DNA of 58,928 nucleotides from Candidatus Symbiothrix dinenymphae (GTDB taxonomy: Bacteria > Bacteroidota > Bacteroidia > Bacteroidales > Azobacteroidaceae). Below, in pieces: positions 1 to 58,928 of this stretch (position 1 is the stretch's first letter; every line of letters starts with the position of its first letter). The position numbers and the translations under genes are program-made. The notes beneath the pieces were generated by a model. It was not told the DNA's origin. It did not search any database and saw nothing but the letters and a program-made list of their open reading frames with translations. The DNA is taken from assembly GCA_001417715.1 (NCBI GenBank), contig BBRT01000078.1, positions 1 through 58,928 on the forward strand. The letters run 5' to 3'.

Positions 1-236
1 CGTTCATCATTTGTTTTTATCCCGTAGGGATTGTAGCTCGGTAGAAAATAGAATCGCCCCGCCCCCCATTTCAGCATCCCGTAGGGATGCAACCGATTGC
101 GGATTATGTTGCATCCCTACGGGATGCAGGGAGAAGGAGAGGTATGATTTTCTACCGAGCTACAATCCCTACGGGATAAAAACAGAACGCAAAAATTTCT
201 CCCGATTGTAATCTGTTTGACAACCCACCCTACGGG
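1..236. repeat. Left arm of a 236-bp inverted repeat
   Basis: Read in reverse complement, this segment matches 6102-6337 without gaps over 236 bases; I count three mismatches. The window starts inside the repeat, so its left edge is unknown. The unit is built of nested palindromes around the core ATCCCGTAGGGAT: a perfect 37-bp inverted repeat pairs 13-49 with 147-183, and a 20-bp one pairs about 74-93 with 108-127. No transposase is encoded. The arms enclose three genes (254-5976). Confidence 0.9.
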
Positions 237-253
237 ATGCGACGGCTAAAAAT

Positions 254-3200
254 TTAAATGCGAATTTTTCCGGTGATGATGCCGGCGCTGCCTTTGCCTT
301 TTTCTGCAATTTTGACGAGATAGATGCCGTGCGGCCAGGTTGCGATGTTGATGGTTTCCTCATTTGTCAGCACTGTGCGTGCGTGCACAATTTCGCCGAG
401 ACTATTATATATGGTGACCGTTGTGTTGGGGGCGTTTTTTATGGTTATGGTCTTTTGGGTGGGGTCTGTATATATTTGCAGTAGAGACGTGGCGCGCCAC
501 GTCTGTACACCGGTACCGGGCAGATTGGTCGTGGCTGTATCGGGCGGATTGGTGGTGGTGGTATCGGGTGGATTGATAGCGGCTGTATCTGTTGGAATCG
601 CGAACAGGGCGATGTTATCAATGGCTGCGGGCGACTGTGTGCCGTCCATGTGGTCGTTAGTCCAACTAAAAACCAGTCGTTTGGTTTTGCCGCAATAGGT
701 ATGCGGCAGGGTTATTGCTGTCTGCTGCCACTCACTTGAGTTGAAGAAGTCACCCACCGAATCGTTATCAAACAGCCTGTCGTTTATCGGTAGCGGCTCA
801 CCGGCAGAAAGTGTCTTAGAAGTGTCCACGATAAAGACTCGCAGTTCATCTTCAGATATCTCGCCGACACATTTCCAATCAAAAGACAGCGAATAGACAG
901 CCGCTGTATCGGGAAAAGTGATGTCGCAAAAGAGATGCGCCACGCTCACATTATCCACATTAACACCGGGTCTGCCCACTATTCCGAAAGGGCGCACCGC
1001 ATCCGAGGCATCAATCGAATAGAGATTGCTGGCACCACCGTCGTTGGAAATATAGGCAGACTTGAAGCCGCCGGAAGCTGTAGCGGTGTCCATATACCAT
1101 TGGTTGACTTGGTAGCCGTTCACCCGATTCCAGTTGGGTCGCGAAAGGCTGTTGTCCTCAAAAGTTTCTCTAAAAAACGCCTCGTCTTCCGTCCATCGGG
1201 CATATAAAGTGGTATCGGCAGTCACCACATCGTTTGCAAAATCCCACGCATGGATGCAGGCTTCCTCCTGAAACCACCCGCCAAAGATGTGCTGCCACTG
1301 GGAAGGCGCAATCGGTTCCGGAACTTTATTGCCGAGAATAATCTCGCGCGACGCAATCTGGTTGCCCCCCAAGGAATTGAAAGTGACGGAGAAAAAGTCG
1401 CTCACCGTAACTTCACAACCCGTCGTAAAGTTCCCTTCGGCGGTTTCTACGGTTATGGTGGCTGTTCCTATGGCAATAGCAGTGATTAAGCCATTGTCAT
1501 CGACCGTTGCCACAGCAGGGAGGCTGCTTGTCCATGTTACCCGCTGACTGTCGGCACTCATCGGCAAAACGTTACCGGTCAATTGCAGTGTTTGCCCCAC
1601 AAACAGGGTGGCAGAGTCGGCATTCAAAGCAACGCCTGTCACGGGCACGTAGGCTAAGTTTGCATGCTGAAACGTCACCGTTCGGTTGGCGGTGTTGTGG
1701 GTGATGTTTGTAATCGGCTGTCGTGTTTCTGCGCCATTCCACGCGCGCGCATTAGGCACGGAAGTGTCCGTAAAACTATTATTGATGGTGTCGTAAGGAT
1801 ATGGGTCAGTCGTGCGGTCTATTTTTTTGCTGTCAATTCCACCGCCGGCTTGCTTCACATATATACCGCGATGGGTAGGGTCTCTGTTGGGAGTCGAGTA
1901 CCGCCAATCCGCCCAGTTTTCGTCCACATGATAAATCAGCAACCCACTTGCCGGCAGAAATTCATCCCAACCCTGCTTTTGGCGGTTTTCCAACAAAAAA
2001 TACTCACCCGCCCGTTTGGTGGGCAGTTTGTAAGCAACACCTTCAACGGCAGGGTCAGGCAAAGTAATAGTACTGGTAATAGAATCCACGCCAAACGATT
2101 GCACAGGCACCCATCCCAAAAAATTGCGACACCAGGCGGAATGTAAAGCGGGCGTTCGTCCACCGTCGTCAAGCCAGTTTCCGCGCCCCATAATATCCCA
2201 ATCGCCCATGTCCAGGGCATTGCCGCGACTGCCGGCACCATCGGTGTCATACAAATCGGGCAAACCGAACACATGTCCCAACTCGTGGGCAATGGTACCG
2301 ATGTAAGCGAGTTTTCCTCCGCTCAATCCTCTCAGTTCAGGAGAGCAGGAATAGCCTTTTATCTGCATTCCGTCTAATTCGGTCACATCTATTGAGCCTA
2401 CCGGTTGCGCGTGCGACCAAAGGGCTTCGCCATACCGCGCTCCCTCTTCCTGCCCATAACCGGCAAAGATAATATGCACGCCGTCCACTACGCCATCATT
2501 GTTGCTGTCATAATTGGTGAAATCGCAACCGGCGGCATGAGCAGCAATCACGGCTTCGCGTGCCATTGCGATGGGGTTGCCCCGCGCATCATCATAAGAA
2601 GCGATATTTTGAGACATCATAAAAGGTCCGAACACATCAATTTGGTAGTCCAACATTCCGTAGGAGGAGGCACGAAAATAATCATTGATGCTGCCTGTGA
2701 TATCCTCTCCGTCGTGATTTTGGGTCGCATTATGCTCGTTCATCAATCGTTCAAAATGCACATCTGTTTTTGTGAATGCTTTGTCCGGAAACTCCACCAG
2801 GATAAGCGGTGCTCGCACGACAGTGGCCGCCGCCGCCCGCAAGCCGGAGTGTTGCCGGAGCAACGAGCGCACGGGATGTTCGATGGTTGATGCGGTGCTT
2901 CTTAGTGTGCTGCGACGCGCGTTGAGTTGCTCTTCGCTGTGGCGCAAATTTTTGGGGATGCGCTTCAAAACAGCGTTGTCGCTCGCCCTGCGCTCTCTGA
3001 CATTGCGCGCACGCACGCCGGAGCGTTTCAAGTTGCCCCCGTCATCCTGCACAGCATATTCGTAAAACCCGACAGAGTCGGACAAAAGCGTGTAGCCATC
3101 TTCCGACACCGCCCAGCGCAGATGTTCATCGCCACGCAACGTAAGCACCACACGAGTGCCGTCCGGCTGCGTATATTCAACAGGATGGGGATAAGCCGAC

Positions 3201-3265
3201 ACAGCCCGCACCTGCTGAGGCAGAAGCAGCATTATCATAGCAAATGTGATGAAAAATCGGTTCAT
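254..3265 (-). CDS. Secreted M6-type metalloprotease with T9SS tail
   Basis: Predicted secreted zinc protease of 1003 residues. An N-terminal signal peptide (about 1-21) is followed by a pro-region and an M6 (immune inhibitor A-like) catalytic domain. The zinc motif HELGH is at residues 327-331, followed by GLPDLYD and a W-D-I-M-G Met-turn-like stretch. Downstream come a Big2 Ig-like domain (about 540-625), an InlB/Listeria-Bacteroides repeat (about 628-695), a jelly-roll/cleaved-adhesin-like domain (about 700-870), a Pro/Thr-rich linker with repeated N-P-P-D-T, and a C-terminal T9SS-type sorting domain ending in K-I-R-I. The start has a -7 promoter box 20 nt upstream. The 3' end lies 17 bp from the left inverted-repeat arm. 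Family assignment is firm; the substrate is unknown. Confidence 0.9.
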   Translation of the reverse strand: MNRFFITFAMIMLLLPQQVRAVSAYPHPVEYTQPDGTRVVLTLRGDEHLRWAVSEDGYTLLSDSVGFYEYAVQDDGGNLKRSGVRARNVRERRASDNAVLKRIPKNLRHSEEQLNARRSTLRSTASTIEHPVRSLLRQHSGLRAAAATVVRAPLILVEFPDKAFTKTDVHFERLMNEHNATQNHDGEDITGSINDYFRASSYGMLDYQIDVFGPFMMSQNIASYDDARGNPIAMAREAVIAAHAAGCDFTNYDSNNDGVVDGVHIIFAGYGQEEGARYGEALWSHAQPVGSIDVTELDGMQIKGYSCSPELRGLSGGKLAYIGTIAHELGHVFGLPDLYDTDGAGSRGNALDMGDWDIMGRGNWLDDGGRTPALHSAWCRNFLGWVPVQSFGVDSITSTITLPDPAVEGVAYKLPTKRAGEYFLLENRQKQGWDEFLPASGLLIYHVDENWADWRYSTPNRDPTHRGIYVKQAGGGIDSKKIDRTTDPYPYDTINNSFTDTSVPNARAWNGAETRQPITNITHNTANRTVTFQHANLAYVPVTGVALNADSATLFVGQTLQLTGNVLPMSADSQRVTWTSSLPAVATVDDNGLITAIAIGTATITVETAEGNFTTGCEVTVSDFFSVTFNSLGGNQIASREIILGNKVPEPIAPSQWQHIFGGWFQEEACIHAWDFANDVVTADTTLYARWTEDEAFFRETFEDNSLSRPNWNRVNGYQVNQWYMDTATASGGFKSAYISNDGGASNLYSIDASDAVRPFGIVGRPGVNVDNVSVAHLFCDITFPDTAAVYSLSFDWKCVGEISEDELRVFIVDTSKTLSAGEPLPINDRLFDNDSVGDFFNSSEWQQTAITLPHTYCGKTKRLVFSWTNDHMDGTQSPAAIDNIALFAIPTDTAAINPPDTTTTNPPDTATTNLPGTGVQTWRATSLLQIYTDPTQKTITIKNAPNTTVTIYNSLGEIVHARTVLTNEETINIATWPHGIYLVKIAEKGKGSAGIITGKIRI

Positions 3266-3284
3266 GATTGCTTTTTTTTGGGCG

Positions 3285-3292
3285 CAAAGGTA
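3285..3292 (-). promoter_or_regulatory. Bacteroidota -7 box for the M6 protease gene
   Basis: On the minus strand this reads TACCTTTG followed by CG, 19 nt before the ATG at 3265. It matches the TAnnTTTG consensus. Confidence 0.65.
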
Positions 3293-3307
3293 CGAAAAAG
3301 TTTTGAG

Positions 3308-4576
3308 TTATGAGTTAGTTTTGGGATTTATTTTCAGTAGCGATACTGCTATTATTGGGATTATGCTGCATAGCATTACCCAGATGAAGAAATTGCTGTA
3401 GCCTATTTGCTCTTGTATTCTTCCGGCGAACATGCCCGGCAGCATCAGTCCCAATGCCATGAAGCCGGTGCAGATGGCGTAATGCGCTGTTTTGTGTTCG
3501 CCTTCGGAATAGTGCATCAGGTAGAGCGTGTAGGCTGTGAAGCCGAATCCGTAGCCGAACTGCTCGATGAGCACACATATATTAATAAGGAGCAGGCTGT
3601 CGGTCTGGGTAAAACCCAGATAGACAAACGTGACGGCGGTGAGCAACATGCTGAACGTCATGGGCCATATCCACTTTTTCAGCCCCCCTTTGGCGGCTAC
3701 CAGTCCGCCGATGATGCCGCCGGTGACCAAACCGGTGATGCCGATGGTGCCATATACAAAGCCTACTTCGCCAGTTGTAAGTCCCAATCCGCCAACGTCT
3801 TTGGGGTCGAGCAGGAACGGATTGATGAGTTTCAGCAACTGCGCCTCGGCAAAACGAAACGTCAGCATAAAAAACACCGCCGCCGCCGCTTGAGGCTTTT
3901 TGAAAAACGATACAAAGGTGGAAGTGAACTCTGTGAAAATTTCCTTCGGGGTCAAAACCGCACGCGTCTCCGCTTCGGGCTTGGGCAACAGGGCTTTGTG
4001 GTAGAAACCAAACGCGACAAACAGCCCCGCCGGCACAAAGAAAGTGACCGACCACGCAAAAGGGATATTGCCGGTATGCGTTTCGAGAAAACCCGCCAGC
4101 ATCACCAGCGCACCCTGCCCCACAATGGTTGCAATGCGGTAAAAAGTGCTTCGGATGCCCACAAACATCGCCTGCTGGCTGGTGTCCAGTTCCAGCATAT
4201 AAAAGCCGTCGGCGGCAATGTCGTGCGTTGCCGAACTGAACGCCAAGAGCCAAAAAAACGCCAGCGATGCCTGAAAAAAGAACGGCAACGGTATCGTGAA
4301 AGCGACGCCCGCAAAACCGGCTCCGATAAAGAGTTGCATGAGCACTATCCACCAGCGTTTGGTCTTCAAAATGTCGATGAACGGACCCCAAAACGCCTTG
4401 ATGACCCACGGCAGATAGAGCCAACTCGTGTAAAAGGCGATGTCGGTGTTGGAAATGCCCAACCGTTTATACATGATGACCGAAATCGTCATCACAGCCA
4501 CGTTGGGCAGCCCTTCCGCCAGATACAGCGAAGGAATCCAAGTCCATGGCGATGTTTTTTTGGGGGTGTTTTTCAT
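3308..4576 (-). CDS. MFS permease, AmpG-like
   Basis: A 422-residue polytopic membrane protein with about 12 hydrophobic segments. The N-terminus (W-T-W-I-P-S-L-Y-L-A-E-G-L-P) and the M-Y-K-R-L-G-I stretch are typical of the AmpG/PAT branch of the major facilitator superfamily. AmpG members import anhydro-muropeptides for peptidoglycan recycling, but the exact substrate here is inferred. The start codon overlaps the stop of the upstream glycosyltransferase gene (ATGA), so the two are probably translationally coupled. Lysine- and threonine-rich first residues precede the first membrane segment. Confidence 0.85.
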   Translation of the reverse strand: MKNTPKKTSPWTWIPSLYLAEGLPNVAVMTISVIMYKRLGISNTDIAFYTSWLYLPWVIKAFWGPFIDILKTKRWWIVLMQLFIGAGFAGVAFTIPLPFFFQASLAFFWLLAFSSATHDIAADGFYMLELDTSQQAMFVGIRSTFYRIATIVGQGALVMLAGFLETHTGNIPFAWSVTFFVPAGLFVAFGFYHKALLPKPEAETRAVLTPKEIFTEFTSTFVSFFKKPQAAAAVFFMLTFRFAEAQLLKLINPFLLDPKDVGGLGLTTGEVGFVYGTIGITGLVTGGIIGGLVAAKGGLKKWIWPMTFSMLLTAVTFVYLGFTQTDSLLLINICVLIEQFGYGFGFTAYTLYLMHYSEGEHKTAHYAICTGFMALGLMLPGMFAGRIQEQIGYSNFFIWVMLCSIIPIIAVSLLKINPKTNS

Positions 4577-5976
4577 TTTTTTCGTGCCCGAAGTTCAATC
4601 GTGCGGATTTTATCTTTATAATAATTGTGTGTGTTCAGTTTGTGGATGTCCAACGCGGCATCGGAATTGTCGTCCCACCGGCGGCAGAGGTAGAGCGGTG
4701 TGTAGATGCGCCCTATTTGGTAATTCCGCGAAATGGCTAAGCCGAGCGCATAATCTTCGCCGTAGCTGGTGTTGGGCAGTTTTATTTCGCGCAATATCGG
4801 TGTGTAGAAAGCGCGTGGAGCACCTAACCCGTTGATTCGCAGTGCGTTGTTTCTGCCATTTTCGGGTGTCCACTCTTTGTGGTCGATGATGCCGGGCGGA
4901 ATTTCTTCCAAATTTACGTTCACCATCTTGTAAGAGCCGACCACCATGGCGCAATTTTGCTCGTAAAAGGTGTTGACAATTATTTTGAGCACGTTTTTGT
5001 CAATATACAAGTCGTCGCTATCGAGTTGTACTGCAAATTTTCCACATTGAGGGCGCATCACAGCAACATTCCAGCAGCCGCCGATGCCTAAATCGTTGCG
5101 TTCGGGGATGATGTGAATCACTCGCTTGTCCGTAGCGGCGATTTTGGATAAAATCTCGGTCGTTTTATCGGTCGAATGGTTGTCCACCACAATCAGGTTG
5201 AACAGGAAATCGGTTTCCTGCATCAGCACCGACCGCACGGCTTCTTCAATGGTGCGCTCGCGGTTGCGCACCGGAATAATCACGCTGACTTCCACAGGGA
5301 AGATGCCGGTAGAAAAATCCACCGTAGAAAAATTCGGTTTCAGCCACGCACCAATGTCTTTCAGATGCTGGGTGCAGGCTTGCTCCATTTCGAGTTGCGA
5401 GGCACGGTTTTTCGGATCAACGTAATCAAACAGTTTTTCGCCCGACTTTCGGCGGTCTGTTTCCAACTCCGTATATAGAAATTCCTGCAAATGAAACAGT
5501 TGCGTTTTTTTGGAAACTTTCAGCCGCAAATCGTACAAAGCCGCCGCCTGATAATCCGTATCCATCTCAGCCACAGCAACTTTGAAAGCATCCGAACGAT
5601 ACAGCAACAGCGAGCCAAAATCAAAATCATCGCGCAGGCTACCTTCCTGATAATCAATCAGCGGATGGGGTTGCCGCACACCGTCCTTGATTTTATGGCA
5701 GTCGGCGTAGAGCATCCCGGCAGCAGTGTCGCCGATGACTTTCAGCATACGCTCAATGGCGTAGGCACCCAATTGCAACGGCACCGACCGGGTATATAAT
5801 AAGGTGTAGGGCGTTGTGATTTGCCCGGCAATAGTCCGCAAAGTAGCCGTTTTTTGAAGTGGCTCCTTCACAGCAATCACCTCCGCAATTTCATCGCAAG
5901 CCCGCAACGCCTCAACCGCCTCTGCAAAGTCTTCAGCCGCGCTATGCGGCACAAAACAAGTAATTTGCCTCTCCAT
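4573..5976 (-). CDS. Family 2 glycosyltransferase, two-domain
   Basis: A 467-residue cytoplasmic protein. The C-terminal half (about 228-450) is a GT2 (GT-A fold) domain with the start V-S-V-I-I-P-V-R-N-R, the V-V-D-N-H-S-T-D nucleotide-sugar loop and the metal-binding Q-L-D-S-D-D motif. The N-terminal half (about 1-200) resembles a degenerate GT2 fold lacking those motifs. It is the first gene of a two-gene operon with the AmpG-like permease (ATGA overlap) and has its own -7 box. Both genes and the M6 protease lie between the inverted-repeat arms. Donor and acceptor cannot be told from sequence. Confidence 0.85.
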   Translation of the reverse strand: MERQITCFVPHSAAEDFAEAVEALRACDEIAEVIAVKEPLQKTATLRTIAGQITTPYTLLYTRSVPLQLGAYAIERMLKVIGDTAAGMLYADCHKIKDGVRQPHPLIDYQEGSLRDDFDFGSLLLYRSDAFKVAVAEMDTDYQAAALYDLRLKVSKKTQLFHLQEFLYTELETDRRKSGEKLFDYVDPKNRASQLEMEQACTQHLKDIGAWLKPNFSTVDFSTGIFPVEVSVIIPVRNRERTIEEAVRSVLMQETDFLFNLIVVDNHSTDKTTEILSKIAATDKRVIHIIPERNDLGIGGCWNVAVMRPQCGKFAVQLDSDDLYIDKNVLKIIVNTFYEQNCAMVVGSYKMVNVNLEEIPPGIIDHKEWTPENGRNNALRINGLGAPRAFYTPILREIKLPNTSYGEDYALGLAISRNYQIGRIYTPLYLCRRWDDNSDAALDIHKLNTHNYYKDKIRTIELRARKK

Positions 5977-5995
5977 TTTTCATCATTGTAGAGTG

Positions 5996-6003
5996 CAAAG
6001 GTA
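5996..6003 (-). promoter_or_regulatory. -7 box for the glycosyltransferase/ampG-like operon
   Basis: The minus strand reads TACCTTTG then CA, 19 nt upstream of the ATG at 5976. Confidence 0.6.
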
Positions 6004-6101
6004 ATAAATATCCAAAACATAACTCAGGGCACAGCATAAAAAAAACAGGGCAACCCTTAAAAATTATGATGACAAGGAAGACCGTTAGGTCTTTAATCTA
6101 C

Positions 6102-6337
6102 CCCGTATGGTGGGTTGTCAAACAGATTACAATCGGGAGAAATTTTTGCGTTCTGTTTTTATCCCGTAGGGATTGTAGCTCGGTAGAAAATCATACCTCT
6201 CCTTCTCCCTGCATCCCGTAAGGATGCAACATAATCCGCAATCGGTTGCATCCCTACGGGATGCTGAAATGGGGGGTGGGGCGATTCTATTTTCTACCGA
6301 GCTACAATCCCTACGGGATAAAAACAAATGATGAACG
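6102..6337. repeat. Right arm of the 236-bp inverted repeat
   Basis: Reverse complement of 1-236 with three visible mismatches. It carries the same nested ATCCCGTAGGGAT palindromes. It sits upstream of the glycosyltransferase gene and runs directly into a tandem duplication. A small hairpin AAGACC-gtta-GGTCTT lies just before it at 6078-6093. Confidence 0.9.
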
Positions 6338-6508
6338 AACAATATTCATAAAACATCCATCTTTTTAACACCCCACCCTACGGGATGCTGAAATGGGGGG
6401 CGGGGCGATTCTATTTTCTACCGAGCTACAATCCCTACGGGATAAAAACAAATGATGAACGAACAATATTCATAAAACATCCATCTTTTTGACACCCCAC
6501 CCTACGGG
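6261..6508. repeat. 124-bp direct tandem duplication
   Basis: The segment beginning ATGCTGAAATGGGGGG at 6261 recurs at 6385, giving two adjacent units of 124 bp that differ at only a few bases. After 6508 a third unit starts and diverges. Each unit holds one TCTACCGAGC/ATCCCTACGGGAT palindrome. The rest of 6004-6664 has no gene; its last 60 bases are AT-rich with reiterated CTAATAACTAAACG-like words. Confidence 0.85.
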
Positions 6509-6565
6509 ATGCGGGGGTGGTGGGGGTACGGTGTTTTCTACCGAGCGATGCATCCCTACGGGATG

Positions 6566-6601
6566 CGCCTCCCGCCCCCCCCCCTGGGGGGGCGGGAGGC
6601 G
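6566..6601. terminator. GC-rich 16-bp hairpin downstream of the M23 peptidase gene
   Basis: Bases 6566-6581 (CGCCTCCCGCCCCCCC) pair perfectly with 6586-6601 around a 4-base loop. It lies 64 bp past the stop codon of the minus-strand M23 gene, where a terminator is expected. There is no clear T-run, so it could equally be part of the neighbouring palindromic repeats. Confidence 0.5.
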
Positions 6602-6664
6602 ACTAAACGCTAATAACTAAACGCTAAATGCTAACAACTAAACACTAATAACTAAACTCTAAAC

Positions 6665-7609
6665 TCATGAGGTTCTCAGTGTTTTGCCTATGGGCAAAAT
6701 GGCGCCTTTGTTTAGTTTGTTCAGTTTGCGTAGTTTATCTACGCTTACGCCTGTTTTTCTTGAGATGGAGAATAGGGTTTCTCCTTTTCGTACGCGGTGG
6801 TATTTGACTTTTCCTTTGGAGTTGGATGCACTGGCGGTGTAAATTTTCTCTGCTGCTTCTGCTTCTTTTTTGGAAAACAGGTAATGGTCATCTTTGACGC
6901 ACAGTTCTTTGAAATCTATGATTTCGGCGGGGTTGATGGGCAGCCCCAGGAAGCGAAATTCAAAGTGGAGGTGCGGACCGGTTGAACGCCCCGTGTTGCC
7001 TCCCAGACCAATCGGCTGACCGGCTTTGACTGTTTCGTTTTGGTCTGCGATGAAGCCTGACAGGTGACCGTAAACTGTTTCCAAGCCATTATCGTGGCGC
7101 AGTACCAAAAAGTAGCCATAGCCGCGTCTGTCAAAATTGCGGATGCGCACTTTGCCGTCAAAAGCGGCGCGAATGGTGTCGCCCTTGTGCAACGCGAAGT
7201 CCGTTCCCTTGTGCATCCGGCGCGACCTCCGCAAACGGCGCATGCCATAATTGGAAGTAACCCGCCCTTTGATGGGCATCACAAACTGCGACACATCAAT
7301 ATCGTACGTTTCGGGGATTTCAATACCGGCGTATGCTTTCAGATAGTCCGTGTTCCAGCTGTCGTAGAGTTCGTCAGCGGGAATTTCCTCTTCCTCGTCG
7401 AGGCTCGACAGCATGGAATCCACCAAAGCCGTTTCCATGTCTGTTTGCTGGTGGTCGGCGAGTAAAGTGCCCTCCGCCGAATTAGCATTAACCGGTTGCA
7501 TCGGTTCCACTTCGCGGCGCACTATACCTTGCGCTTGTGCGTTTGAAATGCAAAGAGTCATTAGGAGTGTTCCCAAAATACTCTGTATTGCTGCTTTTCT
7601 TGCTTTCAT
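6665..7609 (-). CDS. M23 peptidase with C-terminal LysM
   Basis: Predicted periplasmic or exported peptidoglycan endopeptidase of 314 residues. A signal peptide (1-26, ending A-Q-A) is followed by an acidic linker (Asp/Glu-rich around 70-80) and an M23/LytM domain (about 108-232). Zinc ligands are visible as H133 and D137 in the H-K-G-T-D stretch, H182, and H213-L-H215-F-E. A LysM peptidoglycan-binding motif ends the protein (about 268-312). The LytM motifs are intact, so it should be an active enzyme rather than an activator. It is transcribed away from the mreD-mrdA-rodA cluster. Confidence 0.92.
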   Translation of the reverse strand: MKARKAAIQSILGTLLMTLCISNAQAQGIVRREVEPMQPVNANSAEGTLLADHQQTDMETALVDSMLSSLDEEEEIPADELYDSWNTDYLKAYAGIEIPETYDIDVSQFVMPIKGRVTSNYGMRRLRRSRRMHKGTDFALHKGDTIRAAFDGKVRIRNFDRRGYGYFLVLRHDNGLETVYGHLSGFIADQNETVKAGQPIGLGGNTGRSTGPHLHFEFRFLGLPINPAEIIDFKELCVKDDHYLFSKKEAEAAEKIYTASASNSKGKVKYHRVRKGETLFSISRKTGVSVDKLRKLNKLNKGAILPIGKTLRTS

Positions 7610-7836
7610 ATTCTTTTTTTTTTACGTTCAATATGTTTCGTCCACTCCTTTTTTTCATACTCTCCGGAAAAAAATAGCGAAACGGGCTGCAAAGTAACGG
7701 ACTTTTTTTTTAACTTGCAAGGAAAATGGAAAATATTTTTCATCAAACACATAAAAAATGTTAAAATACGGTCTTTTCCTTCCTTTTCGGTTGATATTTT
7801 GTTGATAACTTTTAGGGGCTATCTCAAAACTACTTC

Positions 7837-7864
7837 GTCATTGCGGGCTTGACCCGCAATGACG
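7837..7864 (+). repeat. REP-like palindrome, copy 1 (forward)
   Basis: The core ATTGCGGG-cttga-CCCGCAAT is here extended to a perfect GTCATTGCGGG/CCCGCAATGAC stem. It lies in the 360-bp gap 7610-7969. That gap also holds an AT-rich inverted repeat flanking the element (about 7793-7813 and 7878-7915) and the mreD promoter. Confidence 0.85.
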
Positions 7865-7921
7865 GGAGGCAGTTGTTTTAAAAAGTTATCAACAACTTAT
7901 CAAAATATGAAAAATATTTTG

Positions 7922-7929
7922 TACTTTTG
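7922..7929 (+). promoter_or_regulatory. -7 box for mreD-mrdA-rodA
   Basis: TACTTTTG followed by CG matches TAnnTTTG and lies 40 nt before the mreD ATG. Confidence 0.6.
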
Positions 7930-7969
7930 CGCCCGAAAGTCAAAATAATTTTAAAATTGAGATTCTACA

Positions 7970-8488
7970 ATGACAATTTCGGGACTTAAGCAATTGCTGC
8001 TGTTTATCTTACTTGTATTTTTGCAGGTGGGCTTGTTCAATAAGATTCATCTTTTGGGCTTCGCCACGCCGTTGCCGTACATCTATTTCATCATCAAATT
8101 GCCGGGCAATATGAGTCGCAACGCGGTGTTGCTGCTTTCCGCATTTATCGGGATTACCATTGATTTGTTTGAATACACATTGGGAATCAACATGTTAGCC
8201 TGCATTCTCATTGGATTTTTGCGGTATTATCTGTTAAAACTGTTTGCCCCGCGCGACATTTTTGACAATTACGTCCCGTCATTTAATGCCTTGGGTTATG
8301 GGCTGTTTTTACGCTATGCGGGCATGATGTCGTTTTTGTTCATTCTGATTTTGTTTGTTACGGAAGCCCTGTCGCTTTTTGACCCGTTGACGCTCGCCAG
8401 TAGGATTGCAGGTAGCTTTTTGCTTACTTTTCTGCTTATTTTTGCATTTGAAAATATCAATAACACAGGAAAACAACAACGCCGATGA
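7970..8488 (+). CDS. mreD: Rod shape-determining protein MreD
   Basis: A 172-residue inner-membrane protein with about five hydrophobic segments. MreD is part of the elongasome that directs lateral-wall peptidoglycan synthesis. The size, the P-L-P-Y-I-Y-F-I-I-K-L-P stretch and the position ahead of mrdA and rodA fit Bacteroidota MreD. The stop overlaps the start of mrdA (ATGA). mreB and mreC, which usually precede mreD, are not present upstream; the neighbouring gene there is the divergent M23 peptidase. Confidence 0.85.
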   Translation: MTISGLKQLLLFILLVFLQVGLFNKIHLLGFATPLPYIYFIIKLPGNMSRNAVLLLSAFIGITIDLFEYTLGINMLACILIGFLRYYLLKLFAPRDIFDNYVPSFNALGYGLFLRYAGMMSFLFILILFVTEALSLFDPLTLASRIAGSFLLTFLLIFAFENINNTGKQQRR

Positions 8489-10338
8489 ACTACAACCGCA
8501 ATGACTTTGACTCCAATTCGCGCAATACGGTGATAAAACTGCTCATCGGGGCAGTGATGTTCATATACATCATTCAACTATTTAATTTACAGGTCATTAA
8601 CCCTGATTACAGTGGCCAGGCAGACAGCAATGCGTTTCTCCGGCAGGTGCGCTACCCTTCGCGCGGATTGATGCGCGACCGCAACGATAAATTGCTGGTT
8701 TACAACCAACCGGCTTATGACGTGATGATTGTGATGCACAATACGCAGAAGTTCGACACATTGGCGTTTTGCAGAGCCATCAACATGGATGTGCTGCAAT
8801 TTCGCAAACGCTTGACAGACATCCAAAACAAGAAATTGAACCCCGGTTATTCACCTTACACGCCTCAAATACTATTGTCGCAGGTGGGCAACAAGGAATA
8901 TGGCGTGTTGCAAGAATCCATCTACAAATTTCCCGGATTTCTCATCCAAAAACGTACCGTTCGCGAATATACATACCCCCATGCAGGGCATGTCTTCGGT
9001 TACGTTGCCGAAGCCGACAAAAAAAATATCGAGAAAGACAAATTCTACTTTCAAGGCGATTACATCGGAAAAACAGGGCTTGAACGCTATTATGAGCCGT
9101 ATTTACGGGGCGAAAAAGGGGTCGAAATTCTTCTCAGAGATTCGCGTGGGCGCATCATAGGTCCCTATAATGATGGGGAAAATGATATTTTGTCCATCTC
9201 CGGAAAAGATTTGACCCTGTCGATTGATATGGAGGTGCAGATTTATGGCGAAGAATTGATGAGCAACAAATTGGGCACGATTATCATGATTGAGCCAAAA
9301 ACGGGCGAAATTCTCTGCATGGTGTCCTCCCCCAGCTACGACCCCAACAGTTTGATTGGTCGGCAATTTAGCACCGCCTACTCCGCACTCGAAAGCGACC
9401 CCTATAAACCGCTGATTAACAGGGCAATGAACGGGACTTATCCTCCCGGCTCCACATTCAAACCGGCGCAGGCACTGACTTTTTTGCAGGAGGGCATCAT
9501 TGAGCCGCCAACGAGTTTTTCCTGCAATATGGGCTTTCCGCCGGGTGACGGGCACCCCGGTTGCCATTTTCATTCTGCGCCTTTGCCGCTCGTGCCGGCA
9601 CTTGCAACCAGTTGCAACTCCTATTTTGCGTGGGGGCTGATGAGTATGTTGAACAACAAAAAATATACGAACATCAGAGAGGCGATGAATAAATGGCGCG
9701 ACCACATGGTAGGGCAGGGTTTTGGCTATCCGCTGGGCGTGGATATGCCGGACGAAAAGCGCGGGTTGATACCCAACAGTAATTACTACGACAAGATGTA
9801 TAAGGAGCGTTGGAACCCGTTTACCGTTATCTCAATTGCGATTGGGCAGGGGGAAGTGTTGCTGTCGCCTCTTCAGATTTGCAATATGGCAACAACCATC
9901 GCCAATCGGGGCTATTATTATGCCCCCCATGTGGTGAAAAAAATTCAAGACCACCAATTAAACTCCCTTTACTTCCAGCCGCGTTATACGGGAATAGACC
10001 GCAAGCATTACGAAACGGTGGTGGAAGGGATGCGGCTGGCAGTTACCGGCGGCACTTGTTACAGGGCTAATTTGCCGGATATTGAGGTATGCGGCAAAAC
10101 CGGAACGGCACAAAACAGAGGCGAAGACCACTCCATTTTTATGGGTTTTGCGCCGAAAGACGACCCGAAAGTGGCAGTCATGGTGTTTGTGGAAAATGGC
10201 GGTTTTGGTACCTATTTTGCGGTGCCAATGGGAAGGCTGATGATTGAGAAATATCTCAAACGAGAAATTTCCGAACAGGATAAGCGGCTGGAAGCTGAAA
10301 TGAAAAACGCTAAAATATTACGAAATGCGAAAGTCTAA
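8485..10338 (+). CDS. mrdA: Penicillin-binding protein 2, peptidoglycan transpeptidase
   Basis: Class B PBP of 617 residues that cross-links peptidoglycan during elongation together with RodA. There is one N-terminal membrane anchor (about 16-37), a dimerisation/pedestal region, and a transpeptidase domain with all three active-site motifs: S323-T-F-K326, S376-C-N378 and K538-T-G540. It overlaps mreD by 4 bp and the downstream rodA by 14 bp, so the three form one translationally coupled operon. Confidence 0.95.
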   Translation: MNYNRNDFDSNSRNTVIKLLIGAVMFIYIIQLFNLQVINPDYSGQADSNAFLRQVRYPSRGLMRDRNDKLLVYNQPAYDVMIVMHNTQKFDTLAFCRAINMDVLQFRKRLTDIQNKKLNPGYSPYTPQILLSQVGNKEYGVLQESIYKFPGFLIQKRTVREYTYPHAGHVFGYVAEADKKNIEKDKFYFQGDYIGKTGLERYYEPYLRGEKGVEILLRDSRGRIIGPYNDGENDILSISGKDLTLSIDMEVQIYGEELMSNKLGTIIMIEPKTGEILCMVSSPSYDPNSLIGRQFSTAYSALESDPYKPLINRAMNGTYPPGSTFKPAQALTFLQEGIIEPPTSFSCNMGFPPGDGHPGCHFHSAPLPLVPALATSCNSYFAWGLMSMLNNKKYTNIREAMNKWRDHMVGQGFGYPLGVDMPDEKRGLIPNSNYYDKMYKERWNPFTVISIAIGQGEVLLSPLQICNMATTIANRGYYYAPHVVKKIQDHQLNSLYFQPRYTGIDRKHYETVVEGMRLAVTGGTCYRANLPDIEVCGKTGTAQNRGEDHSIFMGFAPKDDPKVAVMVFVENGGFGTYFAVPMGRLMIEKYLKREISEQDKRLEAEMKNAKILRNAKV

Positions 10339-11770
10339 TGTTTGGGAAGAAGTGGACTGGTTCTCTATCGGTCTGTATCTGCTATTTGTGATTGCGGGGT
10401 GGCTGATTATCTATGCCGCTACTTACGACTTTGACCGCACCTCCATTTTTGACTTCTCACAACGGTCGGGGATGCAATTGGTCTGGATTATCACCTCCAT
10501 AGTCATCGGTTTTTCTATTTTGATGATTGAGAACACTTGGTACGAGTTTTTCGCGCTTTGGATATATATTTTGGTCATGCTGCTACTCATAGCCACCATT
10601 TTTCTGGCGCCCAACATCAAAGGGTCGCATTCGTGGCTGGTGATGGGTCCGATGCGCGTTCAGCCGGCCGAGTTTGCCAAATTTGCGACCGCCTTAGCCT
10701 TGGCAAAAATCATGAGCACCTACCAATTTAATTTGTCGCAGGGCAAAAATATCTTCACTATCGCCCTGATTGTCCTGCTGCCGATGGCACTCATTTTTTT
10801 GCAACAGGAAACCGGTTCGGCATTGGTTTTTCTGGCATTTTTCCTTGTGTTATACCGCGAAGGGATGCCGGGCTCTATCCTTTTTACGGGGGGTGCGGTT
10901 ATCCTGTTTTTCATTTTGGAAATTCGCTACGGGGAGGTCATGCTCAACGCAGCCACTCCATTGGGTGAATTTATGGTGCTCGGCATCATTCTGCTGTTTA
11001 TTGCGGTGCTGCTGCAGATTTACTCCAAAAAAGACAACAGCCTCACCACTTTCTCCTGGATAGTGCTGAGTGTGGGCATTCCGGCGGCAATTGTCAATCG
11101 TTTTTATCCGTTCAATCTCTGCTGGGCGGCATGGGCGGCACTGGGAGCCAATCTGGTGTACATGCTGGTGATGTATTTCAAAGAGCGAAAAACGTGTTAC
11201 ACATGGATTGCGCTGTTCGTACTCTGCTCTGTGGGCTTCCTCTATTCGACGGATTATGTTTTTGATAATGTGATGCAATCGCACCAAAAGACGCGTCTGC
11301 AAGTGGCTTTTGGCATGATAGAAGACCCCGGCGGAGCAGGTTACAACGTTAATCAGTCGAAAATTGCCATTGGCTCCGGCGGTTTTGTCGGCAAAGGCTT
11401 TCTCAACGGCACACAAACCAAGCTGAAATATGTGCCGGAGCAAGACACCGACTTCATCTTCTGCACCATCGGCGAGGAAAGAGGCTTCATAGGGTCAATA
11501 CTCGTGCTGGGAGCATTCCTGCTGCTGCTCTACCGAATAATTTATCTGGCAAACCGCCAAAAAACGACCTTCTACCGAGTCTATGGCTATTCCGTGGCGA
11601 GCATCCTCTTCTTCCACGTAGCGGTCAATATCGGCATGGTCATCGGCATCATGCCTGTGATAGGCATTCCTCTGCCCTTTTTTAGCTACGGAGGCTCCTC
11701 GCTGTGGGCATTTACGATTTTGCTGTTCATTTTTTTGAGGCTGGATGCTTCGCGGAATAATCGGGCGTGA
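10325..11770 (+). CDS. rodA: RodA, SEDS peptidoglycan glycosyltransferase
   Basis: A 481-residue polytopic membrane protein of the SEDS family, the polymerase partner of PBP2. Typical stretches include the Q-P-A-E-F-A-K motif after G-S-H-S-W-L, the Q-E-T-G-S-A-L stretch, and the C-terminal G-I-P-L-P-F-F-S-Y-G-G-S-S. The start lies 14 bp inside mrdA. At 481 residues it is longer than E. coli RodA (370), as is common in Bacteroidota, with extra membrane segments in the middle. Confidence 0.93.
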   Translation: MRKSNVWEEVDWFSIGLYLLFVIAGWLIIYAATYDFDRTSIFDFSQRSGMQLVWIITSIVIGFSILMIENTWYEFFALWIYILVMLLLIATIFLAPNIKGSHSWLVMGPMRVQPAEFAKFATALALAKIMSTYQFNLSQGKNIFTIALIVLLPMALIFLQQETGSALVFLAFFLVLYREGMPGSILFTGGAVILFFILEIRYGEVMLNAATPLGEFMVLGIILLFIAVLLQIYSKKDNSLTTFSWIVLSVGIPAAIVNRFYPFNLCWAAWAALGANLVYMLVMYFKERKTCYTWIALFVLCSVGFLYSTDYVFDNVMQSHQKTRLQVAFGMIEDPGGAGYNVNQSKIAIGSGGFVGKGFLNGTQTKLKYVPEQDTDFIFCTIGEERGFIGSILVLGAFLLLLYRIIYLANRQKTTFYRVYGYSVASILFFHVAVNIGMVIGIMPVIGIPLPFFSYGGSSLWAFTILLFIFLRLDASRNNRA

Positions 11771-11774
11771 ATGT

Positions 11775-12029
11775 TCAAGCGCACAACACCTGCATCAAAG
11801 GCGAGCGACCACGCACGGTAATATTTTGAAACTCCATTTTAGAGTCTTCGTAATCGGCACACAAACCTCCCACTCTGCTAATTTCGCGTGTGTATTCATT
11901 GTCCGCATCTTGCGCATCCAAAGCCCCACGTGCTGTAGCCTCGTTAATCAAATCAAATACATAAGCCATCGCCTTGTCATAATCGGCTTGACTCATCAAC
12001 TCTACTGTATTTTCAAATATTTTTTTCAT
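11775..12029 (-). CDS. Small conserved-type protein of unknown function
   Basis: An 84-residue soluble protein; I do not recognise it with confidence. The N-terminus (F-E-N-T-V-E...A-M-A-Y-V-F-D-L-I-N-E-A) is helical and loosely recalls the leading domain of HigA/XRE-type antitoxins, but no helix-turn-helix follows and no toxin gene is adjacent. The middle is acidic (A-Q-D-A-D-N-E-Y). It follows the DEAD-box helicase gene by 24 bp on the same strand and is probably co-transcribed; its 3' end converges on rodA. Confidence 0.55.
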   Translation of the reverse strand: MKKIFENTVELMSQADYDKAMAYVFDLINEATARGALDAQDADNEYTREISRVGGLCADYEDSKMEFQNITVRGRSPLMQVLCA

Positions 12030-12053
12030 ATTTTATTTTTGTAAAACTGCAAT

Positions 12054-13919
12054 TCATCGTCCTTTCTTGGGATAACCCTTCTTTTTGTCTTTCGACTTAT
12101 AGCCACCGGCGTCTTTGCCTTTGCCTTTGTAGCCACTGCTGTCTCGATTACTCCTTTCGGGCTTTTTGCGGTCGTGACCGCCGCCATCTCTGTTGCCGCC
12201 GTTGCGACCGGCATAGCCGCCACCGCGCTCTTCCACGGCTTGCTCTACTGCTACGCGGCGACCGGCGAATTTGGTGCCGTCGAGGCTTTGGATGACGCGC
12301 TCTTTGTCGGCTTCTTTTACTTCAAAGAAGGAGAAATTTTTCATCAGGTCGATGCGTCCGACCGCCACTTTTGCGCCCTGCATATTGTCGTTGAGCAGTC
12401 CTATGATGTTTTGCGGGGCGAAGCCGTCCATTTTTCCGAGGTTGATAAACAGGCGGGCGTAGCCTTTTTCTGAGAAAGCACCGCCACGGTCGCGACCGCC
12501 CTCACGACCGCCAGCGCGGTTGCGGTCTTTGCCTCCTCGACCTGCTCTGTCGCCCCATTCGCCGCGTTCACGACCGCCGCCCTTGCCTTCAGTGGGGGCT
12601 TCTATCTCGCGGGCATCCTGATAATATTCAATCATTTGATTAAATTCGTTGGACACGAGGCGTTTGATGAGGTCTTCTTTTTCCAGCCAATCCAATTTGC
12701 GGTAGATGGATGGCAGTATTTCGGCGATTTCTTCCTCGTTCACCTTCACTTTTTCCAGTTTGTCGATGAAACTGAACAGTTGTTTTTCGCAGATTTGCTT
12801 GCCTGTGGGGATTTCGCCTTGCTCAAATTGCTTGTTAATCGCTTTTTCTATCTGCTTCACCTTGCCCTTTTCTTTCAGGTTGATGATGGAGATGGAGATG
12901 CCTGTTTTGCCCGCGCGCCCTGTGCGACCGCTGCGGTGGGTGTAGGATTCCGTGTCGGTGGGCAAACCGTAGTTGATGATGTGCGTGAGGTCGTCCACGT
13001 CCAATCCGCGCGCCGCCACATCGGTGGCAATCAGCAGTTGGATGTTGCGCAGGCGAAATTTCTGCATCACCGAATCGCGCTGTATCTGCGACAAATCGCC
13101 GTGCAAAGAATCGGCGTTGTAGCCATCCTTAATCAGCCAATCGGCGATTTCCTGCGTCTCCTTTTTTGTGCGACAAAACACGATGCCGTAGATATTCGGG
13201 TTGAAATCGGCTATGCGCTTCAGTACCAAGTACTTATCGCGCGCATTGACCATATAATAGAGGTGCTTCACGTTTTTTGCACCCTCGTTTTTCTTACCGA
13301 TGATAATTTCCTTCGGGTCGCGCATATATTTTTTCGTGATGCGCGAAATGCCCGCCGGCATCGTGGCGGAGAAAAGCAGCATATTGCGATTGGTGGGCAC
13401 GTGCGACAAAATCTCGTCGAGAGGCTCCGAAAAGCCCATATTGAGCATCTCGTCCGCCTCGTCTAAAATCACGTTGTGCACCTGCTCCAAATGAACGGTG
13501 CGCCGCTTGATGAGGTCAAGGAGCCGTCCGGGAGTCGCCACAATGATGTGTACGCCCCGTTTCAGAGCGCGAATCTGGCTCTCAATGCTTGAGCCGCCAT
13601 ACACGGGCAGCACTTTCAGTTGAGCGATATATTTGGAATAATCGTTGAGGTCGTCCGCAATTTGGAGGCACAATTCGCGTGTCGGGCACAAGACAACTGC
13701 CTGAGTCTGAATGTTTTGTACATCAATTTGTTGGAGGATTGGCAGTCCGAATGCCGCCGTTTTGCCTGTTCCTGTCTGTGCTAAGGCGATTACTTCATTG
13801 TCGTTGCCGAGCAGATACGGAATCACTTCTTCCTGCACCGGCATTGGGCTTTCATACCCCATCTCTTTGATTGCCCGCACAATATTCGGAGCAACCCCTA
13901 ATTCTTCAAATGTTTTCAA
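12054..13919 (-). CDS. DEAD-box RNA helicase with C-terminal RNA-binding domain
   Basis: A 621-residue ATP-dependent RNA helicase resembling DeaD/CsdA. Visible motifs are the Q-motif region (about 20-30), Walker A A-Q-T-G-T-G-K-T at 47-54, D-E-A-D at 153-156, S-A-T at 184-186, and motif VI H-R-S-G-R-T-G-R. A Gly/Arg-rich linker follows (about 440-490), then a DbpA-like RNA-binding domain (about 490-560) and a basic Gly/Lys/Arg-rich tail ending in a lysine cluster. It likely acts in ribosome assembly or RNA turnover in the cold. It has a -7 box directly upstream. Confidence 0.93.
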   Translation of the reverse strand: MKTFEELGVAPNIVRAIKEMGYESPMPVQEEVIPYLLGNDNEVIALAQTGTGKTAAFGLPILQQIDVQNIQTQAVVLCPTRELCLQIADDLNDYSKYIAQLKVLPVYGGSSIESQIRALKRGVHIIVATPGRLLDLIKRRTVHLEQVHNVILDEADEMLNMGFSEPLDEILSHVPTNRNMLLFSATMPAGISRITKKYMRDPKEIIIGKKNEGAKNVKHLYYMVNARDKYLVLKRIADFNPNIYGIVFCRTKKETQEIADWLIKDGYNADSLHGDLSQIQRDSVMQKFRLRNIQLLIATDVAARGLDVDDLTHIINYGLPTDTESYTHRSGRTGRAGKTGISISIINLKEKGKVKQIEKAINKQFEQGEIPTGKQICEKQLFSFIDKLEKVKVNEEEIAEILPSIYRKLDWLEKEDLIKRLVSNEFNQMIEYYQDAREIEAPTEGKGGGRERGEWGDRAGRGGKDRNRAGGREGGRDRGGAFSEKGYARLFINLGKMDGFAPQNIIGLLNDNMQGAKVAVGRIDLMKNFSFFEVKEADKERVIQSLDGTKFAGRRVAVEQAVEERGGGYAGRNGGNRDGGGHDRKKPERSNRDSSGYKGKGKDAGGYKSKDKKKGYPKKGR

Positions 13920-13948
13920 ACTAACTATGTTATATGTAAATCGCGGGC

Positions 13949-13956
13949 AAAGGTAC
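13949..13956 (-). promoter_or_regulatory. -7 box for the DEAD-box helicase gene
   Basis: The minus strand reads TACCTTTG then CC, 29 nt upstream of the ATG. Confidence 0.6.
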
Positions 13957-13990
13957 GAAAAAAAACACTACCCGCTGAATTTCGCGACCG

Positions 13991-14031
13991 TTGTCTGAAC
14001 TGCAATCGTACTAAAATCACAGTTCAGACAA
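13991..14031 (-). terminator. 12-bp perfect hairpin after the rRNA methyltransferase gene
   Basis: TTGTCTGAACTG (13991-14002) pairs with CAGTTCAGACAA (14020-14031) around a 17-base loop. It starts 4 bp past the methyltransferase stop and precedes the helicase promoter. There is no T-run, so it is terminator-like rather than a textbook intrinsic terminator. Confidence 0.55.
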
Positions 14032-14034
14032 TCT

Positions 14035-15243
14035 TTATTCCACCGCCAAAATCAGCCCTTTAAGATACTCTCCTTCCGGGTGATAGATGTTGATGGGGTG
14101 GTCGGCGGGTTGCGCGAGTTGATGCAGAATTTTTATTTTGCGTCCTGACTGTGCTGCTGCGCTGAAGACTGTCAGGCGGAAGTCTTGCTTGCTCACTACC
14201 TGTGAGCAGGAGAAGGTGAAGACGATGCCGCCGGGCTTTATTTTCTCGAATGCGAGGGCGTTGAGCTTGCGGTAGCCTTGCAAGGCATTTCGCAGCACTT
14301 TTTTGTGCTTGGCAAATGCCGGAGGGTCGAGCACAATCAAGTCGTATTGGTCGCCCATCTCGTCTAAATATTTGAACGCGTCGGTGTCGAACGACTTGTG
14401 GCGCGGGTCGTCAGGGAAATTCAGCGCGATGTTGGCGTTTGTCAGGGCTAATGCACGTCCCGAACTGTCCACGGAATGCACCAATTTCGCCCCTCCACGC
14501 ATCGCATAGCACGAAAAGCCGCCTGTGTAGCAAAACATATTCAGCACATTGCGGTCTTTCGCGTATTTTTCCAGCAGGCTGCGGTTGTCGCGCTGGTCAA
14601 CGAAGAAGCCTGTCTTCTGCCCTTTTTCCCAATCCATTTTGAACTTCAGCCCATTTTCAACAGCAATAGCCGAAGACAAAATACTATCACGGGCTTGACT
14701 AACAAGCAAATACCCGTCCTCAGCATCCAACTCCGCCTTAAACGGCAAAGTATCCGCCGATTTGTAATAGATAGTATCAATCGCATCGCCCATCACCTCC
14801 TTCAACGCCTCTGCTATCTCCTTGTGCGCGAGGTGCATACCGGGCGTGTGTGCCTGCATAACGGCTGTGTTGGCGTAAACGTCTATGATTAAGCCTGATA
14901 GGTTGTCGCCTTCGCCGTGCACTAAACGGTAGATGTTGTTGCAATGACCATTATCGGGAACTAAACCCAGTTGCCGGCGCAACTCATACGCGGCTTGCAG
15001 GCGTTTTTTCCAAAAATCGTGATTGATGGGTTCATTTTCAAAACTGAGGATGCGGACTGCTATTGAGCCTATTTGACAATGCCCCACTGCCAGAAAATTA
15101 TTGCCGGCAGTGTAGATTTCCACAATTTCGCCTTCTTCGGGGCTGCCTTCGATGCGTTGGATGGCACCGGAGAATAGCCACGGGTGGCAGCGTAGCAGCG
15201 ATTCTTCTTTTTTGGGGTAGAGATAAACTTTTTTCAACGACAT
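14035..15243 (-). CDS. RlmI-like class I rRNA (cytosine-C5) methyltransferase
   Basis: A 402-residue protein with an N-terminal PUA domain (about 1-80, R-C-H-P-W-L-F-S-G-A-I) and a Rossmann SAM-dependent methyltransferase domain. Visible are N-M-F-C-Y-T-G-G-F-S (motif I), V-D-S-S-G-R-A-L and the catalytic-loop L-D-P-P-A-F-A-K. This layout is that of the RlmI/YccW family, which methylates a cytosine in 23S rRNA. The start overlaps the upstream exonuclease gene by 10 bp, so the two are likely co-transcribed. Confidence 0.88.
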   Translation of the reverse strand: MSLKKVYLYPKKEESLLRCHPWLFSGAIQRIEGSPEEGEIVEIYTAGNNFLAVGHCQIGSIAVRILSFENEPINHDFWKKRLQAAYELRRQLGLVPDNGHCNNIYRLVHGEGDNLSGLIIDVYANTAVMQAHTPGMHLAHKEIAEALKEVMGDAIDTIYYKSADTLPFKAELDAEDGYLLVSQARDSILSSAIAVENGLKFKMDWEKGQKTGFFVDQRDNRSLLEKYAKDRNVLNMFCYTGGFSCYAMRGGAKLVHSVDSSGRALALTNANIALNFPDDPRHKSFDTDAFKYLDEMGDQYDLIVLDPPAFAKHKKVLRNALQGYRKLNALAFEKIKPGGIVFTFSCSQVVSKQDFRLTVFSAAAQSGRKIKILHQLAQPADHPINIYHPEGEYLKGLILAVE

Positions 15244-15803
15244 AATTTTTTATATATTTTAAGGCACGCCCAGGCGTCTAAGGCAGCGTATTTTTGTTGT
15301 GCTTCTGTCAGTCGCTCTGCCTCCCAGTTGCTGGTGCGCTGACCTTTTGTGATACGTTTGTGAAACAGGATGGCGTATATTTTTTGCAAACTCATTTCTT
15401 CTATGCCATAGTTGGTCACAAGTTGTTGCAAATCTATAAAGCCTTGTGGTGTAAACTTATGGCGGCGATTGAGCGAATGATAATCATCGCGCAACGACAA
15501 GCCGATTTTCAAAATGCCGGGGTCGGAAAGCAACCGCTCCAAAGCCGGCGGAAAAGGCATCCGGTTGAGGCGAAACAGCACGCAGACATCGTCAGAGGCA
15601 ACTTGAACGAGGGAAGTGCCATTACTTGTGCGCCCTTTTTGAAACACGGGGCGCGTTTCCGTATCGAAGCCCAACAGTGGGAACTGCGACAGGTAATTGA
15701 CCGCATTTTCTGCCTCTCCGGGTGTGTCCGCCACAACGATTTGCTTGTTGAAACTGACCGGTGGCATCAGGTTTATCTCCTCCTTTGTGATTACTGCTTT
15801 CAC
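15234..15803 (-). CDS. 3'-5' exonuclease, RNase D-like DEDD family
   Basis: A 189-residue nuclease. The D-T-E-T motif (G-F-D-T-E-T-R-P), a second acidic motif (S-L-R-D-D) and Y-A-A-L-D-A-W near the C-terminus give a DEDDy-type active site. I choose a GTG start at 15803 because it overlaps the rmlB stop as GTGA and keeps the I-T-K-E-E-I-N-L segment normally seen in homologues. The ATG at 15767, preceded by AAAGGAGGAG, would give a protein 12 residues shorter; the long ATG-initiated extension to 15866 is less likely because it runs into rmlB. It forms an operon with rmlB and the rRNA methyltransferase gene. Confidence 0.8.
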   Translation of the reverse strand: MKAVITKEEINLMPPVSFNKQIVVADTPGEAENAVNYLSQFPLLGFDTETRPVFQKGRTSNGTSLVQVASDDVCVLFRLNRMPFPPALERLLSDPGILKIGLSLRDDYHSLNRRHKFTPQGFIDLQQLVTNYGIEEMSLQKIYAILFHKRITKGQRTSNWEAERLTEAQQKYAALDAWACLKIYKKLCR

Positions 15804-16930
15804 CGTTTGCCGTACATTTGTTCGTAGTATTTTTGATAGTCGCCGGAGGTTACTTCGTCCACCCAATCCTGGTTTGCGAGGTACCAGCGGATGGTTTTCA
15901 CGATGCCGTCTTCAAATTTTGTCTCAGGCACCCAGCCCAGTTCTGCCGTTATTTTGGAGGGGTCGATGGCATAGCGTTGGTCATGTCCGAGGCGGTCGGC
16001 GACGTAAGTGATGAGGTCTTCGCTGATATATGAGATGTCATTGCGGGCTTGACCCGCAATCCCCTTAATAGCACTGCGATATTCCGGATTTTCCTCCAGC
16101 AATTGCCGCATCGTGGCGATGATGAGTTTCACGATGTCGATGTTCTTTTTCTCGTTGTGCCCGCCTACATTGTAAACCTCCCCTACCCTACCCTTCAAAA
16201 GCACTGTGTCGATGGCTTTGCAGTGGTCTTCCACGTAGAGCCAGTCGCGCACGTTGGTGCCATTGCCGTAAACGGGGAGTTTTTTGCCTTCGAGTATGTT
16301 TTTGATAATCAGGGGGATAAGTTTTTCGGGGAAGTGATAGGGTCCGTAATTATTGGAGCATCGTGTGATGTTGATGGGCATTTTGTAGGTTTCGCCATAC
16401 GCCTTCACAATCAGGTCGGCACCTGTTTTGGAAGCCGAATAGGGGCTGCGTGGGTCGAGCGGGGTGGTTTCGTGGAAATAGCCGGTGTCGCCCAAAGTGC
16501 CGTAAACCTCGTCGGTGGATACTTGCAGGTATTTCACTCCGTCTTTGTAGGTTGGATAGCCGTTGGCATCTTTGCCGGATGACCAGTGCTTTTTTGCCAC
16601 ATCCAGCAGATTTTGTGTGCCCAGGATGTTCGTTTCGAGGAACACTTGCGGGTTTTCGATGCTTCTGTCCACATGACTTTCCGCAGCAAAATTGACCACG
16701 AACCGGATGTCCTGCGTGTCAAAAATTTCATTGACAATATTCGGGTCTTTGATGTCGCCCTTCACAAACGTGAGTCGCGGGTCTTTCAAATCCTCCTTGA
16801 TGGTGCCCAAATTGCCGGCATACGTGAGGTCGTCCAGCACCACGATTTGGATGTTACTGTGCTTTTTCAGCAAGTATTTCACAAAATTGGCACCTATGAA
16901 ACCTGCGCCACCGGTTACGAGATATGTCAT
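15800..16930 (-). CDS. rmlB: dTDP-glucose 4,6-dehydratase with in-frame REP peptide
   Basis: A 376-residue extended SDR enzyme converting dTDP-glucose to dTDP-4-keto-6-deoxyglucose in dTDP-rhamnose synthesis. The NAD-binding T-G-G-A-G-F-I-G is at 6-13, the T-D-E catalytic motif at 139-141, and Tyr164 with Lys168. Residues 290-298 (G-I-A-G-Q-A-R-N-D) are encoded by a REP-like element inserted in a surface loop before the conserved L-I-T-Y-V-x-D-R-x-G-H-D segment. The reading frame is kept and all catalytic residues remain. rmlC and rmlA are 21 kb away; rmlD is not in the window. Confidence 0.95.
   Translation of the reverse strand: MTYLVTGGAGFIGANFVKYLLKKHSNIQIVVLDDLTYAGNLGTIKEDLKDPRLTFVKGDIKDPNIVNEIFDTQDIRFVVNFAAESHVDRSIENPQVFLETNILGTQNLLDVAKKHWSSGKDANGYPTYKDGVKYLQVSTDEVYGTLGDTGYFHETTPLDPRSPYSASKTGADLIVKAYGETYKMPINITRCSNNYGPYHFPEKLIPLIIKNILEGKKLPVYGNGTNVRDWLYVEDHCKAIDTVLLKGRVGEVYNVGGHNEKKNIDIVKLIIATMRQLLEENPEYRSAIKGIAGQARNDISYISEDLITYVADRLGHDQRYAIDPSKITAELGWVPETKFEDGIVKTIRWYLANQDWVDEVTSGDYQKYYEQMYGKR
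16037..16064 (+). repeat. REP-like palindrome, copy 2 (inside rmlB)
   Basis: The exact core GTCATTGCGGGCTTGACCCG is followed by CAATCCCC. Read on the rmlB strand it encodes G-I-A-G-Q-A-R-N-D in frame. Confidence 0.9.
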
Positions 16931-16932
16931 AT

Positions 16933-16959
16933 CAGTTATGAGTTATGAGTTATGAGTTT
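16933..16959. repeat. Heptanucleotide tandem repeat (GAGTTAT)n
   Basis: About three and a half direct copies of GAGTTAT lie between the rmlB start and its promoter. Similar heptamer runs are at 34685-34710 and 42327-42348. Confidence 0.75.
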
Positions 16960-16982
16960 GAATTTAAGTTTGAAACTTGGGG

Positions 16983-16990
16983 CAAAGGTA
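16983..16990 (-). promoter_or_regulatory. -7 box upstream of rmlB
   Basis: The minus strand reads TACCTTTG then CC, 52 nt before the rmlB ATG; the heptamer repeat lies in the presumed leader. Confidence 0.55.
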
Positions 16991-17001
16991 GGGATTTTTT
17001 T

Positions 17002-19107
17002 TTAGAAATCGCCTACTATTTTGATGTTATATTGTCTGCCGGTTAGTTTGTCCGGTACGGCGTTTTGTGCGCCTGTGATGTCTGTAAACCATGAATAGGA
17101 GCTCACATTGTCAATATCGAACAGGTTAAAAACATCCAATCCCAGCCAAATACGCTTGATTAGGCGGTAGCTCACGCCTGCATCAACGCGGCGGTAGGCA
17201 GGGGCGCGGAAATTTTCCTGATATTCGCTCCCCGGTGCACTGAAAGGCAGCCCTTGCGCCCAAATAGCCCGTAAATTGAATTGCAACCGCTCAAAATCAG
17301 GCATCACATCGGTATAGTACAAAGTGAAGTTGTAAAGCTGGTCGGTGGGCATATCCACTTGCTTGCCGTTGATGTACTGTTGGGCTTGCATCAGCGAAAA
17401 ACCTACCCACGAGTCGGTGCCGGGCACAAATTGTCCGAAAAATTTGGTGTCAAGCCCCGTAGCGTAGCCGTGCGCCGTGTTGTCGCCGGCATACCAAATG
17501 CGCACATTGTCCAAATAATACGGTATGAGGTCGTCTAACTTCTTGTAATACAGCTCGGTAGTGAGTTTAAGCGGTCGCCCGTCCCTCAGTCGAAATGTGT
17601 AATCGCCACCCGCCACAATGTGAATGGAGCGTTGCGACTTGATATTTTTGTTGAGCACCACCGCACTGTTGCCGGCTTCATCGATGAGAATTTGTCGCAA
17701 TTCCTTGTAAAAAGGCGGCTGATAATAAATCCCCGTTGCCAGCCGAAACTTAAACTGCTGTGCCTCAGCCGGAATAAAGCTCAATGAGGCACGCGGACTA
17801 ATCAATAATTCATCATTGTAATCCCAATAACCGGCACGCACGCCGGCAGTGAACCCAAACAGCCCCACGTCCCGATTAAGTCGATAGGTGTCTTGCAGGT
17901 AAGCAAATAAACGGTTGGACGACAGATTGTTACGCGACGACAAATTGCGCCGCATCCGCAAATAGTCATCGTTTTGCGGCACCGAATAGCCCATCGAATC
18001 GCGCAATTCCCATTCGTTGATGCGGTCTTTGATGTCTTCTTTTTGCGCCCCTGCCGACCACAGAAAGGTGTGCCCGCCCCCTCTCTTCGTCCCCAGCAGT
18101 GCCACATTATAGACTGTGGCGTGCAATTGGTCGCGCGCATGCGCGTGAAACAGCCCTGTGCCGATGGTTTCCTTGTCCTTCCCCAGCACATTGCTAATCC
18201 AATATTCGCCCGTGATGTCGTAAGTCTCCTGCTCACCGGACTGAAAACCGGACACTTGCAGCGAAATATCCGCTTTGTCCGAAAACTCATATTTCAGGGT
18301 TGCCGCCCCAAACAGGGTGTTGAAACGGTCTTTTTCCTGCCCCGCGTAAGCCACCTCAAACTTTTTTTGGCTGTCCATCGTGCCGTAGGACGTTGCCCTG
18401 TTGCCGGGGTTGAAATCGTAGGCATTGTGCGAATAATTTCCCAGCAGATTGAGCGATATTTTCTGCGTAAAGGCATAAGTCATAAAGGTTTGCACATCCA
18501 TCGCCGATGGATTGTAATCGCCTTTGGTGTCCAAAGTGTTCAATAAAGTGGTGCCACGCTTGTAACGCACGCCCGTGATTTGGGAAAATTTGCCCGCCGT
18601 ATTGCCAAAATACACGCTGCCACCGAGCATACTGCCCGTAAATCCGCCCTCCGTTTTTTTCGGCTTTTTGTAGGTTACGTCCAGCACCGACGACATTTTA
18701 TCGCCATACCGTGCATCAAATCCGCCGGAGGAAAACTGCACAGACTGTGTCAAATCAGGGTTGATGAAACTCAACCCCTCCTGCTGACCGCTACGCACCA
18801 GCAACGGTCGATAAACCTCAATGCCATTGACATAGACCATATTTTCATCGTAATTGCCCCCGCGCACCGCATATTGCGTGCTCAGCTCGTTGGTAGAAGA
18901 CACACCCGTGCCGGCAGTCATCACCAGCGCCTCGATGCTCCCGCCGGTGACATCCACCGACCGCCGACCTTGCCCCTGATGGATTCTCTCCATCGTTGTG
19001 CCCTGCGGACGCGCAGTAGTAGTAACCACGACCGAATCCAAGTCTATTTGCGCCAGCAAACCGGCACAAGGCAAGAGAAAAACGAGAAACAAAAAAAGTG
19101 TCCGCAT
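17002..19107 (-). CDS. TonB-dependent outer-membrane receptor
   Basis: A 701-residue protein from the ATG at 19107. It has a signal peptide (about 1-19, ending L-L-A-Q), a plug domain (about 35-160, with the Y-A-V-R-G-G-N-Y-D-E-N-M stretch) and a 22-strand-type beta-barrel ending in an aromatic residue (G-D-F). The CarboxypepD-like N-terminal domain common in SusC-type receptors is missing, so it resembles a plain ferri-siderophore or cobalamin-type receptor; the ligand is unknown. An in-frame ATG extension to 19332 would prepend peptides from two REP-like elements and bury the signal peptide, so I reject it. Confidence 0.88.
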   Translation of the reverse strand: MRTLFLFLVFLLPCAGLLAQIDLDSVVVTTTARPQGTTMERIHQGQGRRSVDVTGGSIEALVMTAGTGVSSTNELSTQYAVRGGNYDENMVYVNGIEVYRPLLVRSGQQEGLSFINPDLTQSVQFSSGGFDARYGDKMSSVLDVTYKKPKKTEGGFTGSMLGGSVYFGNTAGKFSQITGVRYKRGTTLLNTLDTKGDYNPSAMDVQTFMTYAFTQKISLNLLGNYSHNAYDFNPGNRATSYGTMDSQKKFEVAYAGQEKDRFNTLFGAATLKYEFSDKADISLQVSGFQSGEQETYDITGEYWISNVLGKDKETIGTGLFHAHARDQLHATVYNVALLGTKRGGGHTFLWSAGAQKEDIKDRINEWELRDSMGYSVPQNDDYLRMRRNLSSRNNLSSNRLFAYLQDTYRLNRDVGLFGFTAGVRAGYWDYNDELLISPRASLSFIPAEAQQFKFRLATGIYYQPPFYKELRQILIDEAGNSAVVLNKNIKSQRSIHIVAGGDYTFRLRDGRPLKLTTELYYKKLDDLIPYYLDNVRIWYAGDNTAHGYATGLDTKFFGQFVPGTDSWVGFSLMQAQQYINGKQVDMPTDQLYNFTLYYTDVMPDFERLQFNLRAIWAQGLPFSAPGSEYQENFRAPAYRRVDAGVSYRLIKRIWLGLDVFNLFDIDNVSSYSWFTDITGAQNAVPDKLTGRQYNIKIVGDF

Positions 19108-19176
19108 AATATGGCGTGATAACGCAAAATTGCGCAAAATATTGTGTTTGTTCATGTTGTCAGAGCAGCAAAACTT

Positions 19177-19204
19177 GTCATTGCGGGCTTGACCCGCAAT
19201 CCCC
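19177..19204 (+). repeat. REP-like palindrome, copy 3 (forward)
   Basis: Full consensus copy, first half of a head-to-head pair with 19247-19274, in the 231-bp gap between the metzincin gene and the TonB receptor gene. Confidence 0.9.
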
Positions 19205-19246
19205 TGTTCTGTATTGCTCTGTTGCTCGTCATTCGGCTCTTTTGCG

Positions 19247-19274
19247 GGGGATTGCGGGTCAAGCCCGCAATGAC
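19247..19274 (-). repeat. REP-like palindrome, copy 4 (reverse)
   Basis: Full consensus copy in the opposite orientation, 42 bp from copy 3. Together they form a BIME-like inverted pair able to fold into a long cruciform. Confidence 0.9.
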
Positions 19275-19338
19275 AGTGCCTTTTCGCACCGCACGGCACT
19301 CTTTCGCCATTTCGCTCCTTCACCCCTTTCACCCACCT

Positions 19339-22300
19339 TCATCGCTTCACTACTTTCACGGTGGTTGCTCCTGTGCGTAGGAAGTAGATGCCGTTGGGAT
19401 AGCCTGACAGATTTATTTTTGTTTCGTGGGTGCTTTGTAGCAGGATGCCTGCTGTGTTGTAGAGGTTTATTTCTGCTCCTTTGGTGTTTTGGATGTTTAG
19501 TTCGCCTGTGGTGGGGTTGGGATATACCTGCACTGATGGGGTGTGCTCCGGGTTTGTGTCGGCGGCGTTAATGAGGTCTATTGCGGTGCTTGGCGGCGGT
19601 GACGTACTTAATCGCCATTTGGCGTAGAGGGTAAGATAGCGGTTCACCGGAGCGGTGGTTATGTCCACCACCTTCGTGGCTATGTCCCATGGGATGAGCA
19701 ATTCTCTATCCTGACACCAGCCGTCGAAGATGTAACCTGTGCGGACGGGGGCTTGGGGGCGGAGCGCGGCTACTTTGTCGCCCTCCCATACGGCTTGGTC
19801 GTACACTGCGGTGCCGCCATTGGTGACGAAATCGACTTGGAAGGCGCGCAACCATTTGGCACGTAGCGTGAGGTTCGTTGTGACGATGTCGCTGTCAAAG
19901 TTCCATGTGATATTCTGACCGTTGTTCGTGTAGTACCAGCCGGCAAATTTTCGTCCATAGAATGTGGGGTCGGCGGGCGGTGCCAAATGCGCTCCATAAA
20001 CCACGTCCCGGCTTGGCACAAAGCTGCCACCCTCGCTTTCGTTCGTTTCGAACGTGACTGAAAGCAGCCCCTCCTCTATATTCTTAAATCGTTTCCACTC
20101 TTCGGCGTTCGGGGTGTTGTCTGTGTAGGCTTGTTTTGCTCCTGCGGGCACATAGAGGGTGACACGACTGTATATTTCGGCTTCAAAAGCTCCAAATGCG
20201 TATTCTAACTTTTGCGGGGTGGTGCGGTAATTATATACGGCTTGCAGTCCGTCGCAACCCTGAAATGCACTCGTCCCAATCTCTGTTACTTCCTTCAAAA
20301 TGGTGAGGGAGTAGAGGCTGTGGCAATTTTTAAAGGCTTCCGACCCAATTTCTGTTACCGACGTGGGGATGGTGACGGATATGAGATTGCTGAGCCCATT
20401 AAATGAATTTTTCCCGATGGTGGTTACTCCGGTATAGATTATCACTGTGGTGATTTTGTTTTTGTAGCTGCTCCACGGCACATCGTTAGCCCCGGTATTA
20501 TAATTTTGCATCGGTCCGGAGCCTCTGATGTAGAGTGTTTCTTCGCCGTCATAGTCGGCAGAGAGGCTACTGCCTACCGCCCAACTTTTCTCCACGACCG
20601 TTACTTCGCAACTTGCCTGTTTGCCCCCCTGCTTGGTGGTTGCCGTGATGATGGCTTTGCCGGCTTTCATTGCCGTGAGCACGCCCGACTGATTGACTGC
20701 TACCACAAAATCGTTGCTGCTGCTCCATATCACCTCTTTGTTGGTGGCATTGTTGGGGAGCACGGTGGCGATTAGCTGTTCTTTGTTGCCTATTTTGAGG
20801 CTTTTGCTGCCGTTGATGATACTTTTGTTGAGCGTTATGCTCACTTCCGGTATATACCACTTGGCATACAAAGTTGTGTTGGCATCCAAGCCAAAACTGT
20901 CGCGGTCGGCATACTTCACTGCACCTGTGGGCGATGTTGCCCAGCCGTCAAATTGATGTTCCGGCGGTGGCGCAAAGGCATTCCGGGATAAACGCAGCTT
21001 TACGCCTTTCGTTTTAGTCTGAGAACTCATCGTGCCCGAACCGCCATTGCTGTTATATGTGATTGTGCAGGTTGTTGCATCGCCGTCACCGTCACCGTCG
21101 CCGTCACCGTCATCATCGATGCTGCGGATAATGTTCACTGTGTACGTTTTCATATAGTTTGTCCATCCGTCTGCTACCTTCAGAAGCACCGTATTGCTGC
21201 CTGTGACCAATGGTTTTGCCGTAACGTTTCCGGATACGGTGGCGTGAGACGAGTTGGCGACGCCCGTTACATTGATGCTCGCAACACTGTTAGGCACATT
21301 GACCGTATATTGATATACTCCCGGATTGAAAGTCGGCGAAAGTGCACCGCTGCTCAATGTAATATTCTGCAAAAAAGCATCTGTCCATGGCACTTCATCC
21401 GAATAAGCGGCTATCAGTCCCTTGGTTTGCCGGATGGTTTTGGCATTGTTGGCATCGGCAGTACCGACGGCAACGCTGTTATACATAACACCCTGGTCGG
21501 AAAAATAGGGAATTTGAGCTCCCAATCCCAAATTGCCATACGTCATGATGGTGGAAAAGTTTCCCGACGAAGAAGGTTCTCCATAGCCGTGAGAATAATC
21601 GTAAAGAGCGTCGGTATCGGTACTCACATGATGCCCGCAACCTAAATTATGCCCTATTTCGTGAATCAGTGTATATCCGTTGGCTACCCACCTTGCCTTT
21701 ACGACCGCAAAACCGGATTGTGGATTGCCGGATTCGGTATTCATTATATAGGCTACACCTGCAATATTTGAACTGTTATCACCCAGCAAAAGCACCACCA
21801 GGTCGGCATTGTAGCGGGTACGAAGCGCGTGCGCCTCATCGGCATAGCCGTCTCCCGGGTCTCTCAGGCGGTTTAAATCGGAGGGCGGATTGGTGGTTTC
21901 CGTATAATTTATTTCCTGCTTATAAACAAGGTTCAGGGTCACGTTTGTCTGCGAGTTGCGCAGCACCAGATTGGACTGCTGTATTCCCGCGTTAATATCC
22001 AAATCAATGGTGCTTCCGTTGGCTACAGCCACCGCCTTCGCAGCGGGAGTGTAAACGACGAGCATATCCACCGTTACCGCCGTGTTGCTTTCGGGTAGCG
22101 TGGGTGTTGTCACGGAAGCCGCACGGAGTGTTGAACCGTCGTTTTCAGGCACGTGCCCACATTCGCCGCCATGTTCGTGCTGCACCTCCGACAATGCCTG
22201 TTCTGTCAGGTAGTATTGTCCGTTTTTTTTTTTGACAGCAAACAACTCGTCCTTTTGCGGCAGTTCTGCCGAAAGCGCAAAGTCGTTCCCTGCAATGGAG

Positions 22301-22629
22301 ATGTAGCAATAGCCAGACGCGGTGTTTGTCACCTGTGCGGTGATGCCGACGATGCCGTCGTAACTTTTGCCGACTTGCTTCACTACGGCTTTATAGTGTT
22401 TGTCGCCAAAGAAATCGAGCAGCAGAGTGTCTCCCAGATTGCTTTGCGAAAAATTCTGCAACTGCGGATTTATCTCAAATGTGCGACTGCGCGGGTGGCT
22501 GCCCAGCTCTTGAAAAGCTTTTTCGCTGTTGATACCGATGCTCTTCTGCGCCCAAGCGGAGGTCATTCCGAAAATAACAATCAGAAATGCCAAACCAAAA
22601 CTCTGTCCTCTGTTTTTTAAGTGCTTCAT
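19339..22629 (-). CDS. Secreted reprolysin-like metzincin with InlB/LRR modules and T9SS tail
   Basis: A 1096-residue predicted exported zinc protease. A signal peptide (about 1-27) and pro-region (to about 180) precede the metzincin domain. Its zinc motif H323-E-I-G-H327-N-L-G-C-G-H333-H is followed by an I-M-T-Y-G Met-turn. Next come a cadherin-like beta-sandwich (about 415-510), a short Asp-Gly linker, an InlB repeat (about 525-595), a Big2 domain (about 600-680), BspA-type LRRs (about 690-800), two more InlB repeats (about 810-985) and a T9SS tail beginning V-Y-P-N-P-T-T-G-E-L-N. The region after the protease is closely related to the next two upstream genes. Gap to the upstream gene is 10 bp. 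Confidence 0.9.
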   Translation of the reverse strand: MKHLKNRGQSFGLAFLIVIFGMTSAWAQKSIGINSEKAFQELGSHPRSRTFEINPQLQNFSQSNLGDTLLLDFFGDKHYKAVVKQVGKSYDGIVGITAQVTNTASGYCYISIAGNDFALSAELPQKDELFAVKKKNGQYYLTEQALSEVQHEHGGECGHVPENDGSTLRAASVTTPTLPESNTAVTVDMLVVYTPAAKAVAVANGSTIDLDINAGIQQSNLVLRNSQTNVTLNLVYKQEINYTETTNPPSDLNRLRDPGDGYADEAHALRTRYNADLVVLLLGDNSSNIAGVAYIMNTESGNPQSGFAVVKARWVANGYTLIHEIGHNLGCGHHVSTDTDALYDYSHGYGEPSSSGNFSTIMTYGNLGLGAQIPYFSDQGVMYNSVAVGTADANNAKTIRQTKGLIAAYSDEVPWTDAFLQNITLSSGALSPTFNPGVYQYTVNVPNSVASINVTGVANSSHATVSGNVTAKPLVTGSNTVLLKVADGWTNYMKTYTVNIIRSIDDDGDGDGDGDGDATTCTITYNSNGGSGTMSSQTKTKGVKLRLSRNAFAPPPEHQFDGWATSPTGAVKYADRDSFGLDANTTLYAKWYIPEVSITLNKSIINGSKSLKIGNKEQLIATVLPNNATNKEVIWSSSNDFVVAVNQSGVLTAMKAGKAIITATTKQGGKQASCEVTVVEKSWAVGSSLSADYDGEETLYIRGSGPMQNYNTGANDVPWSSYKNKITTVIIYTGVTTIGKNSFNGLSNLISVTIPTSVTEIGSEAFKNCHSLYSLTILKEVTEIGTSAFQGCDGLQAVYNYRTTPQKLEYAFGAFEAEIYSRVTLYVPAGAKQAYTDNTPNAEEWKRFKNIEEGLLSVTFETNESEGGSFVPSRDVVYGAHLAPPADPTFYGRKFAGWYYTNNGQNITWNFDSDIVTTNLTLRAKWLRAFQVDFVTNGGTAVYDQAVWEGDKVAALRPQAPVRTGYIFDGWCQDRELLIPWDIATKVVDITTAPVNRYLTLYAKWRLSTSPPPSTAIDLINAADTNPEHTPSVQVYPNPTTGELNIQNTKGAEINLYNTAGILLQSTHETKINLSGYPNGIYFLRTGATTVKVVKR

Positions 22630-22639
22630 TTGCTTTTTT

Positions 22640-25600
22640 TCATCGCTTCACCACCTTCACGGTGGTTGTTCCTGTGCGTAGGAAGTAGATGCCGTTGGGG
22701 TAGTTTGACAGATTTATTTGCGTTTCGTGGGTGCTGTGTAGCAGGATTCCTCCTGTGTTGTAGAGCTCTATTTCTGCGCCTTTGGCGTTTAGTATGTTTA
22801 TTTCGCCTGTGGTGGGGTTGGGAAATACCTTCACTGCCGGGGTTTGCTCCGGGGCTGTGTCATCGGCGATGATGAGGTCGATTGCGGTGCTTGGCGGCGG
22901 TGCCGGCGGTGTATATACTCGCCAGTTGGCGTAGAGGGTGAGGTTGCTGTTCACCACCTTCGCGGCTATGTCCCATGGGATGAGCAATTCCATATCCTGA
23001 CACCAGCCGTCGAAGATGTAACCTGTGCGGATGGGGGCTTGGGGGCGGAGCGCGGCTACTTTGTCGCCCTCCCACACGGCTTGGTCGTACACTGCGGTGC
23101 CGCCATTGGTGACGAAATTGACTTGGAAAGAGCGCAACCATCTGGCATGCAGCGTGAGGTTCGTTGTGACGATGTCGCTGTCGAAGTTCCATGTGACATC
23201 CTGACCGTTGATCGTGTAGTACCAGCCGTCAAATTTTCGTCCATAGAATGTGGGTTCGGCGGGCGGTGTCAAATGCCCACCAAAAACCACGTCTTGACTT
23301 GGCACAAAGCTGCCTCCCGCGCTTTCGTTCGTCTCGAACGTGACTGAAAGCAGCCCCTCCTCTATATTCTTGAATTGTCCCCATTCACCGGCGGCTCGGT
23401 AGGCGGCTGCTGTCCCTGCGGGCACATAGAGGGTGGCGCGACTGTATATTTCGGCTTCAAAAGCTCCAAATGCGTAGTATAACTCTTGCGGGGTATTGCT
23501 GTAATTATATATGGCTTGCAGTCCGTCGCAACCCTGAAATGCACTCGTCCCAATCTCTGTTACGTTCTCCGAAATGGTGAGAGAGTAGAGGCTGTGGCAA
23601 TCTTTAAAGGCTTCCGACCCAATTTCTGTTACCGTCTTGGGGATGGTGACGGATTCGAGTTTGCTGAGTCCGGTAAATGAATTTTTCCCGATGGTGGTTA
23701 CTCCGCTATAGATTATCACTGTGGTAATTCTGTCTTTGTAGCTGCTCCACGGGACATCGTTAGCCCCGGTATTATAATTCTGCACCGGTCCGGAGCCTCT
23801 GATGTAGAGTGTTTCTTCGCCGTCGTAGTCGGCAGAGAGTCTACTGCCTACCGCCCAACTCTCCACGACCGCTACTTCGCAACTTGCCTTTTTGCCACCC
23901 TGTTTGGTGGTTGCCGTGATGATGGCTTTGCCGGCTTTCATTGCCGTGAGCACGCCCGACTGATTGACTGCTACCACAAAAACGTCGCTGCTGCTCCATA
24001 TTACTGTTTTGTTGGTGGCATTGGTGGGGAGCACGGTGGCGATTAGTTGTTCTGTGTTGCCTGCTTTGAGGCTGTTGCTGCCGTTGATGACATACTTGTT
24101 GAGCGTGATGCTCGTTTCCGGTATATACCACTTGGCATACAAAGTTGTGTTGGCATCTATGTCGAAACTGTCACGGTCGGCATAGTTCACTGCGCCTGTG
24201 GGCGATGTTGCCCAGCCGTCAAATTGCTGTTCCACCGGCGGCGCAAAGGCATTTTGGCGCAAACGCAGCTTTACACCATGCTTTTTAGTCTGATCACTCA
24301 TCACGCCCGAACCGCCATTGCTGTTATAGGTGATTGTATAGGTTGTTATATCGGCATCGCCGTCGCCATCAGCGTCAGCATCAGCATCGGCATCGGCATC
24401 GGCATCAGCATCAGCATCAGCATCAGCATCAGCATCAGCATCAGCATCAGCATCAGCATCAGCATCAGCATCGTCGTCAGCATCGTCGTCAGCATCGGCA
24501 TCGGCATCACCATCGCCGCCAGTCCCGGCACTACACCTTCCGACACTATTAGCATGCGCTTGACCATTGTTATCTACATCGTCCTGCGCCAGACTATCTG
24601 CTTCTGCTTGAGTTGTAGCCTGGAATGTCCCCGCCAAAACAGTATAAGTTACCGGCGGACCGCCGTTGGTGCCGCAATCATTTTTAGTAAATGTGCCGCT
24701 CGTCTCCACATTGTAGTAAGTACAAGTTCCATTAGCATCCGCATACGCTTGACCTTCGCTTGCAAGTCTTGCCTCCGCAAGGGCATCGGCTGCTGCTTGA
24801 CCAACTGTAGATGAGTCGCTCCCCGCCGCAACAGTATAAGTTACCGGCGGACCGGGAATGCCGTTGATGTCGCAATCACTTTTAGTAAATGAGCCGCTCG
24901 TCTCCACATTGTAGTAGTAAGGCATACAAACTCCATTAGCATCCGCATAGGCTTGACCTTCGCTTGCAAGTCTTGCCTCCGCAAGAGCATCGGCTTCTGC
25001 TTGACCAACTGTAGATGAGTCGCTCCCCGCCGCAACAGTATAAGTTATCGGCGGGCCGGGAATGGCGTTGATGTCGCAATCACTTTTAGTAAATGAGCCA
25101 CTCGTCTCCACATTATAGTAGTAAGGCGCACAAGTTCCATTAGCATCTGCATGTGCTTGACCATTGTTATCAACATCGTCCTGCGCCAGAGCATCGGCTT
25201 CTGCTTGACTAACTGTAGATGAGTAGCTCCCCGCCACAACAGTATAAGTTTCTGTTGAAGGGGCTGAGCCCGGGGGACAATCACTTTTAGTAAATGAGCC
25301 ACTCGTCTCCACATTATAGTAAGTACAAGTTCCATTAGCATCCGCATACGCTTGACCTTCGCTTGCAAGTCTTGCCTCCGCAAGGGCATCGGCTTCTGCT
25401 TGACCAACTGTGGATGAGTCGGTCCCCGCCACAACAGTATAAGTTTCTGTTGAAGGGGCTGAGCCCGGAGGACAATTACTTTTAGTAAATGAGCCGCTCG
25501 TCTCCACATTGTAGTAAGTACAAGTTCCATTAGCATCCGCATACGCTTGACCTTCGCTTGCAAGTCTTGCCTCCGCCAGAGCATCGGCTTCTGCTTGACC

Positions 25601-27397
25601 AACTGTAGATGAGTCGCTCCCCGCCGCAACAGTATAAGTTATCGGCGGGCCGGGAATGCCGTTGATGTCGCAATCATTTTTAGTAAATGAGCCGCTCGTC
25701 TCCACATTGTAGTAAGTACAAGTTCCATTAGCATCCGCATACGCTTGACCTTCGCTTGCAAGTCTTGCCTCCGCCAGAGCATCGGCTTCTGCTTGACCAA
25801 CTGTAGATGAGTCGCTCCCCGCCGCAACAGTATAAGTTATCGGCGGACCGGGAATGCCGTTGATGTCGCAATCATTTTTAGTAAATGAGCCGCTCGTCTC
25901 CACATTATAGTAAGTACAAGTTCCATTAGCATTCGCATAGGCTTGACCTTCGCTTGCAAGTCTTGCCTCCGCCAGGGCATCGGCTTCTGCTTGGTCAACT
26001 GTAGATGAGTCTGTCCCCGCCGCAACAGTATAAGTTATCGGCGGACCGGGAATGCCGTTGATGTCGCAATCATTTTTAGTAAATGAGCCGCTCGTCTCCA
26101 CATTGTAGTAAATACAAACTCCATTATCATCCGCATACGCTTGACCGTTGCTATCAACATCGTCCTGCGCCAGAGCATCGGCTTCTGCTTGACTCACTGT
26201 AGATAGGTACAGCCCCGCCACAACAGTATAAGTCACTGTTGAAGGGGCTGAGCCCGGGGGACAATCACTTTTAGTAAATGAGCCGCTCGTCTCCACATTG
26301 TAGTAGTAATGCGTACAATTAGCTTCCGCATAGGCTTGACCATTGCTTGTAACATCTGCCAGCGCAAGACTATTAGCATCGGCAGTGCTAATATTTGACT
26401 TGTACCTACCCGCCGGAACAGTATAGGTTACCGGCGGAGATCCGATTCCACAAGTAGTTGGAATAAAAGAAGCACTTTGTTTTGTATTAGTGTAGGTTTT
26501 TATGAGCATCGGAAATCCCTTAGTGGAGCCGCTATCATCAAGTGGCATCACCCAACAAGTGTCAAAATTCCAAGTCGGCAAGTTATCTGCAAACCATGTT
26601 TGCGATTTAAAACTATCAAGTGGTGTACTTTCACCATTTGCCTCAGTCAAACCTATACCCGTAGTTGGCACCGCACCTACAATTTTCATCGAATCGTTAG
26701 CATAACAATTAACTATGGAAGATGCGGAAGATGCAGCTATTCTAGCTGATACTGGAGTACCTACACCGGAAGTGATTATCGAGTCAGTAGCCGCAAAACA
26801 ATCTGAAACAGAACCAAAATCACCTATACCAACAACACGCTCACCCATACCTCTTAGCCTACGACTTGCATTGTAGCAATTCCGGATTTCACAATTAACA
26901 TCCATACCCGCAATGCCGCAAATGCCCAGATTTTCAATCGTAGCCATGCTGTAACAATTTTCGATGATGCTTGTTCCATGCATACGACCGGCAATGCCTC
27001 CTTCTGTTGTAAAAGGGGGCTCCAAGCCGCGTATAGAGCCGGTTACACCTAAATTTTTGATGGTGGCATCCTCAATACCATTAAACAAACTACCAGTCAT
27101 ACCAGAGAGCAACTTCACTTCATGTCCCCAACCATTAAAGTTACCTTTAAAAGGATATAAATCATCTCCAATTGGCTGTGGAGGACTCAAATCTTCTGTT
27201 AACACAAAATACTTACCGGAATAACCGGAATAAGAAGCACTACTGACCGCAAAATGCAAAGCGTTCCAATCTGCGTTGGAGGTAATGAGATAAGGGTCGT
27301 CTTCCGTTCCCGAACCGCCGCCGAATGTTGGTGTCTGTGCCACCGCTGCGCTGTATACAACCCATGCGAGAGCTGTCAGTAAAAATCTCTTTTTCAT
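22640..27397 (-). CDS. Giant secreted GLUG/DUF5977-repeat protein with T9SS tail
   Basis: A 1585-residue surface or secreted protein. Order: signal peptide (1-20); F-G-G-G-S-G-T-E-D-D-P-Y-L-I head and GLUG-like repeats (about 100-250); ten tandem DUF5977-like repeats of about 66 residues (about 320-955), each with Y-T-V-x-A-G, A-D-A-L-A, G-Q-A-Y-A and a Cys; an Asp-Ala linker (about 955-1015); an InlB repeat; a Big2 domain; BspA-type LRRs; two InlB repeats; and a T9SS tail (about 1515-1585). No catalytic motif is seen; an adhesin or surface-layer role is inferred. DUF5977 repeats also occur in the 27429-30920 paralogue. Confidence 0.88.
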   Translation of the reverse strand: MKKRFLLTALAWVVYSAAVAQTPTFGGGSGTEDDPYLITSNADWNALHFAVSSASYSGYSGKYFVLTEDLSPPQPIGDDLYPFKGNFNGWGHEVKLLSGMTGSLFNGIEDATIKNLGVTGSIRGLEPPFTTEGGIAGRMHGTSIIENCYSMATIENLGICGIAGMDVNCEIRNCYNASRRLRGMGERVVGIGDFGSVSDCFAATDSIITSGVGTPVSARIAASSASSIVNCYANDSMKIVGAVPTTGIGLTEANGESTPLDSFKSQTWFADNLPTWNFDTCWVMPLDDSGSTKGFPMLIKTYTNTKQSASFIPTTCGIGSPPVTYTVPAGRYKSNISTADANSLALADVTSNGQAYAEANCTHYYYNVETSGSFTKSDCPPGSAPSTVTYTVVAGLYLSTVSQAEADALAQDDVDSNGQAYADDNGVCIYYNVETSGSFTKNDCDINGIPGPPITYTVAAGTDSSTVDQAEADALAEARLASEGQAYANANGTCTYYNVETSGSFTKNDCDINGIPGPPITYTVAAGSDSSTVGQAEADALAEARLASEGQAYADANGTCTYYNVETSGSFTKNDCDINGIPGPPITYTVAAGSDSSTVGQAEADALAEARLASEGQAYADANGTCTYYNVETSGSFTKSNCPPGSAPSTETYTVVAGTDSSTVGQAEADALAEARLASEGQAYADANGTCTYYNVETSGSFTKSDCPPGSAPSTETYTVVAGSYSSTVSQAEADALAQDDVDNNGQAHADANGTCAPYYYNVETSGSFTKSDCDINAIPGPPITYTVAAGSDSSTVGQAEADALAEARLASEGQAYADANGVCMPYYYNVETSGSFTKSDCDINGIPGPPVTYTVAAGSDSSTVGQAAADALAEARLASEGQAYADANGTCTYYNVETSGTFTKNDCGTNGGPPVTYTVLAGTFQATTQAEADSLAQDDVDNNGQAHANSVGRCSAGTGGDGDADADADDDADDDADADADADADADADADADADADADADADADADADGDGDADITTYTITYNSNGGSGVMSDQTKKHGVKLRLRQNAFAPPVEQQFDGWATSPTGAVNYADRDSFDIDANTTLYAKWYIPETSITLNKYVINGSNSLKAGNTEQLIATVLPTNATNKTVIWSSSDVFVVAVNQSGVLTAMKAGKAIITATTKQGGKKASCEVAVVESWAVGSRLSADYDGEETLYIRGSGPVQNYNTGANDVPWSSYKDRITTVIIYSGVTTIGKNSFTGLSKLESVTIPKTVTEIGSEAFKDCHSLYSLTISENVTEIGTSAFQGCDGLQAIYNYSNTPQELYYAFGAFEAEIYSRATLYVPAGTAAAYRAAGEWGQFKNIEEGLLSVTFETNESAGGSFVPSQDVVFGGHLTPPAEPTFYGRKFDGWYYTINGQDVTWNFDSDIVTTNLTLHARWLRSFQVNFVTNGGTAVYDQAVWEGDKVAALRPQAPIRTGYIFDGWCQDMELLIPWDIAAKVVNSNLTLYANWRVYTPPAPPPSTAIDLIIADDTAPEQTPAVKVFPNPTTGEINILNAKGAEIELYNTGGILLHSTHETQINLSNYPNGIYFLRTGTTTVKVVKR
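24402..24467. repeat. Hexanucleotide microsatellite (GCATCA)11
   Basis: Eleven perfect GCATCA units inside a longer imperfect tract (about 24355-24531). On the coding (minus) strand it encodes alternating Asp-Ala. Unit gain or loss changes the linker by two residues and keeps the frame. Confidence 0.95.
24533..26430. repeat. Tandem array of ten ~200-bp DUF5977-coding repeats
   Basis: Units of 195-204 bp, several nearly identical at DNA level (for example the three encoding Y-T-V-A-A-G-S-D-S-S-T-V-G-Q). Outer units are more divergent, which fits internal expansion by recombination. Shifted-frame readings in this stretch are artefacts of the repetition. Confidence 0.9.
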
Positions 27398-27428
27398 ATT
27401 TTATATATTTTTGTTTCTTTCATCATTA

Positions 27429-30400
27429 TTACTTCTTCACCACCTTCACGGTGGTTGCTCCTGTGCGTAGGAAGTAGATGCCGTTGGGGTAGTTAGACAT
27501 ATTTATTTGCGTTTCGTGGGTGCTGTGTAGCAGGATTCCCACAGTGTTGTAGAGCCTTAATTCTGCGCCTTTGGCGTTTAGTATGTTCAGTTCGCCTGTG
27601 GTGGGGTTTGGAAATACCTTCACTGCCGGGGTTTGCTCCGAGGCTGTGTCGTCGGCGCTGATGAGGTCGATTGCGGTGCTTGGCGGCGGAGCCGGCGGTG
27701 TATATACTCGCCATTTGGCGTAGAGGGTGAGGTTGCTGTCCACCACCTTCGTGGCTATGTCCCATGGGATGAGCAAATTCCTATCCTGACACCAGCCGTC
27801 GAAGATGTAACCTGCGCGAACGGGGGCTTGGGGGCTGAGCGTTCCTACTCTGCTACCCTCCCACACGGCTTGGTCATACACTGCGGTTCCGCCATTGGTA
27901 ACGAAATCGACTTGGAAGGCTCTCAACCACTTGGCACGCAGCGTGAGGTTCGTTGTGACGATGTCGCTGCCGAAGTTCCATGTGATATTCTGACTGTTTT
28001 GCGTGTGATACCAGCTGTCAAATTTTCGTCCATGGGATGTAGGGTTGTCGGGCGGTGTCAAATGCGCCCCATAAACCACGTTTTGACTTGGCACAAAGCT
28101 GCCACCCTCGCTTTCGTTCGTATCGAAAGTGACTGAAAGCAGTCCTTCCACTATTTTCTTGAATTGTCCCCACTCACCGGCGGCTCGGTAGTCGGCAGCT
28201 GTTCCTGCCGGCACATACAGGGTGGCATTACTATAGATTTCGGTTTCAAAACCTCTAAATGCGTATTCTATGTCTTGGGGGGGATTGCTGTAATTATATA
28301 CGGCTTGCAGTCCATCGCAACCCTCAAATGCACTTATCCCAATCTCAGTTACATCCTCCGAAATAGAGAGGGAGTTGAGTTTGTGGCAACTTTTAAACGC
28401 TTCTGACCCGATTTTTTTTACCGACTTGGGGATGGTGACGGATTCGAGCTTGCTGAGCCCGTTAAATGCTTTTTCCCCGATGCTCCTTACTCCGCTATAG
28501 ATTATCACCTTGGTAATTCTGTCTTTGTAGCTGCTCCACGGGACTTCGTTAGCCGCAATATCATAATTCGGCATCAGTGCGTTGCCTCTGATGTAGAGCG
28601 TTTCTTCGCCATCAAAGTCGGCAGAGACGCCTCCGCCTAACGCCCAACTTTCCTCCACGACCGTTACTTCGCAACTTGCCTTTTTGCCACCCTTTATGGT
28701 GGTAGCCGTGATGATGGCTTTGCCGGCTTTCATTGCCGTGAGCACGCCCGACTGACTGACTGCTACCACAAAATCGTCGCTGCTGCTCCATCTTACGTCT
28801 TTGTAGGTGGCATTGTCGAGGTGCACGGTGGCGATTAGTCGTTCAGTGTTGCTGCCTACTTTGAGGCTGTTGATGCCGTTGATGACATACTTGTTGAGCG
28901 TGATGCTCGTTTCCGGTATATACCACTTGGCATACAAAGTTGTGTTGGCATCTATGTCAAAACTGTCGCGGTCGGCATACCTCACTGAGCCTGTGGGCGA
29001 TGTAGCCCAGCCGTCAAATTGCAGTTCCGCCGGCGGCGCAAAGGCATTCCGGCGCAAACGCAGCTTCACGCCCTGCTTTTTAGTTTGATTACTCATCACG
29101 CCCGAACCGTCATTGCTGTTAAAGGTGATTGTGTAGGTCTCCACATCGCCGTCGCCGTCGCCGTCGCCGTCACCATCGCCGTCAGCATCAGTATCGCCTT
29201 CATCCCCGGCACTACACGTTCCTTCATTATTAGCATACGCTTGACCATATCTATCAATATTGTTCTGCGCCAGACTATCTGCATCTGCTTGACTAACCAG
29301 AGAAGAGAATCTCCCCGCCTCCACAACATAAGTTTCCGTTGAACCGGAGAAGCGCGGGGGACAATTATTTTTAGTAAATGTGCCGCTCATCTCCACATTG
29401 TAGTAAGTACAAAATCCGACACTATTAGCATACTCTTGCGCATTTTTATCAATATCGTCCTGCGCCAGACTATCTGCTTGGGCTTGACTAACCGTAGATG
29501 AGAATCTCTTCGCCGCCACAGTATAAGTTATCGGCAGACCGGGAATGCCGTTGATGCCGCAATCATTTTTACTCAATTCGACACTCATCGCCACACTGTA
29601 GTAAGTACAAGTTCCATTAGCATCCACATACGCTTGACCTTCGCTTGCAAGTCTTGCCTGCGCAAGCGCATTTGCTGCTGCTTGACTAACTGTAGAAGAG
29701 TCGCTCCCCGCCGCAACAGTATAAATTCCTGTTGAAGGGGTTGAGTCGTAGCCACAATCACTTTTAGTAAATATGCGGCTCATCGCCTCATTGTAGTAAG
29801 TACAAATTCCGACACTATTAGCATTCGCTTGACCATTTCTAACAACATCGTCCTGCGCCAGACTATCTGCTTGGGCTTGACTAACCGGAGAATGGTAGCT
29901 ATCCAGCGGAACAATATAAGGTACCGGCGGACCGGGAATGCCGTTGATGAAGCAATTATCTTTAGTAAATGAGACTTGCTTCTCAACATTGTAGTAGTTG
30001 CGCGTAGGATTTTTCAGTATCGGAAAGCCCTTAGTGGAGCCGGTATTATTAAGGGGCAGCATCCAAACAGTGTTAAGATTCCAAGTCGGCAACTTAGTTG
30101 CAAACCATGTTCGCGATTTAAAACTATCAAGTGGTGTACTTGCTCCATTTGCCGAATTCACACCTATATCCGTAGTTGGCACCGCACCACCAACTTGCAT
30201 CGCAGCGTTAGCATAACAATTAGCTATGTAAGCTATGTTAGGTGTGGGAGATGCTATCCTGGCTGATGGTGAATTGGAACTGATTATAAGGTCATTAGCC
30301 GCAAAACAATGTGAAACAGTCCCACGCTCACTTATACCAAAAACATTTGCACCGGTTAGCGTACCTGCATTGTAGCAATTCCGGATTTCACAAAAACCCC

Positions 30401-30920
30401 GCGCCATCGCGTTCGCAATGCCGCTAACGCGGCAAACGTTGCCCTGACCGTCAATATTAGCCATGTTGTAACAATTTTCGATGAGGGATGACCCGGCCCC
30501 GGCAAGCGCCATACAGGCAATGCTCCCTGCATGTGTAGTAGTGGCTATTATAGAGCCGGTTACACCTAAATTTTTGATGGTGGCATCCAGAATATAACCA
30601 AACACACCGCCATTATTGGCAAGTATGTTCACATCCATTTCATGTCCCCGACCATTAAAGTTACCTCTAAAAGGGGATGAGGTCTGAGTACCAACGATAG
30701 TTGTAATACCCGTCAAATCTGCTGTCAACGCAAAATACTTACCGGCATAAGAAATAAATTCATTATTGACCGAATCAGCCAAAGCGTTCCAATCTGCAGT
30801 GGAGTTAATGAGATAAGGGTCGGCTTCCGTGCCCGAACCGCCGCCGAATATTTGTGTTTGAGCCACCGCTGAGCTGCACGCAACCCAAGCGAGAACCGTC
30901 AGTAAAAATGTCTTTTTCAT
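27429..30920 (-). CDS. Secreted GLUG/DUF5977-repeat protein, paralogue with four repeats
   Basis: A 1163-residue paralogue of the upstream and downstream genes with the same order of parts: signal peptide (1-20), F-G-G-G-S-G-T-E-A-D-P-Y-L-I head, GLUG-like segment (about 95-260), four DUF5977-like repeats (about 305-570), an Asp-Gly linker (about 575-595), InlB, Big2, BspA LRR, two InlB repeats and a T9SS tail. The repeats are more diverged than those in the 22640-27397 gene. It lies 31 bp from its neighbours on each side and the flanking spacers are alike, so the cluster probably arose by tandem duplication. No enzymatic motif is seen. Confidence 0.88.
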   Translation of the reverse strand: MKKTFLLTVLAWVACSSAVAQTQIFGGGSGTEADPYLINSTADWNALADSVNNEFISYAGKYFALTADLTGITTIVGTQTSSPFRGNFNGRGHEMDVNILANNGGVFGYILDATIKNLGVTGSIIATTTHAGSIACMALAGAGSSLIENCYNMANIDGQGNVCRVSGIANAMARGFCEIRNCYNAGTLTGANVFGISERGTVSHCFAANDLIISSNSPSARIASPTPNIAYIANCYANAAMQVGGAVPTTDIGVNSANGASTPLDSFKSRTWFATKLPTWNLNTVWMLPLNNTGSTKGFPILKNPTRNYYNVEKQVSFTKDNCFINGIPGPPVPYIVPLDSYHSPVSQAQADSLAQDDVVRNGQANANSVGICTYYNEAMSRIFTKSDCGYDSTPSTGIYTVAAGSDSSTVSQAAANALAQARLASEGQAYVDANGTCTYYSVAMSVELSKNDCGINGIPGLPITYTVAAKRFSSTVSQAQADSLAQDDIDKNAQEYANSVGFCTYYNVEMSGTFTKNNCPPRFSGSTETYVVEAGRFSSLVSQADADSLAQNNIDRYGQAYANNEGTCSAGDEGDTDADGDGDGDGDGDGDVETYTITFNSNDGSGVMSNQTKKQGVKLRLRRNAFAPPAELQFDGWATSPTGSVRYADRDSFDIDANTTLYAKWYIPETSITLNKYVINGINSLKVGSNTERLIATVHLDNATYKDVRWSSSDDFVVAVSQSGVLTAMKAGKAIITATTIKGGKKASCEVTVVEESWALGGGVSADFDGEETLYIRGNALMPNYDIAANEVPWSSYKDRITKVIIYSGVRSIGEKAFNGLSKLESVTIPKSVKKIGSEAFKSCHKLNSLSISEDVTEIGISAFEGCDGLQAVYNYSNPPQDIEYAFRGFETEIYSNATLYVPAGTAADYRAAGEWGQFKKIVEGLLSVTFDTNESEGGSFVPSQNVVYGAHLTPPDNPTSHGRKFDSWYHTQNSQNITWNFGSDIVTTNLTLRAKWLRAFQVDFVTNGGTAVYDQAVWEGSRVGTLSPQAPVRAGYIFDGWCQDRNLLIPWDIATKVVDSNLTLYAKWRVYTPPAPPPSTAIDLISADDTASEQTPAVKVFPNPTTGELNILNAKGAELRLYNTVGILLHSTHETQINMSNYPNGIYFLRTGATTVKVVKK

Positions 30921-30951
30921 ATTTTATATATTTTTGTTTCTTTTCTAATCA

Positions 30952-32829
30952 TTATTTCTTCACCACTTTCACGGATTGCTCGCCAATGCGCAGGATATAG
31001 AGCCCGTTTGGGCTGTCTGTCATGTTGACGTGGCTGTCCCTGGTGCGTTGCAGCAATACTCCGGCAGTGTTATAGACTCTTATTTCCGCACCTTTGGCGT
31101 TGACGACATTGAGTTCGCCGGAGGTGGGGTTGGGGTATACTTGCAAGACGGAGCTGTGTCGCGATTGTGGAATGACTGATGGCTGCACAGGAGGCTGCAC
31201 AGGAGCCTGCGCCGTGGGTTGCCACTTGGCATAAAGCGTGCGGTCTGCTGTCACTCTGTCGTCAGTAAAAGACCATGGCTGTACGCATCCGGGGTCTGTA
31301 TACCATCCAATAAAATCGAAGTTCGTTCGGGTCGGATTGACGCTCGGTTTATCTATTTTGTCGCCTTTCGTGGCGGTCACATCCTCTACCAGGGTTCCAC
31401 CACGCGCATCGAACGAAACCGTCACATATTCTGTCCACTTGGCATAAAGCGTGATATTGCCTGTTACCTCTCTCTCAAAAAACCACTTCGTAGTGTAGTT
31501 TTGGTCCACATACCAGCCCTCAAAGGATGCCCCGGAGAGTTCCGGATTGGGCGGTGGTGTAATCCGAGTGTTCACCAATGGCATTTGTGACGGAATGAAA
31601 CCGCCGTTGTTGGGTTCAAACTTGACCAAACAATAGCCCTCTGTAATAGTCTTAAACTCCTGCCACACAAGAGCTCCATCGTAGGCTGTTTTTCTTCCAA
31701 CGCCAACGTAAAGGGTTGCCTTGTGGATTGTAGTGAGGTCAAAGACATCGTTGTTGGCGATAGTTTGTGGTGTTTGCGCGTAATTATAGACCGATGTCAG
31801 GATGTTGCACCCTTTAAATGCTTCTCTACCAATGGTTAACACCGAGCTCGGTATGGTCAGTTCGTACAGGCTGCTGCAACCTTTAAACGCCCCCACTCCA
31901 ATGCGCGTTACGGTGCTTGCGATGGAGACAGAGGTGCAGGCGGTTAAGCCGTTAAAGGCATTGTCGCCGAGCGAGGTGATACCGTCAGTGATGACCACCT
32001 CCTTCACAGCTGCCCACCGGCTGTTTTCGGTTCCCGGCATCTCCCCACTACCGGTGATGGTCAGGGTGTTATACTCATCCAAATCGGCATATACGGATAC
32101 GGAGTTGCTAAGCTTCCACCGTTGCACCACCCTGACTTCAAATGTTGCTGTCTTTTCGCCATTGGTTTTGTCAGCAGCGAGCGCTGTTATGGTGGCTTTT
32201 CCCGGACTCTTTGGCGTCACCACACCGCGAGCATCTACTGTTGCGACGTTCGTGTCGTCACTGCTCCACAGGATGGTGTCGTTGGTGGGATTCGCGGGCG
32301 TGACGGTTACTTCCAACTTCCTCGTTTCATTATCATTGCTGATGACGAGCGTGACACTCTTGGGCGATTCATTCGTCAGGCTCACAACCGGAAAAACCCA
32401 CTTCGCATATAAATTAATGTCTTCATCTACTGTAATCGTTTCATGGTCTTGATATTCCACCGGTCTGTTCGGGCTTCCAACAGCCCAACCAATAAAGCGA
32501 GCGCCTTCCGGTCCGTCAAAGATATTCCAGTCTAAGGCTACCTCATTTCCGATTGGTTTTGTCTGCGAGCGCACGGGGGGTGTGGCAGTTCCATCGTTGC
32601 CGTAAAAGGTTATTGTGATGTAATTGCTCGGGGCCGCTTCACGACAACTCCCGTAAGCATTAGCATACACTTGCCCCTCTGCCCTCGCCAAAGCGTCCCA
32701 ATCAGCCTTGGAGGTAATGAGATAAGGGTCGGCTTCCGAACCCGAACCGCCGCCGAATGTTGGTGTCTGTGCCACCGCTGTGCTACACGCCATCCAAGCG
32801 AGAGCCAAAAGTAAAAATGTTCTTTTCAT
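30952..32829 (-). CDS. Secreted InlB/LRR protein, collapsed paralogue
   Basis: A 625-residue member of the same family with a signal peptide (1-20) and the F-G-G-G-S-G-S-E-A-D-P-Y-L-I head. Immediately after W-D-A-L-A the sequence jumps to A-E-G-Q-V-Y-A-N-A-Y-G-S-C, which is the tail of a DUF5977 repeat. The GLUG and almost all DUF5977 modules are missing, consistent with a deletion joining A-L-A to the last repeat. InlB repeat, Big2, BspA LRR, two InlB repeats and the T9SS tail follow. It is the first gene of the four-gene minus-strand cluster and has the only clear -7 box. Confidence 0.88.
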   Translation of the reverse strand: MKRTFLLLALAWMACSTAVAQTPTFGGGSGSEADPYLITSKADWDALARAEGQVYANAYGSCREAAPSNYITITFYGNDGTATPPVRSQTKPIGNEVALDWNIFDGPEGARFIGWAVGSPNRPVEYQDHETITVDEDINLYAKWVFPVVSLTNESPKSVTLVISNDNETRKLEVTVTPANPTNDTILWSSDDTNVATVDARGVVTPKSPGKATITALAADKTNGEKTATFEVRVVQRWKLSNSVSVYADLDEYNTLTITGSGEMPGTENSRWAAVKEVVITDGITSLGDNAFNGLTACTSVSIASTVTRIGVGAFKGCSSLYELTIPSSVLTIGREAFKGCNILTSVYNYAQTPQTIANNDVFDLTTIHKATLYVGVGRKTAYDGALVWQEFKTITEGYCLVKFEPNNGGFIPSQMPLVNTRITPPPNPELSGASFEGWYVDQNYTTKWFFEREVTGNITLYAKWTEYVTVSFDARGGTLVEDVTATKGDKIDKPSVNPTRTNFDFIGWYTDPGCVQPWSFTDDRVTADRTLYAKWQPTAQAPVQPPVQPSVIPQSRHSSVLQVYPNPTSGELNVVNAKGAEIRVYNTAGVLLQRTRDSHVNMTDSPNGLYILRIGEQSVKVVKK

Positions 32830-32906
32830 ATCATAACTTGTTTATAATTTATTCACAACTTACGAACAACTTGTTTACAACTTGTTCATAACTTTCTATT
32901 CGGCGG

Positions 32907-32914
32907 CAAAGGTA
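32907..32914 (-). promoter_or_regulatory. -7 box for the secreted-protein cluster
   Basis: The minus strand reads TACCTTTG then CC, 77 nt before the ATG at 32829. The leader between them holds repeated AACTTGTT words. Confidence 0.55.
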
Positions 32915-33081
32915 CAACATAATTTTTTGATTAGCAAGAAAAAGAGAAAAAAAATTTGCCAATATGTTAAATTTTGTGAAAATCCGGAAAGAGAGCGGGG
33001 ATAATCGGGCTGAAAGCGCATTATTTCATCATGTTGCTCCGGTATCATCAATCGATATTGATTGAAATAAAAAAAATATCG

Positions 33082-33089
33082 TACCTTTG
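33082..33089 (+). promoter_or_regulatory. -7 box for the small toxin-antitoxin-like pair
   Basis: TACCTTTG followed by TC, 26 nt before the ATG at 33116. Confidence 0.6.
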
Positions 33090-33115
33090 TCGAAAATATT
33101 TTAAGATAAGAATGT

Positions 33116-33346
33116 ATGAATGCAACATTAACACGTACTGAGAGACTGACAACGCGCAGAACAGGTCATGCAGTGACCACTGTTGAAAAGCCAAGCGATG
33201 ACATGCTTCGTTGGTATCACGAGGCATGTCAGCGATATGCAAATATACCGGTAGGCACTTTTGAGGAGGAGTCGAAAGATTGTATAACGCTGGATGAGTT
33301 TTCGGATTTAATTGGAGAAGCAATTATCAAACGATTTCCTGTATGA
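33116..33346 (+). CDS. Small protein, possible antitoxin
   Basis: A 76-residue protein with a basic N-terminus (R-T-E-R-L-T-T-R-R) and an acidic C-terminal half. Its stop overlaps the start of the next gene (ATGA) and it has its own promoter. Size, charge pattern and coupling are those of an antitoxin preceding its toxin, but no known antitoxin fold is evident to me. Confidence 0.55.
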   Translation: MNATLTRTERLTTRRTGHAVTTVEKPSDDMLRWYHEACQRYANIPVGTFEEESKDCITLDEFSDLIGEAIIKRFPV

Positions 33347-33657
33347 CAGAAATAAAGCCAAAAGTTCTTAGAACTATTGATGAATATGTTGATTATCTAA
33401 CCAGAGAAAATATCACAAGCCAAGCAAGAGCTTTTGAAAAGAGAAATCAAATGATAATGGCATTACGCACACAGTTGGGCGGATTGCTTCGCCATCGGGT
33501 TTCGCCCTATTGGTCGTTTGGAAGACGTGAAGGTTTATTGTTGTATGTGTATAGAGATGCAAAAAGTAAGGCACAGTGGGGATTTTTATATCGGTTGTTT
33601 CCTGATAACAACGTGATTGTGTATGAAATGAAGCCGATGAATTTGATAAAAGGGTGA
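33343..33657 (+). CDS. Small RelE/ParE-like protein, possible toxin
   Basis: A 104-residue basic protein. The C-terminal part (Q-W-G-F-L-Y-R-L-F-P-D-N-N-V-I-V-Y-E-M-K) reads like the last beta-strands of a RelE/ParE-type toxin, but the N-terminal half is helical and unusually long. It is coupled to the preceding small gene by an ATGA overlap. The toxin call is an inference. Confidence 0.5.
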   Translation: MTEIKPKVLRTIDEYVDYLTRENITSQARAFEKRNQMIMALRTQLGGLLRHRVSPYWSFGRREGLLLYVYRDAKSKAQWGFLYRLFPDNNVIVYEMKPMNLIKG

Positions 33658-33678
33658 GAGAAAAAAACGTATATATAT

Positions 33679-34659
33679 ATGAAAAAGATTGCTTTTATGG
33701 GGTTGATTTTGTGCTTGGGCTGTGCTTGCAGGCAAAATTCGCCGTCGAGAGCCGCGCTTGAACGGGCTGCCGCAGTGGTTGCTGTTCCCGAATTTAATGC
33801 CGACAGTGCCTATTTCTACACGGCTACGCAGGTGGCGTTTGGTCCGCGGGTGCCCAACACAGAGGCGTATTGGAGTTGTGGCGACTATTTGGTGCGCGAG
33901 ATGGAGCGTTTTGGGGCTGTTGTGACCCAGCAACGGGCTACAGTGATGACCTACGACCGCCAATCCATACCTCTTCGCAACATTATTGCATCGTTTCAGC
34001 CGGAGAGGCCGAAGCGCGTGCTTTTGTGTGCGCACTGGGATTCGCGTCCGTTTGCCGACCAGGACATTAACCCGAAAAATCATCGCAAAGCTATTGACGG
34101 TGCGAATGACGGAGCCGGAGCGTGTGGGGTGCTGATGGAAATTGCACGGCACATCGGGTTGCAAATGCCTAATGTGGGGGTGGACATCATCTTTTTTGAT
34201 GCAGAAGATTGGGGACAACCGGCCTTCGACACCAAACATTATGATGATGCCGGCTATTGCCTGGGGTCGAAATATTGGGCAAATCACCCGCATAAGCCCA
34301 ACTATCAGGCGCAATACGGCATCTTGCTGGACATGGTGAGTGCGCGAGGGGCGCGTTTTTACAAGGAGCAACAATCCATGCACTATGCGAAAAATGTTGT
34401 TAACAAGGTGTGGGAAACGGCGCAAACGCTTGGCTACGACGATTTTTTTGTTAACCAATTTGGCATCGGCTGCGAGGACGACCACATTCCGCTCAATCAA
34501 ATTCGCAAAATTCCAACTATCGACATCATCCAAAACGACCCTCACGCCCCCAAAGGCTTCGGCGATTATTGGCATACAACCAACGACACCATGAATCAGG
34601 TCAGCAAAGAAACGATGCGAGCAGTAGGACAAACCCTGTTGCAAGTCATTTATTCATAA
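33679..34659 (+). CDS. M28-family peptidase / glutaminyl cyclotransferase-like lipoprotein
   Basis: A 326-residue protein. The N-terminus looks like a lipoprotein signal with candidate cysteines at 15 and 17. The zinc-site motifs of the M28 fold are visible: A-H-W-D-S-R-P, G-A-N-D-G-A-G-A, F-D-A-E-D-W-G and a late D-D-H. The H-W-D-S-R and D-A-E-D-W-G wording is closest to glutaminyl-peptide cyclotransferase-like members, which form pyroglutamate at N-termini of exported proteins. That could matter for T9SS cargo, whose mature N-termini often begin with Gln. This link is inference. It starts 22 bp after the small toxin-like gene. Confidence 0.85.
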   Translation: MKKIAFMGLILCLGCACRQNSPSRAALERAAAVVAVPEFNADSAYFYTATQVAFGPRVPNTEAYWSCGDYLVREMERFGAVVTQQRATVMTYDRQSIPLRNIIASFQPERPKRVLLCAHWDSRPFADQDINPKNHRKAIDGANDGAGACGVLMEIARHIGLQMPNVGVDIIFFDAEDWGQPAFDTKHYDDAGYCLGSKYWANHPHKPNYQAQYGILLDMVSARGARFYKEQQSMHYAKNVVNKVWETAQTLGYDDFFVNQFGIGCEDDHIPLNQIRKIPTIDIIQNDPHAPKGFGDYWHTTNDTMNQVSKETMRAVGQTLLQVIYS

Positions 34660-34684
34660 CAAAATGCACCGTTGTGAAAAAAAA

Positions 34685-34710
34685 ACTCATAACTCATAAC
34701 TCATAACTCA
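34685..34710. repeat. Heptanucleotide tandem repeat (ACTCATA)n
   Basis: Almost four copies of ACTCATA immediately upstream of the secDF promoter box. Confidence 0.8.
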
Positions 34711-34721
34711 AAATTATTTCT

Positions 34722-34729
34722 TACCTTTG
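34722..34729 (+). promoter_or_regulatory. -7 box for secDF
   Basis: TACCTTTG followed by CG, 42 nt before the secDF ATG. Confidence 0.65.
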
Positions 34730-34771
34730 CGGGCTGAATTTAAGTAAAAAAATAAAAAAATAACAATACAG

Positions 34772-37700
34772 ATGCAGAACAAGGGTTTTATAAAGTTTTT
34801 GGCTATCGCACTTGCGGCTGTGAGTGTGTTCTATTTGTCGTTTACGGCAGTAACTAACTCGTATTACAATGATGCGAAAGTGTATTCCGGCGGAGAGCCG
34901 CGCCTGGAGAGCCAGTATTTGGACTCGCTGGCGAAGAAAAATGTGTGGCTGGGCTACACGCTCGAAAAGTGCCGTGCGATGGAAATCAATCTCGGTCTCG
35001 ACTTGAAGGGCGGGATGAGTGTGATTATGGAAATCGCAGCCGGCGATATAGTGAAATCCCTCGCGGACTACAATCCCGATGTGACTTTCAATCAGGCACT
35101 TGCCACAGCAACCGCCTTGCAGAGCAGGGGGCAGAACGATTTTGTGGCATCGTTTATCAACGAGTATCAAAAATTAGACCCTAACGGCAAGTTGGCGGCG
35201 ATTTTTGGCACGTATGAATTGCGCGAAAAAATTCGTCCCGAAATGGACAACAAAGCAGTCGGCGTGGTGTTGAAAGCAGAACTGAAAAGTGCTTACGCCA
35301 ACTCGTTCAATGTCTTGCGCAACCGTATCGACAAGTTCGGCGTGGTGGCACCCAACATCCAAAACACGGATAAAGAGGGGCAAATTTCCATCGAACTTCC
35401 GGGCGTGAAGGACCCCGACCGCGTGCGTACTCTGTTGCAAGGGTCCGCCAACTTGGAATTTTGGGAAACGTGGACGGAAGCGGAGATTCATTCGACTTTG
35501 ATTACGGCGAACAATATTATTCGCGATTCGATTCAGTTGGCAGTTAGCAGTGACCAGTTACCAGTTACCAGTTACCAGTTAGCAGTTACCGGTGAGCAGG
35601 GGATTGCGGGTCAAGCCCGCAATGACGATGGCGATGGCGATGGCAATGCCGGTGGGGATGATTTGGTTGGGAATTTTGGGGATGGTAGTGGTGATGATGA
35701 GGGGCTTGCGGGGGAAGATGGCAATGATGTTGCTGAAAATTCGCAAGTGCCTTTGTTTATGGCTTTTGGCATCGACCCGAACCAGCCTTACAGCGATTGC
35801 AGGGTGGCAATGGTGCAGAAAAGTCAAATAGCGAAAGTGGATGCTTATCTGGCTAATACTCAGGTGAAAGCGTTGCTGGATGCCGCGAGAATCAGCCTGA
35901 AATGGACGGTGAAGCCGCAAAATGAAGAAAGCGACTTCTACTCATTGATTGCATTGAAAATAAATTATGATGTGGACGGCAAGCAAAAGCCGGTTTTGGG
36001 TGGCGATGTGATAGAAAGTGCAGAGGCGCAATTGGGTCAAAACACGTTTGGCAACCAGTCTGAAGCCTCTGTGAGCATGACGATGAAAACGGATGCCGCC
36101 AGAGTGTGGGCACGTTTGACAACGGACAATGCGCCTCATGGCAGTACTCCCGGACGTTCGGTCGCGATTGTTTTGGACGATGCTGTTTATTCGTATCCGA
36201 CCGTGCAATCGCCGATTACGGGCGGTGTGAGCAGCATCACGGGTAATTTCACCATCGAAGAGGCTAATGACTTGGCAAATGTCTTGAAATCGGGACGCAT
36301 GGCGGCACGCGCACAGATAGTGCAGGAAGAAGTAGTTGGACCGTCTTTGGGACAACAGGCTATCAATCAAGGGTTTATTTCCTTTATCATCGCCATCATT
36401 ATCCTGATTCTTTACCTGGCTGTGATGTATGGTTGGAAGCCGGGGTTGATTGCGAGTGGTGCTTTGATGCTTAATTTGTTCTTCTCGTTGGGTGTGATGT
36501 CGTCGTTCCATGTGGTCTTGACGCTGTCCGGTATCGCGGGTATCGTGCTGTCGCTGGCTTTGGCGGTGGATGCAAACGTGTTGGTTTACGAGCGTATCAA
36601 AGAGGAAATGCGGGGCGGTAAAGCGTTGCGAAAAGCGGTGGACGAAGGCTATACAAAGGCATTCTCTGCCATTTTCGATGCCAACTTGACCTCTCTTATT
36701 ACCGGATTTATTTTGTTGACATTTGGCACCGGTCCTATTCGCGGTTTCGCGTTCACGTTCATTATCGGTATCATAGTTTCGTTCTTCACGGCAGTGTTTT
36801 TGACCCGTTTGACTTACGATACATTGTTTGAAAAAGGCAAATTGAAAAATTTGGTGTTTTCGACTAAGATGTTCGAGAATTTATTGGTTGATACTCATTT
36901 TGATTTCTTAAAGACGAAGAAAACGCAATATATCGTTACCGGAGCCATCACTGTGATATGTGTGTGGGCTTTCTTCCCTCAAATAGGCGGTAGAGGGTTG
37001 AATCAAGGCATCGACTACACCGGTGGGCGCAACTACGTCATCAAATTTCAGGAGGATATAAACACGGTGGAAGCGCAGGAATTGCTGGCTACGCAATTTG
37101 AAGACCATATACCAAGTATCATTACCTTTGGCAAACCCAATCAAGTGCGCGTTTCTACCAACTATATGATTGAATCTCAATCACTTGCAGTAGACAGTGC
37201 CATCCAAACAAAACTGTACAACGGCTTGAAAACGCTGTTGCCGGAGGGTACGGGTTACGAAGAATTTATCCGGGGCGATTATATTCAAACGCAGTCGAAA
37301 GTGGGTCCGACTATCGCCGATGATTTGACGCAAAAAGCCATTTGGGCGGTGCTGTTGTCCGTTTTGGGTATTGGGTTGTATATTTTATTTCGCTTCCGCG
37401 ATATTTCCTATTCGATTGGCACCATCGCCGCGTTGGTGTTTGACACCTTGTTTGTGCTTGGCACTTATTGCATCCTGTGGGGTCGCGTTCCCTTCTCAAT
37501 GGAGGTTGACCAGACGTTCATCGGGGCTGTGCTAACGGTCATTGGCTACTCTGTGAACGATAAAGTGGTCATCTTCGACCGCGTGCGCGAATACACCCAC
37601 CTGTTTCCGAAGCAGGGAAAATATGAACTGTTCAACGGTGCGCTCAATTCCACCTTGGGGCGAACGTTTATCACCGGTATGAGTGCCCTGTTGGTATTGT

Positions 37701-37861
37701 TGATAATTTTCTTCCTCGGAGGCGAATCCATCCGCAGTTTTTCATTCGTGATGGTATTAGGAATTGTGGTGGGCACATTCTCATCGCTATTCGTAGCCGC
37801 TCCTGTCGCGTATGAGTTTCAGGCGCGGAAAATAAAAAAGGCTGTTGTGGCGAAAAAATAA
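34772..37861 (+). CDS. secDF: SecDF protein-export membrane protein (fused)
   Basis: A 1029-residue fusion of SecD (about 1-670) and SecF (about 690-1029), as usual in Bacteroidota. It uses the proton gradient to help SecYEG export proteins. SecD's L-G-L-D-L-K-G-G-M and SecF's I-D-Y-T-G-G-R-N-Y motifs and twelve membrane segments are visible. Residues about 253-325 in the periplasmic P1 domain are an odd insert. It starts with S-D-Q-L-P-V-T-S-Y-Q-L from a heptamer DNA repeat, continues with G-I-A-G-Q-A-R-N-D from a REP-like element, and ends with a Gly/Asp-rich low-complexity stretch. The frame stays open. Confidence 0.95.
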   Translation: MQNKGFIKFLAIALAAVSVFYLSFTAVTNSYYNDAKVYSGGEPRLESQYLDSLAKKNVWLGYTLEKCRAMEINLGLDLKGGMSVIMEIAAGDIVKSLADYNPDVTFNQALATATALQSRGQNDFVASFINEYQKLDPNGKLAAIFGTYELREKIRPEMDNKAVGVVLKAELKSAYANSFNVLRNRIDKFGVVAPNIQNTDKEGQISIELPGVKDPDRVRTLLQGSANLEFWETWTEAEIHSTLITANNIIRDSIQLAVSSDQLPVTSYQLAVTGEQGIAGQARNDDGDGDGNAGGDDLVGNFGDGSGDDEGLAGEDGNDVAENSQVPLFMAFGIDPNQPYSDCRVAMVQKSQIAKVDAYLANTQVKALLDAARISLKWTVKPQNEESDFYSLIALKINYDVDGKQKPVLGGDVIESAEAQLGQNTFGNQSEASVSMTMKTDAARVWARLTTDNAPHGSTPGRSVAIVLDDAVYSYPTVQSPITGGVSSITGNFTIEEANDLANVLKSGRMAARAQIVQEEVVGPSLGQQAINQGFISFIIAIIILILYLAVMYGWKPGLIASGALMLNLFFSLGVMSSFHVVLTLSGIAGIVLSLALAVDANVLVYERIKEEMRGGKALRKAVDEGYTKAFSAIFDANLTSLITGFILLTFGTGPIRGFAFTFIIGIIVSFFTAVFLTRLTYDTLFEKGKLKNLVFSTKMFENLLVDTHFDFLKTKKTQYIVTGAITVICVWAFFPQIGGRGLNQGIDYTGGRNYVIKFQEDINTVEAQELLATQFEDHIPSIITFGKPNQVRVSTNYMIESQSLAVDSAIQTKLYNGLKTLLPEGTGYEEFIRGDYIQTQSKVGPTIADDLTQKAIWAVLLSVLGIGLYILFRFRDISYSIGTIAALVFDTLFVLGTYCILWGRVPFSMEVDQTFIGAVLTVIGYSVNDKVVIFDRVREYTHLFPKQGKYELFNGALNSTLGRTFITGMSALLVLLIIFFLGGESIRSFSFVMVLGIVVGTFSSLFVAAPVAYEFQARKIKKAVVAKK
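35541..35590 (+). repeat. Heptanucleotide tandem repeat (CCAGTTA)n inside secDF
   Basis: Three perfect CCAGTTA units flanked by variants (CAGTTAGCAG). It encodes Q-L-P-V-T-S-Y-Q-L in frame. Confidence 0.85.
35599..35626 (-). repeat. REP-like palindrome, copy 5 (inside secDF)
   Basis: Full reverse-orientation copy, immediately after the heptamer tract. It encodes G-I-A-G-Q-A-R-N-D in frame. Confidence 0.9.
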
Positions 37862-37965
37862 TCTGAATCAGGATTTACAGGATTAAAGGATTTACAGGAT
37901 GTGAAATCCCTACGGGTTGTAACATTAGGTGCTGCAACATCCGGTAGTTATAAAAAACATAAACG

Positions 37966-38514
37966 ATGAATTGGGTAGAAACAGAAATAAAGGGGTTGTG
38001 GATTATTGAGCCGAAGGTTTTTCCTGATGCTCGCGGCTATTTTGTGGAAACTTACAAAAAGGCGGAGTTTGATGCGAAAATTGGGCGGACGGATTTTATT
38101 CAGGACAATGAATCGGAGTCGAGTTTTGGCGTTTTGCGCGGTCTGCACTATCAGGAGGGTGATACGGCGCAGGCAAAATTGGTGCGTGTGGTGAACGGCA
38201 AAGTTTGGGATGTAGCAGTCGATTTGCGAGAAAACTCCCCCACTTTTGCGCAATACGTTGGCGTAGAATTGTCGGGCGAAAACAAACGCCAGTTCTTCAT
38301 ACCACGCGGCTTCGCCCACGGTTTTGTCGTGTTGAGCGAAACAGCCATCTTCGCCTACAAGGTGGACAATGTATATTCGCCGACAACAGAACGGACGCTG
38401 AACTGCATGGACCCCGATTTAAACATCCAATGGGCACTCGACAGTTCCCAATGGGTATTATCGGACAAAGACAAAAACGGGAAATCAGTAAAAGAGGTGT
38501 CATTGCGGGCTTGA
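37966..38514 (+). CDS. rmlC: dTDP-4-dehydrorhamnose 3,5-epimerase
   Basis: A 182-residue cupin enzyme of dTDP-rhamnose synthesis. Conserved stretches are D-A-R-G-Y-F-V-E-T, L-R-G-L-H-Y-Q (catalytic His), V-W-D-V-A-V-D-L-R and I-P-R-G-F-A-H-G-F-V-V. The last residues (S-L-R-A-stop) are encoded by a REP-like element, whose TGA in GCTTGA supplies the stop codon, so the native end has been replaced or trimmed. The gap 37862-37965 before the gene holds direct repeats of GGATTTACAGGAT and a degenerate ATCCCTACGGG palindrome. Confidence 0.93.
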   Translation: MNWVETEIKGLWIIEPKVFPDARGYFVETYKKAEFDAKIGRTDFIQDNESESSFGVLRGLHYQEGDTAQAKLVRVVNGKVWDVAVDLRENSPTFAQYVGVELSGENKRQFFIPRGFAHGFVVLSETAIFAYKVDNVYSPTTERTLNCMDPDLNIQWALDSSQWVLSDKDKNGKSVKEVSLRA

Positions 38515-38526
38515 CCCGCAATCCCC
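38499..38526 (+). repeat. REP-like palindrome, copy 6 (3' end of rmlC)
   Basis: Full consensus copy that provides the rmlC stop codon. Forms an inverted pair with 38552-38577. Confidence 0.9.
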
Positions 38527-38551
38527 TCTTAATAAGAGGCGAATTTGCAAA

Positions 38552-38577
38552 GGATTGCGGGTCAAGCCCGCAATGAC
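38552..38577 (-). repeat. REP-like palindrome, copy 7 (reverse)
   Basis: Reverse-orientation copy 25 bp from copy 6 in the rmlC-rmlA spacer; second BIME-like pair in the window. Confidence 0.9.
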
Positions 38578-38591
38578 AATAAAAAACAAGT

Positions 38592-39452
38592 ATGAAAGGA
38601 ATAATTTTAGCCGGGGGTAGCGCAACGCGGTTGTTTCCACTCTCGAAGTCCATTTCGAAGCAAATCATGCCGGTTTATGACAAGCCGATGATTTATTATC
38701 CGCTGTCGGCGTTGATGCTGGCGGGCATTCGGGAGGTGTTGGTGATTTCTACCCCGCGCGACTTGCCGATGTTTCAGCAACTGCTGGGAACGGGTGAAAA
38801 TCTGGGGATGAAGTTTGAGTACATCATCCAAGAAAAGCCTAATGGGCTGGCTCAGGCTTTCGTGTTGGGCGACAAGTTTATTGGCAGCAATTCGGTGTGC
38901 CTGATTTTGGGCGATAATATCTTTTACGGACAGGGTTTTTCGAGTATGTTGCACGAGGCACAGACGAACAAAACGGGTGCGTGCGTGTTTGGCTACTATG
39001 TGAAAGACCCGCGAGCGTATGGCGTGGTGGATTTTGATGCCAACGGCAAAGTGCTTTCCATCGAGGAAAAACCGGAAAAGCCAAAATCCAATTATGCAGT
39101 GCCGGGGTTGTATTTCTACGACAATTCGGTGATAGAAAAAGCAAAGGCATTAAAACCCTCTGCACGAGGCGAATACGAAATTACGGACTTAAACCGCGTG
39201 TATCTCAACGAAGGCAAATTGCAAGTACAACTCTTCGGACGCGGTTTTGCATGGCTCGACACCGGCAACTGCGACAGCCTGCTGGAAGCCTCCAATTTCG
39301 TGGCAACCATCCAAAAACGGCAAGGCTTCTACGTTTCCTGCATCGAAGAAATCGCATGGCGCAACGGCTGGATAGATAACGCACAATTGCAAAAATTAGG
39401 CAAAGAATTAGATAAAACAGACTACGGGCAATATCTTCTGAGCCTGGTTTAG
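38592..39452 (+). CDS. rmlA: Glucose-1-phosphate thymidylyltransferase
   Basis: A 286-residue nucleotidyltransferase that makes dTDP-glucose for rhamnose synthesis. The start M-K-G-I-I-L-A-G-G-S and the Q-I-M-P-V-Y-D-K-P-M-I-Y-Y-P-L stretch are diagnostic. The signature usually reads G-G-S-G-T-R-L; here residue 11 is Ala (G-G-S-A-T-R-L), a mild and tolerated change. It follows rmlC across a REP pair and probably belongs to the same transcript. Confidence 0.95.
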   Translation: MKGIILAGGSATRLFPLSKSISKQIMPVYDKPMIYYPLSALMLAGIREVLVISTPRDLPMFQQLLGTGENLGMKFEYIIQEKPNGLAQAFVLGDKFIGSNSVCLILGDNIFYGQGFSSMLHEAQTNKTGACVFGYYVKDPRAYGVVDFDANGKVLSIEEKPEKPKSNYAVPGLYFYDNSVIEKAKALKPSARGEYEITDLNRVYLNEGKLQVQLFGRGFAWLDTGNCDSLLEASNFVATIQKRQGFYVSCIEEIAWRNGWIDNAQLQKLGKELDKTDYGQYLLSLV

Positions 39453-39488
39453 CCTGTCCACAATGAGCAATAATCATAAAAAAAATCC

Positions 39489-39496
39489 TAACTTTG
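39489..39496 (+). promoter_or_regulatory. -7 box for manA-cutC
   Basis: TAACTTTG followed by CC, 17 nt before the chosen manA ATG; it supports that start over an upstream ATG at 39463. Confidence 0.6.
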
Positions 39497-39513
39497 CCGA
39501 AAAATTTCACAGT

Positions 39514-40506
39514 ATGTATCCATTAAAATTTGAACCGATATTGAAGCCTCTCATTTGGGGAGGCAACCGAATTGCAACTTTTAAGAGCAATGAGCAATTA
39601 CCAATTACCAATTACCCTGATGGGATTGGAGAGAGTTGGGAGATTTCCGGCGTTGCGGGCGATGTGTCGGTGGTCAACAACGGCAGTCTGAAAGGCAAGT
39701 CTTTGACGGATTTGTTAGAGTCGGATGGCGAGAAATTGCTTGGGAAGGCTGTTTACAAACAGTTTGGCAATACCTTTCCATTGCTGATTAAGTTTATTGA
39801 TGCCCGCACGCCTCTGTCGATACAGGTGCATCCTGACGATGAATTGGCACGCAAGCGGCACAATTCGTTTGGCAAAACGGAGATGTGGTATGTGGTGGAA
39901 GCCGATAAGGGTGCCTCGCTCTATTCGGGTTTTAGCAAGCCGATGGATGCGGACAAATATGTCAAAAGCCTTGAAAATGACACGTTTATGGACTATTTGC
40001 AGAAATATGAAGTGCAGCCCGGCGATGTATTCTTTTTGCCTGCCGGTCGTGTACACGCCATCGGAGCAGGCTGTTTCATCGCCGAAATTCAACAAACCTC
40101 CAACATCACCTACCGCATCTACGACTACAATCGCACCGATGCAGCAGGCAATCCGCGCGAACTGCACACCGAATTGGCAAAAGACGCCATCAATTACCGG
40201 CTCTCATCGCCTCAAAAGGACACCCTACCCATCACCTGCCCCTATTTCACAACAGAAATCATCAATTTTCGTCATTGCGGGCTTGACCCGCAATCCCCAC
40301 CTCAAAACACGATGACCCGTGTACACCCTGACACTTTTGTCATATATATATGTATCGCAGGGAAAGCAGCTGTAACCGATGCCTCAGGCACCTCTGTCAC
40401 GCTTCAGCAAGGTGAAACAGTGTTAGTGCCGGCAGAAAACGCAGCAAAAATAAGTCTGCAGTTTGCCGAAGACAGTAAATTGTTGGAAACATTTATTGCA
40501 CAATGA
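39514..40506 (+). CDS. manA: Class I mannose-6-phosphate isomerase
   Basis: A 330-residue cupin metalloenzyme that interconverts fructose-6-P and mannose-6-P. I chose the ATG at 39514 (M-Y-P-L-K-F-E-P-I-L-K-P-L-I-W-G-G) because this is the family's usual beginning and it follows the promoter box. S-I-Q-V-H-P-D-D-E supplies zinc ligands. Two DNA repeats are in frame: a (CCAATTA)n heptamer at 39598-39617 giving E-Q-L-P-I-T-N-Y, and a REP element giving R-H-C-G-L-D-P-Q-S-P near residue 255. Both appear to sit in loops. Its stop overlaps cutC (ATGA). Confidence 0.92.
   Translation: MYPLKFEPILKPLIWGGNRIATFKSNEQLPITNYPDGIGESWEISGVAGDVSVVNNGSLKGKSLTDLLESDGEKLLGKAVYKQFGNTFPLLIKFIDARTPLSIQVHPDDELARKRHNSFGKTEMWYVVEADKGASLYSGFSKPMDADKYVKSLENDTFMDYLQKYEVQPGDVFFLPAGRVHAIGAGCFIAEIQQTSNITYRIYDYNRTDAAGNPRELHTELAKDAINYRLSSPQKDTLPITCPYFTTEIINFRHCGLDPQSPPQNTMTRVHPDTFVIYICIAGKAAVTDASGTSVTLQQGETVLVPAENAAKISLQFAEDSKLLETFIAQ
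39598..39617 (+). repeat. Heptanucleotide tandem repeat (CCAATTA)n inside manA
   Basis: Nearly three CCAATTA units in the manA coding sequence, translated as L-P-I-T-N-Y. Confidence 0.75.
40271..40298 (+). repeat. REP-like palindrome, copy 8 (inside manA)
   Basis: Full consensus copy; in frame it encodes R-H-C-G-L-D-P-Q-S-P. Confidence 0.9.
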
Positions 40507-41258
40507 AACAGCCGGAATTAGAAATCTGTGTTTATTCAGTAGAGTCGGCTGTGGCAGCGCAAGAGGCGGGTGCTACGCGCGTGGAACTCTGCGCAGGCTT
40601 TGCCGAGAGTGGCTTGACACCCGGTGCAGGCACCATTCAATTAGCACGCAAACTGCTGACTACAACCCAATTATATGTGATGATTCGCCCGCGTGGAGGC
40701 GATTTTTGCTATTCCGATGCGGAGTTTGAGGCGATGTGTCTGGACATTGATTTTGCCAAATCCGCAGGGGCAGATGGTGTGGTCATCGGCATTCTCCTCC
40801 CTGACGGAAACGTAGATATAGCGCGCACAAAGGTGCTTGTGGGGCGTGCAGCACCGATGGGCGTAACATTCCACCGAGCAATTGACGTGACCGCAGACCC
40901 GCTACAAGCCATTGACGACATCATCGCAGCAGGCTGTGTGCGCGTTCTGACATCAGGACAGCGACCAACTGCCGAGGAAGGCATCGAAGTGATTAGCCAA
41001 CTCGTGAAACACGCCAAAGGGCGCATCGACGTCATGGCAGGCAGTGGCGTAAATCCCGAAAATGCACAACTATTCATCAATGCAGGCGTACAAGCATTGC
41101 ATTTTTCCGCCAAGATGCTCAAAAAAAGCCCAATGACCTACCAACATCCGTTTGTAACCACCCTGTCGTGTCCGTCAATTCCGGACGATGAAATTTTGAC
41201 CACAAACAAAACCGCTATCCAAAAAGTTGTGAAAATCATCAACAAAACGATGCAATAA
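40503..41258 (+). CDS. cutC: CutC family protein
   Basis: A 251-residue TIM-barrel protein. E-I-C-V-Y-S-V-E-S-A, R-V-E-L-C-A-G, M-I-R-P-R-G-G-D-F-x-Y, F-H-R-A-I-D and L-T-S-G-Q are hallmark CutC stretches. CutC was linked to copper homeostasis, but its molecular role is unsettled. It is coupled to manA by an ATGA overlap. Confidence 0.93.
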   Translation: MKQPELEICVYSVESAVAAQEAGATRVELCAGFAESGLTPGAGTIQLARKLLTTTQLYVMIRPRGGDFCYSDAEFEAMCLDIDFAKSAGADGVVIGILLPDGNVDIARTKVLVGRAAPMGVTFHRAIDVTADPLQAIDDIIAAGCVRVLTSGQRPTAEEGIEVISQLVKHAKGRIDVMAGSGVNPENAQLFINAGVQALHFSAKMLKKSPMTYQHPFVTTLSCPSIPDDEILTTNKTAIQKVVKIINKTMQ

Positions 41259-41273
41259 TTCAAATAATAATCG

Positions 41274-41281
41274 TACCTTTG
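41274..41281 (+). promoter_or_regulatory. -7 box for the flotillin-like gene
   Basis: TACCTTTG followed by CA; the floA ATG is 72 nt downstream, with a REP copy in the leader. Confidence 0.6.
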
Positions 41282-41292
41282 CACCCAACGGA

Positions 41293-41320
41293 GGAGATTG
41301 CGGGTCAAGCTCGCAATGAC
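41293..41320 (-). repeat. REP-like palindrome, copy 9 (degenerate, reverse)
   Basis: One base change (AAGCTCGC) disrupts the stem. It lies in the floA leader, followed by (AATTTTT)n heptamers at 41327-41349. Confidence 0.8.
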
Positions 41321-41353
41321 ACTCGTAATTTTTAATTTTTAATTTTTATTGAT

Positions 41354-42328
41354 ATGGAACAAACCCCATTTTTCTGGTTTATTTTGGCGATGGCGGCGAT
41401 TGTGCTGTTGTCCCTGTTTTTGCACTATGTGCCTGTGGTGCTTTGGATTAACGCCAAAGCATCAGGTGTTAACATTTCGCTGTTGCAGCTCTTTTTGATG
41501 CGGCTGCGCAAGGTGCCACCCCCTGTGATTGTCAATGCGATGATTGAGGCGCACAAGGCAGGTTTGCGCAACATCACGCGCGACCAATTGGAAGCTCACT
41601 ACCTCGCCGGAGGGCATGTAGAGCGCGTAGTTCATGCGTTGGTATCGGCTGAAAAGGCGAATATCGACCTGAGTTTTCAGATGGCGACTGCGATTGACTT
41701 GGCGGGTCGCGATGTGTTTCAGGCAGTACAAATGTCTGTGAATCCGAAAGTTATCGACACTCCCCCCATCGCGGCGGTGGCGAAAAACGGTATTCAGCTG
41801 CTCGTGAAAGCCCGCATCACGGTGCGCGCCAACATCAAGCAGTTGGTCGGCGGAGCCGGCGAAGAAACGGTCATTGCGCGCGTTGGCGAAGGCATCATCT
41901 CGTCCATCGGTACAGCAGAATCGCACAAAGATGTGTTGGAAAATCCCGACAGCATCTCCAAAGTGGTGCTGAAAAAGGGCTTGGATGCCGGCACAGCGTT
42001 TGAAATCCTGTCCATCGACATCGCCGACATCGACATCGGCAAAAACATCGGTGCCGAGTTGCAAATGGACCAGGCGCAGGCAGACAAGAACATCGCGCAG
42101 GCAAAAGCCGAAGAACGGCGCGCAATGGCTGTAGCAAATGAGCAAGAAATGATTGCCAAAGCGCAGGAAGCCCGCGCAAAGGTGATTGAAGCCGAAGCTG
42201 AAGTGCCAAAAGCAATGGCAGAAGCCTTCAGAAGCGGCAATCTCGGCATCATGGATTATTACAAAATGAATAATATCCAAGCGGATACAAGCATGCGGGC
42301 TACTATTGCGAAACCGGCTAAAAAATAG
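41354..42328 (+). CDS. floA: Flotillin-like protein FloA
   Basis: A 324-residue membrane-associated protein of functional membrane microdomains. It has an N-terminal hydrophobic hairpin (about 7-33), a short SPFH-like core ([11 protein letters not shown]) and a long Ala/Glu/Lys-rich coiled-coil (about 240-290) ending [10 protein letters not shown]-x-N. Length and order match the FloA (YqfA) family. It has its own promoter and is followed by a gap with a heptamer repeat and operator-like repeats. Confidence 0.93.
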
Positions 42329-42348
42329 TTATGAGTTATGAGTTATGA
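42327..42348. repeat. Heptanucleotide tandem repeat (AGTTATG)n
   Basis: Three copies of AGTTATG overlapping the floA stop codon. Confidence 0.7.
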
Positions 42349-42402
42349 ATTAGTTAATTGGCTGATATATTATAATTTATGACTTTTATATTCAAAAAAT
42401 CA

Positions 42403-42486
42403 CTTTTCAAAAAGCGAAAATGAAAACATTTTTCACTTTTCAAAAAGCGAAAATAAAAACACTTTTTACTTTTCAAAAAGCGAAAA
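42403..42486. repeat. Three operator-like direct repeats with 33-bp spacing
   Basis: The 18-bp sequence CTTTTCAAAAAGCGAAAA occurs exactly at 42403-42420, 42436-42453 and 42469-42486, each start 33 bp apart (three helical turns). An inverted partial copy (TTTTTCGCTTTT) follows at about 42496-42507, just upstream of the -7 box. This layout is that of a multi-site operator for the ATPase gene. Confidence 0.85.
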
Positions 42487-42522
42487 ATATTACATTTTTC
42501 GCTTTTGTATCATAAAAAGTAT

Positions 42523-42530
42523 TACCTTTG
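42523..42530 (+). promoter_or_regulatory. -7 box for the AAA ATPase gene
   Basis: TACCTTTG followed by CA, 22 nt before the ATG at 42553; the operator-like repeats lie directly upstream. Confidence 0.65.
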
Positions 42531-42552
42531 CACCGAATTAATAAAGAGTATT

Positions 42553-43758
42553 ATGGGAAATGATGTAACAGAAGTGCTTTACACAGCATTTAACAGGAAA
42601 TTGGCAAGGGTATCGCTTGAACACAAACGGTATCTTTACACTCAAATCAACTGGAACGCCCGGATGATTGGGATAAAAGGCGCACGAGGTGTGGGCAAAA
42701 CAACGCTTTTGCTACAACACATCAAGTTGGCATTTACAGATGCCAACACGGTGCTGTATATTTCGTTGGACGACTTGTGGTTCAAAACCAATTCGTTGGT
42801 GGAACTCGTTGAATACGTTTATACTCATGGTGTTACACATCTGTTTATTGACGAAGTTCATCATTATCCTGATTGGTCGCAAAATCTGAAAAATATCTAC
42901 GACAACTATCCCGATTTGAACATTGTTTATACCGGCTCGTCCATGTTGGAAATCGACAATTCAAAAAGTGATTTGAGTCGGAGGCAAACGGTTTATGAAT
43001 TGCAGGGCTTGTCATTTCGAGAATATCTTGCGTTTGAAGGAATCATGTCGACTTCGCCTCTTTCGTTGAGGACACTTGTGCAACAGCACTTAAAAATAGC
43101 AATGGGGATTACCACGCAAATCAAAATTTTACCTTTGTTTGAAAAATATCTAAGAAATGGTTATTATCCGTTTTACAAAGATGTTGGAGAAGATTTTTTC
43201 ATGCGGTTGCAGACAGTTGCCTCGCTTGTAATTGATTCTGATTTGCCTGCTGTTGAGGATGTTGAATATGCAACCGTTCAGAAAGCAAAAAAAATGTTGA
43301 TGATTTTGGCGCAGCATGCTCCGTGCACGCCGAATATCAGTCAATTGTGCAAAGAATTGGAAACCACGCGGGATTTGGGTTTAAAACTGCTCTATGCGTT
43401 GGACAGGGCGGCTTTGCTCAATTTATTGGCTTCGGAAATCAAAAATTACAAACAGCTCTCGAAGCCCGATAAAATCTATCTGAACAATACTAATCTAATG
43501 TATGCCCTAACGCAACAAGTGGATAAGGGCAGTTTGCGGGAAACTTTTTTTTGCAATCAACTCAGTGCAGTCAGTTCGGTGGTAATGCCCAAAACCGGCG
43601 ATTTTTTAGTGGACGGCAAAATGCTGTTTGAAGTTGGCGGCAAAGGCAAAAGCTTTGTGCAGATAAAGGACATACCCGACAGTTATTTGGCTATTGATGA
43701 CATAGAATTTGGACGCAAAAACAAGATACCATTGTGGATGTTCGGGCTGTTGTATTAA
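42553..43758 (+). CDS. AAA+ ATPase with DUF4143-like C-terminus
   Basis: A 401-residue protein. Walker A (G-A-R-G-V-G-K-T-T) and Walker B (L-F-I-D-E-V-H) are clear, followed by a Y-T-G-S-S-M-L sensor stretch and the R-R-Q-T-V-Y-E-L-Q-G-L-S-F-R-E-Y segment typical of this family. The C-terminal half reads as winged-helix plus nuclease-like fold (DUF4143). Function in the family is not established. The start is placed after the promoter; an in-frame upstream ATG at 42505 precedes the promoter. Confidence 0.88.
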   Translation: MGNDVTEVLYTAFNRKLARVSLEHKRYLYTQINWNARMIGIKGARGVGKTTLLLQHIKLAFTDANTVLYISLDDLWFKTNSLVELVEYVYTHGVTHLFIDEVHHYPDWSQNLKNIYDNYPDLNIVYTGSSMLEIDNSKSDLSRRQTVYELQGLSFREYLAFEGIMSTSPLSLRTLVQQHLKIAMGITTQIKILPLFEKYLRNGYYPFYKDVGEDFFMRLQTVASLVIDSDLPAVEDVEYATVQKAKKMLMILAQHAPCTPNISQLCKELETTRDLGLKLLYALDRAALLNLLASEIKNYKQLSKPDKIYLNNTNLMYALTQQVDKGSLRETFFCNQLSAVSSVVMPKTGDFLVDGKMLFEVGGKGKSFVQIKDIPDSYLAIDDIEFGRKNKIPLWMFGLLY

Positions 43759-43792
43759 CTTTTCAATAATGAACATCAAAGAAAAAAAATAT

Positions 43793-44698
43793 ATGAAGCG
43801 AATAATTTCTTCCGACCAACTGCCAATCAATGCCGATGGTTCAGTATTTCATCTGCACCTCAAGCCGGAGCAACTGGCAGATAACATTGTGATGATGGGC
43901 GACCCTGAGCGGGTGCCCGTTGTTGCTTCCCATTTCGATTCTGTGGAATTTGACCAGCAAAATCGGGAATTTCGCACCATCACGGGCATGTACAAAGACA
44001 AGCGCATCACAGCGTTGTCGCACGGCATTGGCTGCGACAATTTGGATATTGTGATGACCGAATTGGATGCGTTGGCGAATGTTGATTTGCGAACGCGGGA
44101 AGTGAAAATACCACGGGGGACTGTGGGGCAAGCCCGCAATAATGTACCGTTTCGGCAGCTCACTCTGGTGCGCATTGGCACTTCCGGCGGTTTGCAGCCC
44201 ACTTGCCCGATTGGTTCGTATGTGGCTTCGGAAATTTCGATGGGGATGGATGGGCTACTGTATTTTTACGAAGGTGGTGCCAAATTGAATGACTCTCAAC
44301 TGGCTGAAAAATTTATTCAGCAGACACGATGGAATAAATGGCTGGCAGCACCCTATTTTGTGCATTCGGATGCAGAATTATTGAAGCGCATCGGGCGCAA
44401 TATGATTAGAGGCATAACCATTTCTGCCAGTGGATTTTATGGTCCGCAAGGGCGGCACGTGCGGCTGGGCTTAGCCAATCCCGACCAAAACACACTCATT
44501 GAATTGTTTGAATACGAAGGGCTGAAAATCACCAATTACGAAATGGAAAGTGCCGCACTGGCAGGCTTAGCCTCACTGATGGGACATAAAGCCATGACAG
44601 TCTGCCTCATCATTGCCGGACGCTATTCCGGCGAAGTGAATACGGACTACAAAGGCTCATTTAATGGGCTGATTACTAAGGTGTTAGACAGGATATAA
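43793..44698 (+). CDS. Nucleoside phosphorylase, uridine phosphorylase-like
   Basis: A 301-residue enzyme of nucleoside salvage. M-G-D-P-E-R-V-P, L-S-H-G-I-G-C-D-N, R-I-G-T-S-G-G-L-Q and N-Y-E-M-E-S-A-A-L are signature stretches of the PNP/UDP fold. The ATG at 43793 is chosen because M-K-R-I-I-S-S... D-G-S-V-F-H-L-H-L-K begins homologous proteins. The G-T-V-G-Q-A-R-N-N peptide is a worn-down REP insert, in frame. Confidence 0.88.
   Translation: MKRIISSDQLPINADGSVFHLHLKPEQLADNIVMMGDPERVPVVASHFDSVEFDQQNREFRTITGMYKDKRITALSHGIGCDNLDIVMTELDALANVDLRTREVKIPRGTVGQARNNVPFRQLTLVRIGTSGGLQPTCPIGSYVASEISMGMDGLLYFYEGGAKLNDSQLAEKFIQQTRWNKWLAAPYFVHSDAELLKRIGRNMIRGITISASGFYGPQGRHVRLGLANPDQNTLIELFEYEGLKITNYEMESAALAGLASLMGHKAMTVCLIIAGRYSGEVNTDYKGSFNGLITKVLDRI
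44116..44142 (-). repeat. REP-like palindrome, copy 10 (degenerate, inside the phosphorylase gene)
   Basis: It keeps GGCAAGCCCGCAAT but has diverged elsewhere (CTGTGGGGCAAGC). It encodes G-Q-A-R-N-N. Confidence 0.65.
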
Positions 44699-44726
44699 AC
44701 AGCATCCGGCGCAATGACCTGCTTTT

Positions 44727-46040
44727 TTATTTCTCCCGCATATAGATATTGATGGGCGTGCCGGTCAGCTTCCAATGCTTGCGAATTTGATTTTCCAAAA
44801 AACGCTTGTATGGCTCTTTCACCCATTGTGGGAGGTTGCAGAAAAACACGAAACTGGGGATGGGGGTGTTTGGGAGTTGCGTTATATACTTGATACGCAC
44901 TACTTTGCCTTTTATCGTTGGCGGTGGGGTGTGTTCGATAATTGGGAGCATCACCTCGTTTAATTGGTGCGTTGGGATTTTTGTGTTGCGAATGTCATAG
45001 ACTTCCTGCGCTGTTTCGAGCACTTTGAAAATGCGCTGTTTGGTGAGTGCGGAGGCAAAAATCACCGGCACATCCACAAAGGGTGCCATGCGCTCGTGAA
45101 CGGCGTTTTCGAATGTGCGCAGGGTGTTATTGTCCTTATTTTCAACCAAATCCCACTTGTTGACCACCACTACCAAGCCTTTTTTGTTCTTCTGCACCAA
45201 TGAAAAAATGTTCATGTCTTGGGCTTCAATGCCGCGCGTGGCATCGAGCATCAGCACACAGACATCGGCATTTTCGATGGCGCGGATGGCGCGAATGTTG
45301 GAGTAGTATTCCAAATCTTCGTTCACTTTGCCTTTTTTGCGGATGCCTGCCGTATCGACCAGGTAGAATTTCAGCCCGAATTTGTCGAAAAGGGTGTGGA
45401 TGGAGTCGCGTGTGGTGCCGGCAATGTCCGTCACGATATGACGTTCTTCGCCGATGAAAGCGTTGAGCATTGAGGATTTTCCGGCATTGGGTCGCCCTAC
45501 AATCGCGATTTTCGGCACGTTTTCTTCCAATTCTTCTTCGGTGGATTTGGTGAATTTTGTAACTAATGTGTCTAATAAGTCGCCCGTCCCGGAGCCGTTG
45601 AGGGCAGAAATGGTGTACGGGTCGCCCAAGCCGAGTGCGTAAAACTCCGCCGACTGCGCGTGTAAATCGAAATTATCGGCTTTGTTAGACACCAACAAAA
45701 CCGGTTTCTTGCCCTGCCGTAGCATCCGCGCCACTTGCTGGTCAAGGTCGGTAATGCCCGTCAGCACATCCACCACAAACAAAATCACGTCTGCCTCTTC
45801 GATGGCTACCTGCACCTGCTTGTTGATTTCGCCCTCAAAGACGTCCGCCGAGTTCATCACCCAGCCGCCCGTGTCGATGACCGAAAACTCGTGACCCGTC
45901 CACTCCGCCTTGCCATACTGACGGTCGCGCGTGGTGCCCGAAGTTTCGTCCACGATGGCTTGACGACTTTGTGTCAAACGATTAAAAAGAGTTGATTTGC
46001 CCACATTGGGGCGACCTACGATTGCTACTATATTGCTCAT
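44727..46040 (-). CDS. der: GTPase Der (EngA)
   Basis: A 437-residue ribosome-assembly GTPase with two tandem G domains: G1 motifs G-R-P-N-V-G-K-S near the N-terminus and G-R-P-N-A-G-K-S near residue 180, D-T-G-G/D-T-A-G and N-K-A-D/N-K-W-D. A KH-like domain ends the protein. I use the ATG at 46040 ([11 protein letters not shown]), the usual start; a further ATG at 46067 adds nine hydrophobic residues. It converges on the nucleoside phosphorylase gene and shares a divergent promoter region with the leader/MBOAT operon. Confidence 0.96.
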
Positions 46041-46081
46041 AATCAATGAAATAATGAAAAGCAACACAGCCTTTCAGAGGA

Positions 46082-46089
46082 CAAAGGTA
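46082..46089 (-). promoter_or_regulatory. -7 box for der
   Basis: The minus strand reads TACCTTTG then TC, 41 nt before the chosen ATG. Confidence 0.6.
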
Positions 46090-46131
46090 CGCAAAAATTA
46101 CATATATTGTCAAAATTTCAAAATTTTTGCT

Positions 46132-46139
46132 TACCTTTG
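46132..46139 (+). promoter_or_regulatory. -7 box for leader copy 1 and the MBOAT operon
   Basis: TACCTTTG followed by CG, 26 nt before the leader ATG. The surrounding bases (ATTGTCAAAATTT upstream; CCCGAAA and an A-run downstream) are closely repeated at 48972 and 57562. Confidence 0.65.
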
Positions 46140-46165
46140 CGCCCGAAAGTTAAAAAAAAAAGAAA

Positions 46166-46408
46166 ATGCAACTTGTGTCATTGATATTCGCTATTCTCCT
46201 GTCGGTAGGGCTTTTGCTCTATCCAATGGTTTTTCGTTATCATAACTCATTGATAATAAGCAAGTTACCCCCCCCACCCCCAACTTGCTCATTATCAAGC
46301 AGTTACGAGCGTTCGTTAAAGCTATATATTCACAAAATAACATCAGCCATATCAGGGTCATGCCTTGGTGTGGCTCTATTGGTGTGTCATTTAAAAACAG
46401 ACAAATAA
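46166..46408 (+). CDS. Small membrane-leader ORF, copy 1 (poly-C containing)
   Basis: An 80-residue ORF starting M-Q-L-V-S-L-I-F-A-I-L-L-S-V-G, a single hydrophobic segment. It then has K-L-P-P-P-P-P from a C-rich tract and a Ser/Lys-rich tail. The first 34 codons are repeated almost exactly at 54744 and 57597. It stops one base before the MBOAT ATG, so it may couple translation to that gene. Here the tract is C8-A-C5. I do not recognise a family; it may be a remnant of a larger membrane-protein gene. Confidence 0.55.
   Translation: MQLVSLIFAILLSVGLLLYPMVFRYHNSLIISKLPPPPPTCSLSSSYERSLKLYIHKITSAISGSCLGVALLVCHLKTDK
46250..46298. repeat. C8AC5 tract inside a 17-bp inverted repeat
   Basis: TTGATAATAAGCAAGTT (46250-46266) and AACTTGCTCATTATCAA (46282-46298) are inverted repeats with one mismatch, enclosing the tract at 46268-46281. 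The left half also precedes the C14 and C17 tracts, and a copy follows the G13 tract. Confidence 0.85.
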
Positions 46409-46409
46409 T

Positions 46410-47855
46410 ATGCTATTCAACTCCATCCCATTTGTGATTTTCTTTGTAATACTCTTTGCGCTGTATTACTTCGTTTTCAAAGAAAAGACTAAGCCGCAAA
46501 ACATCCTTCTGCTGGTGGCAAGTTACTTTTTCTATGCTTGGGCAGATTGGCGAATTTTGCCGCTGCTAATCATCTCAACTCTTGTCTTTTATGGCTTGGG
46601 CATTGCGATTTTCAATGCCGCAGGGTCGCGGCGAGCCACGACACTATCCACTCTCGGCGTGGTGTTTGGCATAGCCGTGTTGGGTTATTTCAAGTACACC
46701 AACTTTTTTATCTCGTCGTTCAAGGATTTGTTCGACAGCATTGGGCTGCAAACCAACCTGCACACGTTCAATATCATTTTGCCAATCGGAATCAGTTTTT
46801 ATACGTTCCGTCTGTTGAGTTATGTAATCGACATCAACAGAGGCAAATACGAGCCTACGCGCGGTATTGTAGCATTTTCTACTTATGTTGCCTTTTTCCC
46901 GTGCATACTGTCCGGTCCGATTGACCGCCCTAACACGCTCATCCCGCAGTTGCAAACCAAACGGACTTTTGACTATGCTTTGGCTGTCGATGGATGCAGG
47001 CAAATTCTTTGGGGGCTGTTCAAAAAGATGGTTGTTGCCGATAACTGTGCTACGATTGCCGATAAAATTTTCAGTCATTCGGCAGATTATTCGGGGAGCA
47101 CGCTGGTGTTGGGAGCCATCTTTTATGCTTTTCAGATGTATGCCGATTTTTCGGGCTATACGGATATGGCGATTGGGGTGGGCAAATTGCTGGGTTTTCG
47201 CTTGACAAAAAACTTCAATTATCCACTTTTTGCACAAAATATTGCTGATTTTTGGCGCAGGTGGCATATTTCGCTCACCTCGTGGCTGACGGATTATGTG
47301 TTCATGCCGCTGAACGTGAAATGGCGCAATTGGGGCAATTGGGGGATGATACTCGCCATTATTGTCAATTTTGTACTCGTTGGGCTGTGGCATGGTGCTA
47401 ATTGGATGTTTGTCATCTATGGGCTTTATCACGGATTGCTTTATATTCCACTGATTTTATCCGGAGCTATGTTCAAAAAGGTGAAGATAGAGACTTACAA
47501 ATGGGGATTTCCCAAGTTGAAGACCTTGGGCAATATGCTACTTACGTTTGCATTGGTGGCGTTTGGATTGATTCTTTTTAGAGCAGAAAGCGTTGCGCAG
47601 GCGGTTGATTATATCGCAGGGATGTTTTCTGAAACATTGTTTACAATGCCTGAATTTTCAGGTGGTAAAAAAGCTATCTTGTTTTCCGCGTTGCTAATCC
47701 TTGTCGAGTGGGCGCAAAGACAGAGAGAACATGGGCTTCAAATAAGTCATATACAAGCTTTTAGCATCAGATTATTCATCATTTATTTGGTAGCGTTTGC
47801 GATTATACTGTTCAGTGCAACAGATGCTAATCAATTTATTTATTTTCAATTTTAA
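46410..47855 (+). CDS. MBOAT-family membrane O-acyltransferase
   Basis: A 481-residue polytopic membrane protein of the AlgI/DltB branch of MBOAT. Diagnostic stretches are P-I-G-I-S-F-Y-T-F, F-x-P-x-x-L-S-G-P-I, the N-F-N-Y-P-L-F-A-Q-N-I-A-D-F-W-R-R-W-H-I-S-L motif and G-L-W-H328-G-A-N-W with the invariant histidine. Such enzymes pass acyl groups across the membrane onto surface polymers, with an SGNH-type partner. Here the SGNH-like gene starts 3 bp downstream. Acyl donor is inferred to be the carrier protein encoded at 51433. It follows leader copy 1 by one base. Confidence 0.93.
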   Translation: MLFNSIPFVIFFVILFALYYFVFKEKTKPQNILLLVASYFFYAWADWRILPLLIISTLVFYGLGIAIFNAAGSRRATTLSTLGVVFGIAVLGYFKYTNFFISSFKDLFDSIGLQTNLHTFNIILPIGISFYTFRLLSYVIDINRGKYEPTRGIVAFSTYVAFFPCILSGPIDRPNTLIPQLQTKRTFDYALAVDGCRQILWGLFKKMVVADNCATIADKIFSHSADYSGSTLVLGAIFYAFQMYADFSGYTDMAIGVGKLLGFRLTKNFNYPLFAQNIADFWRRWHISLTSWLTDYVFMPLNVKWRNWGNWGMILAIIVNFVLVGLWHGANWMFVIYGLYHGLLYIPLILSGAMFKKVKIETYKWGFPKLKTLGNMLLTFALVAFGLILFRAESVAQAVDYIAGMFSETLFTMPEFSGGKKAILFSALLILVEWAQRQREHGLQISHIQAFSIRLFIIYLVAFAIILFSATDANQFIYFQF

Positions 47856-47858
47856 GTT

Positions 47859-48926
47859 ATGAAGAAGTTTTTTATTCGGTTGTTATTTTTCATTCCTGTC
47901 CCACTCTTGATAGTGGCTACAAACTATTTTGTTGACCCTGCTAATCTTTTTCGGGAAGGTTATGAAAGTGGTATTGTTGATTATTGGCTGCAAGGGTACA
48001 ATGTGGTGACGGGTATTGTCAACTACGATGAACGAAGCCTGCAAAGGCAGTATATTGAAAAAATGCCGGAATGTCCGACAGAAATTGTTTTGGGCAGCAG
48101 CAGAGTCTTTTTAATCGGACAAACGATGACAGGAAATGACCGTTTGATGAACCATGGAGTGAGTGGTGCTTCGTTAGAAGACTTGATGGCAATCTACTAT
48201 CTGTACGAAAAGAAAGGATGCAATCAACTACACAAGGTGTTAATCGGCTTAGACCCGTGGTTGTTAAATGTCAATCATGGAGACACGCGTTGGAAAACAT
48301 TGAAAAATGAATATAATGCTTTCGCGAATATTTTATTGAAAAAAGGCGAACGTCTTCAATTTGGGGCAAGTTGGAGCAATTTTTACAAATATGCGGAATT
48401 GTTCTCTTTGTCATATTTGAAATCATCGATAGCATATCTACGAGCACCTAAAAACCCGGTATATAAACCAACGAAAGAGGCAATAAACGAGGATGCAACA
48501 AGACGTATGGATGGCTCAATAGATTATGGTGCGGCTTTTCGCAATTTGTCCAAAGAAGAAATTGATAAAGAAATAACGAAAGCGTTAAATCACCATCCAA
48601 TATATCACATGGGAAATTTCACTTCTCTAAACAAAGATTATTGCTTGCTGTTTTCAAACTATATTGAATATTTACAGCAAAAAAACATTGAAGTAGAGTT
48701 TGTTTTAGCTCCTTTGCATCCTCAAGTATATGATTATTTTCAAAAAAGTGAATATTACAAAATAGGTTTAGATGCTGAAACATATTTTGTGAATTATGCC
48801 ACAAAGCATCAAATCACAGTATATGGTTCGTTCAACCCTGAAAAATACCGGTTAGGTGAATTTGACTTCTATGACGGATTCCATCCGAAAGAAGCTACAA
48901 TCGAAAAAATATTACAACGCCATTAA
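47859..48926 (+). CDS. SGNH-like membrane-anchored protein, MBOAT partner
   Basis: A 355-residue protein with one N-terminal membrane anchor (about 5-24). L-G-S80-S81-R is a GDS-like nucleophile box. G-V-S-G-A-S follows at about 109 and D339-G-F-H342-P near the C-terminus is the Asp/His pair, in the order expected for SGNH hydrolase/acyltransferases such as AlgJ/AlgX- or DltD-type partners of MBOAT proteins. The close spacing with the MBOAT gene supports joint action on the outer face of the membrane. Base composition is more AT-rich than in the housekeeping genes. The precise substrate is unknown. Confidence 0.75.
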   Translation: MKKFFIRLLFFIPVPLLIVATNYFVDPANLFREGYESGIVDYWLQGYNVVTGIVNYDERSLQRQYIEKMPECPTEIVLGSSRVFLIGQTMTGNDRLMNHGVSGASLEDLMAIYYLYEKKGCNQLHKVLIGLDPWLLNVNHGDTRWKTLKNEYNAFANILLKKGERLQFGASWSNFYKYAELFSLSYLKSSIAYLRAPKNPVYKPTKEAINEDATRRMDGSIDYGAAFRNLSKEEIDKEITKALNHHPIYHMGNFTSLNKDYCLLFSNYIEYLQQKNIEVEFVLAPLHPQVYDYFQKSEYYKIGLDAETYFVNYATKHQITVYGSFNPEKYRLGEFDFYDGFHPKEATIEKILQRH

Positions 48927-48971
48927 GGGAAAATTTTTCACTTGTATTGTCAAATTTTCGAAACTTTTACT

Positions 48972-48979
48972 TACCTTTG
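48972..48979 (+). promoter_or_regulatory. -7 box for the fkbH-like operon
   Basis: TACCTTTG followed by CC, 24 nt before the ATG. The same promoter context is seen before leader copies 2 and 3, where a leader ORF separates it from fkbH sequence. Confidence 0.65.
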
Positions 48980-49003
48980 CCCCGAAAATAAAAAAAAGAG
49001 AAC

Positions 49004-50782
49004 ATGATGGATTTCACCACTTTATCAAAAAATCTCAAAAAAGATTTCTCTCACTTGAAACCGATTAAGGTTGCTGTTTTGGGGGATTCGGCTACGCAGT
49101 TTCTGGTGCAGGCATTGCGCGGCACGGGCTATGAGTTTGGGTTTGATTTACAGGTGTTTGAGGCAGAGTTTAATCAGATTGACAGGCAAATATTAGACCC
49201 CGATTCGGAATTGTACGCCTTCAATGCAGAGGTGGTGCTTATTTTTGAATCGACACACAAATTGTTGCAGAAGTACAATAAAAAACTGCTTCGTCATGAC
49301 GGGCTGCCTCGCTTCGCCGAAGATGCACTTGCACACACAAAGCAGTTGATTTCCACCCTGCAAAGCAAAACCAACGCGAAAATCATTTTTTGCAATTACA
49401 CCGAAGAGGACGACCGCGTTTTTGGGCAATACGCCAACAAAGTGGAAGCCTCTTTTGTCTATCAACTGCGCAAACTGAATTTCTTAATACAGGAATTTGC
49501 GGCGCAAACAGGCAATTTTTATGTCTGCGATTTGAGTACGATTCAAAATACGATGGGGCGCGAAACATTCTGGGCACCAAACGTTTATACGAACACGGAA
49601 ATGGTGGTGAGCATTGATGCTTTGCCCTGTTTTGCGCAATCGGTGCTGCAAATTATCGCTGCTTTTCAGGGGGCATTTAAGAAATGCGTGATTCTGGACT
49701 TGGACAACACCGTGTGGGGCGGCGTGATTGGCGATGATGGCATCGACAACATTCAAATCGGGCAATTGGGTATTGGAAAGGCGTTTACGGAATTTCAGTA
49801 TTGGTGCAAAAAGTTGCAGCAACGCGGAATAATCCTCGCGGTATGCAGCAAAAACACCGAATCCATCGCGAAAGAGCCGTTTGAAAAGCATCCCGATATG
49901 GTGCTGAAATTGACGGATATTGCCGTTTTTGTCGCCAATTGGGAAAACAAGGCGGACAATATCCGCAAAATTCAAAAGATATTGAACATTGGCTTCGATT
50001 CGATGGTTTTCCTGGACGACAATCCGTTTGAACGCAACATCGTGCGCGAAAATGTGCCCGGAATCACAGTACCCGAACTTCCGGAAGACCCTGCACTCTA
50101 CCTGGATTACCTCTACAGCCTGAACCTGTTTGAAACCATTTCCTATTCCGGCGAAGACACGCAACGCACTGCCCAATATCAAAAAGAGGCGGAACGGGTG
50201 ATTTTTCAGGAAGCATTTACCAACGAAGACGATTTTTTGAAAAGCCTCAATATGGTGTCGGACACCAAACCGTTTGACAATTTTACTATTCCACGTGTGG
50301 CACAACTGTCGCAACGCTCCAACCAATTCAATTTGAGAACGATACGCTACACCGAAGACGATGTGAAACGCATTGCGCAATCGGCACAATACTTCACGCT
50401 GTCGTTCACATTGGAAGATAAATTTGGCGACAACGGCTTGATTTGCGCCATCATTTTAGAGAAACGCGATGCCCAAACGCCCGAAAATAAAACTCTATTT
50501 ATCGACACATGGTTTATGAGTTGCCGTGTCTTAAAACGCGGCGTAGAGGCGTATGTGCTAAACGCCATCGTCGATTTGGCAAAAGCCAACGGATACGCCA
50601 CTGTGGAGGGCGAATACATCCCCACGCCCAAGAATGAGATGGTGAAAGACCATTATGAAAAACTTGGATTTGTGCCCGCCTCTGCCCGTCATTGCGGGCT
50701 TGACCCGCAATCCCCCGCGACATTATGGCAATTGGATGTGAATGGTTACGAAAAGAAAAACAATTACATAACAAAAAAATGA
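49004..50782 (+). CDS. FkbH-like HAD-superfamily protein
   Basis: A 592-residue protein. An N-terminal SGNH-like segment (about 20-190) is followed by a HAD-IIIC phosphatase-like domain with D232-L-D234-N-T-V-W-G-G-V and K-N motifs, and a GNAT-like C-terminal domain (about 430-560). Characterised FkbH-like enzymes load a glyceryl unit from 1,3-bisphosphoglycerate onto an acyl carrier protein. An ACP gene is two genes downstream. The C-terminal end carries R-H-C-G-L-D-P-Q-S-P (562-571) from a REP element, then a Lys/Asn/Tyr-rich tail. The stop overlaps the KilA-N gene start (ATGA). Starts at 49004 or 49007. Confidence 0.9.
   Translation: MMDFTTLSKNLKKDFSHLKPIKVAVLGDSATQFLVQALRGTGYEFGFDLQVFEAEFNQIDRQILDPDSELYAFNAEVVLIFESTHKLLQKYNKKLLRHDGLPRFAEDALAHTKQLISTLQSKTNAKIIFCNYTEEDDRVFGQYANKVEASFVYQLRKLNFLIQEFAAQTGNFYVCDLSTIQNTMGRETFWAPNVYTNTEMVVSIDALPCFAQSVLQIIAAFQGAFKKCVILDLDNTVWGGVIGDDGIDNIQIGQLGIGKAFTEFQYWCKKLQQRGIILAVCSKNTESIAKEPFEKHPDMVLKLTDIAVFVANWENKADNIRKIQKILNIGFDSMVFLDDNPFERNIVRENVPGITVPELPEDPALYLDYLYSLNLFETISYSGEDTQRTAQYQKEAERVIFQEAFTNEDDFLKSLNMVSDTKPFDNFTIPRVAQLSQRSNQFNLRTIRYTEDDVKRIAQSAQYFTLSFTLEDKFGDNGLICAIILEKRDAQTPENKTLFIDTWFMSCRVLKRGVEAYVLNAIVDLAKANGYATVEGEYIPTPKNEMVKDHYEKLGFVPASARHCGLDPQSPATLWQLDVNGYEKKNNYITKK
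50688..50715 (+). repeat. REP-like palindrome, copy 11 (inside fkbH-like gene)
   Basis: Full consensus copy near the 3' end of the gene; in frame. Confidence 0.9.
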
Positions 50783-51411
50783 AAAAAACGAATACCATTG
50801 TCGTCCAAGAGACCAACATTTCTGTAACAAAGGTTAACAATGAGGACTATATTTGCCTGACTGATATGGTCAAGGCAAACAAAGAAAGTGGTCGAACAGA
50901 AATACTTATTCAGAGTTGGATGCGTCGGAAAGACACTATTTTGTTTTTGGCGGCATGGGAGAGTTTATACAATCCGGTTTTTAATTACAGCGAATTCGAT
51001 GTAATTAAAAGTAGAGCAGGCGTGAATACAATACACACAGATGCCATCAAAGATTTTGTAATTCCAAAAATTGATGTAGAGCAGCAGAAGTTATATGTGT
51101 ATGCCGATGAGGCTGATTTATTGAATCTTGCTTTGTGGGGATGCACCGCAAAACAGTGGCGTGAAGCGAACGTGAATCATGCACAAAAAGGATTGAATAT
51201 TCGAGATGTGGCAAGTATAAATGAATTGGTTGTGTTATCCAATATGGAATCATTTAATGCGGAATTGTTAAAAAGAGGTATAGATAAGTCCAAACGCTAT
51301 ACCTATTTGTGGGAAATGGCACAAAGCCAATTGACACGTTTAAATGCGGTGGATGCAGAAAAAGGCTTTAGAGCGATTGAAACAGCACCGGAAGTGAAAG
51401 CGATAAATTAA
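50779..51411 (+). CDS. KilA-N domain protein
   Basis: A 210-residue protein with a KilA-N (APSES-like DNA-binding) domain at about 10-95 (Y-I-C-L-T-D-M-V-K-A, N-W-M-R-like W-M-R-R-K-D-T). A helical C-terminal region contains L-W-G-C-T-A-K-Q-W-R-E-A-N. KilA-N proteins are mostly phage- or mobile-element-linked. It is placed in the middle of the acyl-carrier operon, coupled to fkbH by ATGA and 21 bp ahead of acp. Whether it regulates the locus or is a passenger is unclear. Confidence 0.85.
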   Translation: MKKTNTIVVQETNISVTKVNNEDYICLTDMVKANKESGRTEILIQSWMRRKDTILFLAAWESLYNPVFNYSEFDVIKSRAGVNTIHTDAIKDFVIPKIDVEQQKLYVYADEADLLNLALWGCTAKQWREANVNHAQKGLNIRDVASINELVVLSNMESFNAELLKRGIDKSKRYTYLWEMAQSQLTRLNAVDAEKGFRAIETAPEVKAIN

Positions 51412-51432
51412 ATTACATAATAATAAAATAAA

Positions 51433-51675
51433 ATGGAAAAAAGAGAAATTTTATCAAAGGTGCAGGACAGTTTCAGAGATGTGCTGGACGAGGAGAGTAT
51501 CAATTTGACGGAGGCAACAACCGCCAACGATGTAGAGGGCTGGGATTCGCTGACTCACATTCAATTGATTGTGGCGATTGAAAAGCTGTTTAAGATTAAG
51601 TTTACCTCCAAAGAGATTCTTTCGTGGAAGGATGTGGGTGAAATGGTTGATTGTATTCAAAGTAAAGGAGTATGA
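51433..51675 (+). CDS. Acyl carrier protein
   Basis: An 80-residue acidic four-helix carrier protein. The phosphopantetheine site is Ser39 in G-W-D-S-L-T-H. The D-S-L-T-H wording, rather than D-S-L-D, is typical of specialised carrier proteins, not the fatty-acid AcpP. It overlaps the next gene by ATGA. Likely carries the acyl group made by the FkbH-like, MaoC-like and SDR proteins. A deletion remnant of an acp gene is at 57816-57905. Confidence 0.92.
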
Positions 51676-52079
51676 TATTTCAGGAAGGACAGACATACGA
51701 GGACAAATTTTGCGTTTCGAGTGACGTTTACAACGGTTTTATCGATGTTTTCCATGATAAAAATCCATTGCATACCGATGTTGCGTTTGCGAAAAGCAAA
51801 GGATTTGAAAGCCGTGTTATGCACGGAAATATCTTGAATGGATTCCTCTCCTATTTCATAGGCGAACGCCTTCCAACGAAAGATGTGATTATCCATTCGC
51901 AGGAAATTCAATTCAAAAATGCAGTCTATCTCGATGATGAATTAGATTTCAAGGCACAGGTGGTAGGCATTTATGAATCTGTGAATGCAGTCGAATTTAA
52001 ATTTGAATTTCGCAGAAATTTAACAAATTTTAACAAATGGGGGGGGGGGGGCAAATTGTTGATAATCAGCAAGTTATGA
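51672..52079 (+). CDS. MaoC-like dehydratase, C-terminus set by a G13 tract
   Basis: Hot-dog-fold hydratase/dehydratase with the R-specific hydratase motif D29-x-N-P-x-H34 and F-x-S-R-V-M-H-G. As read (135 residues) it ends K-L-L-I-I-S-K-L just after a run of 13 G. With 14 or 11 G the frame would instead continue through [21 protein letters not shown] and stop at 52136-52138, as an ATGA overlap with the SDR start. That second end matches the usual family C-terminus, so the present sequence is the truncated state or a mis-counted homopolymer. It acts on an acyl thioester, here presumably acyl-ACP. Confidence 0.85.
52039..52051 (+). repeat. G13 homopolymer tract in the maoC-like gene
   Basis: Thirteen G, confirmed by the reading frame (Trp-Gly-Gly-Gly-Gly-Lys). 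TTGATAATCAGCAAGTTA, the word that adjoins all three C tracts, follows at 52059-52076. Confidence 0.9.
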
Positions 52080-52134
52080 ATTCGGAAAAGCCCCAATTGG
52101 TTGCAAAAGGAAAATTTCAAATAGGCATATTATC

Positions 52135-52857
52135 ATGAACATATTAGTCACAGGCGGTTCTTCCGGTTTAGGAAAAGCAATCACCCAAAAGTTAGCTGAG
52201 GATAAAGGTAATCGGGTTTATTTTACCTATCATAAATCGGTGGGAAGTGCAAAAGAAATAAGCAGTCGATGTGCGAATTCTATAGGGATAAAGTGTGATT
52301 TCTGCAACAAAGACGATGTAAAATCGTTAGTTAGTCAGATAGCCGAAATGCATTTGGAAGTTTTAGTAAACAATGCTTACAGTGGGGCATTCTTAAAAGG
52401 GCATTTTCATAAGGTGTCTTCATCTGATTTTTTAGCAGAGTTCGAGAAAAATCTTATTCCAACGATTGAAATTGCGCAGGCTGCTATAAGCCTATTTCGT
52501 AAAAAACGGCAAGGGAAAATAATAACCGTTTTGACTGCGGCATTGTTAGATATTCCTCCGGTAGGTGCTTCTATGTACGTGGCAAATAAAGCCTATTTGG
52601 AAAAATTGACAAAGGTTTGGGCATCAGAAAATGCAAAATACAATATCTCGTCCAATTCCGTTTCGCCATCTTTTATGCAGACAGCCCTCACATCTGATAC
52701 GGATGAGAGAATCATTGAGCAGATGCTCAATGAGCATCCGTTGAAGCGATTGTTAACTGTCGAAGAAGTGGCAGAAACCGTTTTGTTTTTAACGAAAGCA
52801 TCCCCACAGTTGAATGGGGTGGATATTGTCATGAATGCCGCAATGAATATAGAATAA
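52135..52857 (+). CDS. Short-chain dehydrogenase/reductase
   Basis: A 240-residue classical SDR resembling 3-oxoacyl-ACP reductase. The cofactor motif T6-G-G-S-S-G-L-G13, N-N-A (79-81) and Y148-V-A-N-K152 are present. The usual catalytic serine position (about 135) reads T-A-A, so activity may be altered. It is probably NADPH-dependent and may reduce or oxidise the ACP-bound group. Its ATG overlaps the full-length MaoC reading frame (ATGA), so the G-tract state could also change its translation. Confidence 0.88.
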   Translation: MNILVTGGSSGLGKAITQKLAEDKGNRVYFTYHKSVGSAKEISSRCANSIGIKCDFCNKDDVKSLVSQIAEMHLEVLVNNAYSGAFLKGHFHKVSSSDFLAEFEKNLIPTIEIAQAAISLFRKKRQGKIITVLTAALLDIPPVGASMYVANKAYLEKLTKVWASENAKYNISSNSVSPSFMQTALTSDTDERIIEQMLNEHPLKRLLTVEEVAETVLFLTKASPQLNGVDIVMNAAMNIE

Positions 52858-52890
52858 CAGGGCAACTCAAATTATCTCAATAAAATTGCC

Positions 52891-52898
52891 TATCTTTG
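52891..52898 (+). promoter_or_regulatory. -7 box for the AAA ATPase/nuclease gene
   Basis: TATCTTTG followed by CG, 19 nt before the ATG at 52918. Confidence 0.6.
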
Positions 52899-52917
52899 CG
52901 CCCTAACTTAAAAGAAG

Positions 52918-54648
52918 ATGGAAACAAAGACGTACAAACGGTTGCCTTATGGCAATGCTAATTTCGAGAGTGTCAGAATGGATGGTTATGCCTACGTGGA
53001 CAAAACACATTTTATTGAACTGTTGGAACAGGAAAATAATAAATACCTGTTTTTCACCCGCCCGCGCAAGTTTGGCAAGAGTTTGTTTTTTTCGATGATG
53101 TCGCACTATTACGACATCACCGATGCCGACAAATTTGACACCTTGTTTGGCGATTTATACATCGGGAAGCACCCCACGCCGAAGCATAACAGCTATGTTG
53201 TGCTGAAATTCAATTTTTCGGGATTGGATACCGGCGGCGAAGAGCATTTCAGAACGTCGTTTCTTGGAAATATCCGCCAATCGGTTCTCTCCTGCTTGGA
53301 AGATCATGAAGATTGCATCCCTAATATAGCAGGGTACATTCAGGAATGTAAGGATAAACAATCTTCTGTTGCAGATATGTTGAATATCGCATTCAGGGCG
53401 GTAGCGTCCATTAAGCGAAAAGTTTTTGTCATCATTGATGAATATGACCATTTCGCTAACGACCTCATTGCACTGGGCAGTGTGGCGGGAGATGATACTT
53501 ACCGCAAAATAATAAGGGCTAACGGCTTGGTGCGCGATTTTTATGAAACACTGAAAAAAGGCAGCGAAACAGAAATCGACCGCATCCTGCTCACCGGCAT
53601 CACGCCCATTATGCTGGATGACCTGACCAGTGGTTTCAACATTGCCAACAGCCTGTCGCTGAAAGACAGATACAATGAAATGCTGGGGTTCACGCCGGAT
53701 GAGGTGGAGTGGCTGATGGAGGCAACCGGCGTTGATAAAAGTTTGATTGACGTGGATATGGAGTTTCTTTACAATGGCTACCTTTTCCATGCCAACGGTG
53801 AGAATAAGGTGTATAATCCCTCCATGATTTTGTATTTTTTTGACCAAGTAACAAGTAACAAAAATAACCCCGAATATATCATTGACGAAAACCTGAAAAT
53901 GGACTACGGACGGTTGCGGCGGTTGATTTCGGACGAGCAAAACAGTGCCACATTACTGAAAATAGCCCAAGATAACAGCATCCTTTCGGACATTACGCTC
54001 AAATTTTCCATCGATGAATTGCACGAAAACAAATCTTTTGTGTCATTGCTGTTTTATATGGGTTTGCTCACCATCGACGGGGAAGTGGAAGGTTCGCTGC
54101 TGCTGAAAATACCCAACTATTCCATCCGGACTATCTTTTGGGAATACATCATGCGACTGACACAAGACAGGAACGAAGACGTGCTGATAGATTTTTCGGA
54201 ACTAAAAGCGGCAATCAGGGAGTTGGCTTTTCGCGGAAATCCAACGCCTTTTATTGATTATGTGAGCCGCAGCATTTTCAGTTGCCTGTCGAATCGCGAT
54301 TTGAAACGTTTCAGCGAAAAGTATATCAAAATCCTATTGCTGGGAGGCTTGTTACAAAGCAAATTGTATTTACCCATCACTGAAATGGAAGTGTCGAAAG
54401 GCTACACCGACATTTGGCTAAAACGTAGCCATCTGTTTCCCGAAATCCCCTACGAATGGGTGTGGGAATTGAAATACATCAAAAAAGAAGATGCAACAAA
54501 TGAAGCAATCTTGCAGGAAAAACGCGATGAAGCGAGTGCTCAATTGTCCAACTACCGCAACTCACATCTATTTGCAGGGCGGTCTGACGTTCGTTATCTG
54601 TCGGCAATATTCATCGGAAAAGACAAGTATGAGATAAAAGAGTTGTAA
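52918..54648 (+). CDS. AAA-ATPase-like protein with PD-(D/E)XK nuclease domain
   Basis: A 576-residue protein of a family that is multi-copy in Bacteroidales. The N-terminus (L-P-Y-G-N-A-N-F-E-S-V-R) and F-F-T-R-P-R-K-F-G-K-S (Walker A-like) mark the AAA-ATPase-like domain; I-D-E-Y-D is the Walker B. The C-terminal domain has D-I-W...W-E-L-K-Y, a PD-(D/E)XK-type active site. Function is not established; a defence or mobile-element role is often suspected. It stands alone with its own promoter between the ACP operon and leader copy 2. Confidence 0.88.
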   Translation: METKTYKRLPYGNANFESVRMDGYAYVDKTHFIELLEQENNKYLFFTRPRKFGKSLFFSMMSHYYDITDADKFDTLFGDLYIGKHPTPKHNSYVVLKFNFSGLDTGGEEHFRTSFLGNIRQSVLSCLEDHEDCIPNIAGYIQECKDKQSSVADMLNIAFRAVASIKRKVFVIIDEYDHFANDLIALGSVAGDDTYRKIIRANGLVRDFYETLKKGSETEIDRILLTGITPIMLDDLTSGFNIANSLSLKDRYNEMLGFTPDEVEWLMEATGVDKSLIDVDMEFLYNGYLFHANGENKVYNPSMILYFFDQVTSNKNNPEYIIDENLKMDYGRLRRLISDEQNSATLLKIAQDNSILSDITLKFSIDELHENKSFVSLLFYMGLLTIDGEVEGSLLLKIPNYSIRTIFWEYIMRLTQDRNEDVLIDFSELKAAIRELAFRGNPTPFIDYVSRSIFSCLSNRDLKRFSEKYIKILLLGGLLQSKLYLPITEMEVSKGYTDIWLKRSHLFPEIPYEWVWELKYIKKEDATNEAILQEKRDEASAQLSNYRNSHLFAGRSDVRYLSAIFIGKDKYEIKEL

Positions 54649-54708
54649 AAAAAAGACTTTTTTTTAATTTTTCTTGAAAAAAAAATCGCGCATATCAAAA
54701 TTATATCG

Positions 54709-54716
54709 TACCTTTG
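54709..54716 (+). promoter_or_regulatory. -7 box for leader copy 2
   Basis: TACCTTTG followed by CC, 27 nt before the leader ATG; same downstream context as at 46132 and 57562. Confidence 0.65.
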
Positions 54717-54743
54717 CCCCCGAAAATTAAAAAAAAAAAGAAA

Positions 54744-54866
54744 ATGCAACTTGTGTCATTGATATTCGCTATTCTTCTGTCGGTAGGGTTCTTGCTCTAT
54801 CGGAGAGAGGTGTGCCTTTATAACTCATTGATAATGAGCAAGTTACCCCCCCCCCCCCCATTTTAA
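54744..54866 (+). CDS. Small membrane-leader ORF, copy 2 (C14, frame off)
   Basis: A 40-residue ORF, M-Q-L-V-S-L-I-F-A-I-L-L-S-V-G-F-L-L-Y-R-R..., ending K-L-P-P-P-P-P-F after 14 C. With 15 or 12 C the frame would continue without a stop into the fkbH remnant (M-M-D-F at 54935). In the present state the two are out of frame. Confidence 0.55.
   Translation: MQLVSLIFAILLSVGFLLYRREVCLYNSLIMSKLPPPPPF
54846..54859 (+). repeat. C14 homopolymer tract
   Basis: Fourteen C directly after TTGATAATGAGCAAGTTA in leader copy 2. Confidence 0.9.
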
Positions 54867-54934
54867 CGTTTATTAACACTTCGGGGTGTTTCTGTCGCCA
54901 TCATCGCGAGTCAAGTAACCTTAACTTGCTTGAC

Positions 54935-55162
54935 ATGATGGATTTCGCCATTTTATCAAAAAATCTCAAAAAAGATTTCTCGAACTTGAAACCGATTAAG
55001 GTTGCTGTTTTGGGGGGCTTTGAATCGACCCACAAATTGCTGCAGAAGTACAATAAAAAACTGCTTCGTCATTGCGGGCTTGACCTGCAATCCCCCGCGA
55101 CATTGTGGCAAATGGATGTGAACACATATAAGAATAAAAACAATTATATAACAAAAAAATAA
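54935..55162 (+). pseudogene. Deletion remnant of the fkbH-like gene
   Basis: A 75-codon open frame made of three pieces of the 49004 gene: its first ~27 codons (M-M-D-F...V-A-V-L-G), then F-E-S-T-H-K-L-L-Q-K-Y-N-K-K-L-L-R-H (parent about 83-99), then the last ~30 codons (C-G-L-D...N-N-Y-I-T-K-K). The HAD and GNAT domains are gone. The second junction joins CGTCATgacGGGCT of the parent to CGTCATtgcGGGCT of its REP element, so deletion between short similar sequences is likely. It remains open and may still be translated. Confidence 0.9.
55068..55095 (+). repeat. REP-like palindrome, copy 12 (in fkbH remnant)
   Basis: One C-to-T change (GACCTGCAA) relative to consensus, giving C-G-L-D-L-Q-S-P. 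Confidence 0.9.
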
Positions 55163-55167
55163 TAGAT

Positions 55168-56094
55168 ATGAATAGAGAAGAATATACTTTACAGGATTTT
55201 CTTGATATTGAAGGTCAAAAAAATGTAATTCAAGCAAAATTTTTGGAGACCTCGCTGTCCGAGATTACGCCCGAAGAGATTGTAAAATTCAACAATTTGC
55301 TACATTTCTACATGCAACGTGGGAATAATACATTGGAACAAATTGTAGATAAATACTTAAATCTCGTTTCTTTCATAATGGAAGACCAACGTTATTTTGT
55401 TGAATATGGCAAATATCGGTTTTCAACATTTGCAGAAGTGGAAAACTATTATAAAGACTTTAATTACATGGATAGCTACACAGTAGGGCTTGGGCTATCT
55501 ACTTACCTTTGGCCTGTGCATCGTGAAATGATGCGATTGTTTCGCAAGTACTTGATTATCAGCAATATGTGTGAGGGATGGCGGAAATACCTCGAAATTG
55601 GTCCCGGTCATGGAGAATATCTTACAACTGCTATGCAGCAAACAAATTTCAAACAATACATAGCTGTGGATATTTCTAAAACGAGCATAGATTTAACATC
55701 CGATTATATTCAGCATACAATGCCTGAAACCGATAAATCATACAAATTAATCCATGAAGATATATTCAAGTATCAGACACAAGATTTATTTGATATGATT
55801 GTGATGGGTGAGGTGTTGGAACATGTTGAAAATCCAACCGCTTTTTTACACAGAGCCTATCAGTTAGCGTCAAATGAAGCGTATATTTTTATTACGACGG
55901 CAATTAATGCTCCAACGCCTGACCATATTTATCTGTTCAACAATTTGAAGGAAGTAACAGATATGCTCGAAAAAGCAGGCTTCAGCATAGTAGATTACGT
56001 GGCTGCCAATACCAACAATGTCCCTTTGGAGAAGGCTGAAAAAAGGAAAATCCCGATAGTGTGCGGGTTTATATTGAAGAAAAAAAATACATAA
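55168..56094 (+). CDS. SAM-dependent class I methyltransferase
   Basis: A 308-residue protein. A helical N-terminal region (about 1-125) precedes a Rossmann methyltransferase domain with motif I E-I-G-P-G-H-G-E-Y, an acidic D-I-S-K-T-S loop and M-I-V-M-G-E-V-L-E-H-V-E-N-P. The type is that of small-molecule or glycan O-/C-methyltransferases. It begins 5 bp after the fkbH remnant stop and thus sits under the leader copy 2 promoter. Substrate unknown; a role in tailoring the same surface product is inference. Confidence 0.82.
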   Translation: MNREEYTLQDFLDIEGQKNVIQAKFLETSLSEITPEEIVKFNNLLHFYMQRGNNTLEQIVDKYLNLVSFIMEDQRYFVEYGKYRFSTFAEVENYYKDFNYMDSYTVGLGLSTYLWPVHREMMRLFRKYLIISNMCEGWRKYLEIGPGHGEYLTTAMQQTNFKQYIAVDISKTSIDLTSDYIQHTMPETDKSYKLIHEDIFKYQTQDLFDMIVMGEVLEHVENPTAFLHRAYQLASNEAYIFITTAINAPTPDHIYLFNNLKEVTDMLEKAGFSIVDYVAANTNNVPLEKAEKRKIPIVCGFILKKKNT

Positions 56095-56133
56095 TTAAAA
56101 AATAAAAATGCTATTCAACTCACAGATTTTTAC

Positions 56134-56141
56134 TACCTTTG
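56134..56141 (+). promoter_or_regulatory. -7 box for the MNT/HEPN pair
   Basis: TACCTTTG followed by CA, only 7 nt before the ATG at 56149, so the transcript may be leaderless or nearly so. Confidence 0.55.
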
Positions 56142-56148
56142 CACCGTT

Positions 56149-56463
56149 ATGAACAGGAGAAAAATCGTACAATCGTTAGGAAACACATTGCATAGGAATG
56201 TTCCCAATGCAACGGTCATCTTGTATGGCAGTGAAGCCAGAGGCGATGCTCATGCAGACAGTGATATTGATTTGCTGATTTTGGTGGATAAGGACACTAT
56301 TTCACCGCAGGAACGCCGAGATATAACCTATCCGTTATATGATGTGGAATTGGAAACGGGAGTAATTATCAGTCCCAAAGTGTTTTCTAAACGACTTTGG
56401 GAAGATAAATTTTCTATTACCCCATTTTATCACAACGTAATGAAGGAAGGGATTGTGTTATGA
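56149..56463 (+). CDS. MNT-type nucleotidyltransferase
   Basis: A 104-residue minimal nucleotidyltransferase with the G-S-E-A-R-G-D...D-S-D-I-D-L-L motif. In MNT-HEPN systems this protein is the antitoxin, which AMPylates the HEPN RNase. Its stop overlaps the HEPN start (ATGA), as expected for the pair. Confidence 0.88.
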   Translation: MNRRKIVQSLGNTLHRNVPNATVILYGSEARGDAHADSDIDLLILVDKDTISPQERRDITYPLYDVELETGVIISPKVFSKRLWEDKFSITPFYHNVMKEGIVL

Positions 56464-56851
56464 TTGACCGGGAAACAAGAAAAGCAATTGTCGCTTAGAG
56501 AACGCACATAAGACATTGCAGGAAATCCCAATTCATATTGAAAACGAATTATGGAACACGGCAATAAATCGCTTGTACTACGCCTGCTTTTATGCTGTCA
56601 CCGCTTTGCTAATCAGTGTGGAAATAGAAGCCCACACTCACGCCGGGGTTAGGCGAATGTTGGCTCTGCACTATACAAAAGATGGAAAATTGCCGCTTAA
56701 ATGGAACAGGTTTTATACAGACCTGTTTGAGAGTAGGCAGACGGGCGATTATGAAGACTTCATCTACTTTGACAGGGCAACCACAGAAGATTTTTATAAA
56801 CAGGCTATTGACTTCATCGACATTATTGAAGCCTTGATAGATAAATCGTAA
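56460..56851 (+). pseudogene. HEPN-domain gene with 5' frameshift
   Basis: The ATG at 56460 opens M-I-D-R-E-T-R-K-A-I-V-A then stops at 56496-56498. In another frame R-L-E-N-A-H-K-T-L-Q-E-I-P resumes at 56492 and continues to the stop at 56851 with an intact HEPN domain (N-R-L-Y-Y-A-C-F-Y-A). Together the two parts read as a normal HEPN toxin, so a single-base loss (or a two-base gain) near 56490 has broken it. Re-initiation at a TTG (56516) or frameshifting could still give product. Confidence 0.8.
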
Positions 56852-56882
56852 AAATTGGAGGTGACCAGCAACCCCATTTATC

Positions 56883-56899
56883 GCATCTCTACGGGATGC
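56883..56899. repeat. Solitary GCATCTCTACGGGATGC palindrome
   Basis: An isolated near-copy of the palindrome that makes up the repeats at 1-236 and 6102-6510, in the spacer between the HEPN and PIN genes. Confidence 0.7.
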
Positions 56900-56921
56900 G
56901 GCTGATATAAAGAACTTGGGT

Positions 56922-57320
56922 CTATTGATAATGCGTTGAGCCTTGTTGTTTTATCACCAAATTTTGCACTCTTGCAAAATGTCTTATATTCAGAGTTGAC
57001 AACGGACAATTGTGCGCAATAGCGGTTGCCGCAATTAATAAATCCGGCAATGCTATCAATTTGTTTTCTACCTTTAAATTGTTGTAAATTTTAGCCGCTT
57101 GATACGAGCATTTTTCATCAAACGAAATGATAGTGAGCTGTTTAAAAAAGTCTACCCAGAAATCAATCTGGGGCGGACGGACACCGATGAACAGTTCATA
57201 ATGTGTCAACACAGAAACCGCAAACATATCTTCTTCCGCCGCTAACTGAAAGAAGAGTGTTTTGGATTTGTCTTTGGCTCGAAACAATTCTATCAATACA
57301 GACGTATCTAATAAAATCAT
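56922..57320 (-). CDS. PIN-domain toxin, VapC-like
   Basis: A 132-residue PIN-fold RNase. Acidic residues of the active site are visible in I-L-L-D-T-S (D5), the E in L-T-H-Y-E-L and D in L-P-D-L-L-I-A-A. It is coupled to the upstream small gene by an ATGA overlap, the standard order antitoxin-toxin. Confidence 0.88.
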   Translation of the reverse strand: MILLDTSVLIELFRAKDKSKTLFFQLAAEEDMFAVSVLTHYELFIGVRPPQIDFWVDFFKQLTIISFDEKCSYQAAKIYNNLKVENKLIALPDLLIAATAIAHNCPLSTLNIRHFARVQNLVIKQQGSTHYQ

Positions 57321-57508
57321 CCTCTCCAGTGGTTAAAGTGTTGATTTCTTTCTAAATAGCCATTAAAATCTTCATCAGACCACGTTGGCACTTGCAACAA
57401 CACTTTTTGCATAGAAGTTAATTTCTGCACTTGCGCTCCAATTTTACCTCTCACCAGCACTTTCTCTGAGTCTAAAACCGGAGAATTAATATATGCTTGC
57501 ATTTTCAT
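57317..57508 (-). CDS. Small antitoxin, VapB-like
   Basis: A 63-residue protein (M-K-M-Q-A-Y-I-N-S-P...) ending in an acidic/aromatic tail (W-S-D-E-D-F-N-G-Y-L) that would bind the PIN toxin. A farther in-frame ATG at 57535 is possible, but a TACCTTTT promoter-like box at 57522-57529 argues for the shorter form. Confidence 0.7.
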   Translation of the reverse strand: MKMQAYINSPVLDSEKVLVRGKIGAQVQKLTSMQKVLLQVPTWSDEDFNGYLERNQHFNHWRG

Positions 57509-57561
57509 ATTGAATTTTTTTAAAAGGTAATACAAATTTTTGTATTGTCAAAATTTTTCTT

Positions 57562-57569
57562 TACCTTTG
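57562..57569 (+). promoter_or_regulatory. -7 box for leader copy 3
   Basis: TACCTTTG followed by CA, 27 nt before the leader ATG. Confidence 0.65.
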
Positions 57570-57596
57570 CACCCGAAAATTAAAAAAAAAAAGAAA

Positions 57597-57905
57597 ATGC
57601 AACTTGTGTCATTGATATTCGCTATTCTCCTGGCGGTAGGGTTTTTGCTCTATCGGAGAGGGGTGTGCTTTTGTAACTCATTGATAATGAGCAAGTTACC
57701 CCCCCCCCCCCCCCCAATTTTAACATTTATTAACGCTTCGGGGTATTTCTGTCGCCATCATCGCGAGTCAAGTAACCTTAACTTGCTTGACATGATGGAT
57801 TTCACCATTTCATCAAAAGTACAGGACATTTTCAGAGATGTGCCGGATGAGGAGAGTATTGGAGAAATGATTGGTGCTATTCAAAACAAAACAAAGAGTA
57901 TATGA
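57597..57905 (+). CDS. Leader copy 3 fused in frame to fkbH/acp remnant (C17, frame on)
   Basis: A 102-residue ORF: the membrane leader (M-Q-L-V-S-L-I-F-A-I-L-L-A-V-G), six prolines from a C17 tract, a spacer, then M-M-D-F-T-I-S-S (start of the fkbH-like protein, 57792) joined to K-V-Q-D-I-F-R-D-V-P-D-E-E-S-I (acp residues about 9-23) and G-E-M-I-G-A-I-Q-N-K (acp C-terminus). The phosphopantetheine serine region is deleted, so it cannot act as a carrier. The stop overlaps the next gene (ATGA). Gain or loss of one or two C would cut the fusion. Confidence 0.6.
   Translation: MQLVSLIFAILLAVGFLLYRRGVCFCNSLIMSKLPPPPPPILTFINASGYFCRHHRESSNLNLLDMMDFTISSKVQDIFRDVPDEESIGEMIGAIQNKTKSI
57699..57715 (+). 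repeat. C17 homopolymer tract
   Basis: Seventeen C directly after TTGATAATGAGCAAGTTA in leader copy 3; the longest homopolymer in the window. Confidence 0.9.
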
Positions 57906-58849
57906 AACTGATATCGTTCTCAAACTTTATTCCTGAACAAATTGCCGATACTATTCGGTTTAGAAACTATAGTGGGGTTTTTAGACAATCTCATTATTGC
58001 CAATATGTGCAAAATTTTCTATCCAATGTGCTGGAAGATCCTACGATTGAAGGTGCTGTTTTGCCTAATAGTTGCGATAGTGCCCGCAGTGCAGTTGATT
58101 ATTTAGCGGAGTCCAGCGGTAAGTACATATATTCACTCAAACATCCAACCATTGTGAGTGATGAAGCTATATTGTATTTTGCGCAGGTTATTCGCGAATA
58201 CAAAGAAAGTCTTGAAGCCCATTTTGGACAGCGTATTCCTAACGGATTAATTATGGAACGTACGGATTTACTCCGTAAACGGGGAAAATATCTTTACGAT
58301 TTGTATAATAACATCGGAGATAATTCTTATGTTTCCTACATTGAACAAATGAATACAATGTTATCAAAACCGCTTGTCGAATGGGAAAAATGGGCACCTG
58401 TTCCTCTGGCAAATTCAAAACAAGGGAAAAATGTATATCTCATTGGTCCCTTTCTTGACAACCCTTCCATATTGAGACAAATAGAGCAAAGTGGACTTCG
58501 AATTGTTGGTGACAATCTTACCAATTCAAAGCGACTTGCTTGGGATTCTTATTATTGCAAAGAAGAAAGTCTGTATGTGGATATAGCCTCTCACATCTTA
58601 CATCATCAAGCTTCGCCAACAATAGCGCGTTTCTCGTCCATTTGGGAAAAGGATTTTGCCGAAATAAAACAGAGAAATGTGAAGGGCGTGATATTTTTGT
58701 GTCAAAAATTTTGTGAACCCTACGATTATCTGTACACTATGTATAAAAAAAGACTACAAGTTGCAGATATTCCGCTTCTACGTGCTTATATCAGCGATGA
58801 TGAAGAAACCGGTAACTCTCTTTGGGAGACTTTTGCGGAAATAATATAG
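57902..58849 (+). CDS. 2-hydroxyacyl-CoA dehydratase subunit-like protein
   Basis: A 315-residue protein resembling the HgdB/FldB/BadD family, whose members dehydrate 2-hydroxyacyl-CoA by a radical route with a [4Fe-4S] cluster. Supporting stretches are L-P-N-S-C58-D-S-A-R-S, G-L-I-M-E-R-T-D and F-L-C267-Q-K-F-C271-E-P-Y-D-Y-L, which place cysteines as cluster ligands. It is shorter than most members (about 380-430). It is coupled to the leader/acp remnant by ATGA. An activator ATPase is normally required and is not seen in the window. Confidence 0.75.
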   Translation: MKLISFSNFIPEQIADTIRFRNYSGVFRQSHYCQYVQNFLSNVLEDPTIEGAVLPNSCDSARSAVDYLAESSGKYIYSLKHPTIVSDEAILYFAQVIREYKESLEAHFGQRIPNGLIMERTDLLRKRGKYLYDLYNNIGDNSYVSYIEQMNTMLSKPLVEWEKWAPVPLANSKQGKNVYLIGPFLDNPSILRQIEQSGLRIVGDNLTNSKRLAWDSYYCKEESLYVDIASHILHHQASPTIARFSSIWEKDFAEIKQRNVKGVIFLCQKFCEPYDYLYTMYKKRLQVADIPLLRAYISDDEETGNSLWETFAEII

Positions 58850-58909
58850 TCTAATAATATGGTCTAATAAAATAGTTTAGTAAAATGTTTTAATAAAATA
58901 ATAGTACTT

Positions 58910-58928
58910 ATGGCTAAGAGTTTACTTG
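58910..58928 (+). CDS. Start of a further gene, cut by the window end
   Basis: ATG GCT AAG AGT TTA CTT (M-A-K-S-L-L) runs off the edge. The 60-bp spacer before it is AT-rich with reiterated TAATAAAATAG words. Too short to identify; a second dehydratase subunit or activator would be expected here. Confidence 0.4.

Follow-up and report, generated by a model that had tools for sequence, protein, structure and literature searches.

Phase variation in Bacteroidota is mostly discussed as DNA inversion, and the invertible promoters and shufflons of Bacteroides, which belong to the same order as the organism studied here, control surface functions stochastically. In homopolymer contingency loci such as those of Campylobacter and Neisseria, the run is situated within the gene or its promoter, while REP/RAYT-type repeats are short dispersed palindromes. 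A leader-based principle operates in Streptococcus gallolyticus, where a repeat in the leader ORF of pil1 and pil3 shifts the stop codon by slippage, as described in excerpts of Danne et al. 2014 (PMC3894217). According to the same excerpts, pil isolates whose leader stops 28 nt or more upstream of the terminator are mostly low-expressing, while a stop close in front of the terminator, inside it or beyond it mostly goes with high expression. Among the matches listed, only this paper and a review citing it (PMC5891635), as far as their excerpts go, describe the leader-slippage mechanism. The original prediction knew of no described element of the form reported here, but the pil leaders use a related principle.

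Here, we describe three promoter-leader-C tract units in the window, i.e., the whole 58,928-nt stretch of Candidatus Symbiothrix dinenymphae DNA analyzed (contig BBRT01000078.1; all coordinates refer to the + strand), which are likely phase-variable leader ORFs controlled by slippage. As in the pilus leaders of S. gallolyticus, going by the excerpts of PMC3894217, stop positions in those units that carry a terminator sort around it. However, the streptococcal, Gram-positive system is built on GCAGA pentamers and concerns two pilus loci, whereas the present units pair a C run with a palindrome gate that recurs across many Bacteroidota loci, and coupling or fusion often replaces or accompanies a terminator, with the output predicted from sequence. 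In excerpted accounts of Campylobacter and Neisseria, poly-G/C runs set the frame of surface-related genes, as proposed here, but the present run often belongs to a leader ORF distinct from the gene, beside a recurring gate made of a palindrome (P) or a motif T. P is a short palindrome like the REP/RAYT repeats, but is tied to a C run inside translated leaders or genes, and the proposed control is the tract phase, in contrast to the inversion systems of Bacteroides. The proposed switch is of a kind known elsewhere, but looks like a reusable module present at several loci.

All three leader copies originally predicted (46132-46408, 54709-54866 and 57562-57905) were found by repeat-family analysis of the window (family starts 46117, 54695 and 57548). 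The shared promoter context was confirmed as well, since the -7 motif TACCTTTG starts 34-35 nt upstream of each of the three leader ATGs, and the same motif before fkbH (48972..48979) starts 32 nt ahead of that gene without any leader. The motif of copy 1 fits TAnnTTTG, the -7 consensus of Bacteroidota-type promoters in the excerpted text of PMC7366714. From ATG to tract, each copy spans 102 nt, in agreement with the proposed 34-codon leader start, and the nucleotide identities over this length are 85 (copies 1 and 2), 86 (copies 1 and 3) and 96 (copies 2 and 3). The tracts, which had been read as C8AC5, C14 and C17, have exactly these lengths, and each is flanked by P (AAYTYRYTSATWATCARYRAGTT). 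Across the whole window, TTGATAATnAGCAAGTTA with at most three mismatches is matched 7 times versus 0.18 expected; five of these matches belong to tract units, and the other two, at 5640 and 46029, carry three mismatches each. The C8 pattern gives 27 overlapping matches versus 0.9 expected.

In copy 1 (-7 motif at 46132..46139), the leader ORF of 80 aa in its present phase (46166..46408) stays open through the interrupted C8AC5 tract (46268..46281) up to a TAA at 46406-46408, 1 nt before the ATG of an MBOAT O-acyltransferase gene (46410..47855; PF03062, 4.6e-17), as predicted. P flanks this tract on both sides (46244..46267 and 46282..46305), the second being supported by both pattern match and repeat family, which the original prediction had overlooked. 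The gate of copy 1 is weak, since all three phases run beyond the second palindrome, with stops 35, 124 and 153 nt downstream of the tract, and the interrupted tract is probably less prone to slip.

Copy 2 (-7 motif at 54709..54716) has P at 54822..54845, followed by the C14 tract (54846..54859) and motif T (ATTTTAACnTTTATTAACA, 54860..54878), which holds stops in two of the three frames. The present leader (54744..54866) is out of phase, one base short as calculated before, with its stop codon beginning 4 nt past the tract. Behind it, an fkbH remnant with internal deletions (54935..55162) forms a single open frame ending 5 nt before the ATG of a methyltransferase gene (55168..56094; PF13489), so that the leader in the right phase would stop 5 nt before this gene. 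The window repeat families identify the fkbH-like gene at 49004..50782 (PF21211) as the parent type of this remnant.

In copy 3 (-7 motif at 57562..57569), P (57675..57698), the C17 tract (57699..57715) and motif T (57716..57735) adjoin in the same order, and, as the original prediction stated, the tract leaves the leader in frame with the M-M-D-F ORF. This leader (57597..57905) is fused to an acyl-carrier-protein (ACP)-like remnant, which was assigned by visual comparison with the ORF at 51433, and its TGA overlaps the following ATG (ATGA) of an HGD-D-like gene of the 2-hydroxyglutaryl-CoA dehydratase D-component family (57902..58849; PF06050, 3.6e-26). In copies 2 and 3, both remaining phases reach a stop codon 4-15 nt past the tract. 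The genome-wide search for the leader and poly-C revealed two more leader copies on contig C1, missed originally, one having a short, broken C run, the other being degenerate with C20; the latter has no ATG in the frame that ends on ATGA. A point against a switch is that the fkbH and ACP pieces behind copies 2 and 3 are decayed and owe part of their open frames and stops to the parent genes.

For the tract-bearing ATG leaders tested, i.e., copies 1, 2 and 3 and the leader on C239 of the relative G005, one phase stops between -8 and +1 nt from the next ATG in all four cases. Shuffling the intervening stretch reproduced such a stop in 6%, 0.07%, 1.3% and 3% of shuffles, respectively. That a tract-length switch could set the leader in frame with the following gene is well supported by this anatomy.

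A further unit, also absent from the original prediction, lies inside a MaoC-like ORF (51672..52079), where a G13 tract (52039..52051) is followed by a palindrome-like P (52053..52076). In its present phase, the ORF ends early past this tract, its C-terminal part lying in another frame, whereas the orthologue of G005 carries G8 and is in frame.

Such tracts recur well beyond the window. The host genome, G000, contains 72 C/G runs of 9 nt or longer versus about 12 expected from the base composition of the window; the frame survey of these tracts included 67 of the 72, one being dropped for a repeated flank. Among 84,980 species genomes, C8 combined with a P half-site was found in 45 stretches, all 45 titled Bacteroidota, although several are probably chance matches (e.g., L172, L190, L194 and L208), and the scan of viral contigs gave one stretch. 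A looser P pattern also matches sites without a C/G run, as seen in all seven contexts inspected. An ATG leader open into the tract is present in 42 of the 53 elements and absent in 11, including the L264 locus; the upstream promoter was scored in the window copies, and the wider set was assessed by the ATG leader. Eight of the 13 leader-associated proteins scanned match a Pfam family and five match none, and the families behind leaders include BspA LRR, Big_2, T9SS tail, PAP2 and MBOAT. In Rfam, nothing in the window reached the gathering score, and 14 loci gave three sub-threshold matches.

Tract lengths differ between related loci, with the caveat that the length of a long C run may be wrong in a draft assembly. 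L170 carries C11 and is in frame, while L171 carries C10 and is out; L264 and L199 carry C18 and C14, with identities of 96% over 304 bp on one side and 84% over 876 bp on the other. Another pair, 95.4% identical over 2,854 bp, has C12 and C14, both open into the same gene, and the window paralogues differ as C14 and C17. It had been conceded that the leader might prove to be the 5′ end of one ordinary gene family with neither further copies in relatives nor length variation, but copies of other lengths occur both in this genome and in relatives. Covariation within P is modest: across 51 distinct elements, 267 of 357 arm cells pair, compared with 258 +/- 3.2 in shuffles, of which 12 of 2000 reach the observed pairing. 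A fixed function of the P-encoded peptide LIISKL was considered but rejected, since the reading frame through P varies from locus to locus.

A terminator-like hairpin with a T run follows P in 12 of 49 elements versus 0.55 expected under a strict criterion, which the other 37 elements do not satisfy; elements with less than 110 nt after P or with a repeated flank had been dropped. For terminator loci with an ATG leader, the phase rule allows stops in two zones, one 25 nt or more upstream of the hairpin and one beginning 8 nt upstream of it and running onward, and requires that all three phases fall into these zones with both zones occupied. All 11 such loci obey it versus 4.46 expected, and 6.62 are expected when only the occupation of both zones is required; L264, the twelfth terminator locus, has no leader start and was left out, and the window copies are outside this set. 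Since some elements are related loci, these tests are not independent. In the window itself, the terminator was assessed for copy 1, which has a hairpin (AGCCATATCAGGG..CCTTGGTGTGGCT, 46345..46375) equal to the terminator-like hairpin of L199 but without a good T run.

The original proposal of a mobile cassette of about 195 bp between promoter and gene is only partly supported. The C170 leader of G005 lacks a piece of 74-78 nt containing palindrome, tract and T motif, the boundaries of which were set by eye because automatic alignment left them unplaced. Judging from this comparison, the piece seems to come and go, with a deletion in G005 as an alternative. The leader, by contrast, looks like an ordinary fkbH operon start, since the TGA of this tract-less form overlaps the fkbH ATG (ATGA). 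The units might be ordinary relics, in which the normal 5′ end of the fkbH operon was duplicated together with fkbH/ACP fragments and the C runs are hypermutable but functionless. The tract-less leader reading up to the fkbH-like gene and the truncated fkbH and ACP-like pieces behind copies 2 and 3 fit this explanation, but it is unlikely in view of the same tract and P occurring ahead of unrelated genes and in further Bacteroidota, the frames staying open to the next start, the terminator enrichment and the phase rule. It is distinctly unlikely that a REP/MITE-like palindrome-C tract unit is spreading through the genome with the frame effects as a by-product. Leaders with and without the 74-78 nt piece, the variable frame in which P is read, and the MaoC unit, present in two species but not found at the corresponding position of the distant G013 homologue (26% identity), would agree with such mobility. 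However, the transposase search, which covered the Y1 (RAYT) type, linked none to the units, no clean target duplication is seen at the G005 leader site, and a deletion could explain the tract-less leader. A RAYT-type transposase as a driver is unsupported in G000, which has no Y1 transposase; G005 has four.

The mosaic nature of copy 1, whose leader up to the tract is shared with copies 2 and 3 while the part from the tract into MBOAT resembles L199 (71% over 46262-46565), is what would be expected if the C/G run, as a possible G-quadruplex, and the palindrome promoted exchange of promoter-leader modules, the recombination switch originally suggested. Only static mosaics joined at the tract were found, with no alternative junctions of one locus, and we regard this switch as very improbable. 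Classical attenuation, in which a proline-codon run or polyproline stalling would sense proline or EF-P, is scarcely credible: the tracts do form CCC codons in leader ORFs and hairpins do follow, but the tracts are almost pure C rather than a mix of proline codons, proline genes are absent from the Pfam hits behind such leaders, and on the MaoC strand the run codes for glycine.

Under the favored explanation of slippage-controlled leaders, transcription would start at the Bacteroidota-type promoter and the short ORF would be translated into the unstable C run. Slippage in living cells would alter this run by one base and thereby select the frame in which the ribosome exits into the adjoining gate, i.e., P or the A+T-rich motif T, which typically would present stops in two frames and leave the third open. 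In the open frame, the ribosome would proceed to the next gene, either by translational coupling, with the leader ending at the next start codon (as for MBOAT, the methyltransferase and the HGD-D-like gene), or by fusion of the leader to the following gene. Where a terminator hairpin intervenes, the translating ribosome should prevent its formation, a putative antitermination, while in the gated phases an early stop would leave the downstream gene off or low, and P may have a role beyond that of a gate. More tentatively, and somewhat doubtfully, the palindrome-C tract(-T) unit could be a portable phase-variation module that, when inserted into leaders or genes, creates ON/OFF loci through two-frame stops on either strand of P, and that Bacteroidota have reused many times for surface and polysaccharide-modification genes.

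If true, Bacteroidota would have a second, genome-wide route to phase variation, namely a reusable leader through which slippage at a homopolymer leads to coupling or antitermination. This leader would also generalize a mechanism that, among the matches listed and as far as their excerpts go, has been demonstrated only for streptococcal pili. Since the unit is readable from sequence, it could be used to predict which genes of uncultured symbionts are switchable.

Re-examination of the three promoter-leader-C tract units upstream of the MBOAT, methyltransferase and HGD-D-like genes (copies 1, 2 and 3) agreed with the original prediction in the number of copies, the promoter motif, the 34-codon leaders, the tract lengths (C8AC5, C14 and C17) and the frame relations. 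In each copy, TACCTTTG starts 34-35 nt before the leader start and fits the Bacteroides -7 consensus TAnnTTTG, as given in PMC7366714, while the 34 leader codons are followed by a palindrome (P) and the C tract. Copy 1 continues past the tract with another P and a hairpin, and its end reads TAA-T-ATG at the MBOAT gene. In the present phase of copy 2, that is, the reading frame left by its tract length, a stop codon starts 4 nt past the tract; one additional base would keep the frame open across an internally deleted fkbH, with TAA finishing 5 nt short of the methyltransferase start codon. In its present phase, copy 3 reads through an acyl-carrier-protein-like piece with an internal deletion and stops at a TGA that overlaps the HGD-D-like start codon (ATG).

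The predicted repetition extends beyond the window, which is contig 78 of the 346 contigs (3.52 Mb) of the genome, G000. Contig C1 of G000 carries two more leader copies. The C run of the first is short and broken; the second, which is degenerate, has C20 and a frame that ends on ATGA, yet no ATG opens this frame. In the related genome G005, the leader on contig C239 carries C14, and removal of one base would make a TGA overlap the ATG of the next ORF, by eye an ACP-like start. The other G005 leader (C170) has neither palindrome nor tract, and its terminal TGA overlaps an fkbH-like ATG. When the tract-to-gene stretch was shuffled, the chance of a phase ending that near a start was 6%, 0.07% and 1.3% for copies 1, 2 and 3 and 3% for C239, these four cases being mutually non-independent; in copies 2 and 3, the open frame is partly inherited from the parent genes.

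P typically leaves two frames with stops and one open, and the same holds for T, the A+T-rich motif after the tract in copies 2 and 3; we refer to both as the gate. Among loci with a long frame through P, that frame is LII-type at L170, L183, L195, L205, L265 and L300, SLSAS at L186, L196 and L268, and DNQQV in the MaoC-like gene of G005. Since this frame differs between loci, P is not conserved for one peptide. The centre of P is TGAT in all six LII loci and TCAT in all three SLSAS loci, removing TGA from the SLSAS frame; TCAT also occurs at further loci where no SLSAS-like fusion was seen.

By a strict criterion, 12 of 49 elements (tract plus P) carry a terminator-like hairpin and T run downstream of P, compared with 0.55 expected. 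At all 11 terminator loci with an ATG leader, the phases split at the hairpin (4.46 expected), meaning that each of the three stops 25 nt or more upstream of the hairpin or else at any point from 8 nt upstream onward, and that both kinds of stop occur at the locus; with only the presence of both kinds required, 6.62 of 11 were expected. According to PMC3894217, Streptococcus gallolyticus isolates are mostly low for a pilus when the leader stop precedes the terminator by 28 nt or more and mostly high when it lies just before, within or beyond it. The stop positions at the 11 loci, known here from sequence geometry, resemble those of these pilus leaders (PMC3894217). The window copies are not assigned to this pil1 class, in which repeat slippage before a terminator shifts the stop, because a functional terminator is not demonstrated at them.

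Scanning one genome per species (84,980 genomes) for C8 with half of P no more than 25 nt downstream yielded 45 stretches. The records that contain them are all titled Bacteroidota and belong almost entirely to Bacteroidales; they include rumen Bacteroidaceae, Paludibacteraceae and Alistipes, and some presumably come from termite-type MAGs. Within the 45 genomes of the window's family, this pattern was present only in G000 and G005. Exact matches to TGATAATNAGCAAGTT in these two genomes (n = 15) always adjoin a C- or G-rich run (broken and short on C1), whereas the single matches in G007, G011 and G012 (n = 3) do not. A looser P pattern occurs at 59 places in G000 and G005, and 7 of these, inspected for context, lack a C/G run, so P-like sequence alone is unspecific. 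The left arm of P, unconstrained by the search pattern, pairs at 5 or more of 7 positions in 39 of 51 elements, with modest covariation. Across 38 members of the genus, the number of C/G runs of at least 9 in a genome ranges between 0 and 72, a spread that makes the long-run habit lineage-specific. In one genus relative (L095), a C17 run follows P-like sequence inside what appears by eye to be a chain-length (Wzz-type) membrane protein.

The cassette had also been proposed to be mobile or recombining. Copies 2 and 3 exceed the tract-less G005 leader by 74 and 78 nt between matching flanks, a similar P-tract piece lies inside the MaoC-like gene in both species but is missing from the corresponding position in the distant homologue of G013, and copy 1 is a mosaic with its joint at the tract, all of which would fit a portable module. 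No transposase was found tied to the unit, and deletion, gene conversion or common descent are possible explanations of the tract/P distribution. The G013 homologue (L259, contig C268) has a C10 run immediately before its ATG. At L144 (G000:C337:49033-49433), a C12 run has TTTAACTTTATTTAACA on either side, as if a target had been duplicated when the C run was inserted. At window positions 6575-6584, a C10 run lies within a GC-rich inverted repeat (CGCCTCCCGCCCCC...GGGGGCGGGAGGCG) that is of a different kind and unrelated to P.

The MaoC-like gene carries G13 in the window, with its own C-terminal part out of frame, and G8 in G005, in frame. At window positions 52077-52140, the full-length frame would finish on the ATGA of the next gene, a short-chain dehydrogenase. 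The G005 orthologue ends in the same way; tract phase may therefore affect both genes.

Tract length also differs between close copies. The leaders of copies 2 and 3 are the same at 96 of 102 bases (C14 vs C17). In a G000/MS499-82 pair (95.4% identity over 2,854 bp), one tract is C12, its edge altered, and the other C14; both members stay open into a shared gene (PAP2 in L205) via different ATGs. L264 and L199 have C18 vs C14, the upstream part being rearranged with no recognisable leader start left in L264, and L170 (C11) opens into its gene, unlike its homologue L171 (C10). Such differences in relatives lie between genomes and are no proof of switching within one population.

Pfam matches were obtained for 8 of 13 leader-associated proteins: BspA-type LRR (L166, L180), Big_2 (L176, L206), a T9SS tail protein (L168), WG repeats (L265), PAP2 (L205) and MBOAT (L264), with no match for L165, L170, L182, L186 and L196. 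Separately, a set of TonB-receptor-like genes of G000 has a run of G11-G16 towards the end of the signal peptide, which spans ~24 codons (n = 13: L260, L266, L272, L283, L286, L289, L292, L293, L294, L301, L305, L308 and L310). Both members scanned (L305, L260) contain Plug and CarbopepD_reg, and two of the 13 are in frame (L305, L308). Of the 19 tract genes of this sort that were listed, 3 are in frame, 14 are not, and L304 and L312 end at a contig edge; the frame call is weaker for L262, L291 and L308, which meet a contig edge 20-45 codons on. Judged from sequence, the TonB-receptor-like set resembles a phase-variable family of receptors of which few are on.

Combined, the leader-tract-gate arrangement recurs, and its geometry suits frame switching with coupling, fusion or antitermination. 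We infer that it switches and controls expression, and these units would work like SSR phase variation and, at the terminator loci, like pil1.
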